Below, in pieces: positions 1-64,000 of a stretch of 64,000 nt of DNA (within the stretch, counting starts at the first letter, position 1; each line of letters starts with the position of its first letter). Both the position numbers and the translations under genes were made by a program. The notes below the pieces were generated by a model, which had not been told where the DNA came from, ran no database searches, and was given only the letters and a program-made list of their open reading frames with translations. Origin of the DNA: Solitalea longa (GTDB lineage Bacteria; Bacteroidota; Bacteroidia; Sphingobacteriales; Sphingobacteriaceae); assembly GCF_002920915.1 (NCBI RefSeq), contig NZ_PQVF01000001.1, positions 186,001 to 250,000 on the forward strand, written 5' to 3'.

Positions 1-568
1 TAAAGTCATTACCATTTACATTTCCCGATCCAAGATTAGAATGAATAAATCGGGCAGCCATGGCTAAAGAAAACAAATCACTTAACTTACGAATATAGGC
101 TGCATCAAATGAATATTCGCTTGGATTATATTGCCCAAATTGCTGACCGGTATTATCAGTAAAAATAAGCTCTCCCAACGAAAAAAACCTAAAAGAAGAG
201 GCAATGGTTTGACGGTCATCAATTTTATAATAGCCGGAAAGATAAGCCAGATTAATATCCTGGATTCCTAATGAGCGTAACCAGGGACTATAGTCAATTC
301 CTACGCCAGCCTTATCACTACAAAAAGCATACTTAGCCGGATTCCAATGCATTGAACTCACATCAGCTCCTGTTGCACCCCCTGCGTCTCCCATTCCTCC
401 AGATCTTGAATCAGGGCCAATTAATAAAAATGGTACAGCAGTTGTAATAGAGTTTACTCTTTTGCCATCTGTTTGAACGTCGCCACCAATTGTCTGGGCG
501 CTACTATGCACAATTCCGGCACATGTAAAAGAGAGCATCAGTAACAAATGTTTATTACCTATTTTCAT
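1..568 (-). CDS. porV: T9SS outer membrane protein PorV, N-terminal part (cut by window edge)
   Basis: Reading the minus strand from the ATG at 566-568 gives a signal peptide ending near HSSAQ, then TAVPFLLIGPDSRSGGMGDA and SSMHWNPAKYAF, which is the typical start of PorV (also called LptO). PorV is the outer membrane beta-barrel shuttle of the type IX secretion system. It carries substrates with a C-terminal sorting domain from the translocon to the PorU sortase. About 189 residues are visible and the rest lies beyond position 1. The gene is divergent from gldJ, with 315 bp between the starts. PorU is not found between them. The identification rests on the N-terminal motif and on the gldJ neighbour. 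Confidence 0.85.
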   Translation of the reverse strand, partial: MKIGNKHLLLMLSFTCAGIVHSSAQTIGGDVQTDGKRVNSITTAVPFLLIGPDSRSGGMGDAGGATGADVSSMHWNPAKYAFCSDKAGVGIDYSPWLRSLGIQDINLAYLSGYYKIDDRQTIASSFRFFSLGELIFTDNTGQQFGQYNPSEYSFDAAYIRKLSDLFSLAMAARFIHSNLGSGNVNGNDF

Positions 569-883
569 ATATGATTAAAACAATTCATTATTTATAAATT
601 TATCAATTGGCGTGAGTTTAATTACTAACGAAGAAAAATTAAATTTATACACTTCGTTTTCATATAATTACAATGGCATATATAAAAGATAAATTGCAAA
701 GTGCAGAATTATCTGTCGAAATTCAAAGAAATATTTTTATTAAAAACCTTGGATGAATTTGCAACTATTTGATGATATGTGCGTATAATTGGGTTGGAGC
801 ACTTTTTAAACTATAAAGAAAATTTATAGCTTTGAATTAAATTAAATCGAAACCTACATAACCAACAACTATTCACAGGCAGG
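569..883. other. Divergent intergenic region porV/gldJ
   Basis: This 315-bp AT-rich stretch lies between the divergent starts of porV and gldJ. I see no convincing gene in it. On the plus strand TAGCTTTG at 827-834 matches the Bacteroidota -7 box TAnnTTTG and would serve gldJ, about 50 bp upstream of its ATG, but no TTG lies at the expected -33 spacing. No clear -7 box was found for porV on the minus strand. Confidence 0.5.
827..834 (+). promoter_or_regulatory. Candidate -7 box for gldJ
   Basis: TAGCTTTG matches TAnnTTTG. There is no good -33 TTG at 18-21 bp, so this is a partial match only. Confidence 0.35.
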
Positions 884-2335
884 ATGAAAAGAACTACACG
901 ATATCTTATACTGGCTTGCGCATTAGGTTTGCCTCTGTCGTTCATTGCATGTAACAAAAAAGAACGATCATCAACTACCGGATGGAATTATAATGATCCC
1001 AAAAACGGTGGTTTTCAGAAAATAACCTATAAAAAAGACCAGTTAGGACCTGGTCTTGTAGCCATTGAAGGAGGAACATTTGTAATGGGTTCCTTAGAAC
1101 AAGATCTTGGATATGACAATGACAACACCGAGAAAAGGGTAACGGTAACATCTTTTTATATGGATGAAACCGAAGTTCGTAATATCGATTGGTTGGAATA
1201 TCTATACTGGTTAGGCCGTGTGTATAAAGGCCATCCCCAGGTATATGAGCGTGCATTGCCAGATACCATGGTTTGGAGAAAGCCATTAGCATACAACGAG
1301 CCTTACGTAGATAACTATCTTAGACACCCCGCATTCGCAGATTATCCGGTTGTTGGAGTTAACTGGAACCAGGCCAGCGAATATTGTATTTGGAGAACGG
1401 ATCGTGCTAACGAGTCGATCTTAATCAATAAAGGGATTTTAAAAGCAGATCCTAATCAAACTGACGCGAATAACTTCAATACTGATTCTTATTACGCAGG
1501 TCAATACGAAGGTGTGGTTAAAAAGAACGTTAAAAACCTTGATCCGGTAGCTACAAACAAAACTCGTTCGGTTCGTTATTCAGATGGTATCCTGCTTCCA
1601 GGTGCTTACCGTTTACCTTCTGAAGCTGAATGGGAATATGCAGCTTTAGCATTAAAAGGAAACGTTAAGTACGAAAATATTGAAGAGAAAAAACTTTACC
1701 CTTGGAACGGTTTAACAATGCGTAGTTCAGAAGGTAAAACTCAAGGTTTATTCTTAGCTAACTTTAAACGCGGAAGAGGTGATAATACAGGGGTTGCAGG
1801 TTACCTGAACGATAACGCTGATATTACCGCTCCTGTGAAAAGCTATCTTCCAAACGATTACGGATTGTATTGTATGGCCGGAAACGTGAACGAATGGGTG
1901 CAAGATGTTTATCGTCCGCTTTCATTTGAAGATATCAGTGATCAAAACCCTTTCCGTGGTAACCAATACACAGTTAAACAGAAAGATGCTAAAGGGGCTT
2001 ATGCTAAAAAAGACAGCTTAGGCCGCATTCCAAGAGTTCCTGATACTGTGGGTCGTTTAATTGACGGTACTAAAGTTGTTAAAAAAGCCGACGTTCGTGA
2101 TCATGATGATGAAAAAGGAATGTATGGTTACGGTAAAACTTCATTAGTAAATAACCGTTCACGTGTTTACAAAGGTGGTTCTTGGAACGACAGAGCTTAT
2201 TGGTTAACTCCAGGTTCACGTCGCTTTATGGATCAGGATTCTTCGTCAGCAGAAATCGGTTTCCGTTGCGCAATGGGTCGTGTAGGTGCTCCAGGTGTTG
2301 GAAAAACCAAACGTCCTAATTTCAAAACTAAATAA
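884..2335 (+). CDS. gldJ: Gliding motility/T9SS lipoprotein GldJ
   Basis: This is a 483-residue lipoprotein with a basic N-terminus, a hydrophobic stretch and a lipobox ending in Cys23 (SFIAC). The rest is a formylglycine-generating-enzyme-like (SUMF1/FGE) fold: IEGGTFVMGS near the start, PSEAEWEYAA in the middle, GNVNEWVQDVYRP, then VYKGGSWNDRAYWLTPGSRR and IGFRCA at the end. GldJ and GldK are non-catalytic members of this fold that work with the T9SS motor and trans-envelope complex. The neighbours porV and murF fit the gldJ locus of other Bacteroidota. GldK is the main alternative. Context favours GldJ, because gldL/M/N do not follow. A strong terminator follows. Confidence 0.88.
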   Translation: MKRTTRYLILACALGLPLSFIACNKKERSSTTGWNYNDPKNGGFQKITYKKDQLGPGLVAIEGGTFVMGSLEQDLGYDNDNTEKRVTVTSFYMDETEVRNIDWLEYLYWLGRVYKGHPQVYERALPDTMVWRKPLAYNEPYVDNYLRHPAFADYPVVGVNWNQASEYCIWRTDRANESILINKGILKADPNQTDANNFNTDSYYAGQYEGVVKKNVKNLDPVATNKTRSVRYSDGILLPGAYRLPSEAEWEYAALALKGNVKYENIEEKKLYPWNGLTMRSSEGKTQGLFLANFKRGRGDNTGVAGYLNDNADITAPVKSYLPNDYGLYCMAGNVNEWVQDVYRPLSFEDISDQNPFRGNQYTVKQKDAKGAYAKKDSLGRIPRVPDTVGRLIDGTKVVKKADVRDHDDEKGMYGYGKTSLVNNRSRVYKGGSWNDRAYWLTPGSRRFMDQDSSSAEIGFRCAMGRVGAPGVGKTKRPNFKTK

Positions 2336-2355
2336 GATCAAGTCAAATATTAGTT

Positions 2356-2390
2356 AAAAGGCTGTCCAATTGGACAGCCTTTTTCTTTTT
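2356..2390 (+). terminator. Intrinsic terminator after gldJ
   Basis: An AAAAGGCTGTCC / GGACAGCCTTTT stem with an AATT loop is followed by a T-rich tail. It isolates gldJ from murF. Confidence 0.85.
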
Positions 2391-2451
2391 CAATACATTC
2401 CTAAAACATCATAAATCCGACTTTTGATTATCTTTAGACCCAAATTAAAAG

Positions 2452-3747
2452 ATGACAACTGAACAATTATATACCCTATATAAGGAATACCCGGTTATTT
2501 GCACAGATACCCGTAAAATTACGCCTAACTGTATTTTCTTTGCTTTAAAGGGCGATAACTTTAACGCTAATCAATTTGCAAAACAAGCACTTGAAAATGG
2601 AGCTGCATATGCAGTTATTGATGAAAAGCAGTATGTGGAAAACGACCGCTTTATTTTAGTAAGTGATGCACTGCAATCGTTGCAACAGTTGGCTAAATAT
2701 CACAGGGCTCAGCTTACGATTCCGTTTCTGGGTATTACCGGAACAAACGGTAAAACAACAACTAAGGAACTCATAAATGCGGTTCTATCTCAAAAATTTA
2801 AAACCTATGCCACCATCGGCAATCTGAATAATCATATTGGTGTTCCGCTCACCATCCTTTCAATTGATGCCAGTATTGAATTCGCAATTATTGAAATGGG
2901 AGCAAATCATCAAAAGGAGATTGAATTGCTTGCAGATATTGCTAATCCTGATTATGGCATTATAACCAATGTAGGGAAGGCTCATTTGGAAGGCTTTGGA
3001 GGTTTTGAAGGTGTAAAAAAAGGAAAGAAAGAGCTATATGATCATCTTCAAGACAATGGATTGGTTTTTATTAATAATGACAATCCTCACTTGTTGGAAA
3101 TGGTTGCCAATGTTAAACGCAAAGTATATTACGGAACCTCAGATACCAATGCGATTACGGGCAGGGCCATTGTAACAGGAGATACTGTTTCGCTTGATTG
3201 GAAACTTTCTGACACTGAAAAATGGAACACTGTATATTCCAATCTTGTTGGTGCTTATAATTTTGAAAATGTTCTTGCTGCAGTTTGTATTGGTAGTTAT
3301 TTCGGTTTAACTGCCGAACAGATAGCTCAAGGTGTGGCAAGCTATCAGCCCAATAATAATCGCTCTCAAGCGGTTAAAACGGAAACCAATACGCTTATTT
3401 GTGATTACTATAATGCTAATCCGAGCAGTATGTCTGCTGCTATCGATAATTTTGCAAAAAACAATTCAGAAAACAAGCTCGTAATACTAGCCGACATGTT
3501 TGAGCTGGGAGAATATAGCAGTGAGGAACATCGGAGAATAATTAATCAGTTAGCTGATAAGCATATCGGTAATGCATTGCTAATAGGGAAGCATTTCTTT
3601 GCGTTAAAAGACAATTCGAAATTTACATTCTTTGAAAGTACCTCCGATGCAGCTGAATATTTGAAACAATATCCCGTTAAGAATACATACATACTCGTAA
3701 AAGGATCACGAGGAATGAAACTTGAATCACTAATAGGCTTATTATAA
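2452..3747 (+). CDS. murF: UDP-N-acetylmuramoyl-tripeptide--D-alanyl-D-alanine ligase
   Basis: MurF adds D-Ala-D-Ala to UDP-MurNAc-tripeptide, the last cytoplasmic step in making the peptidoglycan stem peptide. The 431 residues show the Mur-ligase order: an N-terminal substrate domain with CTDTRKI, the ATP-binding loop GITGTNGKTTTKE near residues 95-107, IIEMGANHQKEIE, ITNVGKAHLEGFG, and a C-terminal domain with DYYNANPSSM and ILVKGSRGMKLE. Length is normal. It has its own short upstream region, with TATCTTTA resembling a -7 box, and ends at a terminator shared with the convergent pdhC gene. Murein synthesis beside gldJ is a recurring Bacteroidota arrangement. Confidence 0.95.
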   Translation: MTTEQLYTLYKEYPVICTDTRKITPNCIFFALKGDNFNANQFAKQALENGAAYAVIDEKQYVENDRFILVSDALQSLQQLAKYHRAQLTIPFLGITGTNGKTTTKELINAVLSQKFKTYATIGNLNNHIGVPLTILSIDASIEFAIIEMGANHQKEIELLADIANPDYGIITNVGKAHLEGFGGFEGVKKGKKELYDHLQDNGLVFINNDNPHLLEMVANVKRKVYYGTSDTNAITGRAIVTGDTVSLDWKLSDTEKWNTVYSNLVGAYNFENVLAAVCIGSYFGLTAEQIAQGVASYQPNNNRSQAVKTETNTLICDYYNANPSSMSAAIDNFAKNNSENKLVILADMFELGEYSSEEHRRIINQLADKHIGNALLIGKHFFALKDNSKFTFFESTSDAAEYLKQYPVKNTYILVKGSRGMKLESLIGLL

Positions 3748-3751
3748 AAGT

Positions 3752-3786
3752 AAAAAGCCCCGTTTCAGATTGAGACGGGGCTTTTT
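3752..3786. terminator. Bidirectional terminator between murF and pdhC
   Basis: The hairpin AAAAAGCCCCGT / ACGGGGCTTTTT has A-rich and T-rich flanks, so it can end transcripts on both strands. It lies between convergent genes. Confidence 0.85.
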
Positions 3787-3802
3787 GCTTTTATACTTTG
3801 TG

Positions 3803-5431
3803 TTATACTAATAACCGTAAAGGCTCTTCTAACAGACTTTTTAAGGTAAGTAAGAACTCAGAACCAGTTGCTCCATCAACCACACGGTGATCGCATGATA
3901 AGGTAACTTTCATTACATTGCCTGGTACTACCTGTCCGTTTTTAACAACCGGAACCTGGCTGATTCCACCTACAGCTAGAATACAGGCATCCGGAGGGTT
4001 AATGATTGCTGTGAATTCATCAATTCCGTACATTCCTAGGTTTGAGATGGTAAAGGTTGAACCTTCCCAATCTGCAGGTTGTAGCTTTTTATCTTTTGCT
4101 TTCTGAGCGAATTCTTTTACTTCCGCAGAGATAGTTGAAAGAGATTTAGTATCAGCAAAACGAACAACCGGTACCAATAAACCATCTTCAACAGCTACTG
4201 CAACACCAATATTAACGTGGTTATTGTAGCGAATCTTATCGCCTAACCAACTTGAGTTAACTTTAGGATGTTTCTTCAATGCAACAGCAACGGCCTTTAA
4301 AACAATATCATTAAATGAAACCTTAACAGTGCCTAATTCATTGATACGTTTACGTGCCGACATTGCCTGATCCATATCAATTGACATGGTTAAATAGAAA
4401 TGCGGTGCTGTAAATAAGCTTTCTGACAAACGGCGAGCAATGGTTTTACGCATTTGCGACACTGTAACCTCTGTGAAGCTTTCTTGACCGTAAACAGTAG
4501 GAGCAGCAGGTGTAGTTGCAGCAGAAGCTGAAGCCGAAGCCGGTTTTTCAGCAGGAGCAGCTGATGGAGTGAAAGTTTCAACATCTTTTTTCACAATTCT
4601 TCCACCCTCGGCGCTACCTTTAACTTGTGATAGATTTATTCCTTTTTCTTCAGCGATTTTGCGCGCCAATGGAGAAGCTTTCACTCTTCCGTCGGCAGAT
4701 GCAGTTTGTTCCTGAACTGCAGGAGCTGCAGCAGGAGCAGAAGTTGAAGCAACTGGTGCGGCTTCGGTACTTGTAGCCGGCGCAGCAGTTGTAGCCTGAA
4801 GCAACGGACTAACATCCGTTCCTGGTTTACCTACAATGGCTATGATGTCATTTACTTTTGCAGCTTTACCTTCTTCAATGCCAACGTACAACAATGTCCC
4901 TTCTGCATAAGCGGTAACTTCCATTGTTGCTTTATCTGTTTCAACATCAGCAATTGTGTCATCTGATTTAATTGTATCGCCAACTTTTTTGTACCATTTA
5001 TTAATAACACCTTCAGTCATGGTATCACTTAACAAAGGCATACGAATTACAGTAGCTCCCAGTGATTCAGGAGTAACAGTTGGTGCGCTTTGAACTACTG
5101 GGGCGGCTGCTGCAGCAGGAGCAGGGGTTGGCTCGTTAGCTTTTGTAGCAGGAGCTGAACCTCCATTTGCTAAAACAGCTTTATAATCTTCACCTTCAGC
5201 ACCCAAAACGGCAATAACAGCATCAACCGGTACAGCTTGGCCTTCTTCTACACCAATGTATAATAAGGTTCCTTCTTGGAACGATTCAAAATCCATGGTA
5301 GCTTTGTCGGTTTCAACTTCGGCAACTACATCACCTGATTTTACTTTATCACCGACCTTTTTATGCCATTTAGCCAATACCCCTTCGGTCATGGTATCGC
5401 TCATTTTTGGCATGCGTACTACTTCAGCCAT
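3803..5431 (-). CDS. pdhC: Pyruvate dehydrogenase E2, dihydrolipoamide acetyltransferase
   Basis: E2 of the pyruvate dehydrogenase complex passes the acetyl group from lipoyl-lysine to CoA. The 542 residues hold two lipoyl domains (lipoyl lysines in ETDKATM at about K43 and K167), Ala/Pro-rich linkers, a peripheral-subunit-binding domain (ASPLARKIAEEKGINLSQV, about 252-290), and a C-terminal catalytic domain ending with the active-site motif SCDHRVVDGATG. The two lipoyl domains make a visible internal repeat at the DNA level. It lies 149 bp downstream of the E1-alpha gene on the same strand. No E1-beta gene is nearby, which is usual for Bacteroidota with this gene pair. Confidence 0.95.
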   Translation of the reverse strand: MAEVVRMPKMSDTMTEGVLAKWHKKVGDKVKSGDVVAEVETDKATMDFESFQEGTLLYIGVEEGQAVPVDAVIAVLGAEGEDYKAVLANGGSAPATKANEPTPAPAAAAAPVVQSAPTVTPESLGATVIRMPLLSDTMTEGVINKWYKKVGDTIKSDDTIADVETDKATMEVTAYAEGTLLYVGIEEGKAAKVNDIIAIVGKPGTDVSPLLQATTAAPATSTEAAPVASTSAPAAAPAVQEQTASADGRVKASPLARKIAEEKGINLSQVKGSAEGGRIVKKDVETFTPSAAPAEKPASASASAATTPAAPTVYGQESFTEVTVSQMRKTIARRLSESLFTAPHFYLTMSIDMDQAMSARKRINELGTVKVSFNDIVLKAVAVALKKHPKVNSSWLGDKIRYNNHVNIGVAVAVEDGLLVPVVRFADTKSLSTISAEVKEFAQKAKDKKLQPADWEGSTFTISNLGMYGIDEFTAIINPPDACILAVGGISQVPVVKNGQVVPGNVMKVTLSCDHRVVDGATGSEFLLTLKSLLEEPLRLLV

Positions 5432-5532
5432 ATTTTTTTAATTAGAATAGTTGTTGTTGTGTTGTGCATATAAAGATAAGAGTTACTGAAATTTCTTTCC
5501 TCCTATAACTCTTCAATTCTTACTAATACAAG

Positions 5533-5567
5533 TTGCGGGTTAGGAGTTATTCACCCGTAACCCGCAA
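5533..5567. other. Stem-loop between pdhA and pdhC
   Basis: A perfect 10-bp inverted repeat, TTGCGGGTTA / TAACCCGCAA, with a 15-nt loop sits in the 149-bp gap between the two pdh genes. No U-tract follows on the minus strand, so it is not a standard terminator. It may be an mRNA processing or stability element that sets the E1-alpha to E2 ratio. Confidence 0.5.
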
Positions 5568-5580
5568 TTTGTTATTTGGA

Positions 5581-6576
5581 TTAGTCCATTATATATGGGT
5601 AATCTTCCTGTACGTACACGTCTTTGTATAATTCAGACGGATCAGGGTAATTTGATTCTTCAGCAAACTTAACTGAATCTTCAACGATATCTTTAACCTT
5701 TGCCTCAATTTCTTCGAACCATTTGGCATCGGCATATTTCTTTTCGAGGATAGTACTTTTCACCTGTTCAATCGGATCCTTTGACTTATATTCTTCCACT
5801 TCTTCTTTGGTACGATATTTAGCAGGATCGGACATTGAGTGTCCTTTATAACGATAAGTACGAATTTCGAGGAACGAAGGACCTTCGCCAGCGCGAGCAC
5901 GCTGAACAGCACGGTCAACTGCTTCGTGAACAGCCTCGCAGCTCATTCCATCAACTGGCTCAGATGGCATATCAAAGCCTAAACCGATCTTATATATATC
6001 AGGCATATTGGTGGTACGCTGAACCGAAGTTCCCATAGCGTATCCATTGTTCTCACAAATGAAAATCACCGGAATATTCCAGATCATAGCCATGTTAAAT
6101 GTTTCGTTTAAAGCACCTTGACGTACAGCACCATCACCCATAAAACATAAACAAACAGCATCGTCACCTTTATACATAGAAGCAAAGGCAATGCCTGCGC
6201 CTAATGGAATTTGTCCACCTACAATGCCATGACCACCGTAGAAATTATGCTCTTTAGAGAAAAAGTGCATAGAACCACCTTTTCCTTTTGAACAACCTGT
6301 TTCTTTACCATAAAGTTCAGCCATACATTCACGGGCAGAAACACCTTTGCCAAGAGCAAATGCATGGTCACGATAGGCCGTAATAAAACCATCTTTTGGT
6401 AATGTTGCAGATAATGCACCCGCAGCAACAGCTTCCTGACCAATGTATAAGTGACAAAATCCTCTGATCTTTTGTTGTCCGTAAAGTTGACCCGAACGTT
6501 CTTCAAACTTTCTCATCAGGTACATTTGCTCGTACCACTGCAGATAGGTCTCTTTTGTGATTGCTACAGAACTCAT
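5581..6576 (-). CDS. pdhA: Pyruvate dehydrogenase E1 component, alpha subunit
   Basis: E1-alpha and E1-beta together decarboxylate pyruvate with thiamine diphosphate and acylate the lipoyl group of E2. In the 331 residues the ThDP-binding motif is clear: GDGAVRQGALNETFNMA followed by ENNGYAMGTS. GHGIVGGQIPLGAGIAFA and the phosphorylation-loop-like YRYKGHSMSDPAKYRTKEE also match the family. Length is normal for the short bacterial type. Transcription probably starts at the TACATTTG box upstream and reads on into pdhC. The beta subunit must be encoded elsewhere. Confidence 0.95.
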   Translation of the reverse strand: MSSVAITKETYLQWYEQMYLMRKFEERSGQLYGQQKIRGFCHLYIGQEAVAAGALSATLPKDGFITAYRDHAFALGKGVSARECMAELYGKETGCSKGKGGSMHFFSKEHNFYGGHGIVGGQIPLGAGIAFASMYKGDDAVCLCFMGDGAVRQGALNETFNMAMIWNIPVIFICENNGYAMGTSVQRTTNMPDIYKIGLGFDMPSEPVDGMSCEAVHEAVDRAVQRARAGEGPSFLEIRTYRYKGHSMSDPAKYRTKEEVEEYKSKDPIEQVKSTILEKKYADAKWFEEIEAKVKDIVEDSVKFAEESNYPDPSELYKDVYVQEDYPYIMD

Positions 6577-6610
6577 ATTAAAGTTTATAAGCTTAAAATT
6601 TTTGTGAGGG

Positions 6611-6618
6611 CAAATGTA
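6611..6618 (-). promoter_or_regulatory. Candidate -7 box for pdhA
   Basis: On the minus strand the sequence is TACATTTG, matching TAnnTTTG, 35 bp upstream of the pdhA ATG. No TTG is seen at the usual -33 distance. Confidence 0.4.
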
Positions 6619-6823
6619 TCAATAAAAAAGCAAAATGTAAATTTGAATGACTATATCTGCTTTTGTAAACAATATTTTAAAATAAGGCTACGTTTTAAGC
6701 GATGTTACCAATTTTAATAAGTTTCTGAAAATGTTATTAGTGTGTAACTTTTATACTGTTAAATCGTATAAAAATTACCCGTGAAGTTTTTGAGAAAAAA
6801 CGGCATGGTTTTAATACATTAAC

Positions 6824-6854
6824 TTGAAGTAATGATTAATTAACTTTAGTTTTG
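6824..6854 (+). promoter_or_regulatory. Bacteroidota promoter for the NlpC/P60 gene
   Basis: TTG at 6824-6826 and TAGTTTTG at 6847-6854 are separated by 20 bp, which fits the Bacteroidota sigma factor consensus. The last three bases form the TTG that would otherwise be taken as the first start codon of the next gene. The true start is therefore probably the TTG at 6876. Confidence 0.6.
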
Positions 6855-6875
6855 AAACGATTAAACATAGCGGCT

Positions 6876-7421
6876 TTGAAAAAACTATTACTTGCTTTAG
6901 TTTTCTTGTTCTCGGCAAACGCTGTGAGTGCGCAGTCGAAAGGGTTAAAAGAGTTATTTACTTCTAAACCCGAACAAAAAGAAATTTCGGATCCTGATTC
7001 GTTAGGATATTTATATTATTCACAACTTTTTGGTTTTAGCCTTGCTTCTAAAGCAAATACCAAATTGTTTGATTTTATTTACGATTGGTTAGGAACTCCT
7101 TATCGCTTTGGTGGAGACAGCCGTAAAGGAATTGACTGTTCTCGGTTTGTAAACAAAGTTTACGATGCAGTTTACAGTACTTTTCTTGGAGGAGCGAACT
7201 CACGTGATATTTATAAAAACGTAAAACCGGTTAATAAAGAAGACTTAAAAGAAGGCGATTTCGTATTCTTTAAAATAGGGAAGAAATACATTTCTCATAT
7301 TGGAATATATCTGGGCAATGGCAAATTTGCACATTCATCTTCATCAAAAGGGGTTAACATTTCTGACCTGAATGACCCTTACTTTAAACGCTACTTTTTT
7401 AAAGGTGGCAGAATAGAATAA
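6876..7421 (+). CDS. Secreted NlpC/P60 (C40) cell-wall peptidase
   Basis: The frame is open from the TTG at 6852, but that codon belongs to a promoter -7 box. From the TTG at 6876 the protein begins MKKLLLALVFLFSANAVSAQ, a clean signal peptide, so I use that start (181 residues). The NlpC/P60 fold is at the C-terminus. The catalytic Cys is in GIDCSRFV (about residue 88), the first His in SHIGIYL (about 141) and the second in FAHSSSSKG (about 153). Such enzymes cut gamma-D-glutamyl to diamino-acid bonds in peptidoglycan. Only about 70 residues precede the domain, with no SH3 repeats, so it is a minimal form. A terminator follows. Confidence 0.85.
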   Translation: MKKLLLALVFLFSANAVSAQSKGLKELFTSKPEQKEISDPDSLGYLYYSQLFGFSLASKANTKLFDFIYDWLGTPYRFGGDSRKGIDCSRFVNKVYDAVYSTFLGGANSRDIYKNVKPVNKEDLKEGDFVFFKIGKKYISHIGIYLGNGKFAHSSSSKGVNISDLNDPYFKRYFFKGGRIE

Positions 7422-7450
7422 GAAACCATTAAAACTAAAAATCAATAATA

Positions 7451-7481
7451 AAAGAGGCTGCCCCAAAGCAGTCTCTTTTTC
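7451..7481 (+). terminator. Terminator after NlpC/P60 gene
   Basis: AAAGAGGCTGC / GCAGTCTCTTT stem with one G-T wobble, followed by a T-run. Confidence 0.75.
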
Positions 7482-7513
7482 ATTATATATTCTTTGGACT
7501 ACCCCCCTTAAAC

Positions 7514-7795
7514 TCATCCCAATGTTTCGGCCGTTGTAGGATCTATCACATGCAATACTTTTGAAATGGTGTTGGCCGGAAATCCTCCCATCTCCGCATG
7601 CTTTCTAACGGTTTGTTCATCAGGCGCAATGTAAACACAGTAGATCTTATCTCCTGTTACAAAGCTTTGAATCCATTGAATTTGTGGTCCCATTACATTT
7701 AACACATTGCAGGATTTTTGAGCCACTTCTGTCAGTTCCTGTGGAGAGAGATTGCCAACACTTGGAATTTCCCGTTCAATTACAAATTTGGGCAT
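7514..7795 (-). CDS. DUF4242-family protein
   Basis: A 93-residue cytosolic protein that begins MPKFVIEREIPSVGNLSPQE and contains a central region with WIQSFVTGDKIYCVYIAPDE followed by VRKHAEMGGFPANTI. This is the layout of DUF4242, a small ferredoxin-like (dimeric alpha/beta barrel) family; some members are called nickel-binding proteins. No catalytic role can be read from the sequence. It is convergent with the NlpC gene and divergent from the DsrE-like gene. It has no signal peptide. Confidence 0.75.
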   Translation of the reverse strand: MPKFVIEREIPSVGNLSPQELTEVAQKSCNVLNVMGPQIQWIQSFVTGDKIYCVYIAPDEQTVRKHAEMGGFPANTISKVLHVIDPTTAETLG

Positions 7796-7929
7796 AGAAT
7801 GTTTGATTAGATTCTTTTAAAATCATCAAGATTAATTACGGAAATTTACTGATTTACAGACGTTTAAGCAATAAAACACTTCAACCAAATTCAATTATTC
7901 CGTAATTTTAACTAACCAATTTTTTTGCC

Positions 7930-8343
7930 ATGAAAAAGATGTTAATGTTATCGGCCTGGTTAATAATACCTTTTTTAGCTATGGCTCAAACCAAAGATTA
8001 TAAAGTGGTTTTCGATCTTACCAGTAAGGATTCGCTGGATCAAAAAGCATTAATAAGATGGTTGAACGAGATTACCAAATCAACACCAACAGCTAAGCTT
8101 GAAGTGGTTATGTACGCCAAAGGGCTCGATCTTGCATTAAAAAACAAATCAACTGTAGCAAAAGAGGTTGCTCAGTTTGCAAACAACAAGAATGTTGAGT
8201 TTAAAGTATGTGAGATCGCCATGAAAAATCAGAATATAGATCAAAGCCAACTAATTGAAGGCGTTAAAATCGTGCCTGACGGTATTTATGAGATCATTTC
8301 TAAGCAGCATCAGGGTTGGGGATATATCAAGGCAACACACTGA
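7930..8343 (+). CDS. Exported DsrE-like protein
   Basis: A 137-residue protein with a signal peptide (MKKMLMLSAWLIIPFLAMAQ) and then a small alpha/beta domain. The pattern VVMYAKGLDLAL, the conserved Cys in EFKVCEIAMKNQNI (Cys94), and VKIVPDGIYEIISKQHQGWGYIK are those of the DsrE/DsrF-like family. Cytosolic relatives carry sulfur on the cysteine. Exported Bacteroidota members are of unknown role. One gene with its own terminator. Confidence 0.7.
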   Translation: MKKMLMLSAWLIIPFLAMAQTKDYKVVFDLTSKDSLDQKALIRWLNEITKSTPTAKLEVVMYAKGLDLALKNKSTVAKEVAQFANNKNVEFKVCEIAMKNQNIDQSQLIEGVKIVPDGIYEIISKQHQGWGYIKATH

Positions 8344-8366
8344 AAGGTTTAGCACCGATAACTGTG

Positions 8367-8400
8367 AAAGGCAACCATTAACTTGAGTTGCCTTTAATTT
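8367..8400 (+). terminator. Terminator after the DsrE-like gene
   Basis: AAAGGCAAC / GTTGCCTTT stem followed by AATTTTG. The T-tract is modest. Confidence 0.65.
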
Positions 8401-8528
8401 TGTATGCCATCGATTTGAACATTAATAAGCCTGCATACTTTAAAATGAAATGGATATTTTAGCCGGATTAAAATTTAGGTACAGTTATGCGATCTTTAGT
8501 TTGGTTGCCCACTGATTATTAATAATAT

Positions 8529-8882
8529 ATGACTCCTTCAGAAATCAATGATAAATGGTTGAAGTTACAGATGCGCATTGCAACTGATTTCGACAATGAT
8601 AAACCCGATTTAAAAGTGATGCTTTTTTTAATCGGCGTTCAGGAATTAGGTAAAGGTCCACAGAAATATTCCAAACGGCAGAAGGAAGAGCTTATGCATA
8701 TTGCCACATGCAGGCTATTTAGCGAAATGGGTTTTTATGAACTTGAAGCTTTGGACCAGGATGGTTGGCCACATTGGAAATTGATAAAAAAAATACCCAA
8801 TTATACTATGCTTGAACAAGAACTTTTAATGAAGTCGTTAGTCGTTCATTATTTTGAGCAGCTTTACGATACTTCCTTTTAA
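8529..8882 (+). CDS. Conserved hypothetical protein (Bacteroidota)
   Basis: A 117-residue cytosolic protein I cannot assign. It has no signal peptide, no membrane segment and no cysteine cluster. Visible pieces are KVMLFLIGVQELGKGPQ, KRQKEELMHIATCRLF and LDQDGWPHWKL. It looks helical. It ends 14 bp before the cyclophilin gene, so it likely starts a short operon with the cyclophilin and exonuclease III genes. Confidence 0.65.
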   Translation: MTPSEINDKWLKLQMRIATDFDNDKPDLKVMLFLIGVQELGKGPQKYSKRQKEELMHIATCRLFSEMGFYELEALDQDGWPHWKLIKKIPNYTMLEQELLMKSLVVHYFEQLYDTSF

Positions 8883-8896
8883 TTTGAAAAACCACG

Positions 8897-9619
8897 ATGA
8901 AGAAACTTTTAGCAACCCTATTTACACTTAGTTCTGTTTTTGCGTCAGGCACTTTGTTGGCTCAAAAAAAGCAGGTCAATTATTACGTAAGATTAACTAC
9001 CGATTCGGGAATGTGCATTATGCGATTGTATAATCAAACTCCTCAACACCGCGATAATTTCATCAAGCTTACCCAACAGCATTTTTATGACAGCTTGCTG
9101 TTTCACCGGGTAATAAAAGGATTCATGATTCAGGGAGGAGATCCAACCTCTAAATACGCGGAACCAACTAAGGTTCTTGGTGATGGAGACATGGGCTATA
9201 CTATTCCGGCAGAGTTTAACGACAGTTTGTTTCACAAACGAGGAGTTTTAGCCGCTGCCAGAGATAACAATCCTGCAATGGCTTCGAGTGGATGCCAGTT
9301 TTATATTGTTCAGGGGAAAAAATACACCGATGCTGAAATGGATGTCTATGAACAAACCAGATTAAATGGTAGAAAAATCCCAGCCTATCAACGCGAAATT
9401 TATAAAACCATTGGAGGGTCACCTTTCCTTGATCATAATTATACGGTATATGGTGAAGTAGTGGAAGGTATGGAGATGGTGGATAAGATTGCCTTAGCCA
9501 AAAAAGATAGTAACAATCGCCCGTTAACGGATATACGGATGAAGGTTGATTTGCTTTCAAAGCGAGAAGCCAAAAAGTTGGAAAAGAAGTTAAGGAAACA
9601 ACAAAAGAGAATTAATTAA
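8897..9619 (+). CDS. Exported cyclophilin-type peptidyl-prolyl isomerase
   Basis: Cyclophilins isomerise X-Pro bonds during folding. The 240-residue protein has a signal peptide ending near GTLLAQ, then a cyclophilin domain with FHRVIKGFMIQGGDPT (containing the catalytic Arg), ASSGCQFYIVQGKKYTD, and HNYTVYGEVVEGMEMVDKIA. The family insertion between these (residues about 145-180) is typical of periplasmic Bacteroidota members. The C-terminus is Lys-rich. Its stop overlaps the next start by one base (TAATG), which implies translational coupling to exonuclease III. Confidence 0.9.
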   Translation: MKKLLATLFTLSSVFASGTLLAQKKQVNYYVRLTTDSGMCIMRLYNQTPQHRDNFIKLTQQHFYDSLLFHRVIKGFMIQGGDPTSKYAEPTKVLGDGDMGYTIPAEFNDSLFHKRGVLAAARDNNPAMASSGCQFYIVQGKKYTDAEMDVYEQTRLNGRKIPAYQREIYKTIGGSPFLDHNYTVYGEVVEGMEMVDKIALAKKDSNNRPLTDIRMKVDLLSKREAKKLEKKLRKQQKRIN

Positions 9620-10386
9620 TGAGAATTATATCTTATAATGTAAACGGAATACGCTCAGCCATGAATAAAGGCTGGCTTAACTGGCTGCAGGCAACTGACG
9701 CCGATATAGTTTGTTTGCAAGAGATCAAAGCCCATCCGGAGAACATTCCACAGGAAATTGTACTCCTGGAAGATATGGGTTACAAATATCAGTACTGGTA
9801 TCCAGCCCAAAAAAAGGGATACAGCGGAGTGGCCATTCTTTCAAGAATCCAACCGGAATCTGTTGAGTTTGGCTGTGGACATGAACAGTATGATTTTGAA
9901 GGCCGGGTGGTACGTGCTGATTTTTCGGATGTTTCAGTAATGAGTGTTTACCTGCCTTCAGGTTCAAGTGGAGATATACGCCAAGGGGTTAAATTTGAGT
10001 TCATGGAATTTTTCATGGAATACGTTAATCAAACTCGGTGGAAATACCCAAAACTAATCATCTCGGGTGACTATAATATTTGTCACCAGCCTATTGATAT
10101 CCATAATCCAAAATCTAATGCCAATTCGTCCGGTTTTTTACCTGAGGAGCGCAGCTGGATGGAGCAATTTATACAGAATGGTTTTATTGACACCTTTAGG
10201 CACTTTAATAAAGAGCCTCACAATTATACCTGGTGGAGTTTCAGAGCCAATTCAAGGGCTAAAAATTTAGGTTGGCGTATTGATTATCACATGGCCACTA
10301 AAGAGCTCGAGCATCAACTAAAACGAGCGGCGATATTGCCAGATGCGATACACTCCGATCATTGCCCGATATTACTTGAAATTTAA
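9619..10386 (+). CDS. xth: Exodeoxyribonuclease III (AP endonuclease)
   Basis: A 255-residue EEP-superfamily nuclease that cuts DNA 5' of abasic sites and degrades 3' ends in base excision repair. The motifs are in order: SYNVNGIRSAMNKGW, DIVCLQEIKA (metal-binding Glu), GYSGVAILSR, ISGDYNICHQPIDIHNP (catalytic Asp/Asn), and the final IHSDHCPILLEI with the catalytic His. Length is normal. It is coupled to the upstream cyclophilin gene by a 1-bp overlap. Confidence 0.93.
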   Translation: MRIISYNVNGIRSAMNKGWLNWLQATDADIVCLQEIKAHPENIPQEIVLLEDMGYKYQYWYPAQKKGYSGVAILSRIQPESVEFGCGHEQYDFEGRVVRADFSDVSVMSVYLPSGSSGDIRQGVKFEFMEFFMEYVNQTRWKYPKLIISGDYNICHQPIDIHNPKSNANSSGFLPEERSWMEQFIQNGFIDTFRHFNKEPHNYTWWSFRANSRAKNLGWRIDYHMATKELEHQLKRAAILPDAIHSDHCPILLEI

Positions 10387-10424
10387 ATCAAAAAATCATT
10401 GTTTAATCAGTTATCGTTTATCCC

Positions 10425-11678
10425 ATGCTTTTAATCAATATAAAACAGCTCTGTGGAATACAACCTGAAGGAAAGTTTAGAGTGGAAGGCGCTGAAATGC
10501 AGGAATTGCCTTCTATTGAAAATGCCTGGCTAAAAATTGAGCATGGCAAAATAGCTGACTTTGGGTCTATGAACGATCTGAGCGCTCATCAGCTTTCTTC
10601 GATGGTTTCGGGAGCCTCCTCAGAGTTGATGGATTTAAAAGACAAATTGGTTTTACCAACCTGGAACGATTCACACACACACTTGGTTTTTGCAGCATCA
10701 CGCGAGGAAGAGTTTCTGATGAAAATCCAGGGAAAAACATACGAAGAAATAACTGCCGCAGGAGGAGGAATTTTAAATTCGGCGCGTAAACTGGCAAACA
10801 CCTCAGAAAGTGAATTATATGACTCAGCTGCCGAGCGCCTTCAGGAAGTGATGAAACTAGGTACCGGAGCCATTGAAATTAAAAGTGGTTACGGTTTAAG
10901 CTATGAGGCGGAGCTTAAAATGCTGAAAGTCATCCGCCGACTGAAAGAAACTTTTCCTTTGCCAGTAAAAGCAACGTTTTTAGGGGCCCATGCTTTTCCC
11001 CAAGAATTCAAACAAAACCAGGACGCTTATTTAAACCTGTTAACGGAAGAGCTCTTGCCTAAAATAGCTGATGAAGGCCTGGCTGATTTTATTGATGCAT
11101 TTTGTGAGCAGAATTATTTTTCGATTGCGCAAACTGAGCGAATTATTGAAGCCGGCGCAAAGTATGGTCTAAAGGCTAAGATCCATGCCAATCAGTTTAC
11201 AAATACAGGAGCCACGCAGGCCTGTGTGCGAAGAGGGGCTTTATCAGTTGACCATTTAGAAGTAACAGATGAGGCTGTAATTGAATCGCTTAAAGGAGCT
11301 TCAACAATAGCCACGCTACTGCCTTCCTGTTCATTGTTCATTAATATACCGTTTGCTAACGCCCGCGGCATGGTAGATGCCGGCTTGGGTGTTGCATTGG
11401 CCTCCGATTTTAATCCGGGCACTACACCATCGGGCAACATGAACCTGGTGGTTGCCTTAGCCTGCATGAAAATGAAAATGCTGCCGAATGAGGCGGTTAA
11501 TGCCGCAACATTAAACGGTGCTTATGCCATGGATCTGGCATCATCACACGGAAGTATTACCAAAGGAAAACAGGCCAACCTTATCATAACAAAGGCAATT
11601 CCATCCATTAATTACATGCCTTATTCTTTTGGTTCCAATTTGATCGACAAGGTATTAATTAACGGAAAAATCGTATAA
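10425..11678 (+). CDS. hutI: Imidazolonepropionase
   Basis: HutI opens the imidazolone ring in the third step of histidine breakdown. The 417-residue amidohydrolase shows the metal-binding HTH in WNDSHTHLVFAAS, the substrate-binding region IKSGYGLS, the metal His in FLGAHAFPQE and IHANQFTNTG, and ASDFNPGTTPSGNMNLV near the end. Length fits the family. hutG follows after one small gene. hutH and hutU are not in the window. Confidence 0.93.
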   Translation: MLLINIKQLCGIQPEGKFRVEGAEMQELPSIENAWLKIEHGKIADFGSMNDLSAHQLSSMVSGASSELMDLKDKLVLPTWNDSHTHLVFAASREEEFLMKIQGKTYEEITAAGGGILNSARKLANTSESELYDSAAERLQEVMKLGTGAIEIKSGYGLSYEAELKMLKVIRRLKETFPLPVKATFLGAHAFPQEFKQNQDAYLNLLTEELLPKIADEGLADFIDAFCEQNYFSIAQTERIIEAGAKYGLKAKIHANQFTNTGATQACVRRGALSVDHLEVTDEAVIESLKGASTIATLLPSCSLFINIPFANARGMVDAGLGVALASDFNPGTTPSGNMNLVVALACMKMKMLPNEAVNAATLNGAYAMDLASSHGSITKGKQANLIITKAIPSINYMPYSFGSNLIDKVLINGKIV

Positions 11679-11711
11679 TAGCCTCTTAAATCATCTTCCG
11701 AATAAATAAAT

Positions 11712-12047
11712 ATGGTTATTGTATCTAAACGGTTTCTAAAGTTTTTTACTGGAAATTTCGCCCAGGCAATAACGTTGTGGCCATTTGTAATCATAAAATC
11801 TTCTGAATTAAGAACAGACAGATCATTGCTTAACCACGAACGTATTCATTTGAGGCAGCAGTTAGAGTTATTTTTAATCGGCTTTTATTTATGGTATGCA
11901 ATAGAGTTTTTAATACGATGGATAAAGAAGAAAGATGCTAACGATGCCTATCATGCCATTTGTTTTGAAAAAGAAGCTTATTTAAATGATCTCAATTTTG
12001 ATTATTTAAAAGACCGAAAGTTCTTCGCATTTATCAAATACCTTTAA
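11712..12047 (+). CDS. Small HExxH-containing protein, putative minimal zinc peptidase
   Basis: A 111-residue protein between hutI and hutG. It carries HERIHLRQQ at residues 42-46, an exact HExxH motif, then a hydrophobic stretch (LFLIGFYLWYAIEFLI, about 53-68), then FEKEAYLNDLN (about 85-95), where Glu88 sits where a gluzincin third ligand would be. I recognise it as a conserved hypothetical type but know no tested function. Protease activity is inferred only from the motif. Co-orientation with hut genes may be coincidental. Confidence 0.6.
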   Translation: MVIVSKRFLKFFTGNFAQAITLWPFVIIKSSELRTDRSLLNHERIHLRQQLELFLIGFYLWYAIEFLIRWIKKKDANDAYHAICFEKEAYLNDLNFDYLKDRKFFAFIKYL

Positions 12048-12113
12048 CTTTAGTAAAATGCGATTTTTTTGAATTGAAGTTCATCTTCACCATTAGCCAC
12101 CAATATTACTTTT

Positions 12114-13160
12114 ATGAAGCTACAGTTATATTCTGATGAATATATTCTGGGTTTGACCTCTGTCAGAGACCAGGAAACTAAAATTGGAGAGCGGGTTTTA
12201 ACCATCGACTCTTTAAACACCATGTTTGAAGAACTGGTGAATTCACCGGCTCGCTTTGTTTTACTGGGGCTTCCCGAAGACATAGGTGTAAGAGCAAATA
12301 TGGGTCGTAACGGGGCGCATAGTGCCTGGACCTCTTCTTTAAAAGCGATCCTTAACATTCAAAGCAATGAGTTTTTACACGGCAGTGAAATATTGGTTTT
12401 AGGTCATATTGATTTTACCGACTTGCTAACCACTGCCGAAAAGCTTAATCCTTTGATTAACGATCAGGCTAAAGAACTAAGACAGTTGGTAGAGGAAGTT
12501 GATCGTCGTGTCATAAAAATCGTAAAACTGATTGCTAAGGCAGGGAAAATTCCTGTTGTAATTGGGGGAGGTCACAATAACTCCTATCCGCTTATTAAGG
12601 CTGTTGCCGAAGGCTTAAATGAATCGGGCCAACGGACTGAGAAATATATCAATTGTATAAATCTTGATGCTCACTCCGATTTCAGACCTCTTGAAGGTCG
12701 GCATAGCGGTAATGGTTTTAGTTATGCTTATAGTGAAGGGTTATTGAAAAGATATTTCATGTTGGGTTTACAACAAAATTATCAACCACAAGGAGTTTGG
12801 GAAACGCTGAAAACCAATCCTGATTTGGGTTACATTACCTTCGAAAGTATTTTTCTTCACTCTAAAACCGATTTTGGCTCTGCTATTTTAGAAGGAATTA
12901 ACTTTGTGAAAGAAAGTCCGGCGGGTATTGAAGTTGATTTGGATACCATTGCCCATATTCCTTCAAGTGCCGAAACCCCAAGTGGTTTTACGGTAAATGA
13001 GGCCCGTAATTTTGTTCATAAAGTGGCCTGTCATCTAAAACCTGCCTATCTGCACATCGCTGAAGGAGCTCCATCTTTGGCCATTAATCCAAATGATAAT
13101 CGTGTTTCAAAAACCATTGCCTACCTGGTAAGCGATTTTATAAAGGCGGTGAGAGTATAA
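12114..13160 (+). CDS. hutG: Formimidoylglutamase-type ureohydrolase
   Basis: Arginase-fold enzyme that removes formamide from N-formimidoyl-L-glutamate, the last step of one histidine degradation route. All three manganese-binding motifs are intact in the 348 residues: GGGHNN (151-156), DAHSD (185-189) and VDLDTIA (274-280). Proximity to hutI supports the substrate. Arginase or agmatinase activity is the alternative, but the GGGHNNS form and location favour HutG. It is convergent with the folate cyclo-ligase gene, with the stops back to back. Confidence 0.85.
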   Translation: MKLQLYSDEYILGLTSVRDQETKIGERVLTIDSLNTMFEELVNSPARFVLLGLPEDIGVRANMGRNGAHSAWTSSLKAILNIQSNEFLHGSEILVLGHIDFTDLLTTAEKLNPLINDQAKELRQLVEEVDRRVIKIVKLIAKAGKIPVVIGGGHNNSYPLIKAVAEGLNESGQRTEKYINCINLDAHSDFRPLEGRHSGNGFSYAYSEGLLKRYFMLGLQQNYQPQGVWETLKTNPDLGYITFESIFLHSKTDFGSAILEGINFVKESPAGIEVDLDTIAHIPSSAETPSGFTVNEARNFVHKVACHLKPAYLHIAEGAPSLAINPNDNRVSKTIAYLVSDFIKAVRV

Positions 13161-13736
13161 TTAAAAACGGATGATTTGCGAAGGGGTAATGCAGGCATCC
13201 AATGGGAGATCGAACTCATGTAATCCTTCAATATAGTCTATTGGTTCGAACTGAGAAAGGCCAATGCGTTGAATATCAGGCCTGCAATCTGCCAAAAAAC
13301 GGTCATAAAAGCCTTTTCCATAGCCAACCCTGTATCCTCTCTTGTCAACCACTATTAGTGGTACTAGAACCATATCGATCAGTTCCGGGGAGATTTGATT
13401 GCCAGCTACCGGTTCGGGAATGTTCCAACTATTTTTCTCAATCACCAAATTCTCGTCAATTAAAAAATGGTTTAAGGTAAGCGTTGAAAGGTTGCTCTGG
13501 GGGATGGCTATTTTTATTGAAGGGTGATTTTCTTTTAAGTAATCAATTAACAATTGGGTATTTATCTCATGCTTTTCGGTAATTGACAGGAATAAATGAA
13601 GCGTGTTGATCTTCGAAAGATCAACATGCTTAAACTGATCAACGATTAATTGATTTATGTTTTGAAATTCAATCTCCGAAAGCTGTTTGCGCTTTAAAAG
13701 ATATTCTTTACGAAGAAACGCTTTTGTGTTATTCAA
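13161..13736 (-). CDS. 5-formyltetrahydrofolate cyclo-ligase
   Basis: Uses ATP to turn 5-formyl-THF into 5,10-methenyl-THF, returning an inert folate to the C1 pool. The 191 residues show the N-terminal LRKEYLLKRKQLSE with the ATP-contacting basic residues, MVLVPLIVVDKRGYRVGYG, and the signature GYGKGFYDRFLAD. Length is typical. Its stop abuts the hutG stop. Confidence 0.93.
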   Translation of the reverse strand: MNNTKAFLRKEYLLKRKQLSEIEFQNINQLIVDQFKHVDLSKINTLHLFLSITEKHEINTQLLIDYLKENHPSIKIAIPQSNLSTLTLNHFLIDENLVIEKNSWNIPEPVAGNQISPELIDMVLVPLIVVDKRGYRVGYGKGFYDRFLADCRPDIQRIGLSQFEPIDYIEGLHEFDLPLDACITPSQIIRF

Positions 13737-13825
13737 AATTGATATTGGCTACTTACCGATGCTCAAACTTTATGAAGAATTTTGAGACGGCCCAAGATAA
13801 CAATAAAACCTTTTATCAATTCATC

Positions 13826-15118
13826 TTAATACAGCAATCTAAACTTAATGGTATGTTCGATTTTCTTTAAGGCCTTAATTACCTTTTTGTCATATTCGGT
13901 GTTTACGTCGGAAATAACGTAGCCTATCTGTTCATTGGTTTTTAAATATTGGGCTAAAATATTAATTCCATGGTCGGCCATAACGCTATTAATTTGCGCC
14001 ATTATACCGGGAACGTTGTGGTGAATGTGGATCAGACGGTGTGCTTTTTTCTGTTGCGTTAACTGGATATTTGGGAAATTACAACTCAAATAGCTGGCTC
14101 CTGAATTTATGAAATCGGCCATACGCTTAGGAATAAACAAGCCGTTGTTCACATTATCTTTCCGGTCGTCAAAAACAGCGATACCCATTTTTGTACACAG
14201 TTCCAGATCGAGTTTATCTTTAGCATTGCCCAAATAACCAATGGTTTTGAGCGTAGTTGCACGTTTTAATTTTTCAAACTTAATGGTTTCTCCCTTGCCT
14301 AAAAGCATCATTCCAACATCACCTACATATTTCTCTTCAAAAGAAGCTTTATGCCTGATTGAGAATCCATCCTTTTTCAAGATAGCAATCGCTTCCTCAG
14401 TGATGTCGCCAATACATAAGCATAAAATCCGGTTTTTAGGATAGGAAATAGCCATTGGAAGGTTATTCACATACAGAAACTCATCGAAGCTAGGAAGCAC
14501 ATGGTCGGCGTTTTTAACAACACTCGAGCGTGAAATATTCTCGGTATAGGCAAAGAATTTTTTAATAAGCCCCGATTCTTTTAGCTGGAAATCTGAATAC
14601 CCATCGCCAATACCATATAAATTACCTTCCCACTTTAATTGCTTTAAGAGTTTAACCTTACCTCCTTCTTGCGAAAGCGGATTAGTGGTATCGTAGCCAA
14701 CAATAGTGCCTTTTGCATCAAATTCAAATGTGTTGGCGTATATATTTTCCGCAAGGATCTTATAATCGCTTACAACCGGTGTGATGAATTCTTTAAACCC
14801 ACCCGAAACGATAAAAACCTCATCGGCGTGTTTTTCAAAGAATTTCTTGTTGCGTGAAAATGAAGAAGAAACTTTCTTTTTTAGAACTTTTACCAACTTA
14901 TGCAAATGCTCTTCAGTAGCTCCCAATAACTTTACCCGTTCGCGTAAGCTGTCGGTAAACGACATCCGCCCGTCCATGGCTGCATTGGTATAATCTTCAA
15001 TTTGTTTGAGGACTTTATCTTTATCAGGATGGCCCTTAAGCGAAATTTTTACTAATTCATCCAGCGCTTCAACCTGGGTAAAGGTGCTATCGAAATCAAT
15101 GATGTATCGGTTCTTCAA
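13826..15118 (-). CDS. SerB-type HAD phosphatase fused to a SerA-derived ACT module
   Basis: The N-terminal half (about 1-215) is a phosphoserine phosphatase-like HAD domain: IIDFDSTFTQVEALDEL (motif I, Asp8/Asp10), FIVSGGFKEFI (motif II) and GIGDGYSDFQL (motif III). From about 228 on it resembles phosphoglycerate dehydrogenase (SerA). TIGYLGNAKDKLDLELC and GIAVFDD match the first half of the SerA substrate domain. CNFPNIQL, HRLIHIHHNVPGIMAQIN and AQYLKTNEQIGYV match the end of SerA and its serine-binding ACT domain. The NAD-binding Rossmann domain between them is missing. The likely role is the last step of serine synthesis with built-in serine sensing. Phosphatase activity is well supported; regulation is inferred. 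Confidence 0.85.
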   Translation of the reverse strand: MKNRYIIDFDSTFTQVEALDELVKISLKGHPDKDKVLKQIEDYTNAAMDGRMSFTDSLRERVKLLGATEEHLHKLVKVLKKKVSSSFSRNKKFFEKHADEVFIVSGGFKEFITPVVSDYKILAENIYANTFEFDAKGTIVGYDTTNPLSQEGGKVKLLKQLKWEGNLYGIGDGYSDFQLKESGLIKKFFAYTENISRSSVVKNADHVLPSFDEFLYVNNLPMAISYPKNRILCLCIGDITEEAIAILKKDGFSIRHKASFEEKYVGDVGMMLLGKGETIKFEKLKRATTLKTIGYLGNAKDKLDLELCTKMGIAVFDDRKDNVNNGLFIPKRMADFINSGASYLSCNFPNIQLTQQKKAHRLIHIHHNVPGIMAQINSVMADHGINILAQYLKTNEQIGYVISDVNTEYDKKVIKALKKIEHTIKFRLLY

Positions 15119-15219
15119 AATAAATCGCGTATTATGTTAATGGATTTGTAAAAATCCATATTCATTTCGAATTTTTAAAAGAACCTTAGCATATTTTACA
15201 ATATCCAACACAAAAACTG

Positions 15220-16185
15220 CTAACTTTTATTACGTTGTACAATGTCGGCAACACTTTGGCTAATGGGGGTAAACTGGAAGTTGATCGCTTTAACGATTTT
15301 GTTGTTGGAGTAAAATTGAGTAACAGGAGCGGATATGGCTGTATCTTTTGTTAGTGCGGGCTCTTTCCGTGTGAATAGTGATATGATCTTTGCCGCTCGC
15401 CAACCAATTGCAAGCTGCCACTTTTTAATATTAACTGTAGGTTCGGGTTTGTTGAGTTGTTTAGCAATTAATGAAAAAAGGGCCATGAAACTTAGATTGT
15501 CGGCGTTAATAATGTATCGTTGATTTTTGAGGTCCGATTCCATCAGCTTGATCATGCAAGCGCTCACATCCCTTACATCCACGTATCCACAGCCCCCATC
15601 CGAATAAAATTTATTTCCTTTATTCACCATTCCGAAAATCCGACCGCTGCCACGTTCCCAATCATCCATACCGATTATTATACTGGGATTAACAACTAGT
15701 GCGTTCAAACCCTCCGCAACACCCCGCCATACTTCATTTTCGCTTTCGTATTTACTAATTGCATACGCCGAATTGGTGGGACCATATTCAAATTTATGTT
15801 CTTCGGTAATTAGTTCACCCGGTTTGGTAAACCCCACTGCCGCAATTGAACTAACATGCATAAGCTTTTGTACACCTTTAGCCAAACAAGCATTCACCAC
15901 ATTGGCAGTGCCCTCTATATTGGTTTTATACATTTGAGCTTTGTACTTCGGATTAAGCGCTACCTTAGCTGCACAATGATAAACCTGGCTGATACCTTCC
16001 ATAGCGTCTTCCAACGAAAAATAATCAAGCACATCACCATCAACCCACTCTATTGAAGCCACTTTTAGTTTTTCAGGAACCTTAGCCGAGGGACGCTTAA
16101 TAGCCCGAACCTGTTTCCCTTGCTGTGTTAAATCGAGTGCAAGCTGTGAGCCTACAAAGCCTGTTGCGCCGGTGATTAGAATCAT
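15220..16185 (-). CDS. NAD-dependent epimerase/dehydratase-family protein (extended SDR)
   Basis: A 321-residue extended short-chain dehydrogenase. The NAD(P)-binding motif is MILITGATGFVGSQLAL and the catalytic Tyr-Lys pair is in NSAYAISKYESE. The conserved HVSSIAAVG supplies the Ser. It resembles the dihydroflavonol 4-reductase-like or steroid-dehydrogenase-like branch; the substrate cannot be told. It stands alone on the minus strand between two unrelated genes. Confidence 0.85.
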   Translation of the reverse strand: MILITGATGFVGSQLALDLTQQGKQVRAIKRPSAKVPEKLKVASIEWVDGDVLDYFSLEDAMEGISQVYHCAAKVALNPKYKAQMYKTNIEGTANVVNACLAKGVQKLMHVSSIAAVGFTKPGELITEEHKFEYGPTNSAYAISKYESENEVWRGVAEGLNALVVNPSIIIGMDDWERGSGRIFGMVNKGNKFYSDGGCGYVDVRDVSACMIKLMESDLKNQRYIINADNLSFMALFSLIAKQLNKPEPTVNIKKWQLAIGWRAAKIISLFTRKEPALTKDTAISAPVTQFYSNNKIVKAINFQFTPISQSVADIVQRNKS

Positions 16186-16325
16186 AAATTTGTGTTAGAC
16201 TGCGAAAGTAAGAGAACAAGGTGATAATTAGAAATATGTGTGTTTAAACATTGTCAATTAAATATTCTCATTTCCTTTTTCCAAATTCCTTTGTTACTTT
16301 GTTGCTGCAAAAACCATAGTACTAA

Positions 16326-17501
16326 ATGACCCTGTCCGACTTTCTTTCTCCCGTTAATATTGATTCTATCATTCCTGGCAATGGTTATGAAGCATTTAAC
16401 CTTGGTACTCTTTTCAAAATTTATTCAAATGAAGGGGAGTTTCCGGAATTGGATGGTTTGAATATGGCCTTGATTGGCGTAGAGGAGGATCGATTGGCAG
16501 TTAACAATAGCGGGAGCGCACAGGCACCCGATAGAGTGCGCTCATTTTTGTATAAACTTACCGAAGGCAATTTTACCACCAACATTGCCGATTTAGGCAA
16601 TATTAAACCAGGTGATACTGTTCGCGATACTTATGTAGCGGTTCGCATTGTTTGCGAAGAGCTGATGAAGCAGAATATTGTTCCCATCGTTTTAGGTGGG
16701 GGGCAGGACCTGACCTTTGCCCAGTATCTGGCTTATGAAGGACTTGAACAGCGCGTTGACTTAGTGGTTATTGATAATCAGTTTGATTTGGATGCCACTT
16801 CTGAGCAACATGAGAACTCGTCAAAATCTTATCTGAACAGCATTATCCTGCACGATCCTAATAACTTATTCAATTACAGTAATATTGGTTACCAAACCTA
16901 TTTTATAAGCCAGGATAGTTTGTCGTTAATGGATAAGATGTATTTTGATACACATCGTTTAGGCGAGATCAATCAAAATATTCAAAATGCCGAACCAATT
17001 ATCCGCAATGCCAATCTAATCAGTTTCGATGTTTCTGCCATACGTCAGAGTGATGCTCCAGGAAACGGCAATGTTTCTCCTAATGGCTTTTACGGTGAGG
17101 AGGCTTGCCAAATGTGCCGATATGCGGGCATGAGCGATAAACTCTTATCAATTGGCTTTTATGAGTTGAACCCCAAGTTTGATCAGTACGGCCAAACAGC
17201 TCATCTGGTAGCGCAAATGATCTGGTGTTTTATAGAAGGCTATTATAATCGCAAGCAGGATTATCCATTTAATCCGACGGATGAAATGACCAAATACCGT
17301 GCATTTTTAAGTAGTTCGAGTCATGAGGTGGTGTTTTACAAAAGCCCGAAGACCGGACGCTGGTGGATGCAGGTGCCTTTCCCGAACAATACTAAAAACG
17401 AACGTTTTTACCTGGTTCCCTGCAGTTATAGCGACTATCAGATGGCTAGTAATGGTGAAATGCCGGATCGTTGGTGGAGGACGTTCCAGAAGCTTATATA
17501 G
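16326..17501 (+). CDS. Degenerate arginase/formimidoylglutamase-fold protein (probable pseudoenzyme)
   Basis: The 391 residues follow the ureohydrolase fold: RVRSFLYKL near 71-78, GGGQDLTF at 124-131, VVIDNQFDLD at 147-156 and LISFDVSAI at 231-239. Compared with the canonical motifs (GGGHD, DAHxD, SxDxD), both histidine ligands are Gln and one aspartate is Ser, so three of six manganese ligands are lost. A C-terminal extension of about 90 residues (SSSSHEVVFYKSPKTGRWWM onward) is not in normal arginases. Databases often call this type formimidoylglutamase, but the residues argue against catalysis. In some Bacteroidota a homologue lies beside T9SS genes; here it does not. The intact hutG is 4 kb away. 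Confidence 0.75.
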   Translation: MTLSDFLSPVNIDSIIPGNGYEAFNLGTLFKIYSNEGEFPELDGLNMALIGVEEDRLAVNNSGSAQAPDRVRSFLYKLTEGNFTTNIADLGNIKPGDTVRDTYVAVRIVCEELMKQNIVPIVLGGGQDLTFAQYLAYEGLEQRVDLVVIDNQFDLDATSEQHENSSKSYLNSIILHDPNNLFNYSNIGYQTYFISQDSLSLMDKMYFDTHRLGEINQNIQNAEPIIRNANLISFDVSAIRQSDAPGNGNVSPNGFYGEEACQMCRYAGMSDKLLSIGFYELNPKFDQYGQTAHLVAQMIWCFIEGYYNRKQDYPFNPTDEMTKYRAFLSSSSHEVVFYKSPKTGRWWMQVPFPNNTKNERFYLVPCSYSDYQMASNGEMPDRWWRTFQKLI

Positions 17502-17509
17502 TTTTTCTT

Positions 17510-18064
17510 TTAATCTCTATTCCAGCCCGACATTGATCCGGAGACAAGAAGAGCTGCTCCAAATAAAATGACGATAGCACTTACTATAATTGCCCACCAT
17601 GCTATGGGGCTGGCAAAAATCCCTAAAAAAAGACCTACAACTCCAAGTCCCATTAAAATGGCACCTATGTAAGTTTTTGTTTTTTGAGACTTAGAGGGCG
17701 GGGGCACTGCCATAGCAGTTTGCTTAGCTTTCATCTTATAAACAACCTTATCATAAGCTTTGGGATACTTTGCTAAAATTTGAGTTAATGATTGATTGCT
17801 TGAATTGATATCGGGTGATTCCTTCTTTTTATCCGGCTTTGTTTGATAGGTGTTTTCTGAAGATTGTTCAGCATAAATTAGTGTGCTTTCAGCAACTTCT
17901 CCTTCTTTTAACCGTGTCGAATCATCTGGTTTTTCTATAGCTAGTACGTCCTGATGTATATTAGAATGTTGTTCTTTAGGTTGAGCCTTAACAAATTTAA
18001 GTTCTGAGGAACATGATGATAATCCTAAAAGGGCTGATGCGAGAATCCATGAGAGCAATTTCAT
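17510..18064 (-). CDS. Predicted lipoprotein with two C-terminal membrane segments
   Basis: A 184-residue protein of unknown function. It begins MKLLSWILASALLGLSSC, a good lipobox with Cys18. A polar Ser/Glu/Lys-rich middle follows (about 20-125), then two hydrophobic segments: YIGAILMGLGVVGLFLGIF and IIVSAIVILFGAALLVSG. Similar small proteins with a low-complexity middle and a paired hydrophobic tail are common in Bacteroidota. It is convergent with the ureohydrolase-like gene, with 8 bp between the stops. Confidence 0.65.
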   Translation of the reverse strand: MKLLSWILASALLGLSSCSSELKFVKAQPKEQHSNIHQDVLAIEKPDDSTRLKEGEVAESTLIYAEQSSENTYQTKPDKKKESPDINSSNQSLTQILAKYPKAYDKVVYKMKAKQTAMAVPPPSKSQKTKTYIGAILMGLGVVGLFLGIFASPIAWWAIIVSAIVILFGAALLVSGSMSGWNRD

Positions 18065-18113
18065 ATTAAAGGTTTTATAACCTTTAATTTAATCATTTTC
18101 TTTATACAGGCAT

Positions 18114-18142
18114 AAAAAAAGCCCGCAGTTTGAACTGCGGGC
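18114..18142 (-). terminator. Terminator after purD
   Basis: GCCCGCAGTT / AACTGCGGGC stem with a TG loop centre, preceded on the plus strand by seven A residues, which read as a U-tract on the minus strand. It ends the purD transcript. Confidence 0.85.
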
Positions 18143-18166
18143 TTAACAATATTTCTGTCAAAATAA

Positions 18167-19441
18167 TTATTGTAAATCAAAACCAATATCCCGGCGGAAG
18201 TATTTGCCTTCAAATTTAATTGCTTGTGCATTCGTATTCGAAATGGCCAATGCCGAAGGAATATCTTGTCCTAATGTGGTAACAGCAATTACACGACCAC
18301 CGGCAGTTACTACTTTTCCATCTTTTAGCTCTGTACCCGCGTGAAAAACAAAGCTGTTTTCGATACCTTCAAACCCACTTATTTCTTTACCTTTTTCATA
18401 ATCGCCCGGATAGCCGCCCGAAACCAGCATAATGGTCGTTGCCGTTCGTTCGTCTACTTCAAATGTTTTTTCTGATAGATTTTCATGTGCAACGCCTAAG
18501 AAAAGCTCTACCAAATCCGATTTAATTCGTGGTAAAACGCTTTCTGTCTCCGGATCGCCCATGCGAACATTGTATTCAATTACATAAGGCTCACCGCCAT
18601 CGTTCATCAGCCCAATAAAAATGAAACCTTTGTATGGAATATTATCTTTCTTCAATCCTTCAACAGTTGGAATAACAATGCGTTCTTCCACTTTTTTAAT
18701 AAACTCTTCATTTGCAAAAGGAACAGGAGAGATTGAGCCCATTCCTCCGGTGTTTAAGCCTGCATCACCCTCGCCAATACGTTTATAGTCTTTTGCCGAT
18801 GGAAGTAATTTATAACTCTTTCCATCTGTAAGAACAAAAACCGAAAGTTCGATACCTTTTAAAAACTGCTCGATAACCACTGTGCTACTTGCTGCGCCAA
18901 ACTTTGCATCAGCCAGCATGGCGGTCAACTCATTTTTAGCATCTTCCAAGGTTTCACAAATTAAAACACCTTTTCCTGCTGCTAATCCGTCTGCCTTTAA
19001 AACAATTGGTAATGACTGAGTTTCCAGGTATTTTAAGCCTTCTTCCAATTGTGCAGCTGTAAAGCTTGCATAAGCTGCTGTTGGAATATTGTGGCGTTTC
19101 ATAAACTGTTTCGAGAAATCTTTACTTCCCTCAAGTGTTGCTCCTAATTTTTGCGGTCCAATAACCGGAACCATTTTCAGTTGATCATCGGCTAAAAAGA
19201 AGTCGTGAACTCCTTTAACCAATGGGTCCTCCGGACCAACAACAACGAGCTCTATAGCATTATCAAGTACAAATTTTTTTATACCTTCAAAGTCGGTAGC
19301 TTTAATGTTAACATTTTGTCCGCATGAGGCAGTTCCTGCATTTCCCGGCGCAATGTACAATCGGCTGCAGTGTTTACTTTGAGAAATTTTCCAGGCAAAA
19401 GCGTGTTCACGGCCGCCTGATCCAAGAAGTAAAATATTCAT
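18167..19441 (-). CDS. purD: Phosphoribosylamine--glycine ligase
   Basis: PurD joins glycine to 5-phosphoribosylamine with ATP, the second step of de novo purine synthesis. The 424 residues show the GARS N-domain start [30 protein letters not shown], the ATP-grasp region with [13 protein letters not shown] and [17 protein letters not shown], and [15 protein letters not shown] near the end. Length is normal. It is monocistronic here, with a TATCTTTG -7 box upstream and a strong terminator. Confidence 0.96.
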
Positions 19442-19514
19442 ATTTATAAAGAAGATCCCTTTTTGATATCGATAACTTGGCTAATGTTTGGCACAAAAGC
19501 CTAAAAACAGCTGG

Positions 19515-19522
19515 CAAAGATA
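19515..19522 (-). promoter_or_regulatory. Candidate -7 box for purD
   Basis: Minus-strand TATCTTTG matches TAnnTTTG, about 75 bp upstream of the purD ATG. The -33 element is unclear. Confidence 0.4.
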
Positions 19523-19588
19523 GGAATTTGATTTTGGGGTTTAGCTATCAATTGAAATCACTGTTTTTAATATTTTATTGATTAGTAA

Positions 19589-20152
19589 TTGGAGATCGAA
19601 TTCATTTTAAATCAGATAAATACCCTTCCGGCTATTTCCTTAGAAAAACTTACTAGGAAACTATCTAAAGTTAACTTACGTAAAGGAACCCTGTTGTTTA
19701 ATGCGGGAAAGATTGAATCGCATATTTATTTCATTGAAAAGGGAATAGCCCGAGCTTTTTGCTATTCGGCCCAAAGCGAGGTTACCTTTTGGTTTGGGAA
19801 GGAAGGCGATGTGGTTTTATCTTACAATAGCTATATTCATAATAAACCTGGATATGAAAGCATTGAGCTTTTGGAGGACTCCTCAGTTTATCAGCTAAAA
19901 ATGACCGACTTGCAGACGCTTTTTAATGAAGATCTATTTATTGCCAACTGGGGACGAAAGCTTGCGGAATTTGAACTGGTGAAAACAGAAGAACGATTAA
20001 TATCGCGACAGTTTAAAACTGCTGCAGAACGATATAAAGAGTTGATTGAGCAATGCCCTGAATTAATACAAAGGGTTCAGTTAGGTTACATTGCCTCTTA
20101 TTTAGGTGTAACCCAGGTGACTTTAAGTCGGATCAGAGCCGAATTAAAATGA
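19589..20152 (+). CDS. Crp/Fnr-family transcriptional regulator
   Basis: A 187-residue regulator with an N-terminal cyclic-nucleotide-binding-like beta-roll (KGTLLFNAGKIESHIYFIEKGIARAF, VVLSYNSYI) and a C-terminal helix-turn-helix (LGYIASYLGVTQVTLSRIRAE). The start is TTG at 19589: an in-frame stop lies directly before it, and there is no later start before residue 35. Such regulators in Bacteroidota often sit next to the gene they control. Here sugE follows 68 bp downstream on the same strand, so it is a plausible local regulator of that exporter. The ligand is unknown. Confidence 0.85.
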   Translation: MEIEFILNQINTLPAISLEKLTRKLSKVNLRKGTLLFNAGKIESHIYFIEKGIARAFCYSAQSEVTFWFGKEGDVVLSYNSYIHNKPGYESIELLEDSSVYQLKMTDLQTLFNEDLFIANWGRKLAEFELVKTEERLISRQFKTAAERYKELIEQCPELIQRVQLGYIASYLGVTQVTLSRIRAELK

Positions 20153-20220
20153 TTTTTTATCATTTGTAAAAAGAATTGAAATAAACAGTTAAGATCTTTA
20201 CAGCTCAAAAATTAAAACAA

Positions 20221-20550
20221 ATGAATTGGGTTATCTTAATTATTGCCGGCTTATTTGAAGTAGGATTTGCCTCATGCTTGGGGAAGGCCAAGATATCTAC
20301 AGGAAATACTGCTGTTGCCTGGTACGCAGGTTTCTTTGTTTGCCTGACCATAAGTATGGTTTTATTGGTGAAAGCTACACAAACACTGCCTATTGGAACC
20401 GCCTACGCCGTTTGGACAGGTGTTGGAGCTGTTGGGACCGTATTGATGGGCATCATTTTCTTTAACGAGCCTGCTGATTTTTGGCGCCTGTTTTTCATTA
20501 CCACTTTAATTGCTTCAATTGTTGGATTAAAAGCCATGTCGGCTCATTAA
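20221..20550 (+). CDS. sugE: SMR-family exporter of the SugE/Gdx type
   Basis: A 109-residue protein with four transmembrane helices. The membrane Glu in AGLFEVGFAS (Glu13) is the proton/substrate site of SMR transporters. LPIGTAYAVWTGVGAVGTVLMG is the SugE signature. The family exports guanidinium or some quaternary ammonium compounds. Many Gdx genes follow a guanidine riboswitch, but the 68 bp upstream are too short for one and show no such structure. The upstream Crp-type gene may be the regulator instead. Confidence 0.9.
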   Translation: MNWVILIIAGLFEVGFASCLGKAKISTGNTAVAWYAGFFVCLTISMVLLVKATQTLPIGTAYAVWTGVGAVGTVLMGIIFFNEPADFWRLFFITTLIASIVGLKAMSAH

Positions 20551-20665
20551 TCTAACATCGCACTATAGCATTAATCAATTGTTGTAATCCTTAGGAGTTA
20601 ACCATGTACTTTAAGTTAAAAAACTTAATCGATTATAGGCTGTCTCTGCTTTTTTGATTTTTTTC

Positions 20666-20695
20666 TTGTAGTTTAAAACAAAGACTCTATATTTG
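20666..20695 (+). promoter_or_regulatory. Promoter of the tRNA-Asp array
   Basis: TTG at 20666-20668 and TATATTTG at 20688-20695 are 19 bp apart, an excellent match to the Bacteroidota consensus. Transcription should start just before the first tRNA. Confidence 0.8.
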
Positions 20696-20716
20696 CAGTC
20701 CCAAAATAAGGGGATT

Positions 20717-20790
20717 GGATCGGTAGTTCAGCTGGTTAGAATGCCGCCCTGTCACGGCGGAGGTCGCGGGTTCGAGTCCCGTCCGGTCCG
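20717..20790 (+). tRNA. tRNA-Asp (GTC), copy 1
   Basis: 74 nt. The acceptor arm GGATCGG pairs with CCGGTCC; the D-arm is around TTCAGCTGGTTAGAA; the anticodon arm CCGCC / GGCGG has loop CTGTCAC holding anticodon GTC; the T-arm is GCGGG TTCGAGT CCCGT. The 3' CCA is not encoded. Confidence 0.97.
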
Positions 20791-20854
20791 CAGCTAAAAT
20801 GGAAGCAGACGCTTCAAAACAGAAACAAATGGTTTCTGGTCAATTAAAAATCTT

Positions 20855-20928
20855 GGATCGGTAGTTCAGCTGGTTAGAATGCCGCCCTGTCACGGCGGAG
20901 GTCGCGGGTTCGAGTCCCGTCCGGTCCG
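20855..20928 (+). tRNA. tRNA-Asp (GTC), copy 2
   Basis: Identical in sequence to the first copy; same cloverleaf and GTC anticodon, no encoded CCA. Confidence 0.97.
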
Positions 20929-20993
20929 CAGCTAAAATGGAAACAGACGCTTCAAAGCAGAAACAAATGGTTTCTGCATCAATTAAAAATCTT

Positions 20994-21067
20994 GGATCGG
21001 TAGTTCAGCTGGTTAGAATGCCGCCCTGTCACGGCGGAGGTCGCGGGTTCGAGTCCCGTCCGGTCCG
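20994..21067 (+). tRNA. tRNA-Asp (GTC), copy 3
   Basis: Identical in sequence to the first copy. It is the last of the array and is followed at once by a terminator. Confidence 0.97.
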
Positions 21068-21070
21068 CAA

Positions 21071-21099
21071 AAAGCTTCACACACGTGAGGCTTTTTTTG
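21071..21099 (+). terminator. Terminator of the tRNA-Asp array
   Basis: AAGCTTCAC / GTGAGGCTT stem with one wobble, loop ACAC, and seven T residues. Confidence 0.8.
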
Positions 21100-21219
21100 T
21101 TTAGAGCTTATTACCTCTAATAAATAGTAGAAAAACTGCATATCCCAATAACTTCGCTAGCCATCCGAATCTTCCATTTAACACTTATATCTGTTTGCCA
21201 GAGATACATTAACAGCAGT

Positions 21220-21774
21220 TTATTGAGTTTTTGTCGGTTCATAGTAAAGTACTATCGCGCCTCCACCAAAGGTTTTGGTATTGATGAGTTTAAGAATAGT
21301 TCTGTCGTTGATGTTTTCAAATAATGGCAAACCGCTCCCTGCAACCACAGGATGAATACAAAGCTGGAGTTCATCAATCAAATTAAATTTCATTAGTTGT
21401 ATAATTAAACTCCGGCTGCCAACGAAAATGTCTTTTCCCGATTGTTGCTTGAGTTCTAAAACTTCTTCTTCAATAGGTCGATTTGCCAATCGGGCACTGT
21501 CCCATTCGGTATTTTTCAGCGTATATGAAAAAACAATTTTTGGAGTCTTGTCTATCGCTACAGCAAAGTCGTCCATTGATTTTTCACCCGAAGGCTTTTT
21601 TATCAGCGTTTGCCAGAATTGCATAAGCTGATAGGTTATTCTTCCGTATAAAATTGCACCTGCGTTATTTAACAGATCAGCGTAATGTTGATGTATTTCT
21701 TCATCTGGGATTCCTGCTGTATGGTCGCAATATCCGTCAATTGTCATATTGATGGCTCCAATGATCTTTCTCAT
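21220..21774 (-). CDS. Dihydrofolate reductase-like (RibD C-terminal domain) protein
   Basis: A 184-residue protein of the RibD-C/DHFR-like fold. Visible are IGAINMTIDGYCDH at the start, AGAILYGRITYQLMQFW, DIFVGSRSLIIQLMKFNLIDELQLCIHPVV and GSGLPLFENI. Such stand-alone proteins are NADPH-dependent reductases of unknown substrate and are numerous in Bacteroidota. It is not true FolA. No neighbour suggests a pathway. Confidence 0.85.
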   Translation of the reverse strand: MRKIIGAINMTIDGYCDHTAGIPDEEIHQHYADLLNNAGAILYGRITYQLMQFWQTLIKKPSGEKSMDDFAVAIDKTPKIVFSYTLKNTEWDSARLANRPIEEEVLELKQQSGKDIFVGSRSLIIQLMKFNLIDELQLCIHPVVAGSGLPLFENINDRTILKLINTKTFGGGAIVLYYEPTKTQ

Positions 21775-21929
21775 AGTTGTTTTGATTTCTTAAAATAAGC
21801 GTCGTTTTGAACAAATCTAACAGGATTAAAGCTATACTTTTCATTCAAACTTGTTAAGGATTTCATTTCTAATTTGTTTTGTTACAAATAAATATCACTG
21901 TAGAAATTTAACAGGTGAAATTATTTGAC

Positions 21930-21937
21930 TACCTTTG
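21930..21937 (+). promoter_or_regulatory. Candidate -7 box for typA
   Basis: TACCTTTG, 26 bp upstream of the typA ATG. The -33 TTG is not evident. Confidence 0.45.
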
Positions 21938-21963
21938 CGCCAAATTTTTGAAAGCACTTTTCA

Positions 21964-23769
21964 ATGCAAAATATTAGAAACATTGCGATTATCGCACACG
22001 TTGACCACGGCAAAACTACATTGGTTGACAAGATTTTACACACTTGCTCCCTTTTCCGCGACAATCAGGAAACCGGCGAGTTAATACTTGATAATAACGA
22101 CCTGGAGCGTGAGCGTGGTATCACCATCGTTTCTAAAAACGTTTCGGTTAATTATAAAGGCACCAAAATCAACATCATTGATACTCCGGGTCACGCCGAC
22201 TTTGGTGGTGAGGTTGAGCGTGTATTGAAAATGGCAGATGGGGTGTTGTTATTAGTAGATGCCTTTGAAGGTCCTATGCCTCAAACTCGTTTCGTAACCC
22301 AAAAAGCTCTTGCGTTAGGCTTGAAACCAATTGTGGTTATCAATAAGGTAGATAAAGAAAACTGCCGTCCTGATGAAGTTCATGAAAAAGTATTTGAATT
22401 ATTCTTCAATCTTGAGGCTACTGAAGAGCAGTTAGACTTTCCGACTATTTACGGTTCCTCTAAACAAGGTTGGATGAGCACAGACTATACTCAAAAAACT
22501 GAGGATATCCTGCCTTTATTAGATGCAGTAATTGAACACATTCCTGCTCCTCCTGTTTCTGAAGGAACATTGCAAATGCAAATCACTTCTTTAGATTTCT
22601 CTAAATTCGTTGGTCGTATTGCAATTGGTCGTATTGCACGTGGTACAGTTACAGAAAATCAGCCAGTTACCTTAATGAAAAAAGATGGCAAACTGGTAAG
22701 ATCGCGTATTAAAGAACTTTACACATTCGAAGGTTTAGGCCGTATTCGCGTTGAGTCGGTTAAAGCGGGTGATATTTGTGCAGTTGTAGGTATTGACGGT
22801 TTTGATATTGGTGATACTATTGCTGATTTCGAAAATCCTGAAGCATTACCGGTAATGCACATTGATGAGCCTACCATGAACATGTTGTTCACTATAAATA
22901 ACTCACCATTCTTTGGTAAAGAAGGTAAATTCGTTACTTCTCGTCACTTAATTGAGCGTTTAGAGAAGGAAATGGAGAAAAACCTTGCCTTAAAAGTTGA
23001 GCCTACTGCTTCAAATGATTCTTATTTAGTATTCGGTCGTGGTATTCTTCACTTATCGGTATTGATCGAAACTATGCGTCGCGAAGGTTATGAATTACAA
23101 GTTGGTCAGCCACAGGTAATCATCAAAGAAATTGATGGTGTTAAATGTGAGCCAATTGAAACCTTAATCGTTGACGTGCCTGCTGAAACTGCCGGTAAAG
23201 TAATTGAATTAGCAACCATGCGTAAAGGTGAGTTGTTAATTATGGAGCCAAAAGGTGATTTACAACACTTAGAGTTTGAAATCCCTTCACGTGGTATCAT
23301 TGGATTGCGTAACAGTGTTTTAACTGCTACTGCTGGTGAGGCAATTATGGCGCACCGTTTCAAATCATACGAGCCTTGGAAGGGAGAGATCTCTCAACGT
23401 TCTGCAGGTGTATTGGTTTCTATGGATAAAGGCTCTTCAACAGCTTACCGTATCGATAAATTACAAGATCGTGGTATTTTCTTCGTTGATCCGGGAGAAG
23501 AAGTTTACGAGGGTATGATCATTGGTGAGCACAGTCGTGATTCAGACTTAACTGTAAACATTACTGAAGGTAAACAGTTAACCAACTTCCGTACAACTTC
23601 AAAAGATGATGCAACCCGTATTGCTCCGGCAACTAAGTTCTCATTGGAAGAAGCAATGGAATATATCCAGTCTGACGAGTATGTTGAGGTAACGCCTCAA
23701 AGCATGCGTTTACGTAAGATCATTTTGAGAGAAAATGAGCGCCTGGTAGCTGCTAAAAAGAAATCATAA
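21964..23769 (+). CDS. typA: Ribosome-associated GTPase TypA/BipA
   Basis: BipA is a translational GTPase related to EF-G that helps 50S assembly and stress adaptation. The 601 residues show the G1 motif AHVDHGKTTL, the switch I region with RERGITI, G3 DTPGHADFGGEVER, and G4 NKVD. EF-G-like domains and the BipA-specific C-terminal domain follow. Length is normal. The local codon use is richer in highly expressed-gene codons (CGT, GGT) than the neighbours. It is a single gene with a strong terminator. Confidence 0.97.
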   Translation: MQNIRNIAIIAHVDHGKTTLVDKILHTCSLFRDNQETGELILDNNDLERERGITIVSKNVSVNYKGTKINIIDTPGHADFGGEVERVLKMADGVLLLVDAFEGPMPQTRFVTQKALALGLKPIVVINKVDKENCRPDEVHEKVFELFFNLEATEEQLDFPTIYGSSKQGWMSTDYTQKTEDILPLLDAVIEHIPAPPVSEGTLQMQITSLDFSKFVGRIAIGRIARGTVTENQPVTLMKKDGKLVRSRIKELYTFEGLGRIRVESVKAGDICAVVGIDGFDIGDTIADFENPEALPVMHIDEPTMNMLFTINNSPFFGKEGKFVTSRHLIERLEKEMEKNLALKVEPTASNDSYLVFGRGILHLSVLIETMRREGYELQVGQPQVIIKEIDGVKCEPIETLIVDVPAETAGKVIELATMRKGELLIMEPKGDLQHLEFEIPSRGIIGLRNSVLTATAGEAIMAHRFKSYEPWKGEISQRSAGVLVSMDKGSSTAYRIDKLQDRGIFFVDPGEEVYEGMIIGEHSRDSDLTVNITEGKQLTNFRTTSKDDATRIAPATKFSLEEAMEYIQSDEYVEVTPQSMRLRKIILRENERLVAAKKKS

Positions 23770-23792
23770 TTCTTACCAGGTAACAATACTTT

Positions 23793-23832
23793 AAAGGCCG
23801 CCCTGTCGTTTCGATAGGGCGGCCTTTTTTTT
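23793..23832 (+). terminator. Terminator after typA
   Basis: AAAGGCCGCCCT / AGGGCGGCCTTT stem with an 11-nt loop and a run of T residues. Confidence 0.92.
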
Positions 23833-23914
23833 GAATACAATCCTTGCTTTTCATTGAGATAAGTTTTGTACTCATATTCGAAGCCATAGCCTCTGTGTGT
23901 TTTGTTGGATTGTC

Positions 23915-23922
23915 TACCTTTG
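23915..23922 (+). promoter_or_regulatory. Candidate -7 box for the MutS-like gene
   Basis: TACCTTTG, 21 bp upstream of the ATG. The -33 element is weak. Confidence 0.4.
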
Positions 23923-23943
23923 ACCCGATGCTGATTTAAAATT

Positions 23944-25740
23944 ATGACCGAATATTATCAACAACAGTTAATTACTTCCAAAACCGAAATTGAAAGGTTT
24001 TCACAACTAATTAATCGCTTTTCTTTGTTTCGTTTGGGCGTTATTCTTGGTGGTTTATCACTATTGTTTTTATCATTCAAATTCGATAACCTCTTGCTAA
24101 GCGCTCTTATTGCTCTTTTCATTATTATTTTATTTGGATGGTTGGTTGTTAAACAAACAGGATTCGAAAAGCAAAGAGAGTATTTCACAGCTCGTAAAAT
24201 GGTTTTGGAAAATGAACTAGATTCCATTGCGGATCGAGGAAATATTTATTCGGATGGAAAGGATTTTATCGATGATCATCATCAATACACTTCTGATCTT
24301 GATATTTTTGGTCCGAGCTCTTTGTTTCAGCTGCTAAACAGAGGCGCAACAAAACTGGGAGTTCATGAGCTTGGACATTGGCTTAAGTCTCCGGCTGAGG
24401 TCAGCGTGATCAATATCCGCCAGGAAGCCATAAAAGAACTTTCACAAAAAAAGGACTGGCGAATTCATTTTCAAACAGTCTTGGTGTTTAATTTAAAGCT
24501 TGATAATGATATTGTTTCCAACTTACATCACTATTTAAAACAGCCCATAGAGCAACATAAACGATTGAGATTGTATGTAAAAGCAGCTCCGTTTATATTT
24601 CTGTCTATTCTGATTTGCACATTACTGGTTCCGAAAACTTCCATTTTCTTACTGTTAATTAGCTTGATTCATGCAGGTTTAATAGTTAACAATCAACTCT
24701 ATATTAATAAAACCGATGCATTGATAGGTAAAATTGGGAAAACGCTGGGCGCTTATGCCGAAGCCTTTAAAGCGATTGAAAATGAAACCTGGCAAAGCTC
24801 ATTATGTGTTCATTTGACGGATAGCTTAACTACCGGAACAGCCAACAATATTTCGGCTTCTATTAAGCAATTATCGGAACTTATTAAAAAGCTCGATTAT
24901 CGTTTGAATGTTTATGCCGCCATGGTTCTTAATGCTATTTTCCTATGGGATTTAAAACAGGTTTTTGCTGTTGAAGATTGGAAAGAATCTAATAAAGCTA
25001 ATATTGATGAAGCCTTTCATGTTTTGGCAAAATTTGAGACATTAAACAGTTTAACATCTTTATGTGTCAATAATCCTGAATGGGTGTTTCCAACGGTTCA
25101 GGAATCGAAAAAATATTTGTTGGAGGGAAAAGAATTGGGTCATCCACTGATACCTAAAGCCTTAAGAATTCACAATGATTATTCACTAAATCATGAGTGT
25201 AAAATAGATATTATTACCGGTTCAAATATGGCCGGCAAAAGCACTTTTCTGCGAACAATCGGTATTAATACGGTAATGGCTTTGTGCGGAGCTCCTGTTT
25301 GTGCAAGAGCTATGCATATTTCGCCTGTTGAGTTAATTACTTATATGCGTATTCGCGACTCGCTGAATGAAAGCACCTCAACATTTAAAGCTGAACTAAA
25401 CCGGTTACAAATGGTGCTCGATTTGGTCCCGAAAAAAGAAAACGCCTTCTTTTTAATCGACGAAATGCTTAGAGGCACAAATTCGGTGGATAAATACCGT
25501 GGTTCAAAGGCGGTGGTCGAAAAATTGGTAGCTTGTAAGGGTGTTGGGATTGTTGCAACGCACGATCTCCAGATCGCACATCTGATTCAGAAATATCCAT
25601 CTTATATCCGTAACTATTATTTTGATATTGAGGTAAGAAATGGAACCATGCATTTCGATTATAAGTTGAAGGCCGGCGAATGTAAAACCTTTAATGCATC
25701 GCTGTTATTAAAGCAAATTGGCGTTGAAATAGACGAATAA
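23944..25740 (+). CDS. Membrane-anchored MutS-like ATPase
   Basis: The C-terminal 190 residues are a MutS ATPase: Walker A GSNMAGKST (426-434), Walker B FFLIDEML (about 502-509) and VGIVATHDLQIAHL. The N-terminal half differs from MutS. It has two adjacent membrane segments (about 32-48 and 50-68) and a third region (about 217-240: FIFLSILICTLLVPK), with helical core parts but no mismatch-binding domain or FYE motif. At 598 residues it is shorter than MutS1. Membrane-associated MutS-family proteins of this type are widespread in Bacteroidota, and I know no tested function. Mismatch repair itself is unlikely. It is followed after 1 bp by a hypothetical gene. Confidence 0.8.
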   Translation: MTEYYQQQLITSKTEIERFSQLINRFSLFRLGVILGGLSLLFLSFKFDNLLLSALIALFIIILFGWLVVKQTGFEKQREYFTARKMVLENELDSIADRGNIYSDGKDFIDDHHQYTSDLDIFGPSSLFQLLNRGATKLGVHELGHWLKSPAEVSVINIRQEAIKELSQKKDWRIHFQTVLVFNLKLDNDIVSNLHHYLKQPIEQHKRLRLYVKAAPFIFLSILICTLLVPKTSIFLLLISLIHAGLIVNNQLYINKTDALIGKIGKTLGAYAEAFKAIENETWQSSLCVHLTDSLTTGTANNISASIKQLSELIKKLDYRLNVYAAMVLNAIFLWDLKQVFAVEDWKESNKANIDEAFHVLAKFETLNSLTSLCVNNPEWVFPTVQESKKYLLEGKELGHPLIPKALRIHNDYSLNHECKIDIITGSNMAGKSTFLRTIGINTVMALCGAPVCARAMHISPVELITYMRIRDSLNESTSTFKAELNRLQMVLDLVPKKENAFFLIDEMLRGTNSVDKYRGSKAVVEKLVACKGVGIVATHDLQIAHLIQKYPSYIRNYYFDIEVRNGTMHFDYKLKAGECKTFNASLLLKQIGVEIDE

Positions 25741-25741
25741 A

Positions 25742-26269
25742 GTGATATATGCGAGCAATATCCGGTTCAATCTTCTGAAACACCATTTAGGGTTTATAAA
25801 AGAGTTTATTGCTGAAAAACCCGATAACTGGCAAACTAGTTTACTTGAACTGGGGAATCTTCATTTCGATATATATACCGGCAAACTAACTGTAAATTCA
25901 ATATATGCCCAACTGATTGAAATTCTGCAAACAGCCGGAGTTTATAGTCAATTAAATTATGAAAGCTTTTTTGTCAATAAACGTTATAAACTTCTATCCC
26001 TTTCTGACGGTAGCAATTGGGTATTGCTGAGGGGAAACAATACTAGACAGTTTATTCATATTCACCCCGCACGTTTTGGTGAACATATTTACCGCAGCAG
26101 TGCAATCACCCTTAAAACAGTAATTGCATTAAATGTTTTGGGTTTTACTTCCGCAGAGCCTGATCTTAATACCATTAATCAAGTTCGCATAAGCCTGGGT
26201 GTTTCACCAATAGCCGATAAAGGAATGGGGTCGATAATAAGACTGATGAATCTTTTGAAGAACTATTGA
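25742..26269 (+). CDS. Hypothetical protein coupled to the MutS-like gene
   Basis: A 175-residue protein with GTG start, 1 bp after the MutS-like stop. I do not recognise a family. Visible pieces are WQTSLLELGNLHFDIYTGKL, GSNWVLLRGNNTRQFIHIHPAR, and SAITLKTVIALNVLG. No signal or membrane segment is seen. The tight spacing suggests co-expression with the MutS-like ATPase. Confidence 0.6.
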   Translation: MIYASNIRFNLLKHHLGFIKEFIAEKPDNWQTSLLELGNLHFDIYTGKLTVNSIYAQLIEILQTAGVYSQLNYESFFVNKRYKLLSLSDGSNWVLLRGNNTRQFIHIHPARFGEHIYRSSAITLKTVIALNVLGFTSAEPDLNTINQVRISLGVSPIADKGMGSIIRLMNLLKNY

Positions 26270-26306
26270 GTTTATTGATGCGAACCTAGCCTGTGGATTG
26301 CTTTAA

Positions 26307-26349
26307 TTAAAAATTGCAATCCTATTCTGCGAAAACATGAATAGGATTG
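26307..26349 (-). terminator. Terminator for the zinc-ribbon gene
   Basis: The inverted repeat CAATCCTATT / AATAGGATTG lies just beyond the stop at 26359. On the minus strand it is followed by a T-rich run. It may also serve the convergent plus-strand gene. Confidence 0.7.
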
Positions 26350-26358
26350 TCTTACATG

Positions 26359-26685
26359 TTAGTAGAAAAGTGCAAAACACAAGAGAATAACCACCATAAT
26401 TCCAATCCCGATAAAGTGTAAAGGAGGAACAGTGATCTTCGAACTTATTTCATGCTGAATTTCTGTAAGGTCTTGTGGAAAATAATTTTCTTCTAAAATC
26501 TCCTGACAATTCTTGCATTGTGCTATTGCTTTTTGTCCGATAGAGAATAATGGAATTTGAACAATGTGCGCGTAGGATGCATAGAATGACATCTGCATTT
26601 GTCCCGGATTACAACAATTATTGCAACTGTGCTCCGAAAGCGGAATAGAGCCAACGTAGGTATGGTGGCGTCCTAGTAGTAACAT
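26359..26685 (-). CDS. Small zinc-ribbon protein with a C-terminal membrane segment
   Basis: A 108-residue protein with two Cys pairs, CNNC (about 21-24) and CKNC (about 57-60), forming a probable zinc ribbon, then a polar linker and one C-terminal helix (IGIGIMVVILLCFALFY). Proteins of this layout are conserved in Bacteroidota and have no known function. It is likely tail-anchored with the ribbon in the cytosol. Confidence 0.65.
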   Translation of the reverse strand: MLLLGRHHTYVGSIPLSEHSCNNCCNPGQMQMSFYASYAHIVQIPLFSIGQKAIAQCKNCQEILEENYFPQDLTEIQHEISSKITVPPLHFIGIGIMVVILLCFALFY

Positions 26686-26738
26686 AACATAAGGTTTGGG
26701 TTATTCTTTTTAACTGTAAATGTTTACGAAAGGTTACT

Positions 26739-28355
26739 TTATTTTATTAATAGTTTTCTAATTTCTTTATCCAATCCATAAACATCATCTCTGAAATTTA
26801 GTGTTCCATTATCATCTACCCAAGCTGTAAGGTAAACAATTGAGACAGGGACACTTTGCTTTAGGGTAACCCATAACTCTTTTCCACCGGTCATCATCAA
26901 AATTATCCTTTCAGAATCCCATGCCAGGTCATTTCTCAGCAAATATTCGGCTAGCTTTTGCGGTTCCGAAATCCTGATACAGCCATGGCTAAACGATCTG
27001 GTGGTTGATTGGAATAATCGCTTTGAAGGAGTGTCGTGCAGATAAATATCATATTCATTCGGAAATAAAAATTTAACCAAACCGAGGGAGTTGGCGTTGC
27101 CGGGTTTTTGCCGGATAGTATATGGAAATGGTTTCGCCGGGTATTGCTTCCAATCAATGCTGTCGGGAGAAACTACTTTATTACCTTGCATGAATTCGAG
27201 TTGCTCTTTATTAACGTAGGCCGGGTTTTTCTTTACCTCGGGAATGATCTCATTTTTAATGATAGATCTAGGGACGTTCCAGTACGGACTAAAAACAATG
27301 TATTTTATGTTGCCCGAAAATAGTGCAGTTGATGAAGAAGGTTTTCCTACCACCACGGGACTGCTCCAGCACAGCTCAGAACCTTGGTAAACATGCATTT
27401 CAAACTCAGGTATATTAACTAATATATGGTCGGATGAATTGTTTTCAGGTAGCCATTTTAGTCGTTGTATGTTAACCAGTAATTGAACTAACCGTTTTTG
27501 AGGGGAGATGTTTAATGATTGTATAAAGTTTTTGCCAATAATTCCGTCGGGTTTTAAGCCTGTAGTTTCTTGAAAATTTATAACCTCCTGCTTCAATGCC
27601 TCATCAAAAATGTTCGAAGAATCAGTATAGACCACATCTTTTAACAAGTATAAGCGGTTGCGTATTTCAACTATTAAAGAATCTTTATCGCCCGGCTTGA
27701 TTGATTTTTTGGGATATGGCAGTGGTGTCCATTTATTGTCCTTTTGTAGCTTTAAAAAGGAATATAATTCTTTTTCAAGCTGATCAATACGAGGAAACTT
27801 ATACTTATTTATTGAATCTAACTTGTTTTTCAACGAGTAAAAAGAGTACAGAGCCGAATCGAATGTCTGGGGCGTTGATGGCATAAACCATTCGGCCGCC
27901 TGTTGATATTGGGCAGAATAGTTGCTTTTGATAAAATAAACAAATGCTGCTGTTAGCTGCAATTCCAGCTGTAAATGCTGCCATTCGATCAATGTGGAGT
28001 CAATCGAGCCGTTCTCAACTTTTTTAAAGCAATCTTTTGTTGAAGTAGAGAGGTCAAATGGAGAAGATTTAAGAAGATTCTTTAGGCTTTTGGCCGATTC
28101 ATTTATTCCCTTTTCATTTATCCACTGGTAATTGTAATTTCTTTTTTGATAAAAGGTAATTATTTCAGCATCTGCTGTTTTAAATATTGAATCCGTTTGT
28201 ATAAACGCACTGATGCTGGTACTATCAAGTTTTAGGGGATTTATTTTTATGAATGATTTAATACCGAGCTGTTGACCATATGCACAAACAATAGTTCCGA
28301 TCTGCAAAGCAAAACAGAAAAGTGTGAAAAAAGTCCGCTGCCGCCAAAGTTTCAT
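26739..28355 (-). CDS. Murein L,D-transpeptidase (YcbB/LdtD-like)
   Basis: Forms 3-3 cross-links in peptidoglycan using a catalytic Cys. The protein is about 538 residues. I use the ATG at 28353-28355 rather than the TTG two codons upstream. A signal region (FFTLFCFALQIGTIVCAYG) is followed by an N-terminal domain and a peptidoglycan-binding region (ITGKNFIQSLN-like: PDGIIGKNFIQSL). A YkuD catalytic domain comes last, with YLHDTPSKRLF and the active site SFSHGCIRISEP. The domain order is that of LdtD/YcbB. A second L,D-transpeptidase of another family lies upstream. Confidence 0.88.
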   Translation of the reverse strand: MKLWRQRTFFTLFCFALQIGTIVCAYGQQLGIKSFIKINPLKLDSTSISAFIQTDSIFKTADAEIITFYQKRNYNYQWINEKGINESAKSLKNLLKSSPFDLSTSTKDCFKKVENGSIDSTLIEWQHLQLELQLTAAFVYFIKSNYSAQYQQAAEWFMPSTPQTFDSALYSFYSLKNKLDSINKYKFPRIDQLEKELYSFLKLQKDNKWTPLPYPKKSIKPGDKDSLIVEIRNRLYLLKDVVYTDSSNIFDEALKQEVINFQETTGLKPDGIIGKNFIQSLNISPQKRLVQLLVNIQRLKWLPENNSSDHILVNIPEFEMHVYQGSELCWSSPVVVGKPSSSTALFSGNIKYIVFSPYWNVPRSIIKNEIIPEVKKNPAYVNKEQLEFMQGNKVVSPDSIDWKQYPAKPFPYTIRQKPGNANSLGLVKFLFPNEYDIYLHDTPSKRLFQSTTRSFSHGCIRISEPQKLAEYLLRNDLAWDSERIILMMTGGKELWVTLKQSVPVSIVYLTAWVDDNGTLNFRDDVYGLDKEIRKLLIK

Positions 28356-28459
28356 AGCCAACCTTAAAATTGCAGGTAGGTTCTGGTTGAAAAAACGAAA
28401 CCTCCTGTTTTGTCAATTTAACAAAAAGGAGGAATTCGAACAATATAAGATTTAATCGA

Positions 28460-29170
28460 CTATTGCAAAAAAGAAGATTTTTGATCGTAAGTAGGACTGT
28501 TTCCGGCAATAAATAATACCGCTCCATCTTTTATTACATCAATTATCTGTTTATTCAAATCTTTGGGTAAAGCAGGGCAACCCCAACTACGACCCAAAAA
28601 GCCATTGCGAGCTATAAATGATTCTGAAACATAATCGGCTGAATGAACAATGATTTCGCGTTCTTTGGCATTACTATTAATACCTTTTTCCAAACCATTT
28701 AAGATCATGGCATAGCCGTGTTTTGGACTGATAATGGTTTGTCCGGTTAAATAAAATCCTAAACTGCTTTTTAAAGAACCCTCAATGTTTGAAAATTGAG
28801 TGGCATATTCTTCTCCTGAATTTTTACCGTGCGCAACAAGGGTGTGAAATAACAAATGTTTACTTGCTACATCAATAACAAACAAACGTTTCTCACTTGA
28901 AGGTTTACTAAAGTCAATAATCGCAAGGACTTGTTTTTTGGGGTTAATTTTTCTGAAACCTAAAAGGGCTTTTTCGAAAACATCCTTGTCAAGGAAGTTA
29001 TTTAGTCCTGTTGCTATATACAGATGGTCAAGTTCCAAGGCGGCACTGCTTTCTTTCTTGGCTACTAAAGGCGAATCATCTTTACTGCTTTTTAACAGTA
29101 CTTTTGCGTCTATCTTTCCTGCCATTAATGAGAAGCAAAATAATACCGCAATCCCAACTATTCTTTTCAT
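28460..29170 (-). CDS. Murein L,D-transpeptidase catalytic domain family protein (YkuD_2 type)
   Basis: A 236-residue exported protein with a signal peptide ending near MAGKIDA. The sequence IIVHSADYVSESFIARNGFLGRSWGCPALP contains the conserved His and the catalytic Cys in GRSWGCPALP, which marks the YkuD_2 family rather than the classical YkuD SHGC motif. GYAMILNGLEKG is also typical. Probable role: peptidoglycan cross-linking or anchoring in the periplasm. It lies 104 bp upstream of the YcbB-like gene on the same strand, so they may be co-transcribed. Confidence 0.85.
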   Translation of the reverse strand: MKRIVGIAVLFCFSLMAGKIDAKVLLKSSKDDSPLVAKKESSAALELDHLYIATGLNNFLDKDVFEKALLGFRKINPKKQVLAIIDFSKPSSEKRLFVIDVASKHLLFHTLVAHGKNSGEEYATQFSNIEGSLKSSLGFYLTGQTIISPKHGYAMILNGLEKGINSNAKEREIIVHSADYVSESFIARNGFLGRSWGCPALPKDLNKQIIDVIKDGAVLFIAGNSPTYDQKSSFLQ

Positions 29171-29431
29171 TATAAGCTCTCCGGTTTTGGTTTAATTGTA
29201 AGGACTTCTACGAAATCATAAACCTCTGGGTTACAAATATTTGAAAGTTAATTTAATGTAATGGTTTCTGAATTAAAAACAAAGTTTTATAACCAATTTT
29301 ATTTTAAAATAATTGTTGATATTCTTCCACAGTTTTTTAACAAGCTGAAAATAGCATACTTAAAACATGTAATTGGTTAGTTTCATTTATAAACGTTACA
29401 ATGTGTTGACGTTTCAGGTCGTTATAAATAC

Positions 29432-29439
29432 TACTTTTG
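29432..29439 (+). promoter_or_regulatory. Candidate -7 box for the DUF4834 gene
   Basis: TACTTTTG, 20 bp upstream of the ATG at 29459. A TTG is present 23 bp further upstream, a bit far for the consensus. Confidence 0.4.
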
Positions 29440-29458
29440 TAAATTAATTTCTGCAGAG

Positions 29459-29746
29459 ATGTTAGGAACTCTTTTAAAATATATACTTGAGCTAATATTG
29501 ATCTTTTGGTTATTAAGAGCTTTATTAAGACTGGCGGCGCCGTTTATTTTCCGTTCGGTGGCTCAAAAAATGACTAGCCAAGCGGAGAACTTTTACCGTC
29601 AACAGCAGCAGCAACAACGGCAATACTACAGTCAAAGGCAGCCAGAAGGCGAAATGCATGTTGATAGTGCTCCGCAGCAAAACACAAAACGTAAAGCAAA
29701 CCTGGATAATGCAGGCGAGTTTATTGATTACGAAGAAGTAAAATAG
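29459..29746 (+). CDS. DUF4834-family protein
   Basis: A 95-residue protein with one N-terminal membrane helix (LKYILELILIFWLLRALLRLAAPFIF), a Gln/Arg-rich middle (RQQQQQQRQYYSQRQ) and an acidic end with AGEFIDYEEVK. This matches the Bacteroidota family DUF4834. Function is unknown. The next gene starts 24 bp downstream. Confidence 0.8.
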   Translation: MLGTLLKYILELILIFWLLRALLRLAAPFIFRSVAQKMTSQAENFYRQQQQQQRQYYSQRQPEGEMHVDSAPQQNTKRKANLDNAGEFIDYEEVK

Positions 29747-29769
29747 GATTTACGATTAAGCATTCATAT

Positions 29770-30318
29770 ATGAAATTTTACGATCTCGAAACTGAGTTCA
29801 ATTTTGGGAAATACCAGGGTAAGACACTACAGGAAATTGCCAAAATTGACCCCGAATATTTAAACACTTGTGCCTTAAATGAGCAAGATTTCTTTATCAC
29901 AGCACCGGTTATTGAGGATTTGCAAGGGATTAACCCGGCTATAAATTTTTCAGCACCGGCGATTCAATCATTGATTGATAAGCACAATCAATGGAAAACG
30001 GAAATGGGAATAGAGGATGAGGATGATGAAGAGACCTATGCCTATTTCGATGAGCAAGCTTGGAAAGATGAATTTGGATTGCCAGAGGATGATGAGGCCG
30101 AGGATATTTTGAGCCTTGAAGCGGCTAGTTTAGCAGCAGAAGTTACCGGCGAGTTTCCCACTATGGCAAATGGCAAGGATGACAAAAATGCAGAAAAAAT
30201 AGCCGACAATGATTTCGAAGAGGAGGATGATTCTTTGGAAGAGTTCCCTTTTGAAAAATTCGATGAAGATGTTGAAGATTGGGACGGTGAATACGATAAA
30301 GAAGATGAATGGAATTAA
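29770..30318 (+). CDS. Acidic protein with an exonuclease X C-terminal-like motif
   Basis: A 182-residue very acidic protein. The start, FNFGKYQGKTLQEIAKIDPEY, matches the short domain found at the C-terminus of exodeoxyribonuclease X and in some DNA-linked proteins. The rest is rich in Asp and Glu and is probably disordered. No nuclease active site is present, so it is not an exonuclease on its own. It is probably co-transcribed with the DUF4834 gene. Confidence 0.6.
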   Translation: MKFYDLETEFNFGKYQGKTLQEIAKIDPEYLNTCALNEQDFFITAPVIEDLQGINPAINFSAPAIQSLIDKHNQWKTEMGIEDEDDEETYAYFDEQAWKDEFGLPEDDEAEDILSLEAASLAAEVTGEFPTMANGKDDKNAEKIADNDFEEEDDSLEEFPFEKFDEDVEDWDGEYDKEDEWN

Positions 30319-30339
30319 CTATTAAATAAGTGATTTAGG

Positions 30340-30374
30340 CCGCAAATGAGTTTTCCTTTGCGGTTTTCTTTTTC
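30340..30374 (+). terminator. Terminator after the acidic protein gene
   Basis: CCGCAAA / TTTGCGG stem with a 10-nt loop and a TTTTCTTTTTC tail. Confidence 0.8.
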
Positions 30375-30451
30375 AAACAGTTTCAGCTTAAAATTTTTAT
30401 CTCCAAAATTTAGTTTGGAGGTATTGGCCTTTTACAGTAAATACATTTTTC

Positions 30452-30459
30452 TATATTTG
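30452..30459 (+). promoter_or_regulatory. Candidate -7 box for the YfhO-family gene
   Basis: TATATTTG, 31 bp upstream of the ATG. No clear -33 at the usual distance. Confidence 0.4.
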
Positions 30460-30490
30460 GCCGTTTCAAATAAACTAAAGACCAAAAAAA

Positions 30491-32980
30491 ATGAACCAGT
30501 GGTTTAAGAAGAATTGGCCAAGCATATTGGCTTTCGTGTTGTTTATAGCAATATGTTTTATCTATTTCAGTCCAATATTGCAGGGTAAGCGATTGTTGCA
30601 AAGTGATGTGATTCAGGCGTCGGCGGCTCAGCAGGAGATTATGCAATATAAAAAGGATGGAATTGGCCCTTTATGGACCAATGCTATGTTTGGAGGTATG
30701 CCTTCGTTTCAGATTTGGACTCAGTATCCTTCCAATCTGGCATCCCATGTAATTAATATATGGAATAAGGTATTTCCAAATCCGGTTAACTTCGTATTGT
30801 TATACCTGATAGGTGGTTTTTTCTTATTCCGAATGCTGCGCTTTAAGCCTTGGGTAGCCATTGTGGGCGCTGTTGCAGTTGCTTTTTCATCTTATAACTT
30901 TGTTTTGATAGAAGCCGGTCATACCGGTAAAGCATTGGCCATTGCTTTCTTCGCTCCAATTTTGGGTGCAATTTTAATGGCTTTCAGAGGCCGTCGCTTA
31001 TGGGGCGCCGCTTTATTAGCTTTATTCCTCGCACTCGAAATCCGTTCCAACCACTTGCAAATGACCTATTACCTAATGATTGCGATCATGGTTATCCTGA
31101 TTGCAGAATTAGTTGATGCGATTAAGCAAAAGAAACTGGTTGATTTCTCTAAATCAGCGGCTGCTTTATTAATTGCAGCGATCATTGGGGTGGGCGTTAA
31201 CTCTAGTACTTTATGGGTAACATATGAATATGCCCAGGAAACTACCCGTGGTAAATCAGATCTGGTAAAATCTCAAACCGTTGCCAAAGAAACTAAAGGT
31301 TTAGATAAGGAATATGCTTATCAATGGAGTGAAGGCATAATGGAATCGGTTACCTTCCTTATTCCTGATGCATACGGAGGTGCTAACGGTATTCCTTTTT
31401 CTCCAAAATCAAAAGTATATGGAGAACTGGTAAAAAACAGTGTACCAGCACAGGATGCCTCTCAAATTGCCGCTCAAATTGGTGGTGCTGCAAGATATTG
31501 GGGAGATAAGCCATTTACTTCAGGACCTTATTATTTCGGTGCTGCAGTTGTTTTCTTGTTCATTTTGGGATTAAGTTTAGTGAGAGGATCTCTGAAATGG
31601 GGTATTGCTATTGCTACACTGTTAAGTGTGCTACTCTCATGGGGGCGCAATCTTCAATGGTTCTCTGATATATTCTTCGATTATTTCCCAATGTATAATA
31701 AGTTCAGGGCGGTTGAATCAATTTTGGTTATTGCCGGATTAATGATCCCTCTTTTGGCCATTATTGTACTTAATCAAATATTTGAAGGCAAAATCAGCAA
31801 AGAGAAAGTTCTTAAGAATTTAAAATATACAACTTATGGTTTAGGAGGGTTTTTAGTCTTATTCCTTGCCGTACCGGGTTTATTCCTTTCTTTCCAATCG
31901 CCAAATGATGCTACTTTATTACAGCAGTTAACGGCTATGGGGGGTGATGCAATGGCGAGCAACTTGATGCAGGCGGTTAAAGCCGACCGATTGGGGATTG
32001 CCCGCGTTGATGCTTTACGTTCGCTAATCTTTGTGTTGCTAACAGCCGGACTTATTTGGGCCTATGTAAGTGATAAAATTAAATTGGAGTTTGTAGCACT
32101 CGGCCTTGGTCTTGTTATTATCATTGATATGTGGGGTGTTGATAAGCGTTATCTTAAAGACGATAACTTTACCGAGAAACGCATGTTTGCTCAAACTATC
32201 CAGCCACGTGAAGTTGATTTAGCGATTCAACAAGATACAGATCCTAACTATCGTGTTTACGACATGACTGCAGGAAATGCCTTCGCAAATGCTACTGTTT
32301 CTAAATTTCATAAAAGCATTGGGGGCTATCATGCCGCTAAATTAATGCGTTATCAAAACTTCATCGACAGCCAATTGGTGAAAGGTAATCCTTGGGCATT
32401 TAATATGCTTAATACCAAGTATATCATTATGCCTGACAGCGCCAAAGGGGCAAGGGTTGTACCAAATGATCAGGCTTTAGGAAATGCATGGTTTGTTACA
32501 GGTGTTAAATTTGTTAATAACGGTAATGAGGAACTAGGGGCCTTAGATTTTGTGAATCCTAAAAAGACAGCGATCATAAATGAGCAGTTCAAAAAGAATA
32601 TCGATATAACTAAAATGAATTTTGATACTACGGCAACAATTAAGCTGGTAAGTTATCATCCTGAAAAATTAGTTTATGAATCGAATTCACCTGTCAGCCA
32701 GCTTGCGGTATTCTCAGAAATATATTACGATAAAGGCTGGAATGCGTATGTTGATGGTCAGCCTCATAATTATTTCCGTGCTGATTACCTGTTACGTGCT
32801 ATGCAACTGGATGCAGGTAAACATACGGTTGAATTTAAATTTGAGCCTAAATCCTATTATTACGGTGAAAAGGTTTCATTAGTGTGTTCAATTTTACTGG
32901 TAGCCGGTTTTGCTGGTATAAGTTTCCTTGAATTTAAAAAACGGAAAAAGACAGAAACCTCTGAAGCGGTGGAAGCGTAG
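30491..32980 (+). CDS. YfhO-family membrane glycosyltransferase-like protein
   Basis: An 829-residue protein with about a dozen hydrophobic segments. Examples are ILAFVLFIAICFIYFSPIL, FVLLYLIGGFFLFRML and WVAIVGAVAVAFSSYNF. A long extramembrane part (about 540-800) ends in a beta-rich domain with YDKGWNAYVDGQ, followed by a final helix. The family includes B. subtilis YfhO, involved in lipoteichoic acid glycosylation. Members are GT-C-like and use lipid-linked sugars. The Bacteroidota substrate is unknown. It is monocistronic with its own terminator. Confidence 0.85.
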   Translation: MNQWFKKNWPSILAFVLFIAICFIYFSPILQGKRLLQSDVIQASAAQQEIMQYKKDGIGPLWTNAMFGGMPSFQIWTQYPSNLASHVINIWNKVFPNPVNFVLLYLIGGFFLFRMLRFKPWVAIVGAVAVAFSSYNFVLIEAGHTGKALAIAFFAPILGAILMAFRGRRLWGAALLALFLALEIRSNHLQMTYYLMIAIMVILIAELVDAIKQKKLVDFSKSAAALLIAAIIGVGVNSSTLWVTYEYAQETTRGKSDLVKSQTVAKETKGLDKEYAYQWSEGIMESVTFLIPDAYGGANGIPFSPKSKVYGELVKNSVPAQDASQIAAQIGGAARYWGDKPFTSGPYYFGAAVVFLFILGLSLVRGSLKWGIAIATLLSVLLSWGRNLQWFSDIFFDYFPMYNKFRAVESILVIAGLMIPLLAIIVLNQIFEGKISKEKVLKNLKYTTYGLGGFLVLFLAVPGLFLSFQSPNDATLLQQLTAMGGDAMASNLMQAVKADRLGIARVDALRSLIFVLLTAGLIWAYVSDKIKLEFVALGLGLVIIIDMWGVDKRYLKDDNFTEKRMFAQTIQPREVDLAIQQDTDPNYRVYDMTAGNAFANATVSKFHKSIGGYHAAKLMRYQNFIDSQLVKGNPWAFNMLNTKYIIMPDSAKGARVVPNDQALGNAWFVTGVKFVNNGNEELGALDFVNPKKTAIINEQFKKNIDITKMNFDTTATIKLVSYHPEKLVYESNSPVSQLAVFSEIYYDKGWNAYVDGQPHNYFRADYLLRAMQLDAGKHTVEFKFEPKSYYYGEKVSLVCSILLVAGFAGISFLEFKKRKKTETSEAVEA

Positions 32981-33000
32981 TCTTTAAATAAACTTTACAA

Positions 33001-33038
33001 AAAGGGCTTGTGATCGATTGATTACAAGCCCTTTTTTG
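33001..33038 (+). terminator. Terminator after the YfhO-family gene
   Basis: AAAGGGCTTGT / ACAAGCCCTTTT stem with a TTTTTT tail. Confidence 0.88.
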
Positions 33039-33129
33039 TTAAATTATAGTAAAGTTTAATCACTCTTCTGTGATTATCACATTATATAGCTTGTGAACCA
33101 CTGTAGTAATTAAGAATAAGTTAAAATCT

Positions 33130-33972
33130 ATGAAGACTAAAAAGGCAAAAGGCAAAAATTCGGAAACACCAAAATTAAATGGTAGCGAATTACCTACAGA
33201 GAAGATGAAAACCAAAGATTATGATAAGAAATTGGCCAAGTTGCATGTTGAACTGGTAAAATTGCAGGAATGGGTTAAACTGAAAGGTTTAAAAGTGTGT
33301 GTTGTTTTTGAGGGTCGCGATGGAGCAGGTAAAGGAGGAACCATAAAGGCAATAACCGAGCGGGTGAGTCCTCGGGTGTTTAGAGTGGTTGCCCTTACGG
33401 CACCTACCGAACGTGAAAAAAGTCAGATGTACATCCAGCGATATCTGCCTCATTTACCTGCCGCCGGTGAAGTAGTAATATTCGATCGGAGTTGGTATAA
33501 CCGTGCCGGAGTTGAACGTGTAATGGGTTTTTGTACCGAAGAAACGGCCGAAAGGTTTCTTACTATTGTTCCGCTGGTTGAAAGGGCCATTATCGATTCG
33601 GGGATTATTTTAATTAAGTATTGGCTCGAAGTAAGTGAAGAAGAACAAACGCGCCGTCTCGAATCTCGGATTGATGATGGTCGTAAAACCTGGAAGCTTT
33701 CTTCAATGGATCTTGATTCGTATAGTAAGTGGTATGATTACTCGCGCGCTCGCGATGAAATGTTTAAAGCTACAGATACTGATTTTTCTCCATGGAATGT
33801 TGCCATATCGAACGATAAAAAACGGGCCCGATTAAATATCATTGGCCACCTATTAAGCCAGATTCCCTACAAAGAAATCCATAAAGACAAGGTGGTTTTA
33901 CCAAAACGGCAAAAGCCTGGTCATTATAAAGAGCCCAATTATCCATTCAGATACATTAAGGACCAGTATTAA
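33130..33972 (+). CDS. ppk2: Polyphosphate kinase 2 family protein
   Basis: PPK2 enzymes transfer phosphate between polyphosphate and nucleotides. The 280 residues form a single P-loop kinase domain: Walker A FEGRDGAGKGGTIKAI (about 59-74), then LPAAGEVVIFDRSWYNRAGVER with the Walker B and the DRSWY signature, LIKYWLEVSEEEQ, the lid with RRLESRIDD, and SPWNVAISNDKKRARLN. The N-terminal 30 residues are Lys-rich. The subclass (ADP or AMP as acceptor) cannot be told by eye. It is convergent with the glycosyltransferase gene. Confidence 0.93.
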   Translation: MKTKKAKGKNSETPKLNGSELPTEKMKTKDYDKKLAKLHVELVKLQEWVKLKGLKVCVVFEGRDGAGKGGTIKAITERVSPRVFRVVALTAPTEREKSQMYIQRYLPHLPAAGEVVIFDRSWYNRAGVERVMGFCTEETAERFLTIVPLVERAIIDSGIILIKYWLEVSEEEQTRRLESRIDDGRKTWKLSSMDLDSYSKWYDYSRARDEMFKATDTDFSPWNVAISNDKKRARLNIIGHLLSQIPYKEIHKDKVVLPKRQKPGHYKEPNYPFRYIKDQY

Positions 33973-33983
33973 GCGGTTGCCGG

Positions 33984-34763
33984 TTAATTGGTCCGCTTTT
34001 CACCCTTCAATTTCTGACCAATGAATCGGGCCGTTATGGCTAAATGAGAACTGATAACTGTGATAACTCCGTAGTATTTCTTCATTATATCAAAGCGTTC
34101 TCTCAATGCTCTTTTTTGGTTTTGCCATGAGGTTCCTCCAGAGAGATATCTGCAAATGATCAACTGGGTGTTTTCAATTTTTGAAGAAGCTTTCAAACAG
34201 CTAATGCACCAGTCAATATCCGCCGCAATTTTATAGTTAAGGTTATAAAGCGGAGCCAGGCTTCTTCTAACAATAAATGATTGATGACAAACCAGCATTC
34301 CCATTCTAAAACTTTTCCAGTTTAATTGCTGGGGTGGTCTTAACCGGCGAAGACCCAGCCCGTTGTTTTCATCGTCAACAATTAAAGCATCACCATAGTA
34401 GATATCAGCGTTTGAATTTGAGGCAAACACCTTTTCAACTGTCTCAGTATCATAAAACTGATCGCCAGCATTCATAAATAAAACGTAATCGCCAGTTGCC
34501 TGCTTCAAGCCTTTATTCATCGCATCATAAATACCTTTGTCGCTTTCGGAGCTCCAAAAGGCAATATGCTTCTCGAAATTTTTAACAATGCTTAGCGTGC
34601 TATCTTTTGAAGCACCATCAACAATAATGTATTCGATATTAGCATAGCTTTGATTGATCACACTTTTAATAGTTCGCTCAATGAAATGCTCGCCGTTATA
34701 AACAATAGTAATTACACTTAAAACTGGAGACTGGTTCTTAATGATGTTGTTTTGAGTATACAT
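33984..34763 (-). CDS. Glycosyltransferase family 2
   Basis: A 259-residue GT-A transferase. SVITIVYNGEHFIERTIKSV, YIIVDGASKDSTL, ESDKGIYDAMNKGLKQA and the DXD-like FMNAGDQFYD are in order. It resembles WcaA/colanic-acid-type GT2 enzymes, cytosolic or membrane-associated and using nucleotide sugars. It is divergent from the FkbM gene at the edge of the surface-glycan island and may belong to it. Confidence 0.88.
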   Translation of the reverse strand: MYTQNNIIKNQSPVLSVITIVYNGEHFIERTIKSVINQSYANIEYIIVDGASKDSTLSIVKNFEKHIAFWSSESDKGIYDAMNKGLKQATGDYVLFMNAGDQFYDTETVEKVFASNSNADIYYGDALIVDDENNGLGLRRLRPPQQLNWKSFRMGMLVCHQSFIVRRSLAPLYNLNYKIAADIDWCISCLKASSKIENTQLIICRYLSGGTSWQNQKRALRERFDIMKKYYGVITVISSHLAITARFIGQKLKGEKRTN

Positions 34764-34892
34764 TCTTAATTAGTAGGGTAGAATATCACCCTTGTTGTTA
34801 GTTACTTATACTATTGTGAAGAAACTAGAATAGTGCTATCAAAATGAATTTTTCAGTTTTGTTCACATTCCAGAGCAATTAATTAATTTTTA

Positions 34893-34900
34893 TAATTTTG
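34893..34900 (+). promoter_or_regulatory. Candidate -7 box for the FkbM gene
   Basis: TAATTTTG matches TAnnTTTG. Its last bases form a TTG that is in frame with the downstream gene, but the ATG at 34913 is a better start. Confidence 0.45.
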
Positions 34901-34912
34901 CCACAAAAAACA

Positions 34913-35704
34913 ATGCGGCTCATTAACGTAGTAAAAGGCATTCAATATCTTATTAAAGGGACTGAAATTTCATTGTATCAGAAAGTCAAACTAAAACTGG
35001 CCCCGCGTTACAAGAAAATCAATATTCAATTTTCAAAAAAACCTATAGAAGTCACTGATGGTGCTTCGTTTATTGCCTGTTATCAGGAAATTTTTATTGA
35101 TAAGATTTACGAATTCAAAGCACATAGCTCCAATCCATTTATTATTGACTGCGGAGCGAATGTAGGTCTAAGTATTTTATATTTCAAGAAAATTTATCCT
35201 GAGGCAAGGATTATCGCTTTTGAGCCCGATCCCAATATTTATCAGGTAATGAAGAACAATATCGATGCTTTCGGTTGCCAGAATGTTGATGCACGCCAGG
35301 AAGCAATTTGGAATGAGCACTCCACAATTTATTTTGAAAGTGATGGAGGCACCTCTGGGCATATTGGCGAACAAAGGAATGGCACTGTTCCTATCAAGTC
35401 CTTTCGTTTAAAAGATCTTCTTCAGGATCAAAAGGTAGATTTGCTGAAAATTGACATTGAGGGTGCTGAATATGAAGTCTTAGTTGACTGTAAAGATGTG
35501 CTTCAAAATGCAGATAAGTTATTTGTAGAATACCATTCAAGAGAAAAATCTTCTCAACATCTGGATGAAATTCTAACTATTATTAGCAAAGCCGGATTTA
35601 GATATCATATTCAGGATGCCTATACTTCGCCACAGCCTTTTGTCCATATTAAACCAATGCTCGATATGGATAACCAGCTTAATATTTTTTGTTACAAAAA
35701 TTAA
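34913..35704 (+). CDS. FkbM-family methyltransferase
   Basis: A SAM-dependent methyltransferase of about 263 residues. FIIDCGANVGLSILYFKK is the SAM-binding motif, IIAFEPDPNIYQVM the acidic loop, and KVDLLKIDIEGAEYEVLV the FkbM signature. The family often O-methylates sugars in surface glycans. The frame is open from TTG at 34898, but that codon overlaps a promoter box, so I use the ATG at 34913. It is the first gene of the plus-strand glycan island; the next gene starts 10 bp after it. Confidence 0.87.
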   Translation: MRLINVVKGIQYLIKGTEISLYQKVKLKLAPRYKKINIQFSKKPIEVTDGASFIACYQEIFIDKIYEFKAHSSNPFIIDCGANVGLSILYFKKIYPEARIIAFEPDPNIYQVMKNNIDAFGCQNVDARQEAIWNEHSTIYFESDGGTSGHIGEQRNGTVPIKSFRLKDLLQDQKVDLLKIDIEGAEYEVLVDCKDVLQNADKLFVEYHSREKSSQHLDEILTIISKAGFRYHIQDAYTSPQPFVHIKPMLDMDNQLNIFCYKN

Positions 35705-35714
35705 AACGCTCTGA

Positions 35715-36485
35715 ATGAGGAATGCTGGCAAAAAAGTAACGAATCGAGTGAATAGACCCTGCGTAGTTATCCCTGTTTATAAAACCAGTATAAGTGACGA
35801 CGAATTACTGTCGTTAAATCTTTGTAAAAAAATATTAGGACACTATACTGTTATTTTGGCCGCTCCGGAAGGAATGTCGGTTGAGGCTTATCTTACTTTT
35901 TGGCCTGAGCTGAAAATTGAACGGTTTAAGGCATCTTATTTTAAGAATACCAAAGCATATAGCAAAATGCTGCTATCTGCAGGGTTTTACGGTCGATTTT
36001 TGGAGTATGATTACATGTTGATTTATCAAGGTGATGCTTTGGTTTTCAAAGATGAATTACAGTATTGGTGTGATCAGAATTATACCTATATCGGTTCTCC
36101 TTGGATTGATGCGCATTGGATTCAACTGTATAAGGATTACCATTTAGGGTTTATTGAAAAGCGAATTAACAGGGTAGGTAATGGTGGACTGTCCTTAAGG
36201 AGAGTGAAAACATTTTATAAAGCCTGTAAATGGCTTTGGCCAATTGCTTCTCTTTTTTGGAAAGAAGAGGATGTGTTTTGGTCAAACGTGGCTTATTTCC
36301 TTTATCCCGGTTTTCGCATCCCGGATTTCAATACAGCGCTTAAATTTTCATTTGAACTTCAGCCCCGAAAAGCATTTGACTTAAATAATCAACAAATTCC
36401 TTTTGGCTGTCATGCCTGGGAAAAATACGATAGGGTTTTTTGGGAAGATATATTGAAAAAAAACGAGGTCTTAACATTTAAATAA
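35715..36485 (+). CDS. DUF5672 domain protein, probable glycosyltransferase
   Basis: A 256-residue cytosolic protein with the DUF5672 layout: PCVVIPVYKT, YMLIYQGDALVF (an Asp-containing site), YIGSPWIDAHW, VGNGGLSLR, WKEEDVFWSNV and IPFGCHAWEKYD. The pattern GNGGLSLR plus EDxFW is like GT-A fold transferases. The substrate is unknown. It is packed between the FkbM and DUF115 genes. Confidence 0.78.
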   Translation: MRNAGKKVTNRVNRPCVVIPVYKTSISDDELLSLNLCKKILGHYTVILAAPEGMSVEAYLTFWPELKIERFKASYFKNTKAYSKMLLSAGFYGRFLEYDYMLIYQGDALVFKDELQYWCDQNYTYIGSPWIDAHWIQLYKDYHLGFIEKRINRVGNGGLSLRRVKTFYKACKWLWPIASLFWKEEDVFWSNVAYFLYPGFRIPDFNTALKFSFELQPRKAFDLNNQQIPFGCHAWEKYDRVFWEDILKKNEVLTFK

Positions 36486-36512
36486 AAGTCATTTAAATTT
36501 CACGCAGCAAGC

Positions 36513-37397
36513 ATGTTAGAAAAAACAGCTAATCAGTTTTCTTTATTTACAAAAAATCTGATCAATACCATTTCTTCAATTTTGAAGATTGTCATCCGCT
36601 CCCGATTCAATGTACAATTACCTTCAAAAACAAATGATCGATGTTCCATTTTGGGAAATGGTCCCTCTCTGCAATTTTCACTTGAAAATAATCTCGAGTT
36701 TATTCAGTGTACAGAATTAATATGTGTTAACAATTTTGCTCATTCTCCATATTTCATCAAGCTGACTCCTAAGAATTATGCTCTGCTTGATCCCTATTTT
36801 TTTTTATTTGATGGAAATGAGTACAATCGGGAGGATGTAAGCCAGACCATGAAAGCATTTGCTGAAGTTAACTGGGATATGTATCTCTTCATGCCGCAAC
36901 ATGCCAGGAAATCGAATTTTCTCAATCAGCTAATTAAAAGTAATACTTTCCTTCATCCTGTATACTTCAATTATACAGTTACCCGTGGGTTCGAAAAAAT
37001 TATTCATTGGCTATTCAAACAGAATTTAGGAATGCCGCAATGCCAAAATATTTTGGCCGCCAGTATTTGTTTATCTATAAACAGGGGATTTAAAGAGATT
37101 TATCTTTTCGGTGCAGACCATTCTTGGCACGAACAATTGCAATTAACCGATCAAAACGATCTTACGATTAAAGATCTTCATTTTTATGATGCTAATCCTA
37201 ATCATATGCCTACCCATAAATTGGTAGATGTGAAAAGCAAAAAGAAAACTACTATGTCATTTCAGTTTGCTGCGCTTTCAAAGGCATTTCTTAGTTATGA
37301 AATTTTGGAACGTTATGCACGGCAATTAGGTGTTAAGGTTTTCAACGCAAGTGCCAAAAGCTATATTGATGCATTTGAAAGAATTAGGCTATCTTAG
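36513..37397 (+). CDS. DUF115/Maf-like protein, candidate sugar transferase
   Basis: A 294-residue protein. The motif CSILGNGPSLQFSLE (about 45-59) is the signature of the DUF115/MptE-like fold, which includes the Maf proteins that put pseudaminic or legionaminic acid on flagellin. FGADHSWHEQL (about 198-208) is the second conserved block. No signal or membrane helix is seen. It is directly upstream of pseB (18 bp to its ATG). The role as the pseudaminic acid transferase is inferred from fold and location, not shown. Confidence 0.7.
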   Translation: MLEKTANQFSLFTKNLINTISSILKIVIRSRFNVQLPSKTNDRCSILGNGPSLQFSLENNLEFIQCTELICVNNFAHSPYFIKLTPKNYALLDPYFFLFDGNEYNREDVSQTMKAFAEVNWDMYLFMPQHARKSNFLNQLIKSNTFLHPVYFNYTVTRGFEKIIHWLFKQNLGMPQCQNILAASICLSINRGFKEIYLFGADHSWHEQLQLTDQNDLTIKDLHFYDANPNHMPTHKLVDVKSKKKTTMSFQFAALSKAFLSYEILERYARQLGVKVFNASAKSYIDAFERIRLS

Positions 37398-37403
37398 CGT
37401 TTT

Positions 37404-37411
37404 TATTTTTG
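37404..37411 (+). promoter_or_regulatory. Candidate -7 box for the pse operon
   Basis: TATTTTTG right after the stop of the DUF115 gene and just before pseB. It overlaps the apparent TTG start of pseB. The -33 TTG is 25 bp upstream, which is long. Confidence 0.35.
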
Positions 37412-37414
37412 AGC

Positions 37415-38431
37415 ATGTTAGATTTAAACCATAAAGCAGTATTAATAACCGGAGGGACGGGCTCATTCGGAAAAAAGTTTGTTGAAACCATTTTAACAAA
37501 GTTTCCTGATATCAAGCGTGTAGTTATTTATTCACGTGATGAACTGAAACAATTTGAAATGTCGCAAACATTTCCACATTCAAAATATAAGTCGATCCGT
37601 TATTTTATAGGAGATGTTCGTGATGGGGAGCGTTTAAAAAGAGCATGTGAAGGAATTGATATCATCATTCATGCGGCAGCCTTAAAGCAGGTGCCTGCAG
37701 CCGAATACAATCCGATGGAATGTATTAAAACGAATGTAATGGGTGCCGAAAATGTTATTGAAGCCGCATTAGCTTGCGGTGTGAAAAATGTTGTGGCGCT
37801 TTCAACTGATAAGGCAGCTGCTCCAATTAACTTATACGGTGCCACCAAACTGTGTTCGGATAAGTTGTTCATAGCAGCAAATAATATTAAAGGCTCACGC
37901 GACATTAAGTTTTCTGTAGTTCGTTACGGAAACGTAATGGGCTCAAGAGGTTCGGTAATTCCTTTCTTTATGGAAAAGAAGAAAACCGGAATCTTGCCTA
38001 TTACAGATGAAAAAATGACCCGCTTCAATATTTCGTTGGAAGAAGGTGTGAATATGGTGCTTCATGCCATTGAGCATGCTTGGGGAGGTGAAGTTTTTGT
38101 ACCTAAAATCCCATCATACCGTATTACCGACGTTGCAGAGGCTATAGGTCCAAATTGTAAGCAAGAAATTGTTGGTATTCGTCCCGGAGAGAAGATTCAC
38201 GAAGAAATGATCACTGCTTCTGATTCATTTACTACAGTTGATTTAGGCAGATACTATGCAATCCTTCCTCAGGTTCCAAATTGGAGTCGGGAGGAATTCG
38301 ATAAGCATTTTAATGCTAAAGCCGTTCCAATGGGCTTTCAATATAACTCAGGCACTAATGATGAATGGATCAGTGCCGAGCAGATAAGAGAGCTGATTGT
38401 ACAATACGTTGATAAAGATTTTAAGGCCTAA
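37415..38431 (+). CDS. pseB: UDP-N-acetylglucosamine 4,6-dehydratase (inverting)
   Basis: First enzyme of CMP-pseudaminic acid synthesis. It converts UDP-GlcNAc to the 4-keto-6-deoxy-L-arabino sugar. The SDR motifs are AVLITGGTGSFGKKFVE and ALSTDKAAAPINLYGATK, with the family-specific Asp-Lys and Tyr-x3-Lys. HPxxxMTRF-like DEKMTRFNISLEEGV and GIRPGEKIHEEMI also fit PseB rather than CapD. It is about 338 residues. I use the ATG at 37415; the TTG two codons upstream is part of a TATTTTTG -7 box. Confidence 0.93.
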   Translation: MLDLNHKAVLITGGTGSFGKKFVETILTKFPDIKRVVIYSRDELKQFEMSQTFPHSKYKSIRYFIGDVRDGERLKRACEGIDIIIHAAALKQVPAAEYNPMECIKTNVMGAENVIEAALACGVKNVVALSTDKAAAPINLYGATKLCSDKLFIAANNIKGSRDIKFSVVRYGNVMGSRGSVIPFFMEKKKTGILPITDEKMTRFNISLEEGVNMVLHAIEHAWGGEVFVPKIPSYRITDVAEAIGPNCKQEIVGIRPGEKIHEEMITASDSFTTVDLGRYYAILPQVPNWSREEFDKHFNAKAVPMGFQYNSGTNDEWISAEQIRELIVQYVDKDFKA

Positions 38432-38457
38432 TAGCTTTTAAGAATAATTTGATAACC

Positions 38458-38486
38458 ATGCCGGAATGTTTACCACTTTCCGGCAT
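38458..38486 (+). other. Hairpin between pseB and pseC
   Basis: The perfect inverted repeat ATGCCGGAA / TTCCGGCAT with an 11-nt loop is followed by CTCTTGTTTT. It looks like a weak terminator or mRNA processing site inside the operon. Confidence 0.6.
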
Positions 38487-38501
38487 CTCTTGTTTTAAGA
38501 A

Positions 38502-39698
38502 ATGAACCCAATACCATACGGAAAGCAACACATAACAGATGAAGACATACAAGCTGTTATTGATGTTTTAAAGTCTGATTATTTGACCCAAGGACCGGCC
38601 ATAAATGCATTTGAAAATGCCTTTGCTCAATATGTTGGAGCAAAATATGCGGTTGCAGTTTCAAATGGAACAGCTGCATTGCATTTAGCTGCTTTGGCTT
38701 TGGATGTGAAAGAAGGCGATAAGGTGATTACCACCCCTATCACTTTTGCGGCTTCGGCAAATTGCATCCGTTATTGCGGTGCTGAAGTTGTTTTTGCTGA
38801 TATTGATGAAGAGACCTATTTGCTCGATATCGAAAAGGTGAAACAACTGTTGCAGGCAAGTCCAAAAGGAACATACAAAGGGATTATTCCGGTTGATTTT
38901 GCCGGTATGGCAGTGGACTTGGAAGCTTTCAGAAAGCTGGCTGATGAATATGGTTTATGGATCATTGAAGATGCTTGTCATTCACCAGGCGGTTTTTTTG
39001 TCGACTCCAATGGAGGGAAACAGCTTTGTGGAAATGGCAAATTAGCTGATCTATCGGTGTTCTCTTTTCATCCGGTAAAACATATTGCCACCGGCGAGGG
39101 GGGAATGATCACAACTGATAACGATGAGCTTTATAAAAAGCTGATTAAATTACGTACGCACGGAATTACCCGTGAGACATCGTTGTTTGAGAACACGCCA
39201 GATTTTGCTTGTGGAATGGAAAGCGAGGTTTACCCCGGTTGGTATATGGAGATGCAGACGTTGGGGTATAACTATCGCATTACCGATTTTCAGGCGGCAT
39301 TAGGGTCAAGCCAGCTTAAAAAGGCGGATAAAGGTTTACAACGCCGTATTGAAATCGCTACAAACTACGATAATGCCTTTAAAGATCTAGCTGGAGTAAA
39401 ATCACAGTTGAACGAATTATATGCAGAACATTCGGGCCATGCTTATCATCTATATGTTATCCAGGTTGAAAATCGCTTGGGGCTATATAACTATTTACGG
39501 GAACAACAAGTATTTGCACAAGTTCATTATATTCCAACGCATTTGATGCCGTACTACAGAGAGCAAGGTTGGAAGGAAGGCGACTTCCCCATTGCCGAAG
39601 CTTACTATAAACGTTGTCTCAGCTTGCCAATGTATCCTTCAATGACTGATGAGCAACAGCAATATGTTATCAATAGCATCATAAATTTCTTGAAATAA
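38502..39698 (+). CDS. pseC: UDP-4-amino-4,6-dideoxy-N-acetyl-beta-L-altrosamine transaminase
   Basis: PLP aminotransferase, the second step of the pseudaminic acid route. The 398 residues of the DegT/DnrJ/EryC1 fold show AVAVSNGTAALHLAALAL, PITFAASANCIRYCGA, IIEDACHSPGG and the PLP lysine in VFSFHPVKHIATGEGG, with GYNYRITDFQAALG and a PseC-type C-terminal end. It starts 70 bp after pseB and ends 1 bp before pseF. Confidence 0.93.
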   Translation: MNPIPYGKQHITDEDIQAVIDVLKSDYLTQGPAINAFENAFAQYVGAKYAVAVSNGTAALHLAALALDVKEGDKVITTPITFAASANCIRYCGAEVVFADIDEETYLLDIEKVKQLLQASPKGTYKGIIPVDFAGMAVDLEAFRKLADEYGLWIIEDACHSPGGFFVDSNGGKQLCGNGKLADLSVFSFHPVKHIATGEGGMITTDNDELYKKLIKLRTHGITRETSLFENTPDFACGMESEVYPGWYMEMQTLGYNYRITDFQAALGSSQLKKADKGLQRRIEIATNYDNAFKDLAGVKSQLNELYAEHSGHAYHLYVIQVENRLGLYNYLREQQVFAQVHYIPTHLMPYYREQGWKEGDFPIAEAYYKRCLSLPMYPSMTDEQQQYVINSIINFLK

Positions 39699-39699
39699 A

Positions 39700-40386
39700 A
39701 TGAGTGTATTAGCTATTATACCTGCCAGAGGAGGAAGTAAACGCATTCCAAAGAAAAATATAAAAGATTTTTTGGGTAAGCCAATCATTTCATACTCAAT
39801 TGAGGCGGCAATAGAAGCACAAGTTTTTGATGAAATAATGGTGTCGACTGATGATGAAGAAATAGCAGAAATTGCCCTTAAGTACGGTGCAAAAGTGCCG
39901 TTTAAACGTTCAAATGAAAATGCTAGTGATTTTGCTACTACAATGGATGTTTTAGCTGAAGTTTATAATAGCTATTTATCAAACGGAGCAAACTTTGAAT
40001 ATGCATGCTGTATCTATCCAACAGCTCCTTTTGTTTCTTCAACTAAACTGATTGACGCCTTCGAAAAACTAAAAAAAGGAAACTATGATTCGGTATTCCC
40101 TATTCAAAAGTTTAGCTATCCAATTTTTCGCGCTTTAAAAAACGAAAACGATAAAATAGCACTTTTGTTCCCCGAGTTTGAAAATAAGCGATCGCAGGAT
40201 ATCCCGGATGCTTTTCATGATGCCGGACAATTCTATTTCTTTAAAACATCAATTTTAGAGAACAAAACCATTTTTACAAATAATAGCTGTGGAATTACAA
40301 TTGATGAATTGGAAGGCCAGGATATTGATAATTTAAGTGACTGGAAAATTGCGGAGATTAAATATCAACTTTTAAAGAACAGTTAA
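39700..40386 (+). CDS. pseF: Pseudaminic acid cytidylyltransferase
   Basis: Activates pseudaminic acid with CTP to give CMP-Pse. The 228 residues begin with the CMP-sugar synthetase motif AIIPARGGSKRIPKKN and include the KRSNENASDFATT and CIYPTAPFVS blocks. DAGQFYFFKTS near residue 176 is typical of PseF. Length is normal. Its stop overlaps the pseG start by one base (TAATG). Confidence 0.93.
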   Translation: MSVLAIIPARGGSKRIPKKNIKDFLGKPIISYSIEAAIEAQVFDEIMVSTDDEEIAEIALKYGAKVPFKRSNENASDFATTMDVLAEVYNSYLSNGANFEYACCIYPTAPFVSSTKLIDAFEKLKKGNYDSVFPIQKFSYPIFRALKNENDKIALLFPEFENKRSQDIPDAFHDAGQFYFFKTSILENKTIFTNNSCGITIDELEGQDIDNLSDWKIAEIKYQLLKNS

Positions 40387-41360
40387 TGAAAGAGAAGGCT
40401 GGAATACTTTTTAGAGTTGATGGAAACAGCATAATCGGTCTTGGGCATATAATTCGATGTCAGGCAATGGCTCATATGCTAAAAGATACTTTCGAATGTA
40501 CTTTTCATGTCCGCCAACCTTCGCCTCATCTTGTAAATGATTTTGAGAAACTAGGTTATAAATTGAACGTAGTTGCTGATTTTGATGACATACATGTAGA
40601 GGCTAGAGAATGGTCTAAGCAGCTAAATTCAACTGACATTGTCGTTTTAGATGGATATAGATTTGATACGCAGTATCAGCAGCAAATAAAAGATAAGGGC
40701 TGTAAGCTTGTATGTATTGATGACATTCACGCCTATCATTTTGTTGCCGATGCTATAATCAGCCATTCGGGAGGAATAAAAGAAGAATGGTATTCTAAAG
40801 AAAGCTATACAAGGCTTTATCACGGCTTAAAATACGCATTATTGCGACCTGGATTTATTGCTGAAGCCAGCCAAAAAAGGGTTTTAAAAACGGTAAATGA
40901 GCATGTGTTTATTTGCCTCGGTGGTGCAGATCCGAATAATAATACTCAGTTGGTATTAAATAACTGTATGGATATCAGGGCCAGTTATCACTTGGTATTG
41001 GGGAGCGCTTTTATGCACCAGGAATCTGTTGATCGGTTCATTAGTAGTACTCAAATGGATGTAAAGGTTTACTATAATCTTTCTGAAATGGAAATGATTA
41101 AGCTAATGAAAAAATGTGACAGGGCAATTTGTTCTCCAAGCAGCATCTCCATGGAGTATTTGTGTATAAAAGGAATACTGTATTTGCTGCTTACCGCCGA
41201 TAATCAGCAGCATTTATATAACTATTATTTAGAGAATAATTTGGCTAAAGACTTTAATACTTTTGCCGATCCAAATGCTGATATCAATTGGACTTTACTT
41301 ACTCAGCTCTTTGACGGTAATCAAAAAGAGAGAATTATAGAACTTATAAAATCGATTTAA
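40386..41360 (+). CDS. pseG: UDP-2,4-diacetamido-2,4,6-trideoxy-beta-L-altropyranose hydrolase
   Basis: Removes UDP from the diacetamido sugar, the fourth step. The 324-residue GT-B-like protein has the signature FRVDGNSIIGLGHIIRC with the catalytic His, CLGGADPNNNTQLVL, and a CSPSSISMEYLCIKG block for the nucleotide. It is translationally coupled at both ends by TAATG overlaps (with pseF and pseH). Confidence 0.92.
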   Translation: MKEKAGILFRVDGNSIIGLGHIIRCQAMAHMLKDTFECTFHVRQPSPHLVNDFEKLGYKLNVVADFDDIHVEAREWSKQLNSTDIVVLDGYRFDTQYQQQIKDKGCKLVCIDDIHAYHFVADAIISHSGGIKEEWYSKESYTRLYHGLKYALLRPGFIAEASQKRVLKTVNEHVFICLGGADPNNNTQLVLNNCMDIRASYHLVLGSAFMHQESVDRFISSTQMDVKVYYNLSEMEMIKLMKKCDRAICSPSSISMEYLCIKGILYLLLTADNQQHLYNYYLENNLAKDFNTFADPNADINWTLLTQLFDGNQKERIIELIKSI

Positions 41361-41905
41361 TGGATATCAAATTAGTTGATCTCACCGAAAAGGATATTGA
41401 ATTAGTAAGAACATGGCGTAACTCACCCGAAGTTGCGGCCTATATGTACACCGATTCTCAAATTACGAAAGAGGATCAGGAGCGATGGTTTGAAAGAACG
41501 AAGGATGATTCTAGCTCTAAATACTGGATTATTGAATACAATGATCAAAAAGTAGGTTTAGCTTCATTAACCGGGATTAGTTCAACTTTTAGTTCGTGTT
41601 ATTGGGCTTTTTACTTAGGAGATCCCAGTGCAAAGGGAGGATTGGGAGCAAAAATAGAATACAATGTAATTAACTATGTTTTTGATGTTTTGAAGCTGAA
41701 TAAATTGCGGTGTGAAGTTTTTGTATTCAATGAAAAGGTTACTCAGTTGCATGAAAAATTTGGTTTTAGACGTGAGGCTTATTATCGTCAACATGTGAAA
41801 AAGAATGGTAAATTTGAGGATGTGGTGGGTTTAGCCTTATTAAAAGCGGATTGGGAAGCAATAAAAGACTCTTTGAAACATAAAGTTTATAGAGGCAAAG
41901 CTTAA
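41360..41905 (+). CDS. pseH: UDP-4-amino-4,6-dideoxy-N-acetyl-beta-L-altrosamine N-acetyltransferase
   Basis: A 181-residue GNAT enzyme that acetylates the 4-amino group, the third step. LVRTWRNSPEVAAYMYT with W/N/R residues and KEDQERWFERTK match PseH. AYYRQHVKKNGKFEDVVGLALL near the end is also typical. It overlaps pseG by one base, which supports the assignment over the two other GNATs in the cluster. Confidence 0.88.
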   Translation: MDIKLVDLTEKDIELVRTWRNSPEVAAYMYTDSQITKEDQERWFERTKDDSSSKYWIIEYNDQKVGLASLTGISSTFSSCYWAFYLGDPSAKGGLGAKIEYNVINYVFDVLKLNKLRCEVFVFNEKVTQLHEKFGFRREAYYRQHVKKNGKFEDVVGLALLKADWEAIKDSLKHKVYRGKA

Positions 41906-41962
41906 TAATTAGTCGTTTTTTAACCATAATAGGTAGTATTAATTTAACGAGATACTCATTGA

Positions 41963-42544
41963 ATGAAGAAGTTTTCTGCAGAAAGAATCTATCTAAAAGA
42001 AATTGATCTTGCTGATATAAATCAGCGAGTAATGGATTGGTTCAGCGATGAGGAATTAATGAAGTTTTACACCAATTCAAAGAAACAAATAACAAAGGAA
42101 TCGCTTATTCAGTCGATAATTGACGGGAAAGAGAGTCATAATCTCTATACTTTTGGAATTTATGACGTGGTCTCTGATCAATTAATAGGAACTATGAAAT
42201 TAGGGCCTATTAACCATGCACAAAAGACCTCAGATCTGGTAGCCTTAATTGGGGATCATGCCTTTTTAGGAAAGGGATTAGCGGTTGAAGCCATAAAAGT
42301 GGGAATTCAGATAGCATTTGAAGAATACGATTTAAGAAAGCTTTTTGGCGGAATGTATGAATCAAATATTGCATCTATTAAAGCCTACTGCAGGGCAGGC
42401 TGGATAATTGAAGGTAGATTGAAAGGGCATTATTGGGTGGATGGAAAAAACGAAGACCGACTTTTAGCGGCTTGTTTTAATCCAAAGTATTTTACCAAAG
42501 AAGAAATCGAAGCTGTCAAGGAACAGGAAAAAGGGTATTTATAA
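41963..42544 (+). CDS. GNAT N-acetyltransferase in the pse cluster
   Basis: A 193-residue RimJ/RimL-like GNAT. FLGKGLAVEAIKVGIQIAFEE is the acetyl-CoA-binding region, and LRKLFGGMYESNIASIKAYCRAGW follows. It sits between pseH and pseI. The acceptor is unknown. It could acylate the 7-amino group of pseudaminic acid or another sugar of the same glycan. It is not required for the standard pathway. Confidence 0.82.
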   Translation: MKKFSAERIYLKEIDLADINQRVMDWFSDEELMKFYTNSKKQITKESLIQSIIDGKESHNLYTFGIYDVVSDQLIGTMKLGPINHAQKTSDLVALIGDHAFLGKGLAVEAIKVGIQIAFEEYDLRKLFGGMYESNIASIKAYCRAGWIIEGRLKGHYWVDGKNEDRLLAACFNPKYFTKEEIEAVKEQEKGYL

Positions 42545-42594
42545 ACATAGTATAGCTGGTTACTGAACTGAGCAAGCCGAGCTTTCAAATAATT

Positions 42595-43650
42595 ATGAAG
42601 TCATTTAAAATATCGAATATAGAAATTGGCCCTGAGCATAAGCCGTTTATCATTGCGGAAATGTCGGGCAATCATAATCAATCACTCGACCGAGCATTGG
42701 AGATCGTTGATGCCGCAGCCGATGCCGGCGCGCACTGCATTAAGCTTCAAACATACCGAGCTGATACGATAACATTTAATAGCAATTCGGCTGAGTTTAC
42801 CATAAATGATGATAAATCAATATGGAAAGGCCAAAATCTTTACCAGCTCTATGAACAAGCCTACACCCCATGGGAATGGCACCAGCCTATTTTTGAGCAT
42901 GCAAAAAAACGAGGCATCCTGGCTTTTAGTTCTCCTTTTGATGTAACCGCGGTCGATTTCCTTGAAACATTGGATGTGCCCGCTTATAAAGTTGCCTCAT
43001 TTGAAAACACTGATCATATTTTATTAAAGAAAGTTGCCCAAACTGGCAAGCCAGTAATTATGTCAACCGGCGTGGCTTCTGTAGCCGATATCGAAGAATC
43101 GGTGAAAGTATTAAGAGAAGCAGGTTGTGAGCAATTGGTATTGTTAAAATGTACAAGCACCTACCCAGCTTCACCAGAAAACACCAATCTTTTAACCATT
43201 CCGCATATGGCACAGCTGTTTAATGTTTCAGTTGGACTGTCAGATCATACAATGGGAATTGGAGCTTCTGTGGCAGCAGTGGCCATGGGTGCCCGAGTAA
43301 TTGAAAAACATTTTACATTGCGAAGAGCCGATGGCGGCGTTGATTCAACGTTTTCATTAGAGCCCGAAGAAATGAAAGCCTTAGTGATTGAGTCGGAACG
43401 TGCATTTTTGGCAATGGGAAAAGTGAATTATACCCTGTCAGATAAGGAGAAAAATAGCTTGCAGTTTAAACGATCATTGTTTGTGGTGAAAGATCTGGAA
43501 GCTGGAGAGGAATTTTCAGCAGAAAATGTAAAATCGATCAGGCCTGCAAACGGATTGCACACCCGCTATTATGATCAAATTTTAGGGAAGAAGGCCAAAA
43601 CGGCAATTAAAGCAGGAACGCCTTTAGCCTGGAACCTCGTTAGTTTATAA
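42595..43650 (+). CDS. pseI: Pseudaminic acid synthase
   Basis: Condenses the 2,4-diacetamido-6-deoxy sugar with phosphoenolpyruvate to make pseudaminic acid. The 351 residues contain a NeuB-like TIM barrel (IIAEMSGNHNQSLDRALEIV, CIKLQTYRADTIT, FSSPFDVTAVDFLE, LLKCTSTYPA, VGLSDHTMGIGASVAA, EKHFTLRRADGGVDSTFSL) and a C-terminal SAF/antifreeze-like domain (FKRSLFVVKDLEAGEEF). RRADGGVD distinguishes PseI from sialic acid synthases. Confidence 0.94.
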   Translation: MKSFKISNIEIGPEHKPFIIAEMSGNHNQSLDRALEIVDAAADAGAHCIKLQTYRADTITFNSNSAEFTINDDKSIWKGQNLYQLYEQAYTPWEWHQPIFEHAKKRGILAFSSPFDVTAVDFLETLDVPAYKVASFENTDHILLKKVAQTGKPVIMSTGVASVADIEESVKVLREAGCEQLVLLKCTSTYPASPENTNLLTIPHMAQLFNVSVGLSDHTMGIGASVAAVAMGARVIEKHFTLRRADGGVDSTFSLEPEEMKALVIESERAFLAMGKVNYTLSDKEKNSLQFKRSLFVVKDLEAGEEFSAENVKSIRPANGLHTRYYDQILGKKAKTAIKAGTPLAWNLVSL

Positions 43651-43730
43651 TTTTTAAAACATAACCGTTACTTTTACTAAATGATTGATTAAAATTGATA
43701 ATCAATCTGAATTTATATCTAAATATCTTT

Positions 43731-44195
43731 ATGATTATTCACCGCCTAGCGAAACCTACTGACGTTGATTTATATTTTAAATGGGCTAATGAAGACCAAG
43801 CTCGTAAAAATTCTTACAGTCAGAAAAAGATCGATTTTCAAACCCATGTAAATTGGTTTAATGCGAGTTTAAAAGATGAGAACTCCATTATGCTGGTGTT
43901 TGAGTATGAAACCGGTATGCCAGTCGGACAAATTCGCTTTGAGCGCCACAACAGTGATACCATCATTCGTATCTCTATAGATAAGGATTTTAGAGGTCGT
44001 TTACTAGCCAAACAAATGATCATGGATGCTTGTCGCCACTTCTTCACTCTTTTCCCTGGTGATCTGGTGCGTGCTTATATCCGTAAAGAAAATATGGCTT
44101 CAGTTCGTGCCTTTGAACATTCAGGTTTTGAATTTGAGAAAGAAACCGTGATAAACGACATTCCAAGTTTTGTTTACACTATTAGAAAATCATAG
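43731..44195 (+). CDS. GNAT N-acetyltransferase, second extra copy in the pse cluster
   Basis: A GNAT protein of about 154 residues. The frame is open from TTG at 43695, but the ATG at 43731 gives the normal GNAT start MIIHRLAKPTDVDLYFKWAN. VGQIRFERH, IRISIDKDFRGRLLAKQMI (the acetyl-CoA loop) and VRAFEHSGFEFEKE follow. It is unlike pseH and the 41963 GNAT. The substrate is unknown; location suggests sugar tailoring. Confidence 0.8.
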   Translation: MIIHRLAKPTDVDLYFKWANEDQARKNSYSQKKIDFQTHVNWFNASLKDENSIMLVFEYETGMPVGQIRFERHNSDTIIRISIDKDFRGRLLAKQMIMDACRHFFTLFPGDLVRAYIRKENMASVRAFEHSGFEFEKETVINDIPSFVYTIRKS

Positions 44196-44223
44196 TTCAG
44201 CTTTATTTCTTTAATTATTCCTG

Positions 44224-45702
44224 ATGGGATTAATTCGTAAACAAACCATAAAAGGAACAATCTACTCGTATTTGGGCGTTGCCGTGGGATTTGTAACAAC
44301 AATTGTCCTTCGGCCACATTGTTTAAGCACTGATGAGAATGGAATATTAGGACTTTTATTGGCCATTGCGGCCGTAATTGGTCAATTGTCAAGCCTCGGA
44401 TTTCAAGCTGCATCCGTTCGGTTTTTTCCTTATTTCCGTAATGCTGAAAAGAATAACAATGGTTTTTTATTTCTATCCAGTACGATTTCAGCAATAGGAT
44501 TTCTTATTTGTTTTCTTTTTATAACAATTGGAGGTGATGCTATTTGGGGTGATAATCCGGATTATAAATTGGTGTTTACCACCTATGGCCCCATTCTCTG
44601 GGGACTTTCTTTTTTTCTGCAGTTTTTTGGGGTGCTTGATAACTATAATCGCGCATTGTACGATACAGTTACTGGAACTGCATTAAGAGAGTTCTACCAA
44701 AAATTCTTTGTTGCCCTATCAATGGCATTATTGCTGGTAGTTAGTCTTAATTTTAAGCAATTTATATACGTTTGGCTTTTTGCAAATATTCTTCCTACGC
44801 TAATCATTGCTATTAAATTAGGCAGAGAAAATCGCTTAAATTTTACTCCCGACCTTTCTTTTCCTGATAAGTCACTTATCAAAGGCATGGCAAGCATAAG
44901 CTCATTTGCTGTTATAAGTGGGTTTACAACAATGGTTATTCAGTACATTGATAAAATAATGATCTATAATCTTCTGGGTTTGAGCGAAACAGGGATCTAT
45001 GACATCACTATTTATTTTGCGGTTGTAATTTCTATGCCATCAAGAGTCATGTATCGGATTGGAGGAACCATTATTGCCGACAGATGGAAAGACCATGACC
45101 TGGCCGGAATTCTTTCCATTTATCGTAAGAGCTGTATCAATCAGCTGCTTATTGGTTTGTTGTTGTTTATTGGAATTTGGGCAAATATTAATAACGTATT
45201 CCTTATTTTACCTTCGGAGTATGCTGCCGGGAAATATGTGATCCTGTTTGTAGGTTTGGGTAGCTTATTTGATATGGCTACAGGTGTTAATGGGGTGATC
45301 TTAGGAACCTCTAAATACTTCCGTTTTGATACTTATTTCTTTTTAGCATTGATCGGTGTAATCATTGGAGCCAACTATTTATTTATTCCAAAGTATGGCC
45401 TAACAGGTGCTGCAATGGCGGCCGCAATGGGTACTTTTCTTTTCAATTTCTTCAGATATATTTTTGTTTGGGTGAAATTTGGATTACAGCCTTTTAATGG
45501 CAATAATCTGGCGATACTATTAGTTGGATTAATAGTATTAGCGCTTAACTATTTGTTGCCAGCGTTGCCGAATTTCATACTAGATATAATTGTTCGCTCA
45601 GGCTTAATAGCCGCGGTTTACTTAATAGTTATTTACTGGTTTAGGCTTTCTCCTGAAATGAATGATTTGGTAAATAGTAAGCTGAAGTTTTTAAACAGAT
45701 AG
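44224..45702 (+). CDS. Polysaccharide flippase (Wzx/MATE-like)
   Basis: A 492-residue membrane protein with 12-14 hydrophobic segments (examples: YLGVAVGFVTTIVL, ILGLLLAIAAVIGQL, ILWGLSFFLQFFGVL). It belongs to the polysaccharide export flippase group, which moves undecaprenyl-linked oligosaccharide to the periplasm. It is last in the glycan island and ends at a shared terminator. No Wzy polymerase is visible in the window. Confidence 0.87.
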   Translation: MGLIRKQTIKGTIYSYLGVAVGFVTTIVLRPHCLSTDENGILGLLLAIAAVIGQLSSLGFQAASVRFFPYFRNAEKNNNGFLFLSSTISAIGFLICFLFITIGGDAIWGDNPDYKLVFTTYGPILWGLSFFLQFFGVLDNYNRALYDTVTGTALREFYQKFFVALSMALLLVVSLNFKQFIYVWLFANILPTLIIAIKLGRENRLNFTPDLSFPDKSLIKGMASISSFAVISGFTTMVIQYIDKIMIYNLLGLSETGIYDITIYFAVVISMPSRVMYRIGGTIIADRWKDHDLAGILSIYRKSCINQLLIGLLLFIGIWANINNVFLILPSEYAAGKYVILFVGLGSLFDMATGVNGVILGTSKYFRFDTYFFLALIGVIIGANYLFIPKYGLTGAAMAAAMGTFLFNFFRYIFVWVKFGLQPFNGNNLAILLVGLIVLALNYLLPALPNFILDIIVRSGLIAAVYLIVIYWFRLSPEMNDLVNSKLKFLNR

Positions 45703-45720
45703 AATTAAGATACTTAAAGT

Positions 45721-45756
45721 AAAAGCCCTGACAATTTCAATTGTCAGGGCTTTATT
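45721..45756. terminator. Bidirectional terminator between flippase and hisS
   Basis: AAAAGCCCTGACAA / TTGTCAGGGCTTT stem between convergent genes, with A-rich and T-rich flanks. Confidence 0.85.
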
Positions 45757-45757
45757 T

Positions 45758-47119
45758 CTATGCAAGTTTTTCGAGTATATTCTCGAGTGATAATTTCTCT
45801 TGCTCCCCGCTTTGCATATTTTTCAAAGCGAGTAGGCCTGATTGCATTTCTTCTTCACCTATTAAAATCACAAATGGGATTTGCTTTGCATCAGCATATT
45901 TCATCTGCTTTTGAAGTTTCGAAGAGGCAGGATATAGCTCGGTGTTAATACCTTTTGCTCTTAGTTTGGCTAAAACGGGTAAGGCAAACTTTTCAGCAGT
46001 GGTATCAAAATTGGTGATCAATACTTTGGTTGAATTTACAGCACTTTCTGGGAAAAGACCGAGTTCGAGCATTACGTCATAAATACGATCGGCACCAAAC
46101 GAAATGCCGGCTCCGGTAACCCCTTTCAAACCAAACATTCCGGTCAAATCATCATAGCGGCCACCGCCACCAATTGATCCCATCTGTACCTCATTTGATT
46201 TTACTTCGAAAATAGCACCAGTGTAATAATTCAGGCCTCGTGCTAAAGTAATATCTAATTCTACTTTAGCGCGCTTTAATTCAAATGCCGAAAGATAACT
46301 GAAGATCGTTTCCAATTCTTCAATTCCTTTTTTGCCAATTTCGGTTGAGGATAAGCTGGTTTTTAACACCTGCAGTTTTTCGTCATTTGATCCGCTTAAT
46401 TCAATAAAAGGACGCAAAACCTCAATGTCTTTCTCCGTAAATCCACGCTCGATCAGTTCCTTAACAACGCCATCGTAGCCAATTTTGTCGAGCTTATCAA
46501 TGGCTACCGTCATATCAACGATCAATTCGGACTTGCCAATAATATCAGCTATCCCGCTTAATATTTTCCGGTTATTAATTTTTATGGTGAAGTCGTTTAA
46601 ACCAAGGTTCGACAGTGCCTCGTCATAAATACAGACAAACTCAGCCTCATTTAACAAAGAGTCAGAGCCAACAACATCGGCATCGCACTGATAGAACTCA
46701 CGGTAACGGCCTTTTTGAGGTCTGTCGGCACGCCAAACCGGTTGCACCTGGTAGCGCTTAAAAGGCATGGCGATCTCATTTTGATGCATTACAACGTAAC
46801 GCGCAAATGGAACAGTAAGGTCATAACGAAGTGCCTTTTCAGATATCTCAAAAGTAACTGCCTTTGAATTTTTTGCTTCCAGTTTTTGGGCATCAGCTTT
46901 TGATAGGAAATCACCTGAGTTCAACACTTTAAAGATCAACTGGTCACCTTCTTCACCGTATTTACCGGTTAAGGTACTCAGGTTTTCCATTACTGGCGTT
47001 TCAATAGGCTGATACCCGAATTTTTGAAAAACGCGCTTAATGGTATCAAAAATATAGGTGCGTCGGGCAACTTCAACAGGAGAAAAATCACGGGTTCCTT
47101 TTGGAATACTAGGCTTCAT
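45758..47119 (-). CDS. hisS: Histidyl-tRNA synthetase
   Basis: Charges tRNA-His. The 453-residue class II synthetase shows GTRDFSPVE, the [11 protein letters not shown] block (motif 1 region), motif 2 [22 protein letters not shown], the HisA signature ARGLNYYTG, and motif 3 GGRYDDL with [16 protein letters not shown]-terminal anticodon domain follows. Length is normal. A possible -7 box (TATTTTTG) is upstream at 47182-47189 on the minus strand. Confidence 0.97.
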
Positions 47120-47204
47120 GCGTTATGCTTGTTTCAATTTAAATGATCCTGACTTTTTGCTGTAATGAAAAGCCGGGCTGGCAAAAATACAATTATTTAA
47201 ATGG

Positions 47205-47675
47205 TTAAGATTCCTTTATTATGCCTAATTCAGCATTAATGATTTGATTGCAGGCTGTTTCAATTTGTTTAAAAACCGGAACAAACAAGGTTTCGTCGAA
47301 CCATGGATCGGCTACTTCCATGTTTTTGCCGGGGTGAGAAGCATTGAGTAATAGGTCAACTTTAATGCGATCATGCTCGCTTCTGATAAGTGAAAGTACA
47401 TCGCTAAAGTTTGTTTGGTCCATCACATAAATGCGATCAAATTCATCAAAATCTGTTGACGAAAACTGGCGGGCACGCAAGTCGCTGATGTCAACTCCGA
47501 AGCTTTTAGCAGTCCGTTGTGCCCTGCGGTCCGGCGCCTCTCCAATATGCCAGCTTCCGGTTCCGCATGAGTCAACCTGCCAGTTCAGGCCCTTATTTTT
47601 GATCATATGACGCATCACTCCTTCTGCCATGGGAGAGCGGCAAATGTTTCCTAAGCAAACCATTAAAATTTTCAT
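47205..47675 (-). CDS. Low-molecular-weight protein tyrosine phosphatase
   Basis: A 156-residue enzyme that begins MKILMVCLGNICRSPMAEGV, the P-loop C(x)5R with Cys8. The general acid Asp is in VADPWFDE. I choose the ATG at 47675; the TTG two codons upstream overlaps a TATCTTTG -7 box. Members act on arsenate or on tyrosine kinases for polysaccharide export. It is not next to a Wzc-like kinase, though the glycan island is close. Confidence 0.9.
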   Translation of the reverse strand: MKILMVCLGNICRSPMAEGVMRHMIKNKGLNWQVDSCGTGSWHIGEAPDRRAQRTAKSFGVDISDLRARQFSSTDFDEFDRIYVMDQTNFSDVLSLIRSEHDRIKVDLLLNASHPGKNMEVADPWFDETLFVPVFKQIETACNQIINAELGIIKES

Positions 47676-47678
47676 GCT

Positions 47679-47686
47679 CAAAGATA
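47679..47686 (-). promoter_or_regulatory. Candidate -7 box near the LMW phosphatase start
   Basis: Minus-strand TATCTTTG just upstream of the ATG at 47675. It is so close that transcription would start inside the gene, so it may be a chance match. Confidence 0.25.
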
Positions 47687-47796
47687 ATAAATCACCGTTC
47701 AGCTTAAGCTAGGTTGATGACATAGGGGTAAATGAATGAGAAGTAACTTGTCAGTGACACCCATGATGCTGTCAGTTCAATTCTGTATTCTTCTCA

Positions 47797-47832
47797 TGAA
47801 AGCGAAAGTTATCCGCTTTCGAGTTTTTTTTA
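47797..47832 (+). terminator. Orphan plus-strand terminator upstream of the ALDH7 gene
   Basis: GAAAGCG / CGCTTTC stem with a 9-nt loop and a TTTTTTTT tail. The nearest upstream gene is on the minus strand, so no plus-strand gene ends here. It could end a small RNA or act as an attenuator of the ALDH7 gene. Confidence 0.65.
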
Positions 47833-47881
47833 CGATAATCTTCTGAGGATTTCTAATTTTACTTCAAACCCACATATTATC

Positions 47882-49426
47882 ATGAATTCAATCAATATAA
47901 CTTCAATCCTTGAGGAGTTACACATCTTAGACAATAACCAGGCTTGGAGTACCGGGCAACAATGGGGAGAAAGCGTCAATGCAACTACTAAAACAATTTA
48001 TTCGCCGGTGGATGGAAAGGCAATTGCAAACGTGGCTTTTGCAACAGCCGATGATTATGACCAGGTAATTAAAACCGCGCAAAATGCTTTTGAGAGCTGG
48101 CGTTTAATACCAGCGCCAAAAAGAGGTGAAATAGTACGACAAATTGGCGAAGAGCTGCGTGCAAAAAAGAAAGCTCTTGGAGCGCTTGTTTCTTATGAAA
48201 TGGGTAAGAGCCTGCAGGAAGGATGGGGTGAGGTTCAGGAAATGATCGATATCTGTGATTTTGCAGTTGGGCTTTCTCGCCAGTTATATGGCTTAACCAT
48301 GCATTCTGAACGGTCACGTCATCGCATGTACGAGCAGTACCATCCATTGGGTATAGTTGGAATAATTTCGGCATTTAACTTCCCGGTGGCTGTTTGGTCG
48401 TGGAATGCTGCACTGGCTTGGGTATGCGGAGATGTTTGTATTTGGAAACCTTCAGAAAAAACTCCTTTAACTGCGATTGCTTGTCAAAAGATAGCCTCAA
48501 AAGTTTTTGAAGTAAATGGAATCGAAGCAGGTGTTTCCAGTTTGATCATTGGCGATAGGGAAATTGGCGAATTGATGGCAAACGATGAACGGGTTCCGTT
48601 AATTTCAGCTACCGGTTCAACCAGAATGGGTAAGGCTGTAGGTGCCGCCGTTGGCAAACGTTTGGGTCGCAGTTTACTCGAATTGGGCGGAAATAATGCG
48701 ATCATCATTTCAGAACATGCTGATTTGAATATGTCGCTGCCGGGTGTGGTTTTTGGCGCAGTTGGTACAGCCGGCCAGCGTTGTACTACTACCCGTCGTT
48801 TAATTATCCACGAATCAGTTTACGATGCTTTTAAAGCAAAACTAACCAGTGCTTATTCACAGTTACGTATAGGTGATCCATTAGATGAAACCAATCATGT
48901 TGGGCCATTAATTGATAAGGATGCAGTTCAGAGTTATTTAAACGCCCTTGAAGAAGCGAAAGCTCAAGGCGCAAAAGTTGTAGTGGATGGAGGGGTACTT
49001 GGTGGCGATGGATTTGAATCGGGCTGTTATGTGAAGCCGGCAATTTTTGAGGCCGAAAACCATTTTAAAATTGTGCAGCACGAAACCTTTGCCCCTATTT
49101 TATACATAATGAAGTACGGTAGTATTGACAATGCTATTGAGCTGCAGAACGGAGTCCCACAAGGGTTGTCGTCTTCTATTATGACCACAAATTTACGGGA
49201 AGCAGAAAAGTTCCTTTCTCATGCCGGTTCTGATTGTGGCATAGCCAATGTGAATATCGGCACTTCCGGAGCTGAAATTGGGGGTGCCTTTGGTGGGGAA
49301 AAAGAAACCGGCGGCGGCCGTGAATCAGGTTCTGATGCATGGAAAGTATATATGCGCCGTCAGACAAATACCATTAATTACGGTTCGGATCTTCCACTGG
49401 CACAAGGAATCAAATTTGATTTTTAA
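47882..49426 (+). CDS. Aldehyde dehydrogenase, ALDH7/antiquitin type
   Basis: A 514-residue NAD-dependent dehydrogenase of the alpha-aminoadipic semialdehyde dehydrogenase group (lysine breakdown). SAFNFPVAVWSWNAALAWVCG is typical of ALDH7. The catalytic Glu is in LLELGGNNAI and the catalytic Cys in GQRCTTTRRLIIHES. C-terminal FGGEKETGGGRESGSDAWKV also matches antiquitin. The exact substrate is inferred. Confidence 0.88.
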   Translation: MNSINITSILEELHILDNNQAWSTGQQWGESVNATTKTIYSPVDGKAIANVAFATADDYDQVIKTAQNAFESWRLIPAPKRGEIVRQIGEELRAKKKALGALVSYEMGKSLQEGWGEVQEMIDICDFAVGLSRQLYGLTMHSERSRHRMYEQYHPLGIVGIISAFNFPVAVWSWNAALAWVCGDVCIWKPSEKTPLTAIACQKIASKVFEVNGIEAGVSSLIIGDREIGELMANDERVPLISATGSTRMGKAVGAAVGKRLGRSLLELGGNNAIIISEHADLNMSLPGVVFGAVGTAGQRCTTTRRLIIHESVYDAFKAKLTSAYSQLRIGDPLDETNHVGPLIDKDAVQSYLNALEEAKAQGAKVVVDGGVLGGDGFESGCYVKPAIFEAENHFKIVQHETFAPILYIMKYGSIDNAIELQNGVPQGLSSSIMTTNLREAEKFLSHAGSDCGIANVNIGTSGAEIGGAFGGEKETGGGRESGSDAWKVYMRRQTNTINYGSDLPLAQGIKFDF

Positions 49427-49447
49427 TTGATTAATTTCATACGATTG

Positions 49448-49476
49448 AAGGAGCTGTATTGCAGCTCCTTTTACTT
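49448..49476 (+). terminator. Terminator after the ALDH7 gene
   Basis: AAGGAGCTG / CAGCTCCTT stem with loop TATTG and a short T-rich tail. Confidence 0.75.
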
Positions 49477-49511
49477 TATATCCCTTAGCTAAATCTTAGT
49501 AATTTTCGCTC

Positions 49512-49985
49512 ATGAAAGCGGCCTCCATAAACGAACTCAAAAAAGAATTACAAGCTATTCAGCCCTCGCAATTAATTGAACTCTGTTTGCGAATAGCAAA
49601 ATATAAGAAAGAGAATAAGGAGCTGCTCAGCTATTTGCTTTTTGAGGCAGAAAATGAATCAGCTTATGTTGAATCGGTAAAGAATTTAATAGATGAACAG
49701 TTCGAAGAATTGCCACGATTAAACACTTACTTGGCAACAAAAGCAATCCGGAAGATTTTGCGAATGGCAAAGAAATACATTAAATATTCAGGTCTAAAAC
49801 AAACGGAAGTGGAGCTGCTGATCTATTTCTGCCGTAAGCTCAAAACATCCAAACTGAAAATCCATAGCAGTACTGCCTTAACCAACCTTTATCAGCAACA
49901 ATTAAAACTGATTAACAAAGCCCTTGATAAGTTGCATGAAGACCTGCAGTTAGATTTTCAACAGGAATTAAATGAGCTCTATTAA
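49512..49985 (+). CDS. Conserved hypothetical helical protein
   Basis: A 157-residue cytosolic protein of unknown function, rich in Lys, Leu and Glu and largely helical (LIELCLRIAKYKKENKELL, KLKTSKLKIHSSTALTNLY). I see no motif, membrane helix or signal. Similar proteins occur in other Bacteroidota. It ends in front of a shared terminator. Confidence 0.65.
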   Translation: MKAASINELKKELQAIQPSQLIELCLRIAKYKKENKELLSYLLFEAENESAYVESVKNLIDEQFEELPRLNTYLATKAIRKILRMAKKYIKYSGLKQTEVELLIYFCRKLKTSKLKIHSSTALTNLYQQQLKLINKALDKLHEDLQLDFQQELNELY

Positions 49986-50047
49986 AAGCTAAAGTGGGAT
50001 AAGCGCTGAAATATTGATTAGCAATTGCAAACGTTCGGTTTAAATAG

Positions 50048-50083
50048 AAAGGGCCAATGAAATTCATCATTGGCCCTTTACTT
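50048..50083. terminator. Bidirectional terminator between the hypothetical and TonB-like genes
   Basis: A perfect 13-bp stem AAAGGGCCAATGA / TCATTGGCCCTTT with a 6-nt loop lies between convergent genes. Confidence 0.88.
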
Positions 50084-50099
50084 ATATTCTGTATGTTTT

Positions 50100-50552
50100 C
50101 TAGCTAATCTTTAATTTGAAATCAATAGGTAGTACATATTTAGCATTAACAATTGTACCATGATGAACCGCCGGTTTCCATTTAGGCATGGCCTTAATAA
50201 TTCTAACAGCCTCTTCACTTAAACCATCTTTTACTTTTTTGATCACCTTAATATCGCTGATAGAGCCGTCTTTATATACCACAAATGATACCGAAACCCG
50301 GCCTTGTGTTAGATTTTCCAACGCTTTTTGTGGGTACTTTAAGTTACGGTTAATGAAATTGGTAAGGGCGTTTGATCCTCCCGGAAATTTAGGCGGATTT
50401 TCTACGTATAAATAAACCGAATTGTCTTCCGGATCTTCCTGGGCGACCTTTGATGTTAATAAAGTTGTTTTATGGCAATTTTCGTCGTTAACAAATGATG
50501 AGCAAAGTAAAACAGCTAACATGCCCAAGCAAATAGATTTAGATATTGACAT
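50100..50552 (-). CDS. TonB C-terminal-domain protein
   Basis: A 150-residue protein with an N-terminal signal (ICLGMLAVLLCSSFVN), a short spacer and a TonB C-terminal fold: FPGGSNALTNFINRNLKYPQ, GRVSVSFVVYKDGSI and MPKWKPAVHHGT. It has no TonB Pro-rich linker and only one hydrophobic segment. It resembles the many short energy-transducer-like proteins of Bacteroidota rather than a true TonB. Confidence 0.82.
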   Translation of the reverse strand: MSISKSICLGMLAVLLCSSFVNDENCHKTTLLTSKVAQEDPEDNSVYLYVENPPKFPGGSNALTNFINRNLKYPQKALENLTQGRVSVSFVVYKDGSISDIKVIKKVKDGLSEEAVRIIKAMPKWKPAVHHGTIVNAKYVLPIDFKLKIS

Positions 50553-50734
50553 ATAATAAGTTTGGTTTAATTATTTAATGATTGAATGTAATTCATTAAT
50601 ATTTAAAATCAAAAACTTTTGATCAAATAATATTCATTTTAATTTTGATACTATCTTAAGATTCAGGTTTTTATTAAAATTGATGAAGCCATTGAAAATT
50701 GATAGCTTTATTATCATACCAATTTATATTAGCC

Positions 50735-52387
50735 TTGAACGATCACTCATTTGGTTCGCTACGTTTTAAAACGCATGAAGTTTTTAATCAATCTACACCC
50801 TTAGTTAATTATAATCTTTATACAAGCAATCGGGTTTTACGCGAGTGTATGGCCCGGATGGATACTGAATGGGCTGAAAAATCACTTAAAGAATTTGGTG
50901 GAAAATTAGGGGCCGAAGAAATTATCCGCTCCGGATTTTTGGCTAATCAGTATCCTCCGATATTAAGAACGCACGATCGTTTTGGTGAACGAATAAACGA
51001 AGTCGACTTTCATCCTTCATGGCATCAACTGCTTCAATTGGCCATGGAAAACCGTTTGCATAATTTACCATGGAGCTCAGTCAAAAAGGGAGCGCACAGC
51101 GTTAGGGCCGCCATGATGATGATGGCTTCTGAAATTGAATTTGGGCATCTCTGTCCAATCTCAATGACCTTCTCTGTTTTTCCGGTATTGAAAAAGCATG
51201 CTCCTCAGTTTCTGGATCAATGGTCCCAGCTTATACTCAGCAATCAATATGATCAGCGTTTCATCCCTGCAGATGAAAAGAATGGTGTTTTATGCGGAAT
51301 GGCAATGACGGAGAAACAGGGTGGTTCGGATGTACGGGCAAATACATCGATTGCAAAGGCATTGAATGAAAACACAGAATTTTTGCTTACCGGCCATAAA
51401 TGGTTTTGCTCGGCTCCTATGGTCGATGCTTTTTTGGTTTTAGCACAGGCCCCCAAAGGTCTTTCGTGCTTCTTTATGCCACGTTATCTTCCTGATGGAA
51501 CCTTGAACAACTTCCACATTCAGCGTTTGAAAGACAAGTTGGGAAATCGCTCAAATGCGTCGGGTGAAATTGAGTTTTACAATGCCTGGGCATTACTTAT
51601 AGGAGAAGAGGGTCGAGGAATTCCAACCATCATTGAAATGGTTAATCATACCCGGCTCGATTGTACGATTGGTTCAACAGGTTTGATGCATCAGGCAACT
51701 GTTCAGGCTATTCATCATTGCCTCCATCGGTCGGCGTTTGGCAAAAGGTTGATCGATCAACCTTTAATGCAAAATGTTTTGGCCGATCTGACCTTGGAAA
51801 CTGAAGCGGCAATGCAGTTGACTATGCGATTGGCGGCTGCTTTCGATAATGCTGAAGAGCAAGCCTTGCAGCGGATCATTACACCAATTGCCAAGTTTTG
51901 GATATGTAAACGAACGCCTCCATTGATCTACGAAGCCCTAGAATGCTTTGGTGGTGCGGGATTTATAGAAGATTCGATTATGCCACGACTCTATCGCGAA
52001 GCACCTTTAAATTCGGTATGGGAAGGTTCAGGGAATGTGATTTGTTTAGATGTTAAGCGAGCCATGCAAAATCAGCCGGCTGCTGTTGAAAGTATTATTA
52101 ATGAATTGAATTTGGCCAAAGGGATCAATTCATCCTTTGATACACATTTGATCGCATTCTCTAAAATAATTTCAGCTTCATTAACTGATAATGAAGCTGA
52201 AAGTCGAATACTTGTTGAAAAGATGGCTTTATTACTCCAAGCCGCTTTATTGTTAAGGTTTTCACCTGCATTTATGGCCGAAGCCTTTATCGATTCAAGA
52301 CTAAATAATTCAAAAAGTCTTTTTGGTACACTTTCATCTCAACATAACTTCCAATGGATCATTGGGCGAATGTGGACGGAAGAATAA
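50735..52387 (+). CDS. aidB: AidB-type acyl-CoA dehydrogenase-family protein
   Basis: A flavoprotein of about 550 residues close to E. coli AidB, an alkylation-response protein with weak isovaleryl-CoA dehydrogenase activity and DNA binding. FNQSTPLVNYNLYTSN at the start, GMAMTEKQGGSDVRANT, LTGHKWFCSAPMVDAFLVLAQ, LGNRSNASGEIEF and PLNSVWEGSGNVICLDVKR match AidB segments. The frame is open from TTG at 50699, but the TTG at 50735 (MNDHSFGS) fits the AidB N-terminus better. Its in vivo role here is inferred. Confidence 0.88.
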   Translation: MNDHSFGSLRFKTHEVFNQSTPLVNYNLYTSNRVLRECMARMDTEWAEKSLKEFGGKLGAEEIIRSGFLANQYPPILRTHDRFGERINEVDFHPSWHQLLQLAMENRLHNLPWSSVKKGAHSVRAAMMMMASEIEFGHLCPISMTFSVFPVLKKHAPQFLDQWSQLILSNQYDQRFIPADEKNGVLCGMAMTEKQGGSDVRANTSIAKALNENTEFLLTGHKWFCSAPMVDAFLVLAQAPKGLSCFFMPRYLPDGTLNNFHIQRLKDKLGNRSNASGEIEFYNAWALLIGEEGRGIPTIIEMVNHTRLDCTIGSTGLMHQATVQAIHHCLHRSAFGKRLIDQPLMQNVLADLTLETEAAMQLTMRLAAAFDNAEEQALQRIITPIAKFWICKRTPPLIYEALECFGGAGFIEDSIMPRLYREAPLNSVWEGSGNVICLDVKRAMQNQPAAVESIINELNLAKGINSSFDTHLIAFSKIISASLTDNEAESRILVEKMALLLQAALLLRFSPAFMAEAFIDSRLNNSKSLFGTLSSQHNFQWIIGRMWTEE

Positions 52388-52389
52388 GC

Positions 52390-52860
52390 TTATTTTTTTA
52401 TCAGTTCGATACCAACGTCAGAGATCTCTTTTAAAGGATCGTCGCGCATGTATTGTTCCAGTTCGATCCGATAGGATCCCGCTTGAGAAAATTTAATTCC
52501 ATCGGTTAAAAACACTTTTCGCGCAACCAATTTTCCTGAGCCTGAGCCTAACCATCTTCCATCTTTTTCGGCTAACTTAACTTCAATAATCCTTACGGTC
52601 TGATGTTTTCCATCCGGATTTTTTACATACATTCTGAAGAAAATATTCGAATATTTATAATCATCTGTATGGCGCAGGTTTAAATAGATAGAGTAAGTGC
52701 CGGTTTGATCGAGCTTAACATCATAAACTGCTTTATCATTAGAAAACCAACCTTTGGGCGCAATGGTTAACGTATTGTTATAAACCGAACTATCTGTACA
52801 AGAAAACAAAAACAAAGTAATGGCAATTACGCCGCTGAATAAACAGGTTTTGCGAAACAT
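52390..52860 (-). CDS. gldH: Gliding motility lipoprotein GldH
   Basis: A 156-residue lipoprotein with a lipobox ending at Cys21 (TLFLFSC). KGWFSNDKAVYDVKLDQTGTY, YLNLRHTDDYKYSN and IIEVKLAEKDGRWLGSGSGKL are GldH features; the conserved YxxY-type strand and ending DVGIELIKK fit as well. GldH is needed for gliding in Flavobacterium and is assigned to the T9SS/gliding apparatus. Its start codon directly abuts the ricT stop, and the operon with holB is conserved in relatives. Confidence 0.9.
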   Translation of the reverse strand: MFRKTCLFSGVIAITLFLFSCTDSSVYNNTLTIAPKGWFSNDKAVYDVKLDQTGTYSIYLNLRHTDDYKYSNIFFRMYVKNPDGKHQTVRIIEVKLAEKDGRWLGSGSGKLVARKVFLTDGIKFSQAGSYRIELEQYMRDDPLKEISDVGIELIKK

Positions 52861-54327
52861 TTACTGCTTGGTTGAATCGTTATTGGTTGGTTTTTGATTA
52901 CGTTGTTGGTTACCACGCCGCTGATTGTTACCCTGGTTCTTATTCCCTCCACCCTGTTGCTTTTGCTGCTGTGGTTGTTGAGGGCGATTTTGATTTTCCG
53001 CTGGTTTATTTTGGCCCTGCTGCTGCTGACTACCACCACCTTGTTGTTGTGGACGATTTTGCTGCTGCGGCTTATTTCCGCCTCCTTGCTGCTGCGGGCG
53101 TTGTGCCTGTTGCTGCGGTTTTTGAGGTTGCGGTTGTTGTGTTTGTTGCGGACGGTCTTGAGATGAACGCATTTCTTCTCTGTTACCAGAACCACCTTTT
53201 GATTTTTTCTTCTTCTTTTTCTTATTCTTTTCATCGAGGCGGGTCAATGAGTCTTGACCAACCACGTTTTCATAGTCGAAGGTTGCAGGTTTAGAAACCG
53301 TTTCGGCACTGTTGTATTCAAGTACTTTAAGGTCAGCTGATTTTTGTCCTTTGGCGTTTGCAGATAAAATTTCACGTACTTTAGGCACTTCCAACGGAAT
53401 CCAATCAGTTACTCCTTCATAACTGAACCACATTATTCTTTTGAAGATGTCGGTTTTTTGTAAACGGGCAAAACCGCGTTCGGTTTGCAAACCGCTAACA
53501 TTTTCAGGAATATCTCTTAAAGCATCGATATAGGTATCGAGCTCATAGTTTAAACAACATTTAAGCTTACCACACTGTCCGGCTAATTTTAGCGTGTTCA
53601 GCGAAAGGTTTTGATAGCGTGCGGCGGCAGTTGAAACAGTCCGGAAGTCAGTTAACCAGGTTGAACAGCAAAGTTCCCGTCCACATGAACCGATTCCACC
53701 TAAGCGACTTGCTTCCTGGCGCATTCCGATCTGACGCATTTCAATGCGAATTTTGAATGCCTCGGCCATGCGTTTGATCAGCTCACGAAAATCCACGCGA
53801 TCATCGGCAGTATAATAAAAGGTAGCTTTTGATTTATCACCCTGATAATCCACATCGCTTAGCTTCATTTTAAGGCCAAGCTCAAGTGCCAACGTACGGG
53901 CTTTGTGCATGGTTTCATACTCCAGGCCTTTGGCTAATTTCCATTTATCAATATCAGATTGATTGGCCTTGCGTATGATCTTGCGAAACTCCACAGAATC
54001 TTTAACGCCTTTTTTCTTCATCTGAACACGCACAAGCTCGCCTGTTAGCGACACGTGTCCTAAGTCATATCCACCTTGATTGCCTTCTACGGCTACCATT
54101 TCACCCATTTCAAGGTAATGATTGTTCGGATTCACATAAAAATCTTTACGTGAACCTTTAAATTTTACCTCAACTATGTTAAATGGTTTATAGTGTGCCG
54201 GCAAATCCATATCAGACAGCCAATCGTAAACATCCAGCTTACTACATCCACCATCGGTTAAACACGAGCCGTTGCTTTTGCAACCGGCCGGAGTACAACC
54301 TCCGGTTGAACAGGTACTACATCCCAT
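52861..54327 (-). CDS. ricT: RicT/YaaT-like PSP1-domain protein with a Gln/Asn-rich tail
   Basis: The 488-residue protein starts with a Cys-rich stretch (MGCSTCSTGGCTPAGC). A PSP1 domain follows, with FNIVEVKFKG, IGMRQEASRLGGIGSCGREL, CCSTWLTDFRTVS and LAGQCGKLKCCLNYELD. In B. subtilis RicT forms an iron-sulfur complex (RicAFT) that assists mRNA maturation. Residues from about 368 to the end are a low-complexity tail of Lys, then Gln, Asn, Pro and Gly. Such tails occur in Bacteroidota RicT-like proteins and are probably disordered. It is co-transcribed with holB upstream and gldH downstream. Confidence 0.88.
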   Translation of the reverse strand: MGCSTCSTGGCTPAGCKSNGSCLTDGGCSKLDVYDWLSDMDLPAHYKPFNIVEVKFKGSRKDFYVNPNNHYLEMGEMVAVEGNQGGYDLGHVSLTGELVRVQMKKKGVKDSVEFRKIIRKANQSDIDKWKLAKGLEYETMHKARTLALELGLKMKLSDVDYQGDKSKATFYYTADDRVDFRELIKRMAEAFKIRIEMRQIGMRQEASRLGGIGSCGRELCCSTWLTDFRTVSTAAARYQNLSLNTLKLAGQCGKLKCCLNYELDTYIDALRDIPENVSGLQTERGFARLQKTDIFKRIMWFSYEGVTDWIPLEVPKVREILSANAKGQKSADLKVLEYNSAETVSKPATFDYENVVGQDSLTRLDEKNKKKKKKKSKGGSGNREEMRSSQDRPQQTQQPQPQKPQQQAQRPQQQGGGNKPQQQNRPQQQGGGSQQQQGQNKPAENQNRPQQPQQQKQQGGGNKNQGNNQRRGNQQRNQKPTNNDSTKQ

Positions 54328-54371
54328 ATTATATTTTCTCTCTATATGATTGAAACCGTTCTTTCATTTTT

Positions 54372-55496
54372 TTAAGACGGTTGTGTTCGCAAATAACGAT
54401 TAATTTGCAAAGATACATCTAAAAATAAGATTTTAGGGTTTGCATTTCTTTCCACATGATAAATGGCTTCTTCAAAGCATTTGATGATCATTTCGCCCTT
54501 TTTAACACCTATCAGTGCCGAAAACTTACTTACAAACTCCAATTCTTCACCTTCAAGGTGAATCATTTCTTTTACATTGTCTCCAAATAACAGGCAATCA
54601 CGAATAATGTTGAGTCCGTAACGGATAAAGTTCTTTTGCCGCTCACGTCCAATTTTAGCAAAATCTTCCACCCACTTTACAATACCGGTTCCATTACCCA
54701 TGTAACAAAGGCGCATCCAATCGGCAAAACTCCCCGTTTCTTTGTTTTCCTCTTCATTAAAAACGGCATAGGCGGATGCCATGTTACCATTGGATAAATA
54801 AGCTATTCTATTTGCTTGGGCCGAATCACACTGATGAGCCTCCACAAAGTGTTGCTGAATCTCTTTATTAGAAAGTTTATTGATCTTGATCAGCTGGGTA
54901 CGCGATAAGATGGTGTTCAGCATCTTGTCGCGGTTTTCAGCAACCAATAAGAATAAGGTTTTATGAGCAGGCTCTTCGATGATCTTCAGCAATGAATTTC
55001 CTTCGTTACCCAAAAACTCGGGCAGCCACATGATCAATACTTTAAACTCCGATTCGAAAGGTTTTAAGCTTAGCTTTTGAATAATAGCATGACATTCGGC
55101 AATTGGAATATTAGGCTGCTTGTTTTCTACATCAAGATATTTCAACCAGGCGTTAAGTGATAAATACTTGTCTGCTGCCAGTGCCGTCCGCCATTCGTCA
55201 ATTACATCAACGCTGGTTTCAACTTTGTTGGTTTTGCTGGCAATAAAAGGGTAAGAGAAATGTAGATCGGGGTGGATGAATTTCTGATATTTACGACATG
55301 ATGAACACTGGCCGCAGGAATCATTTTCCTGTTTGTTTTCGCAGGCAATGTATTGCGCGTAAGCAATGGCGAGCGATAGCGCACCGGAACCTTCAGGTCC
55401 TAAAAATAGTTGCGCATGGCTAATTCGGTTGTCATTAACCGACCTAACTAATTGTTCCTTAATTTCTTTGTTCCCTACAATATCTTTAAACAGCAT
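54372..55496 (-). CDS. holB: DNA polymerase III, delta' subunit
   Basis: Clamp-loader subunit. The 374 residues start MLFKDIVGNKEIKEQLVRSV and contain the degenerate P-loop GPEGSGALSLA (no Lys, as in other delta' subunits) and a four-Cys zinc module (CENKQENDSCGQCSSC). The sensor region with LLKIIEEPAHKTLFLL and ILSRTQLIKINKLS follows. Length is normal. It begins the holB-ricT-gldH unit. Confidence 0.92.
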   Translation of the reverse strand: MLFKDIVGNKEIKEQLVRSVNDNRISHAQLFLGPEGSGALSLAIAYAQYIACENKQENDSCGQCSSCRKYQKFIHPDLHFSYPFIASKTNKVETSVDVIDEWRTALAADKYLSLNAWLKYLDVENKQPNIPIAECHAIIQKLSLKPFESEFKVLIMWLPEFLGNEGNSLLKIIEEPAHKTLFLLVAENRDKMLNTILSRTQLIKINKLSNKEIQQHFVEAHQCDSAQANRIAYLSNGNMASAYAVFNEEENKETGSFADWMRLCYMGNGTGIVKWVEDFAKIGRERQKNFIRYGLNIIRDCLLFGDNVKEMIHLEGEELEFVSKFSALIGVKKGEMIIKCFEEAIYHVERNANPKILFLDVSLQINRYLRTQPS

Positions 55497-55585
55497 GCTG
55501 TAAAGTTCTAAAATATTCGGTCTTTTTTTAATCCTGTTTTTAAAGCTTCTATTTTTCTGTACACCTTTGCATAAAATTATTGAAT

Positions 55586-56008
55586 ATGGCGCGATTAATG
55601 GCTTTTGATTTTGGCACCAAACGGCTGGGTATAGCTGTTACTGATCCGTTGCAAATTATTGCTACGGCATTAACCACTATCCATCCGAAAGATATAGTAA
55701 GTTTTATACAAAAGTACCTTCAAACCGAGCAGATAGAAACTTTTGTTGTTGGCGAACCCAAACAAATGGATAGTACGCCATCTGAGTCTGCCCGTCATGT
55801 GGAAGCTTTTATCAACCTGCTGAAAAAGCAGTTTCCACAAATACCTATTGAACGGATGGACGAGCGTTTTACGTCAAAAATGGCCAGTCAGTCAATTGCG
55901 CAAAGCGGACTGAAGAAATCGCACCGCGAGAAAAAAGAGTTAATAGATACAATTAGCGCTGTTATTATTCTTCAATCGTATATGGAAAAGCGTTCATTTG
56001 GCTTTTAA
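55586..56008 (+). CDS. ruvX: Holliday junction resolvase-like RuvX (YqgF)
   Basis: A 140-residue RNase H-fold nuclease. RLMAFDFGTKRLGIAVTDP, VVGEPKQMDSTPSESA, ERMDERFTSKMA and KKELIDTISAVIILQSYM match the family. YqgF acts in 16S rRNA 5' end processing and was first proposed as a resolvase. I use the ATG at 55586; the TTG two codons upstream is less likely. The upstream CACCTTTG is a near -7 box. Confidence 0.93.
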   Translation: MARLMAFDFGTKRLGIAVTDPLQIIATALTTIHPKDIVSFIQKYLQTEQIETFVVGEPKQMDSTPSESARHVEAFINLLKKQFPQIPIERMDERFTSKMASQSIAQSGLKKSHREKKELIDTISAVIILQSYMEKRSFGF

Positions 56009-56050
56009 ACCTTCATTTTATTTGTGAGTTTTAGTCCTGCAGGTTTTTTG

Positions 56051-56058
56051 TACTTTTG
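56051..56058 (+). promoter_or_regulatory. Candidate -7 box for def
   Basis: TACTTTTG, 78 bp upstream of the ATG. The -33 is not evident. Confidence 0.4.
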
Positions 56059-56136
56059 CAAACTGTATCAAAATAAATAAAGGGTATTGACTTATTATCG
56101 GTCACAAATACTCTTATTCAATAATATTCGAGATAA

Positions 56137-56736
56137 ATGATATTACCAATTACCGCCTATGGCGATCCGGTGTTGTTAAAAAAAGCACAGCCTATAGACA
56201 AAGATTACCCTGAATTAAAAGGTTTAATTAGCAGCATGTTTGAAACCATGTACAATGCCAGCGGTGTTGGAATTGCGGCCCCTCAAGTAGGTCTTTCCTT
56301 ACGCTTATTTGTTATTGATGCCAAACCTTTTAGCGATGACGACGATGATGAGATGTCTGAAACAGAATCGAAAGCATTGAAGGGTTTTAAGCAGGTATTT
56401 ATAAATGCCGAAATGCTTGAGCAAACCGGCGAAAAATGGCCATTTACTGAGGGATGTTTGAGTATTCCTGAAATCAGGGAAGATGTTTTCAGACCGGCAA
56501 ACATCAAAATAAAATATGTTGATGAAAACTGGGTAGAGCATATTGAAGAATATTCGGGTATTGCAGCCAGGGTTATTCAGCATGAATATGATCATATTGA
56601 AGGTAAACTGTTTACTGATTATTTGAACCCGTTGAAAAAAGCAATGCTTAAAGGCCGTTTAGATGCGATCTCTAAAGGAAACATTAAAACGGATTATAAG
56701 ATGAAGTTTAATGTAAAGAAAAAAGGCAGAAGGTAG
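56137..56736 (+). CDS. def: Peptide deformylase
   Basis: Removes the formyl group from new N-termini. The 199 residues show all three motifs: GVGIAAPQVG, EGCLSIPE and QHEYDHIEGKLF (metal-binding His residues). Between the first two, residues about 67-87 form an acidic insertion (FSDDDDDEMSETES) seen in Bacteroidota deformylases. It is convergent with the CREST-type gene, 7 bp apart. Confidence 0.96.
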   Translation: MILPITAYGDPVLLKKAQPIDKDYPELKGLISSMFETMYNASGVGIAAPQVGLSLRLFVIDAKPFSDDDDDEMSETESKALKGFKQVFINAEMLEQTGEKWPFTEGCLSIPEIREDVFRPANIKIKYVDENWVEHIEEYSGIAARVIQHEYDHIEGKLFTDYLNPLKKAMLKGRLDAISKGNIKTDYKMKFNVKKKGRR

Positions 56737-56743
56737 TTAGGGC

Positions 56744-57451
56744 TTATATCCCTAACTCCCAACCTGGCAATTCACGCTCTTTTCTGTCAATTTTATAAAT
56801 GTAAAGAAACATAAAGTTGGCAGCTATTGCCCCGAAAATATGCCACAAAAAATGGGTGCCTACAGGTAATATCTCCCAGCTATCTGCAATTCTGAAAAAC
56901 AAAGCCAGTAAAAAAGAAGTGAACGCAAACACGGGCAGTTTCCATTTGTAAAAATTGTTAATAATTAAATGCGAAAAGGCAGGTCCCACAACAATTGCCG
57001 CCATAAAACCGTAATTAAGGTTTATGCCTAAATGCGAGTGTTCGGAAATACTGAACTTCCATACAATGCTCATTATAATTAATGTAGCTAAAATAATTGA
57101 TGCGGTATAATACTTTCGGCGTGTAACCTTATAAAGCAGATAAATACCCGCCATGAAGCATAAAATAAGAATGGGCACCCAATCCATCAATAAAAACAAA
57201 TGAGAATCTCTGAACGCATGATACAAGGTCCCTCCTACTGCACCAATGCCTAAAAAAGATACCGAAAGTGTTAAAAACCAATATTCTTTATATTTTCCTT
57301 TCAGCTTTAATACCCAGTAAACAGTCATGCCTACAAATAGCAAACACGATAAGGCATTAAATGGCTCCACAATAAGGTATTTCAAATTGGTTTCGGTGTA
57401 AACCGGTCCGCCATCTGGTAGAAGTTGTAATAAGGTAGAAAACATAGGCAT
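56744..57451 (-). CDS. CREST-superfamily membrane protein (alkaline ceramidase-like)
   Basis: A 235-residue protein with about seven membrane helices. EPFNALSCLLFVG (Glu29, Asn32), GTLYHAF (His78), LLMDWVPI (Asp90) and GTHFLWHIFGAI (His200, His204) match the pattern of metal ligands in alkaline ceramidases and PAQR/Per1 proteins. The amide-hydrolase Ser position near His78 is Gly here, so activity is uncertain. Sphingolipids are found in many Bacteroidota, making a lipid amidase plausible. Confidence 0.7.
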   Translation of the reverse strand: MPMFSTLLQLLPDGGPVYTETNLKYLIVEPFNALSCLLFVGMTVYWVLKLKGKYKEYWFLTLSVSFLGIGAVGGTLYHAFRDSHLFLLMDWVPILILCFMAGIYLLYKVTRRKYYTASIILATLIIMSIVWKFSISEHSHLGINLNYGFMAAIVVGPAFSHLIINNFYKWKLPVFAFTSFLLALFFRIADSWEILPVGTHFLWHIFGAIAANFMFLYIYKIDRKERELPGWELGI

Positions 57452-57587
57452 ATTTTATCCTCCTTTTTATCTTAAACTGTGACTTGGTAAGAATTGTTTA
57501 GGGCTTTCTAAAATTTACGAAAATGATTCGAGATAAAGGTGGTTTCTTAAATATTCTTTAACTTTTCGGGTGTTAAACCATACAAGA

Positions 57588-58376
57588 ATGACAGTAGATA
57601 TTTACCAGGTAGATGCATTCAGTTCGCACTTATTTAAAGGCAATCCGGCTGCGGTATGCTTGTTAAATGAATGGCTCCCGGATGAAACGCTAAAATCAAT
57701 TGCTGCCGAAAATAACCTTTCGGAAACTGCATATGTGATAGCCCGCGATGATCATTTTGAATTACGCTGGTTTACGCCTACTGTTGAGGTTAGCTTATGC
57801 GGCCATGCTACTGTTGCAACAGCCTTGGTTTTGTTTGATGAGCTTAAATATGAGAACAGTATTATCCGCTTTCAAACCAAGAGCGGAGAGTTGACCGTTA
57901 GGAAAGACAATAATTTTTACCTTTTAAACTTTCCGGCTAATGACCCGACAGAAGTTACTGATTATCCAAATGAGCTTATTGAAGCACTGCATTGCAAGCC
58001 AGTTAAAGTTTTAAAGGGAAAGACCGATTATATGGTGGTAGTTGAAACACAGCGGGAAGTTGAACTGCTGCAACCCAATCATACACTTTTACGAGGGATC
58101 AAAGTTAGAGGTGTGATTGTTACTGCCGTTGGTGATGAAGTTGATTTTGTCTCGAGATTTTTTGCTCCCGGTTCGGGCGTTGACGAAGATCCGGTAACAG
58201 GTTCGGCACATACCATGCTTATTCCCTATTGGGCGAAGAAATTGGGGAAAGAAGCCTTTTATGCAAAACAATTATCAGCCAGAGGAGGGACCTTGAAATG
58301 TAAATTGTTAGGCGATCGGGTTGAAATTGGAGGAGCAGCTAAACTTTACATGAAAGGTCAGCTTTTTTTGCCATGA
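57588..58376 (+). CDS. PhzF-family isomerase-like protein
   Basis: A 263-residue protein of the diaminopimelate epimerase-like fold. VDIYQVDAFSSHLFKGNPAAVC, ETAYVIARDDHFELRWFTPTVEVSLCGHATVATA and GVDEDPVTGSAHTMLIPYW are PhzF hallmarks. I use the ATG at 57588 rather than a GTG 18 bp upstream. It is unlikely to make phenazines, since no other phz genes are present. It overlaps the next gene by 4 bp (ATGA). Confidence 0.88.
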   Translation: MTVDIYQVDAFSSHLFKGNPAAVCLLNEWLPDETLKSIAAENNLSETAYVIARDDHFELRWFTPTVEVSLCGHATVATALVLFDELKYENSIIRFQTKSGELTVRKDNNFYLLNFPANDPTEVTDYPNELIEALHCKPVKVLKGKTDYMVVVETQREVELLQPNHTLLRGIKVRGVIVTAVGDEVDFVSRFFAPGSGVDEDPVTGSAHTMLIPYWAKKLGKEAFYAKQLSARGGTLKCKLLGDRVEIGGAAKLYMKGQLFLP

Positions 58377-59032
58377 AATTACTTGAAGTTAAACTTCTAA
58401 CCGATAACTTAAGCCTTGCTGAAAAATTTTATGGTAAACAGCTGGGCTTTACTCGCTGTCATCTTTCCGCAGATGAACTCCAAATTGAAATGGGTTCTTC
58501 CGTTTTAATCTTTCGGCAAACAAAGGAAATTAAAAAACCGGTTTATCATTTTGCTTTAAATATTCCCAATAACAGGTTAAATGAGGCAATAGATTGGATA
58601 AGTGCTATTGCGTCACCGTTAAAATTAAATTCTCAAGGCGAAATCATTGCTGATTTTCGTAATTGGAACGCCAAATCCATTTATTTCATCGACCCAATTG
58701 GAAATATAGTTGAGTTCATTGCGCGCTTTAATTTGCCCAATCAGTCGACTGAACCGTTTTCTGTAAAATCTATTTTAACTATAAGTGAAATAGGGCTAGT
58801 CGTGAACGTCGTAAAAAATACAGTGCTGGAGTTTGCTGATCGGTTTGCACTGGATATTTTCGTTCCGTCAACTTCAACAGAGCAGTTTGCTGCACTGGGA
58901 AACGACGAAGGTTTGTTCATAGTTTCTGAAAAGAACCGTCACTGGTATCCGACTATGATCAATGCCCAGCCGTTTCCGCTTGAAATAAAATTTGAAACTG
59001 ATAATAATGTGGTTTATAATTTATCTATTTAA
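58373..59032 (+). CDS. VOC-family (glyoxalase-fold) protein
   Basis: A 219-residue protein with two vicinal-oxygen-chelate modules. The first (LLEVKLLTDNLSLAEKFYGK, FALNIPNNRLNEAIDWI, IYFIDPIGNIVEF) is clear and the second (about 145-219) weaker. The substrate is unknown. The ATGA overlap with the PhzF-like gene suggests they work together. Confidence 0.8.
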   Translation: MKLLEVKLLTDNLSLAEKFYGKQLGFTRCHLSADELQIEMGSSVLIFRQTKEIKKPVYHFALNIPNNRLNEAIDWISAIASPLKLNSQGEIIADFRNWNAKSIYFIDPIGNIVEFIARFNLPNQSTEPFSVKSILTISEIGLVVNVVKNTVLEFADRFALDIFVPSTSTEQFAALGNDEGLFIVSEKNRHWYPTMINAQPFPLEIKFETDNNVVYNLSI

Positions 59033-59059
59033 AAAATCCATATTATTTTTTAAATAATT

Positions 59060-59088
59060 TTGAATTATTAATAAAAGTTATAAGTTTG
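59060..59088 (+). promoter_or_regulatory. Promoter of the thr operon
   Basis: TTG at 59060-59062 and TAAGTTTG at 59081-59088 are 18 bp apart, a good fit to the Bacteroidota consensus. Transcription should start near 59095, about 12 nt before the leader ATG. Confidence 0.75.
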
Positions 59089-59106
59089 CAATAGAGAATT
59101 AATAAT

Positions 59107-59214
59107 ATGAAAATCGCGCAGTCAACAATAAATACTACAGTAATTACCGCCCCGGTAGTTATTTGCGCTATTTCTATTATTACCACCACAATTATTACCC
59201 CTTGGGGGGTGTAA
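59107..59214 (+). CDS. Thr/Ile-rich leader peptide of the thr operon
   Basis: A 35-codon frame, ATG to TAA, that starts about 12 nt after the predicted transcription start and ends 102 bp before thrA. The peptide starts MKIAQSTINTTVITAPVV and has 8 Thr and 9 Ile residues (17 of 35). Codons 24-31 read IITTTIIT with no other residue. This is the design of an amino-acid-starvation leader peptide, as in enterobacterial thrL, where ribosome stalling at Thr/Ile codons controls the operon. Two hairpins overlap the frame. The position and composition are seen; regulation is inferred. Confidence 0.75.
   Translation: MKIAQSTINTTVITAPVVICAISIITTTIITPWGV
59141..59161 (+). other. Leader hairpin 1 (in the coding part of the leader)
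   Basis: TAATTACCG / CGGTAGTTA pairs over 9 bp (one G-T wobble) with a 3-nt CCC loop. It would be covered or freed by the translating ribosome. Confidence 0.6.
59196..59211 (+). other. Leader hairpin 2 (end of the leader)
   Basis: The TACCCC / GGGGTG stem with loop TTGG comes right after the Thr/Ile codon block. It lacks a U-tract, so it may be an antiterminator or pause hairpin rather than the terminator itself. Confidence 0.45.
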
Positions 59215-59316
59215 GTATATAATTCCGCGCCTTAGGGCAATTTTATCAATCAATCTTTTTTAACCTTTTTGAAGCCATAGAATTTAGTTTTTAGGCAAAC
59301 CCAGTTATTCGCATAT

Positions 59317-61755
59317 ATGAAAGTTTTAAAATTTGGTGGTTCATCAGTTGCGTCAGCAGAAAACATCGACAAGGTTGTAGCGATCGTTAAGGAGAAATCG
59401 GAAGAAGGGAAATTGGCCGTGTTTGTATCGGCATTAAGTGGTGTTACTGATAAATTAATTGCAGCCGGTAAAGCTGCCTCACAAGGAAACGAAGAGTATA
59501 AAGATATTTTAAACGAGATTGAGAACAGGCATTTGGCTGAAGTTCGCAAACTTGTTCCTATTGCCAACCAAAGTTCAGTATTAAGTCAGGTTAAAAAACT
59601 GCTTAATGATCTTGAAAACACTTGCGAAGGTGTATTCTTAATTGGTGAACTTTCTGCCAAAACCCTTGATCGTATTATGTCGAAAGGAGAGCTCCTTTCC
59701 TCTTTTATAATTTCAGAGAAGATGAAGGCAGAAGGCTTGAATGCAGTTTTGAAAGATTCAAGAGAGTTGATCAAAACCGATTCAAACTTTGGAAAAGCGG
59801 CTGTTGATTTTGAAACTACTAATTTACGCAGCTGGCAGTATTTTAATCAGGCAGCTGATGTTACCGTATTGCCCGGTTTTGTGGCATCAAACGAAAATGG
59901 TGAAACCACAACTATGGGTCGCGGAGGCTCTGATTATTCAGCTGCTATTGTTGCAGGTGCCATTAACGCCGAAGTGTTAGAAATATGGACCGATGTGAGT
60001 GGAATGATGACCGCCGATCCTCGAGTGGTAAGTCAGGCCTATCCAATTGAAAAGATATCATACGGTGAGGCATTTGAGCTTTCGCACTTTGGCGCTAAAG
60101 TGATCTATCCGCCGACAATCCAACCGGTTTTAGAGAAAAAAATACCTGTTTGGGTGAAGAATACCTTTGCACCTGATGATGCAGGTACTTTGATTCACGA
60201 AAATGGCAATGGGAATGACACTATTATAAAAGGTATTTCAAGCATTAATAAAATTGCCTTGCTTAGCCTCGAAGGCAGCGGAATGGTAGGTGTTCCAGGC
60301 TTTTCGAAACGTTTGTTTGAAGCATTAGCGCGTGAAGCGGTTAATGTGATCCTTATTACTCAAAGTTCTTCCGAGCACTCAATTTGTGTAGCTATAAATG
60401 AAGCTGATATTATCAAAGCTAAAACAGCTATTGACAGTGAGTTTGCTTTTGAGATCAGCGTGAAAAAGGTGGATCCGTTAATTATTGAGCGTGAACTTTC
60501 CATTGTGGCGCTTATTGGCGATAAAATGAAGAATCATGCCGGTGTAAGCGGAAAGATGTTTAGCGCTTTGGGACGTAACGGTATTAATATAAGGGCAATC
60601 GCTCAAGGTTCTTCAGAAAAAAATATCTCAACTGTAATTAATGAGAAGGACGTTAAAAAAGGCCTAAACGTTTTACATGAAGAGTTTTTTGAAAAACCGA
60701 TAAAACAGTTAAACCTTTTTATTACTGGTGCAGGAAATGTGGGTAGCAAACTGCTGGATCAACTGAAAAAACAACAACGTTTCCTAACTGAAGAACTCCG
60801 GTTAAATGTTAGGGTTGTAGGTTTGGCTAATTCTAAAAAAATGATCTTTAATGATGAAGGCATTTGTTTGGAAAACTGGAAAGAGCAATTGAGTAACGGA
60901 GAACCGATGTCACTTACTGCATTTGCTAAACATGCCAGAGTTAAAAATATGCGTAACAGCGTGTTTGTAGATAACTCGGCAAGTGAAGATGTTGCCCAGG
61001 TATATAAAGAGTATTTGAAAAGCAGTATCTCTGTAGTTACCTGTAATAAAATTGCCGCTGCTTCCGAATATCAGAATTACCGCAGCCTGAAACGAGCGGC
61101 TATGGATCACAATGTTAGATTTTTGTTTGAAACTAACGTGGGAGCAGGCTTGCCAATTATTGGAACCTTGAATGACATGGTTCGCAGTGGCGACCGGATA
61201 CGTAAAATTGAAGCTGTTTTGTCGGGTAGTTTGAACTTCATATTCAATAACTTTAAGACAGGTGTTTCATTCGAAGAAATTGTTCGTCAGGCACAAACTG
61301 AAGGATATACCGAACCTGATCCGCGTATTGATTTAACAGGTACTGATGTAAAACGCAAAATTCTGATCTTGATCCGTGAAAGTGGTGTGGCGATGGAAAT
61401 GGATGATATCACTTCTGATCCATTTATGCCTGCCGACTGTTTGGAGGGATCGGTAGATAATTTCTTCGAAAAACTGAAAGAGCATAAACAGGTATTCGAT
61501 GATTTATATACCGCCGCTTCAGCCCGTGGAGAGAAATTGAAGTTTGTGGCCACCTATGATAATGGTAAAGCTTCTGTTGGTTTAAGATCAGTAGCCCCTG
61601 ATCATCCGCTTTATAAGCTTGATGGTAAAGACAATATCGTACTATTTACTACTGACAGATACCCGGATCAGCCGTTAATTGTAAAAGGCGCAGGCGCAGG
61701 TGCTGACGTAACAGCTTCAGGTATTTTTGCTGATATTATTAAAACTGTTCTATAA
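59317..61755 (+). CDS. thrA: Bifunctional aspartokinase / homoserine dehydrogenase
   Basis: Catalyses the first and third steps of threonine synthesis from aspartate. The 812 residues hold an N-terminal aspartokinase (KFGGSSVASAENI, TTMGRGGSDYSAAIVAGAI), an ACT regulatory region in the middle (GMVGVPGFSKRLFEAL, GINIRAIAQGSSEKNIS), and a C-terminal homoserine dehydrogenase (FITGAGNVGSKLL, SGSLNFIFNNF, GYTEPDPRIDLTG). Length and order match ThrA/MetL. The upstream Thr/Ile leader favours threonine control. thrB follows after 9 bp. Confidence 0.96.
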   Translation: MKVLKFGGSSVASAENIDKVVAIVKEKSEEGKLAVFVSALSGVTDKLIAAGKAASQGNEEYKDILNEIENRHLAEVRKLVPIANQSSVLSQVKKLLNDLENTCEGVFLIGELSAKTLDRIMSKGELLSSFIISEKMKAEGLNAVLKDSRELIKTDSNFGKAAVDFETTNLRSWQYFNQAADVTVLPGFVASNENGETTTMGRGGSDYSAAIVAGAINAEVLEIWTDVSGMMTADPRVVSQAYPIEKISYGEAFELSHFGAKVIYPPTIQPVLEKKIPVWVKNTFAPDDAGTLIHENGNGNDTIIKGISSINKIALLSLEGSGMVGVPGFSKRLFEALAREAVNVILITQSSSEHSICVAINEADIIKAKTAIDSEFAFEISVKKVDPLIIERELSIVALIGDKMKNHAGVSGKMFSALGRNGINIRAIAQGSSEKNISTVINEKDVKKGLNVLHEEFFEKPIKQLNLFITGAGNVGSKLLDQLKKQQRFLTEELRLNVRVVGLANSKKMIFNDEGICLENWKEQLSNGEPMSLTAFAKHARVKNMRNSVFVDNSASEDVAQVYKEYLKSSISVVTCNKIAAASEYQNYRSLKRAAMDHNVRFLFETNVGAGLPIIGTLNDMVRSGDRIRKIEAVLSGSLNFIFNNFKTGVSFEEIVRQAQTEGYTEPDPRIDLTGTDVKRKILILIRESGVAMEMDDITSDPFMPADCLEGSVDNFFEKLKEHKQVFDDLYTAASARGEKLKFVATYDNGKASVGLRSVAPDHPLYKLDGKDNIVLFTTDRYPDQPLIVKGAGAGADVTASGIFADIIKTVL

Positions 61756-61764
61756 AACCCCTTC

Positions 61765-62694
61765 ATGAAAGAAATAAGAATTTTTGCACCCGGAACTGTT
61801 GCCAACGTGGCTTGCGGATTTGATGTGATGGGTTTTGCTTTGGATAATCCGGGAGATGAAATGGTGTTGAGAACAATACCTGAGAAAACGGTTCGTATTA
61901 CCAAAATAGATGGGTTTAATTTACCACTGGATGCTGCTAAAAATGTTGCGGGTGTGGCTTTGCTTTCGTTATTAAGCGAAGTAAAAGAGAAAGTAGGCTT
62001 TGAAGTTGAAATTTATAAAAAGATAAAACCCGGTAGCGGAATTGGTTCGAGTGCAGCGAGTTCTGCAGGTGCAGTTGTAGCAGCTAACAAACTCTTAGGA
62101 GAGCCGTTTTCAAAAACAGATTTGGCGCGTTTTGCGATGGAAGGTGAGCGACTTGCTTCGGGTACAGCACATGCCGACAATATAGCTCCGGCGATTTTCG
62201 GAGGCTTTACCTTGGTGCGTAGCTATCAACCTTTGGATATTATAAGTATTGATACGCCTGATGAACTGTATGCAACCGTAATTCACCCTCAAATTGAGGT
62301 AAAAACCTCTGATGCCCGCGAAATTTTAAAGCGTAATGTTTTGCTTAAGGACGCTATTCGTCAGTGGGGAAATGTTGGCGGTTTGGTTGCCGGACTAATG
62401 AAGTCAGATTACGACCTCATCAGCCGCTCATTAGAAGATGCTATTGTTGAACCGATACGCTCTATTTTAATTCCTGCGTTCCAGGAAGTGAAATTAAAGT
62501 CGAAGGAAGCAGGTGCGCTGGGTGGTGGAATTTCAGGATCTGGTCCTTCTATTTTTATGTTGAGCAGAGGTGAAGCAACTGCACAAAAGGTAAAAGCCAT
62601 TATGGCCGAAATTTACGATAAAGTTGGAATCGAATATGATATCCATTTATCGAAAGTGAATAAAGAAGGAGTGAAAATTATTAGTCAAAAGTAA
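61765..62694 (+). CDS. thrB: Homoserine kinase
   Basis: Phosphorylates homoserine in the fourth step. The 309-residue GHMP kinase shows FAPGTVANVACGFDVMGFAL, the ATP loop PGSGIGSSAASSAGAVVAA and GGGISGSGPSIFMLSRG near the end. Length is normal. It is 9 bp after thrA and 52 bp before thrC. Confidence 0.96.
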   Translation: MKEIRIFAPGTVANVACGFDVMGFALDNPGDEMVLRTIPEKTVRITKIDGFNLPLDAAKNVAGVALLSLLSEVKEKVGFEVEIYKKIKPGSGIGSSAASSAGAVVAANKLLGEPFSKTDLARFAMEGERLASGTAHADNIAPAIFGGFTLVRSYQPLDIISIDTPDELYATVIHPQIEVKTSDAREILKRNVLLKDAIRQWGNVGGLVAGLMKSDYDLISRSLEDAIVEPIRSILIPAFQEVKLKSKEAGALGGGISGSGPSIFMLSRGEATAQKVKAIMAEIYDKVGIEYDIHLSKVNKEGVKIISQK

Positions 62695-62746
62695 ATGGTC
62701 AAAGGGGGAAATTATTTCCCATTGGCTCAAATTTAGAATAGAAAAA

Positions 62747-64000
62747 ATGAACTATTTCAGTTTAAATCATAATGCTCCAAAGGTGAAATTTAGCGAAGCC
62801 GTTGTAAAAGGGCTCGCTCCCGATAAAGGCTTGTACTTTCCTGAGTCGATTGCTCCTTTATCGAAAGAACTGATCGATAATATCGAGCGCTATTCAAAGG
62901 AAGAAATTGCTTTTCAGGCAATTAAGCAATTTGTTGGCGATGAAATCAATGAAGTTGAGTTAAAACGAATTGTAGCCGAAACTGTCAATTTTGATTTTCC
63001 TTTAGTCGAGGTTGAACCAAATGTATACAGTTTGGAGCTTTTTCATGGGCCAACACTTGCCTTTAAAGATGTAGGAGCACGTTTCATGGCTAGGTGTCTT
63101 GGTGCTTTTTCAAAGTTTGACGAAAAAAAGGTCACCGTATTGGTAGCTACTTCTGGTGATACCGGAGGTGCAGTTGCTGATGGCTTTTTAGGTGTGGATG
63201 GTGTTGAAGTTGTGATCCTTTATCCAAGTGGGAAGGTGAGCGATATCCAGGAAAAACAATTGACAACTTTGGGTAAAAACATTAAAGCTGTAGAGGTTAA
63301 AGGTACCTTTGATGATTGCCAAAGGATGGTTAAAACCGCATTTCTGGATGAGGATCTTAACAATACCTTAAATCTTACTTCGGCCAATTCAATTAATGTG
63401 GCTCGCTGGTTGCCACAAATGTTTTATTATTTCTTTGCTTATCAGCAGTTAAAAGATAAAACCAAAAATCTTATTATTTCGGTCCCAAGCGGCAATTTTG
63501 GGAATATTTGTGCGGGTATGATGGCCAAACGTTTAGGTTTGCCAATTGATCTTTTTGTGGCTTCTACAAATGCCAATAAAGTGGTTACCGAGTATTTAAA
63601 TTCAGGCAACTATGAGCCAAGACCATCTGTGCAAACAATCTCTAACGCCATGGACGTTGGCGAACCAAGTAATTTTATAAGAATTGAAGAGTTGCACCAA
63701 AAGAGCTTTAATACACTTAAAACAGCCTTGTTAAGCTTTAGTTATTCTGATGAACAAACCAGAATGGCGATGAAGGATGTGAAAAAACATACCGGCTACA
63801 TCCTCGATCCACACGGAGCTGTAGGTTATTTAGGTTTGAAAGATGCACTTAAAAATGTTGAAAATGCGCAAGGTGTCTTTTTAGAAACCGCTCATCCTTG
63901 TAAGTTTATTAATGTTGTTGAGGATACCTTAGGAGAAAAAGTGGATATACCGGCAAAATTAGAAGGTTTGCTTTCAAAAGAAAAGGTAGCCGTTTCACTT
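62747..64000 (+). CDS. thrC: Threonine synthase (cut by window end)
   Basis: PLP enzyme that turns O-phosphohomoserine into threonine. It starts at the ATG at 62747 and 418 codons are visible without a stop; the natural end should be within 10-20 codons. The PLP lysine is in GPTLAFKDVGARFM; SGDTGGAVADGFLG, SANSINVARWLPQ and VPSGNFGNICAG also match. It is the third gene of the thr operon. Confidence 0.95.
   Translation, partial: MNYFSLNHNAPKVKFSEAVVKGLAPDKGLYFPESIAPLSKELIDNIERYSKEEIAFQAIKQFVGDEINEVELKRIVAETVNFDFPLVEVEPNVYSLELFHGPTLAFKDVGARFMARCLGAFSKFDEKKVTVLVATSGDTGGAVADGFLGVDGVEVVILYPSGKVSDIQEKQLTTLGKNIKAVEVKGTFDDCQRMVKTAFLDEDLNNTLNLTSANSINVARWLPQMFYYFFAYQQLKDKTKNLIISVPSGNFGNICAGMMAKRLGLPIDLFVASTNANKVVTEYLNSGNYEPRPSVQTISNAMDVGEPSNFIRIEELHQKSFNTLKTALLSFSYSDEQTRMAMKDVKKHTGYILDPHGAVGYLGLKDALKNVENAQGVFLETAHPCKFINVVEDTLGEKVDIPAKLEGLLSKEKVAVSL

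Follow-up and report, generated by a model that had tools for sequence, protein, structure and literature searches.

A threonine/isoleucine-rich leader frame upstream of thrABC in Solitalea longa: a probable attenuator in which no intrinsic terminator is found

A short open reading frame rich in threonine and isoleucine codons precedes thrA in Solitalea longa, within a stretch of 64,000 nucleotides that was analysed as a whole (the window). Could this frame be the leader peptide gene of the threonine operon, and by what means could a ribosome on it influence the genes downstream? In known leader peptides, shortage of a charged tRNA stalls the ribosome on a codon block. The reading preferred here, to which a probability of about three quarters is given, is that the frame is a thr leader peptide gene, that sensing of tRNA-Thr and tRNA-Ile by stalling would raise thrABC expression, and that the leader represents a terminator-less arrangement, called the M layout below. 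The features concerned are collected in Table 1.

Table 1. Features of the putative thr leader and of its target operon (positions in the window)
Feature	Position	Strand	Description
Predicted promoter	59058-59088	+	TTTTG 59058-59062, 18-nt spacer, TAAGTTTG 59081-59088
Putative leader peptide ORF	59107-59214	+	35 codons; 8 Thr, 9 Ile; stop TAA 59212-59214
5′ hairpin P1	59116-59168	+	outer helix GCGCA 59116-59120/TGCGC 59164-59168; inner helix 59143-59148/59154-59159
Thr/Ile codon block	59176-59199	+	ATT ATT ACC ACC ACA ATT ATT ACC; proposed stall site
Hairpin P2	59197-59210	+	ACCCC/GGGGT, directly 5′ of the leader stop
AU-rich motif	59216-59226	+	TATATAATTCC, counterpart of Flavobacterium CATATAATCC, from alignment A3
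Weak palindrome	59229-59238	+	GCC-TTAG-GGC, 3 bp
thrA	59317-61755	+	bifunctional aspartate kinase / homoserine dehydrogenase I; proposed target
thrB	61765-62694	+	homoserine kinase (NCBIfam NF002288, 408.7 bits, cut-off 194)
thrC	62747-64000	+	threonine synthase (TIGR00260, 301.5 bits, cut-off 167.1); open frame, continues past the window end

Translation of the frame gives MKIAQSTINTTVITAPVVICAISIITTTIITPWGV, in which IITTTIIT stands without interruption, and 102 nt separate its end from the ATG of thrA at 59317; the length, the Thr and Ile counts, the residue block and the distance given in a preliminary description of this DNA are all confirmed in the sequence. The best ten-codon stretch in the 300 nt upstream of thrA contains nine Thr/Ile codons, and none of 100 dinucleotide shuffles reaches ten codons with nine Thr/Ile including at least three Thr. 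Among 1624 frames of at least ten codons in the window, this frame alone has at least eight Thr/Ile in ten codons, and seven are reached by two frames. The preliminary description had proposed conservation of the frame and of its Thr/Ile codons in relatives as a test, which the leader passes: the frame is kept in all four Solitalea genomes compared (starts ATG, ATG, TTG and GTG), and similar leaders occur in many other relatives. The residues of the Thr/Ile block are identical in the four genomes, the C-terminal end IITTTIITP(W/L)GV is common to them, and a 3-nt insertion in one leader (L006) leaves the frame intact and adds one Thr codon. The N-terminal half of the peptide differs among species. 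A run of codons for the operon product, as expected of an attenuator, is present in the Solitalea leader.

An attenuator is also expected to possess its own promoter directly 5′ of the leader frame, and one is predicted here. The Bacteroidota promoter that had been proposed before the frame has boxes and spacing (TTTTG-N18-TAAGTTTG) unchanged in 4/4 Solitalea genomes; the consensus behind the term Bacteroidota-type promoter is general knowledge. Of 48 M-layout loci, 36 carry the pattern TAnnTTTG at most 60 nt from the start of the scored frame; of 2000 pieces of 127 nt taken at random from the window, 190 contain it. The product of thrA exceeds the cut-off of NCBIfam NF006959 (1051.1 bits, cut-off 726), contains the Pfam domains AA_kinase, ACT and Homoserine_dh, and is 94% identical to ThrA of Solitalea agri MAHUQ-68.

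The two hairpins reported earlier as overlapping the frame are both recovered, the first (59143-59159) as the inner helix of P1 and the second (59197-59210) as P2. Covarying stems, which the preliminary description had suggested looking for in relatives, are represented by this inner helix: compensatory changes occur at three of its six pairs in the four Solitalea sequences, with one broken cell. The outer helix is invariant, and RNAalifold predicts both helices. With four sequences the covariation is modest, since the score is reached by 6/500 shuffles, the count of pairs changed on both sides by 43/500 and the count of pair types by 367/500. In Flavobacterium (37 aligned sequences) the inner helix of P1 is found in the same place and covaries; 97.1% of the P1 and P2 cells are paired, six pairs are changed on both sides, and 0/500 shuffles are as high on any of five measures. 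P1 holds 21 of the 22 both-side-changed cells of the two hairpins. An exploratory scan of all column pairs in Flavobacterium adds a further covarying helix (22 both-side-changed cells), which extends P1 towards the start codon. RNA structure around the codon run thus appears to be under selection, the P1 covariation being strong in Flavobacterium and modest in Solitalea.

The pairs of P2 are invariant within the four Solitalea genomes, and the folding model gives P2 a probability of 0.96-0.99 in all four when it is just completed. The fold energy of the whole leader is unremarkable (z -1.41; 18/200 shuffles equally low). An alternative 8-bp stem to P2 (59200-59207/59230-59237) was considered and rejected, as the model forms it only in the species of the window and not in the other three Solitalea. 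Conserved mutually exclusive RNA structures were found neither in a pairing scan of 54 sequences nor in the Solitalea folds; on average, the 5′ part pairs with the sequence beyond P2 no better than shuffled sequences do (mean z -0.72 to +0.20 in seven groups; Solitalea -0.64). Complementarity is most deviant in L062 (z -2.8), L073 (-2.3) and L086 (-2.1), and the averages of their groups do not stand out. A search for an intrinsic terminator between the leader frame and thrA finds none in the window, and none in any of the four Solitalea loci. The GCC/GGC palindrome mentioned in the preliminary description is present; it falls outside the terminator scan because its 3-bp stem is too short.

The region 3′ of P2 contains CATATAATCC in Flavobacterium, and TATATAATTCC takes its place in Solitalea at a shorter distance from P2. 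Alignment A3, from which this correspondence is taken, comprises 55 places (L034, L035, L045, L055, L070, L117 and exact duplicates omitted); alignment A2 comprises 31/36 places (omitted: L034, a copy of L005, and L045, L055, L070 and L117). Flavobacterium leaders show a third hairpin 3′ of CATATAATCC (alignment A4), whose 5′ arm is rich in U and whose 3′ arm is rich in G and A; its sequence varies, e.g., GCTTTC/GAGAGC in L171. As a common element it is suggestive, but it was not retained, as the region aligns poorly and there is no clear counterpart in Solitalea.

How widespread are such leaders? A search of the class gave 96 genomes with ThrA (partial matches in G107, G393 and G295 were left out of the loci), and 147 oriented loci were scored: four from Solitalea, 36 from the rest of its family, 29 from Flavobacterium and 78 from other families. 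In the same family, a leader had to contain at least 7 Thr/Ile per 10 codons, with at least three Thr, reached in at most 1/100 shuffles. By this rule, 32 of the 36 non-Solitalea members of the family possess a Thr/Ile leader before thrA; the exceptions are L008, L011, L012 and L206, the last failing because its Ile-rich frame has two Thr codons. With at least 6 in 10 codons and at most 3/100 shuffles, leaders are scored in 27/29 Flavobacterium and 28/78 other-family loci, the 50 remaining loci of other families failing the rule, many of them without a leader. Apart from their Thr/Ile richness, the peptides are dissimilar across many families. By these comparisons, Thr/Ile leaders often precede thrA in this class of Bacteroidota, and two layouts of them are seen.

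The T layout comprises most of the window's own family, with an intrinsic terminator in 29/36 loci and the P2 pattern in 0/36. Its usual leader contains GGAGGAAG, and the terminator reads CCTTCCTCC...GGAAGGC-TTTTT. In L203 both of these parts are changed jointly, to GGGGG and CCCCC, a change to be expected if they act as antiterminator and terminator. A T-like layout is also seen outside the family, upstream of thrA in L096 (G071, family f36), where the leader end carries GGAGG and CCTTCCTCC forms a hairpin with GAGGAAGG.

The M layout is recognized by the P2 pattern in 57 loci (4/4 Solitalea, 28/29 Flavobacterium and 25/78 others) and has the following order: P1 within the frame, the Thr run, and P2 on or just before the leader stop. 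A hairpin of at least 6 pairs with a T run, the definition used in the scan, follows P2 in 0/57 loci, shorter stems lying outside the scan. In the 50 P2 loci with a scored leader, the stop is inside P2 in 37 and at most 10 nt after it in 11, including Solitalea; the frame continues beyond P2 in L152 and L154. Without these two and the seven loci that lack a scored leader (L085, L086, L117, L119, L140, L209 and L211), 48 M-layout loci remain. In them the density of Thr codons peaks in the five codons before P2 (29, 39, 39, 32 and 37 of 48 at codons -5 to -1), and the distance from leader stop to thrA ranges from 66 to 194 nt, with spacers dissimilar between relatives. In L065, L126, L128, L130 and L133 this distance is 184-191 nt, versus about 105 nt in near relatives, and the extra sequence is alike in several of these Flavobacterium genomes. 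By eye, a hairpin of different sequence with the stop in its loop is seen in family f15 (e.g., L099, ACGGGGTAACCCGT) and in L060 of f49 (CCCGGTAACCGGG), which suggests that the hairpin is kept and not its sequence.

A model of P2 and the AU-rich motif (R1), built from alignment A3, was used for genome searches. In 31 Flavobacterium genomes all 20 matches at E <0.001 lie upstream of bifunctional thrA, a gene present in 23 of these genomes; these sequences are themselves part of the training set. In 395 genomes of the class, 21 matches were obtained in 20 genomes, 15 of them, including the ten best, upstream of bifunctional thrA. R1 is nearly specific for thrA. Other genes under the element were considered; of the six non-thrA matches in the class, one of which is in G128, the five others were inspected and look like chance; the weak matches inspected in Flavobacterium and Solitalea are within or beside unrelated genes. 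The four Solitalea genomes score 23.6 to 30.7 bits (E 0.34 to 0.005), the leader in the window reaching only 25.9 bits (E 0.08) even though its sequence is part of A3, and the strict filters of the class search miss Solitalea. Because of these weak scores, Solitalea is regarded as a divergent member.

Among known systems, the closest is the gamma-proteobacterial thr leader (RF00506; TIGR02077), in which a short Thr/Ile frame likewise stands behind a promoter and before thrABC, and which has the same target enzyme, bifunctional aspartate kinase-homoserine dehydrogenase I. The details of E. coli thrL used in this comparison are general knowledge. The preliminary description had recognized here the design of enterobacterial thrL. 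This has to be revised: the terminator design occurs in 29/36 family loci, but Solitalea has the other layout, with a hairpin at the end of the leader frame and, in 0/4 loci, a terminator hairpin with U tract as in RF00506 Thr_leader. This Rfam family has no match in the window at its gathering threshold and none in L001 and L007 up to E 10; NCBIfam TIGR02077 (thr_lead_pep) gives the Solitalea leader 9.6 bits (E 0.83), below its cut-off of 22.95. The T-layout relatives L028 and L016 score 40.2 and 38.2 bits with RF00506 (gathering 55). Elsewhere in the window (20717-21068), three tRNA-Asp (gtc) genes with equal Rfam scores lie in tandem.

The Bacteroid-trp RNA (RF01692) likewise serves a biosynthetic operon of this phylum as a leader element, but its codons are for Trp and its terminator is an ordinary hairpin with a T run. 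It has no match at the thrA leader, either in the window scan or in a search of the own genome up to E 1. The genome of the window possesses a trp leader before trpD (L221, G000:C31:354048-354177, minus strand), which scores 31.7 bits with RF01692, below the gathering threshold of 49. Its peptide MKHTVLNNIWWWRCINCGR contains WWW, its terminator consists of GGGTTGCC/GGCAACCC and a T run, and a similar trp leader (L222) is found in G003. With this leader, attenuation by leader peptides seems to be in use in the genome studied.

In Flavobacterium psychrophilum, the regions before amino-acid biosynthesis operons are reported to give strong clues to attenuation by leader peptides (PMC9723704), and the 5′ elements of pheA and hisG are among those occurring in other genera (PMC9723704). 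The main text of that study, by contrast, does not contain the words thrA or threonine (PMC9723704). A search of open-access titles and abstracts has, among the matches listed, no paper that deals with a thr leader of this phylum; subscription literature was mostly outside this search, so that an earlier description is possible. Neither thr_lead_pep of NCBIfam nor Thr_leader of Rfam recognises the Solitalea leader, which appears to be a variant of the known leader-peptide attenuators.

By analogy with known leader peptides, control could be realized as follows. The frame would be translated, and when charged tRNA-Thr or tRNA-Ile is short, the ribosome would stall on the Thr/Ile block, which would lead to more thrABC expression. 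A ribosome at the leader stop would cover and melt P2. The first Thr codon, ACC at 59182, precedes P2 by 15 nt, and a ribosome waiting on it would leave P2 free. In this scheme P2 would be both sensor and ON signal; RNA polymerase, Rho or a different factor would read it, presumably at the level of transcription and not via a competing intrinsic terminator. What speaks against this reading is that the scans gave neither a terminator after P2 nor a conserved competing pairing, that the covariation in Solitalea is modest, that R1 scores Solitalea weakly and that many loci of other families lack a leader. More tentatively, a second thr attenuator of the entire class may be proposed, in which a stop in or behind a hairpin reports the ribosome, Rho, pausing or some further factor reads the report, and the element travels with thrA; this extension is somewhat less probable than its opposite.

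Readout by Rho is one form of the preferred explanation and a plausible one, although we would not bet on it at even odds. In replete cells the ribosome would leave at the stop and Rho would load; a stalled ribosome, or P2, would keep Rho off. The result of the terminator scan in the 57 P2 loci is in favour of this, and the variable thrA spacer suits transcription control better than occlusion of the thrA start. On the other side, 59215-59316 contains 19 C and 14 G, and a fraction of 0.228 of the 102-nt pieces of the window is as high; such an excess of C over G is not unusual and lends Rho no positive support.

Classical attenuation has the sensing step in common with the preferred explanation, and is rather unlikely as its readout. 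In this case P2, or the palindrome at 59229-59238 with the T-rich stretch, would terminate transcription, P2 being blocked directly whenever a ribosome stalls on the Thr codons. The terminators of the sister T layout speak for such a mechanism, as do U-rich stretches such as TTTAATTTT 3′ of P2 in family f12. The first codon of P2 is, in addition, an in-frame Thr codon in 48/48 loci; the pattern itself demands ACC, and the frame is the informative part of this count. However, P2 has only about 5 pairs and is followed in Solitalea by GTAAGTATATAATTCC, which is not a U tract, and the scan of the 57 loci, confined as it was to stems of at least 6 pairs, gives no terminator after P2.

The preliminary description had left the mechanism open between transcription attenuation, Rho and occlusion of the thrA start, and rightly so, except that the last of these is now less likely. 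For translational control, the leader structure would have to hide the thrA start unless a ribosome stalls; the 102-nt spacer permits long-range pairing, and single-sequence folds pair parts of it. The variation of the distance between stop and thrA in the 48 M-layout loci, with spacers unlike between relatives, makes such occlusion improbable, and in the consensus fold of the four Solitalea sequences the thrA start codon is entirely unpaired. That the Thr/Ile richness of the frame is accidental, or that the frame encodes a small protein functional in its own right, for which the variable N-terminal half could be cited, is very improbable in view of the shuffle and window-wide controls, the in-frame insertion in L006 and the Thr/Ile frames before thrA in many families whose peptides are otherwise unlike.

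The preferred reading, a leader of the M layout, places Solitalea apart from most of its family, and the history of ThrA is consistent with this. A ThrA tree of 71 rows, which does not include the Flavobacterium set, unites the 19 enzymes of the T layout in one clade (SH-aLRT 100). The Solitalea enzyme, unlike this clade of its own family, is found among lineages with M-layout members, where the neighbouring forks are weak. A group of Solitalea and T-layout ThrA is rejected (p-AU 0.0022) in a test on 30 rows picked from the 71-row tree, the tested group having been named after the first tree. Since the Solitalea enzyme stands apart from the T enzymes of the family, the thr operon and its leader may have moved as a unit. 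The simplest account of the Solitalea placement would be a horizontal replacement of both; possibly, the M layout is ancestral instead and was replaced elsewhere in the family.

The Solitalea layout follows the thrA gene and not the family. If the preferred reading of the M layout as a thr attenuator is true, Bacteroidota would have a threonine attenuation that dispenses with an intrinsic terminator. With this layout it can be tested how ribosome position on a leader is sensed where such a terminator is missing.
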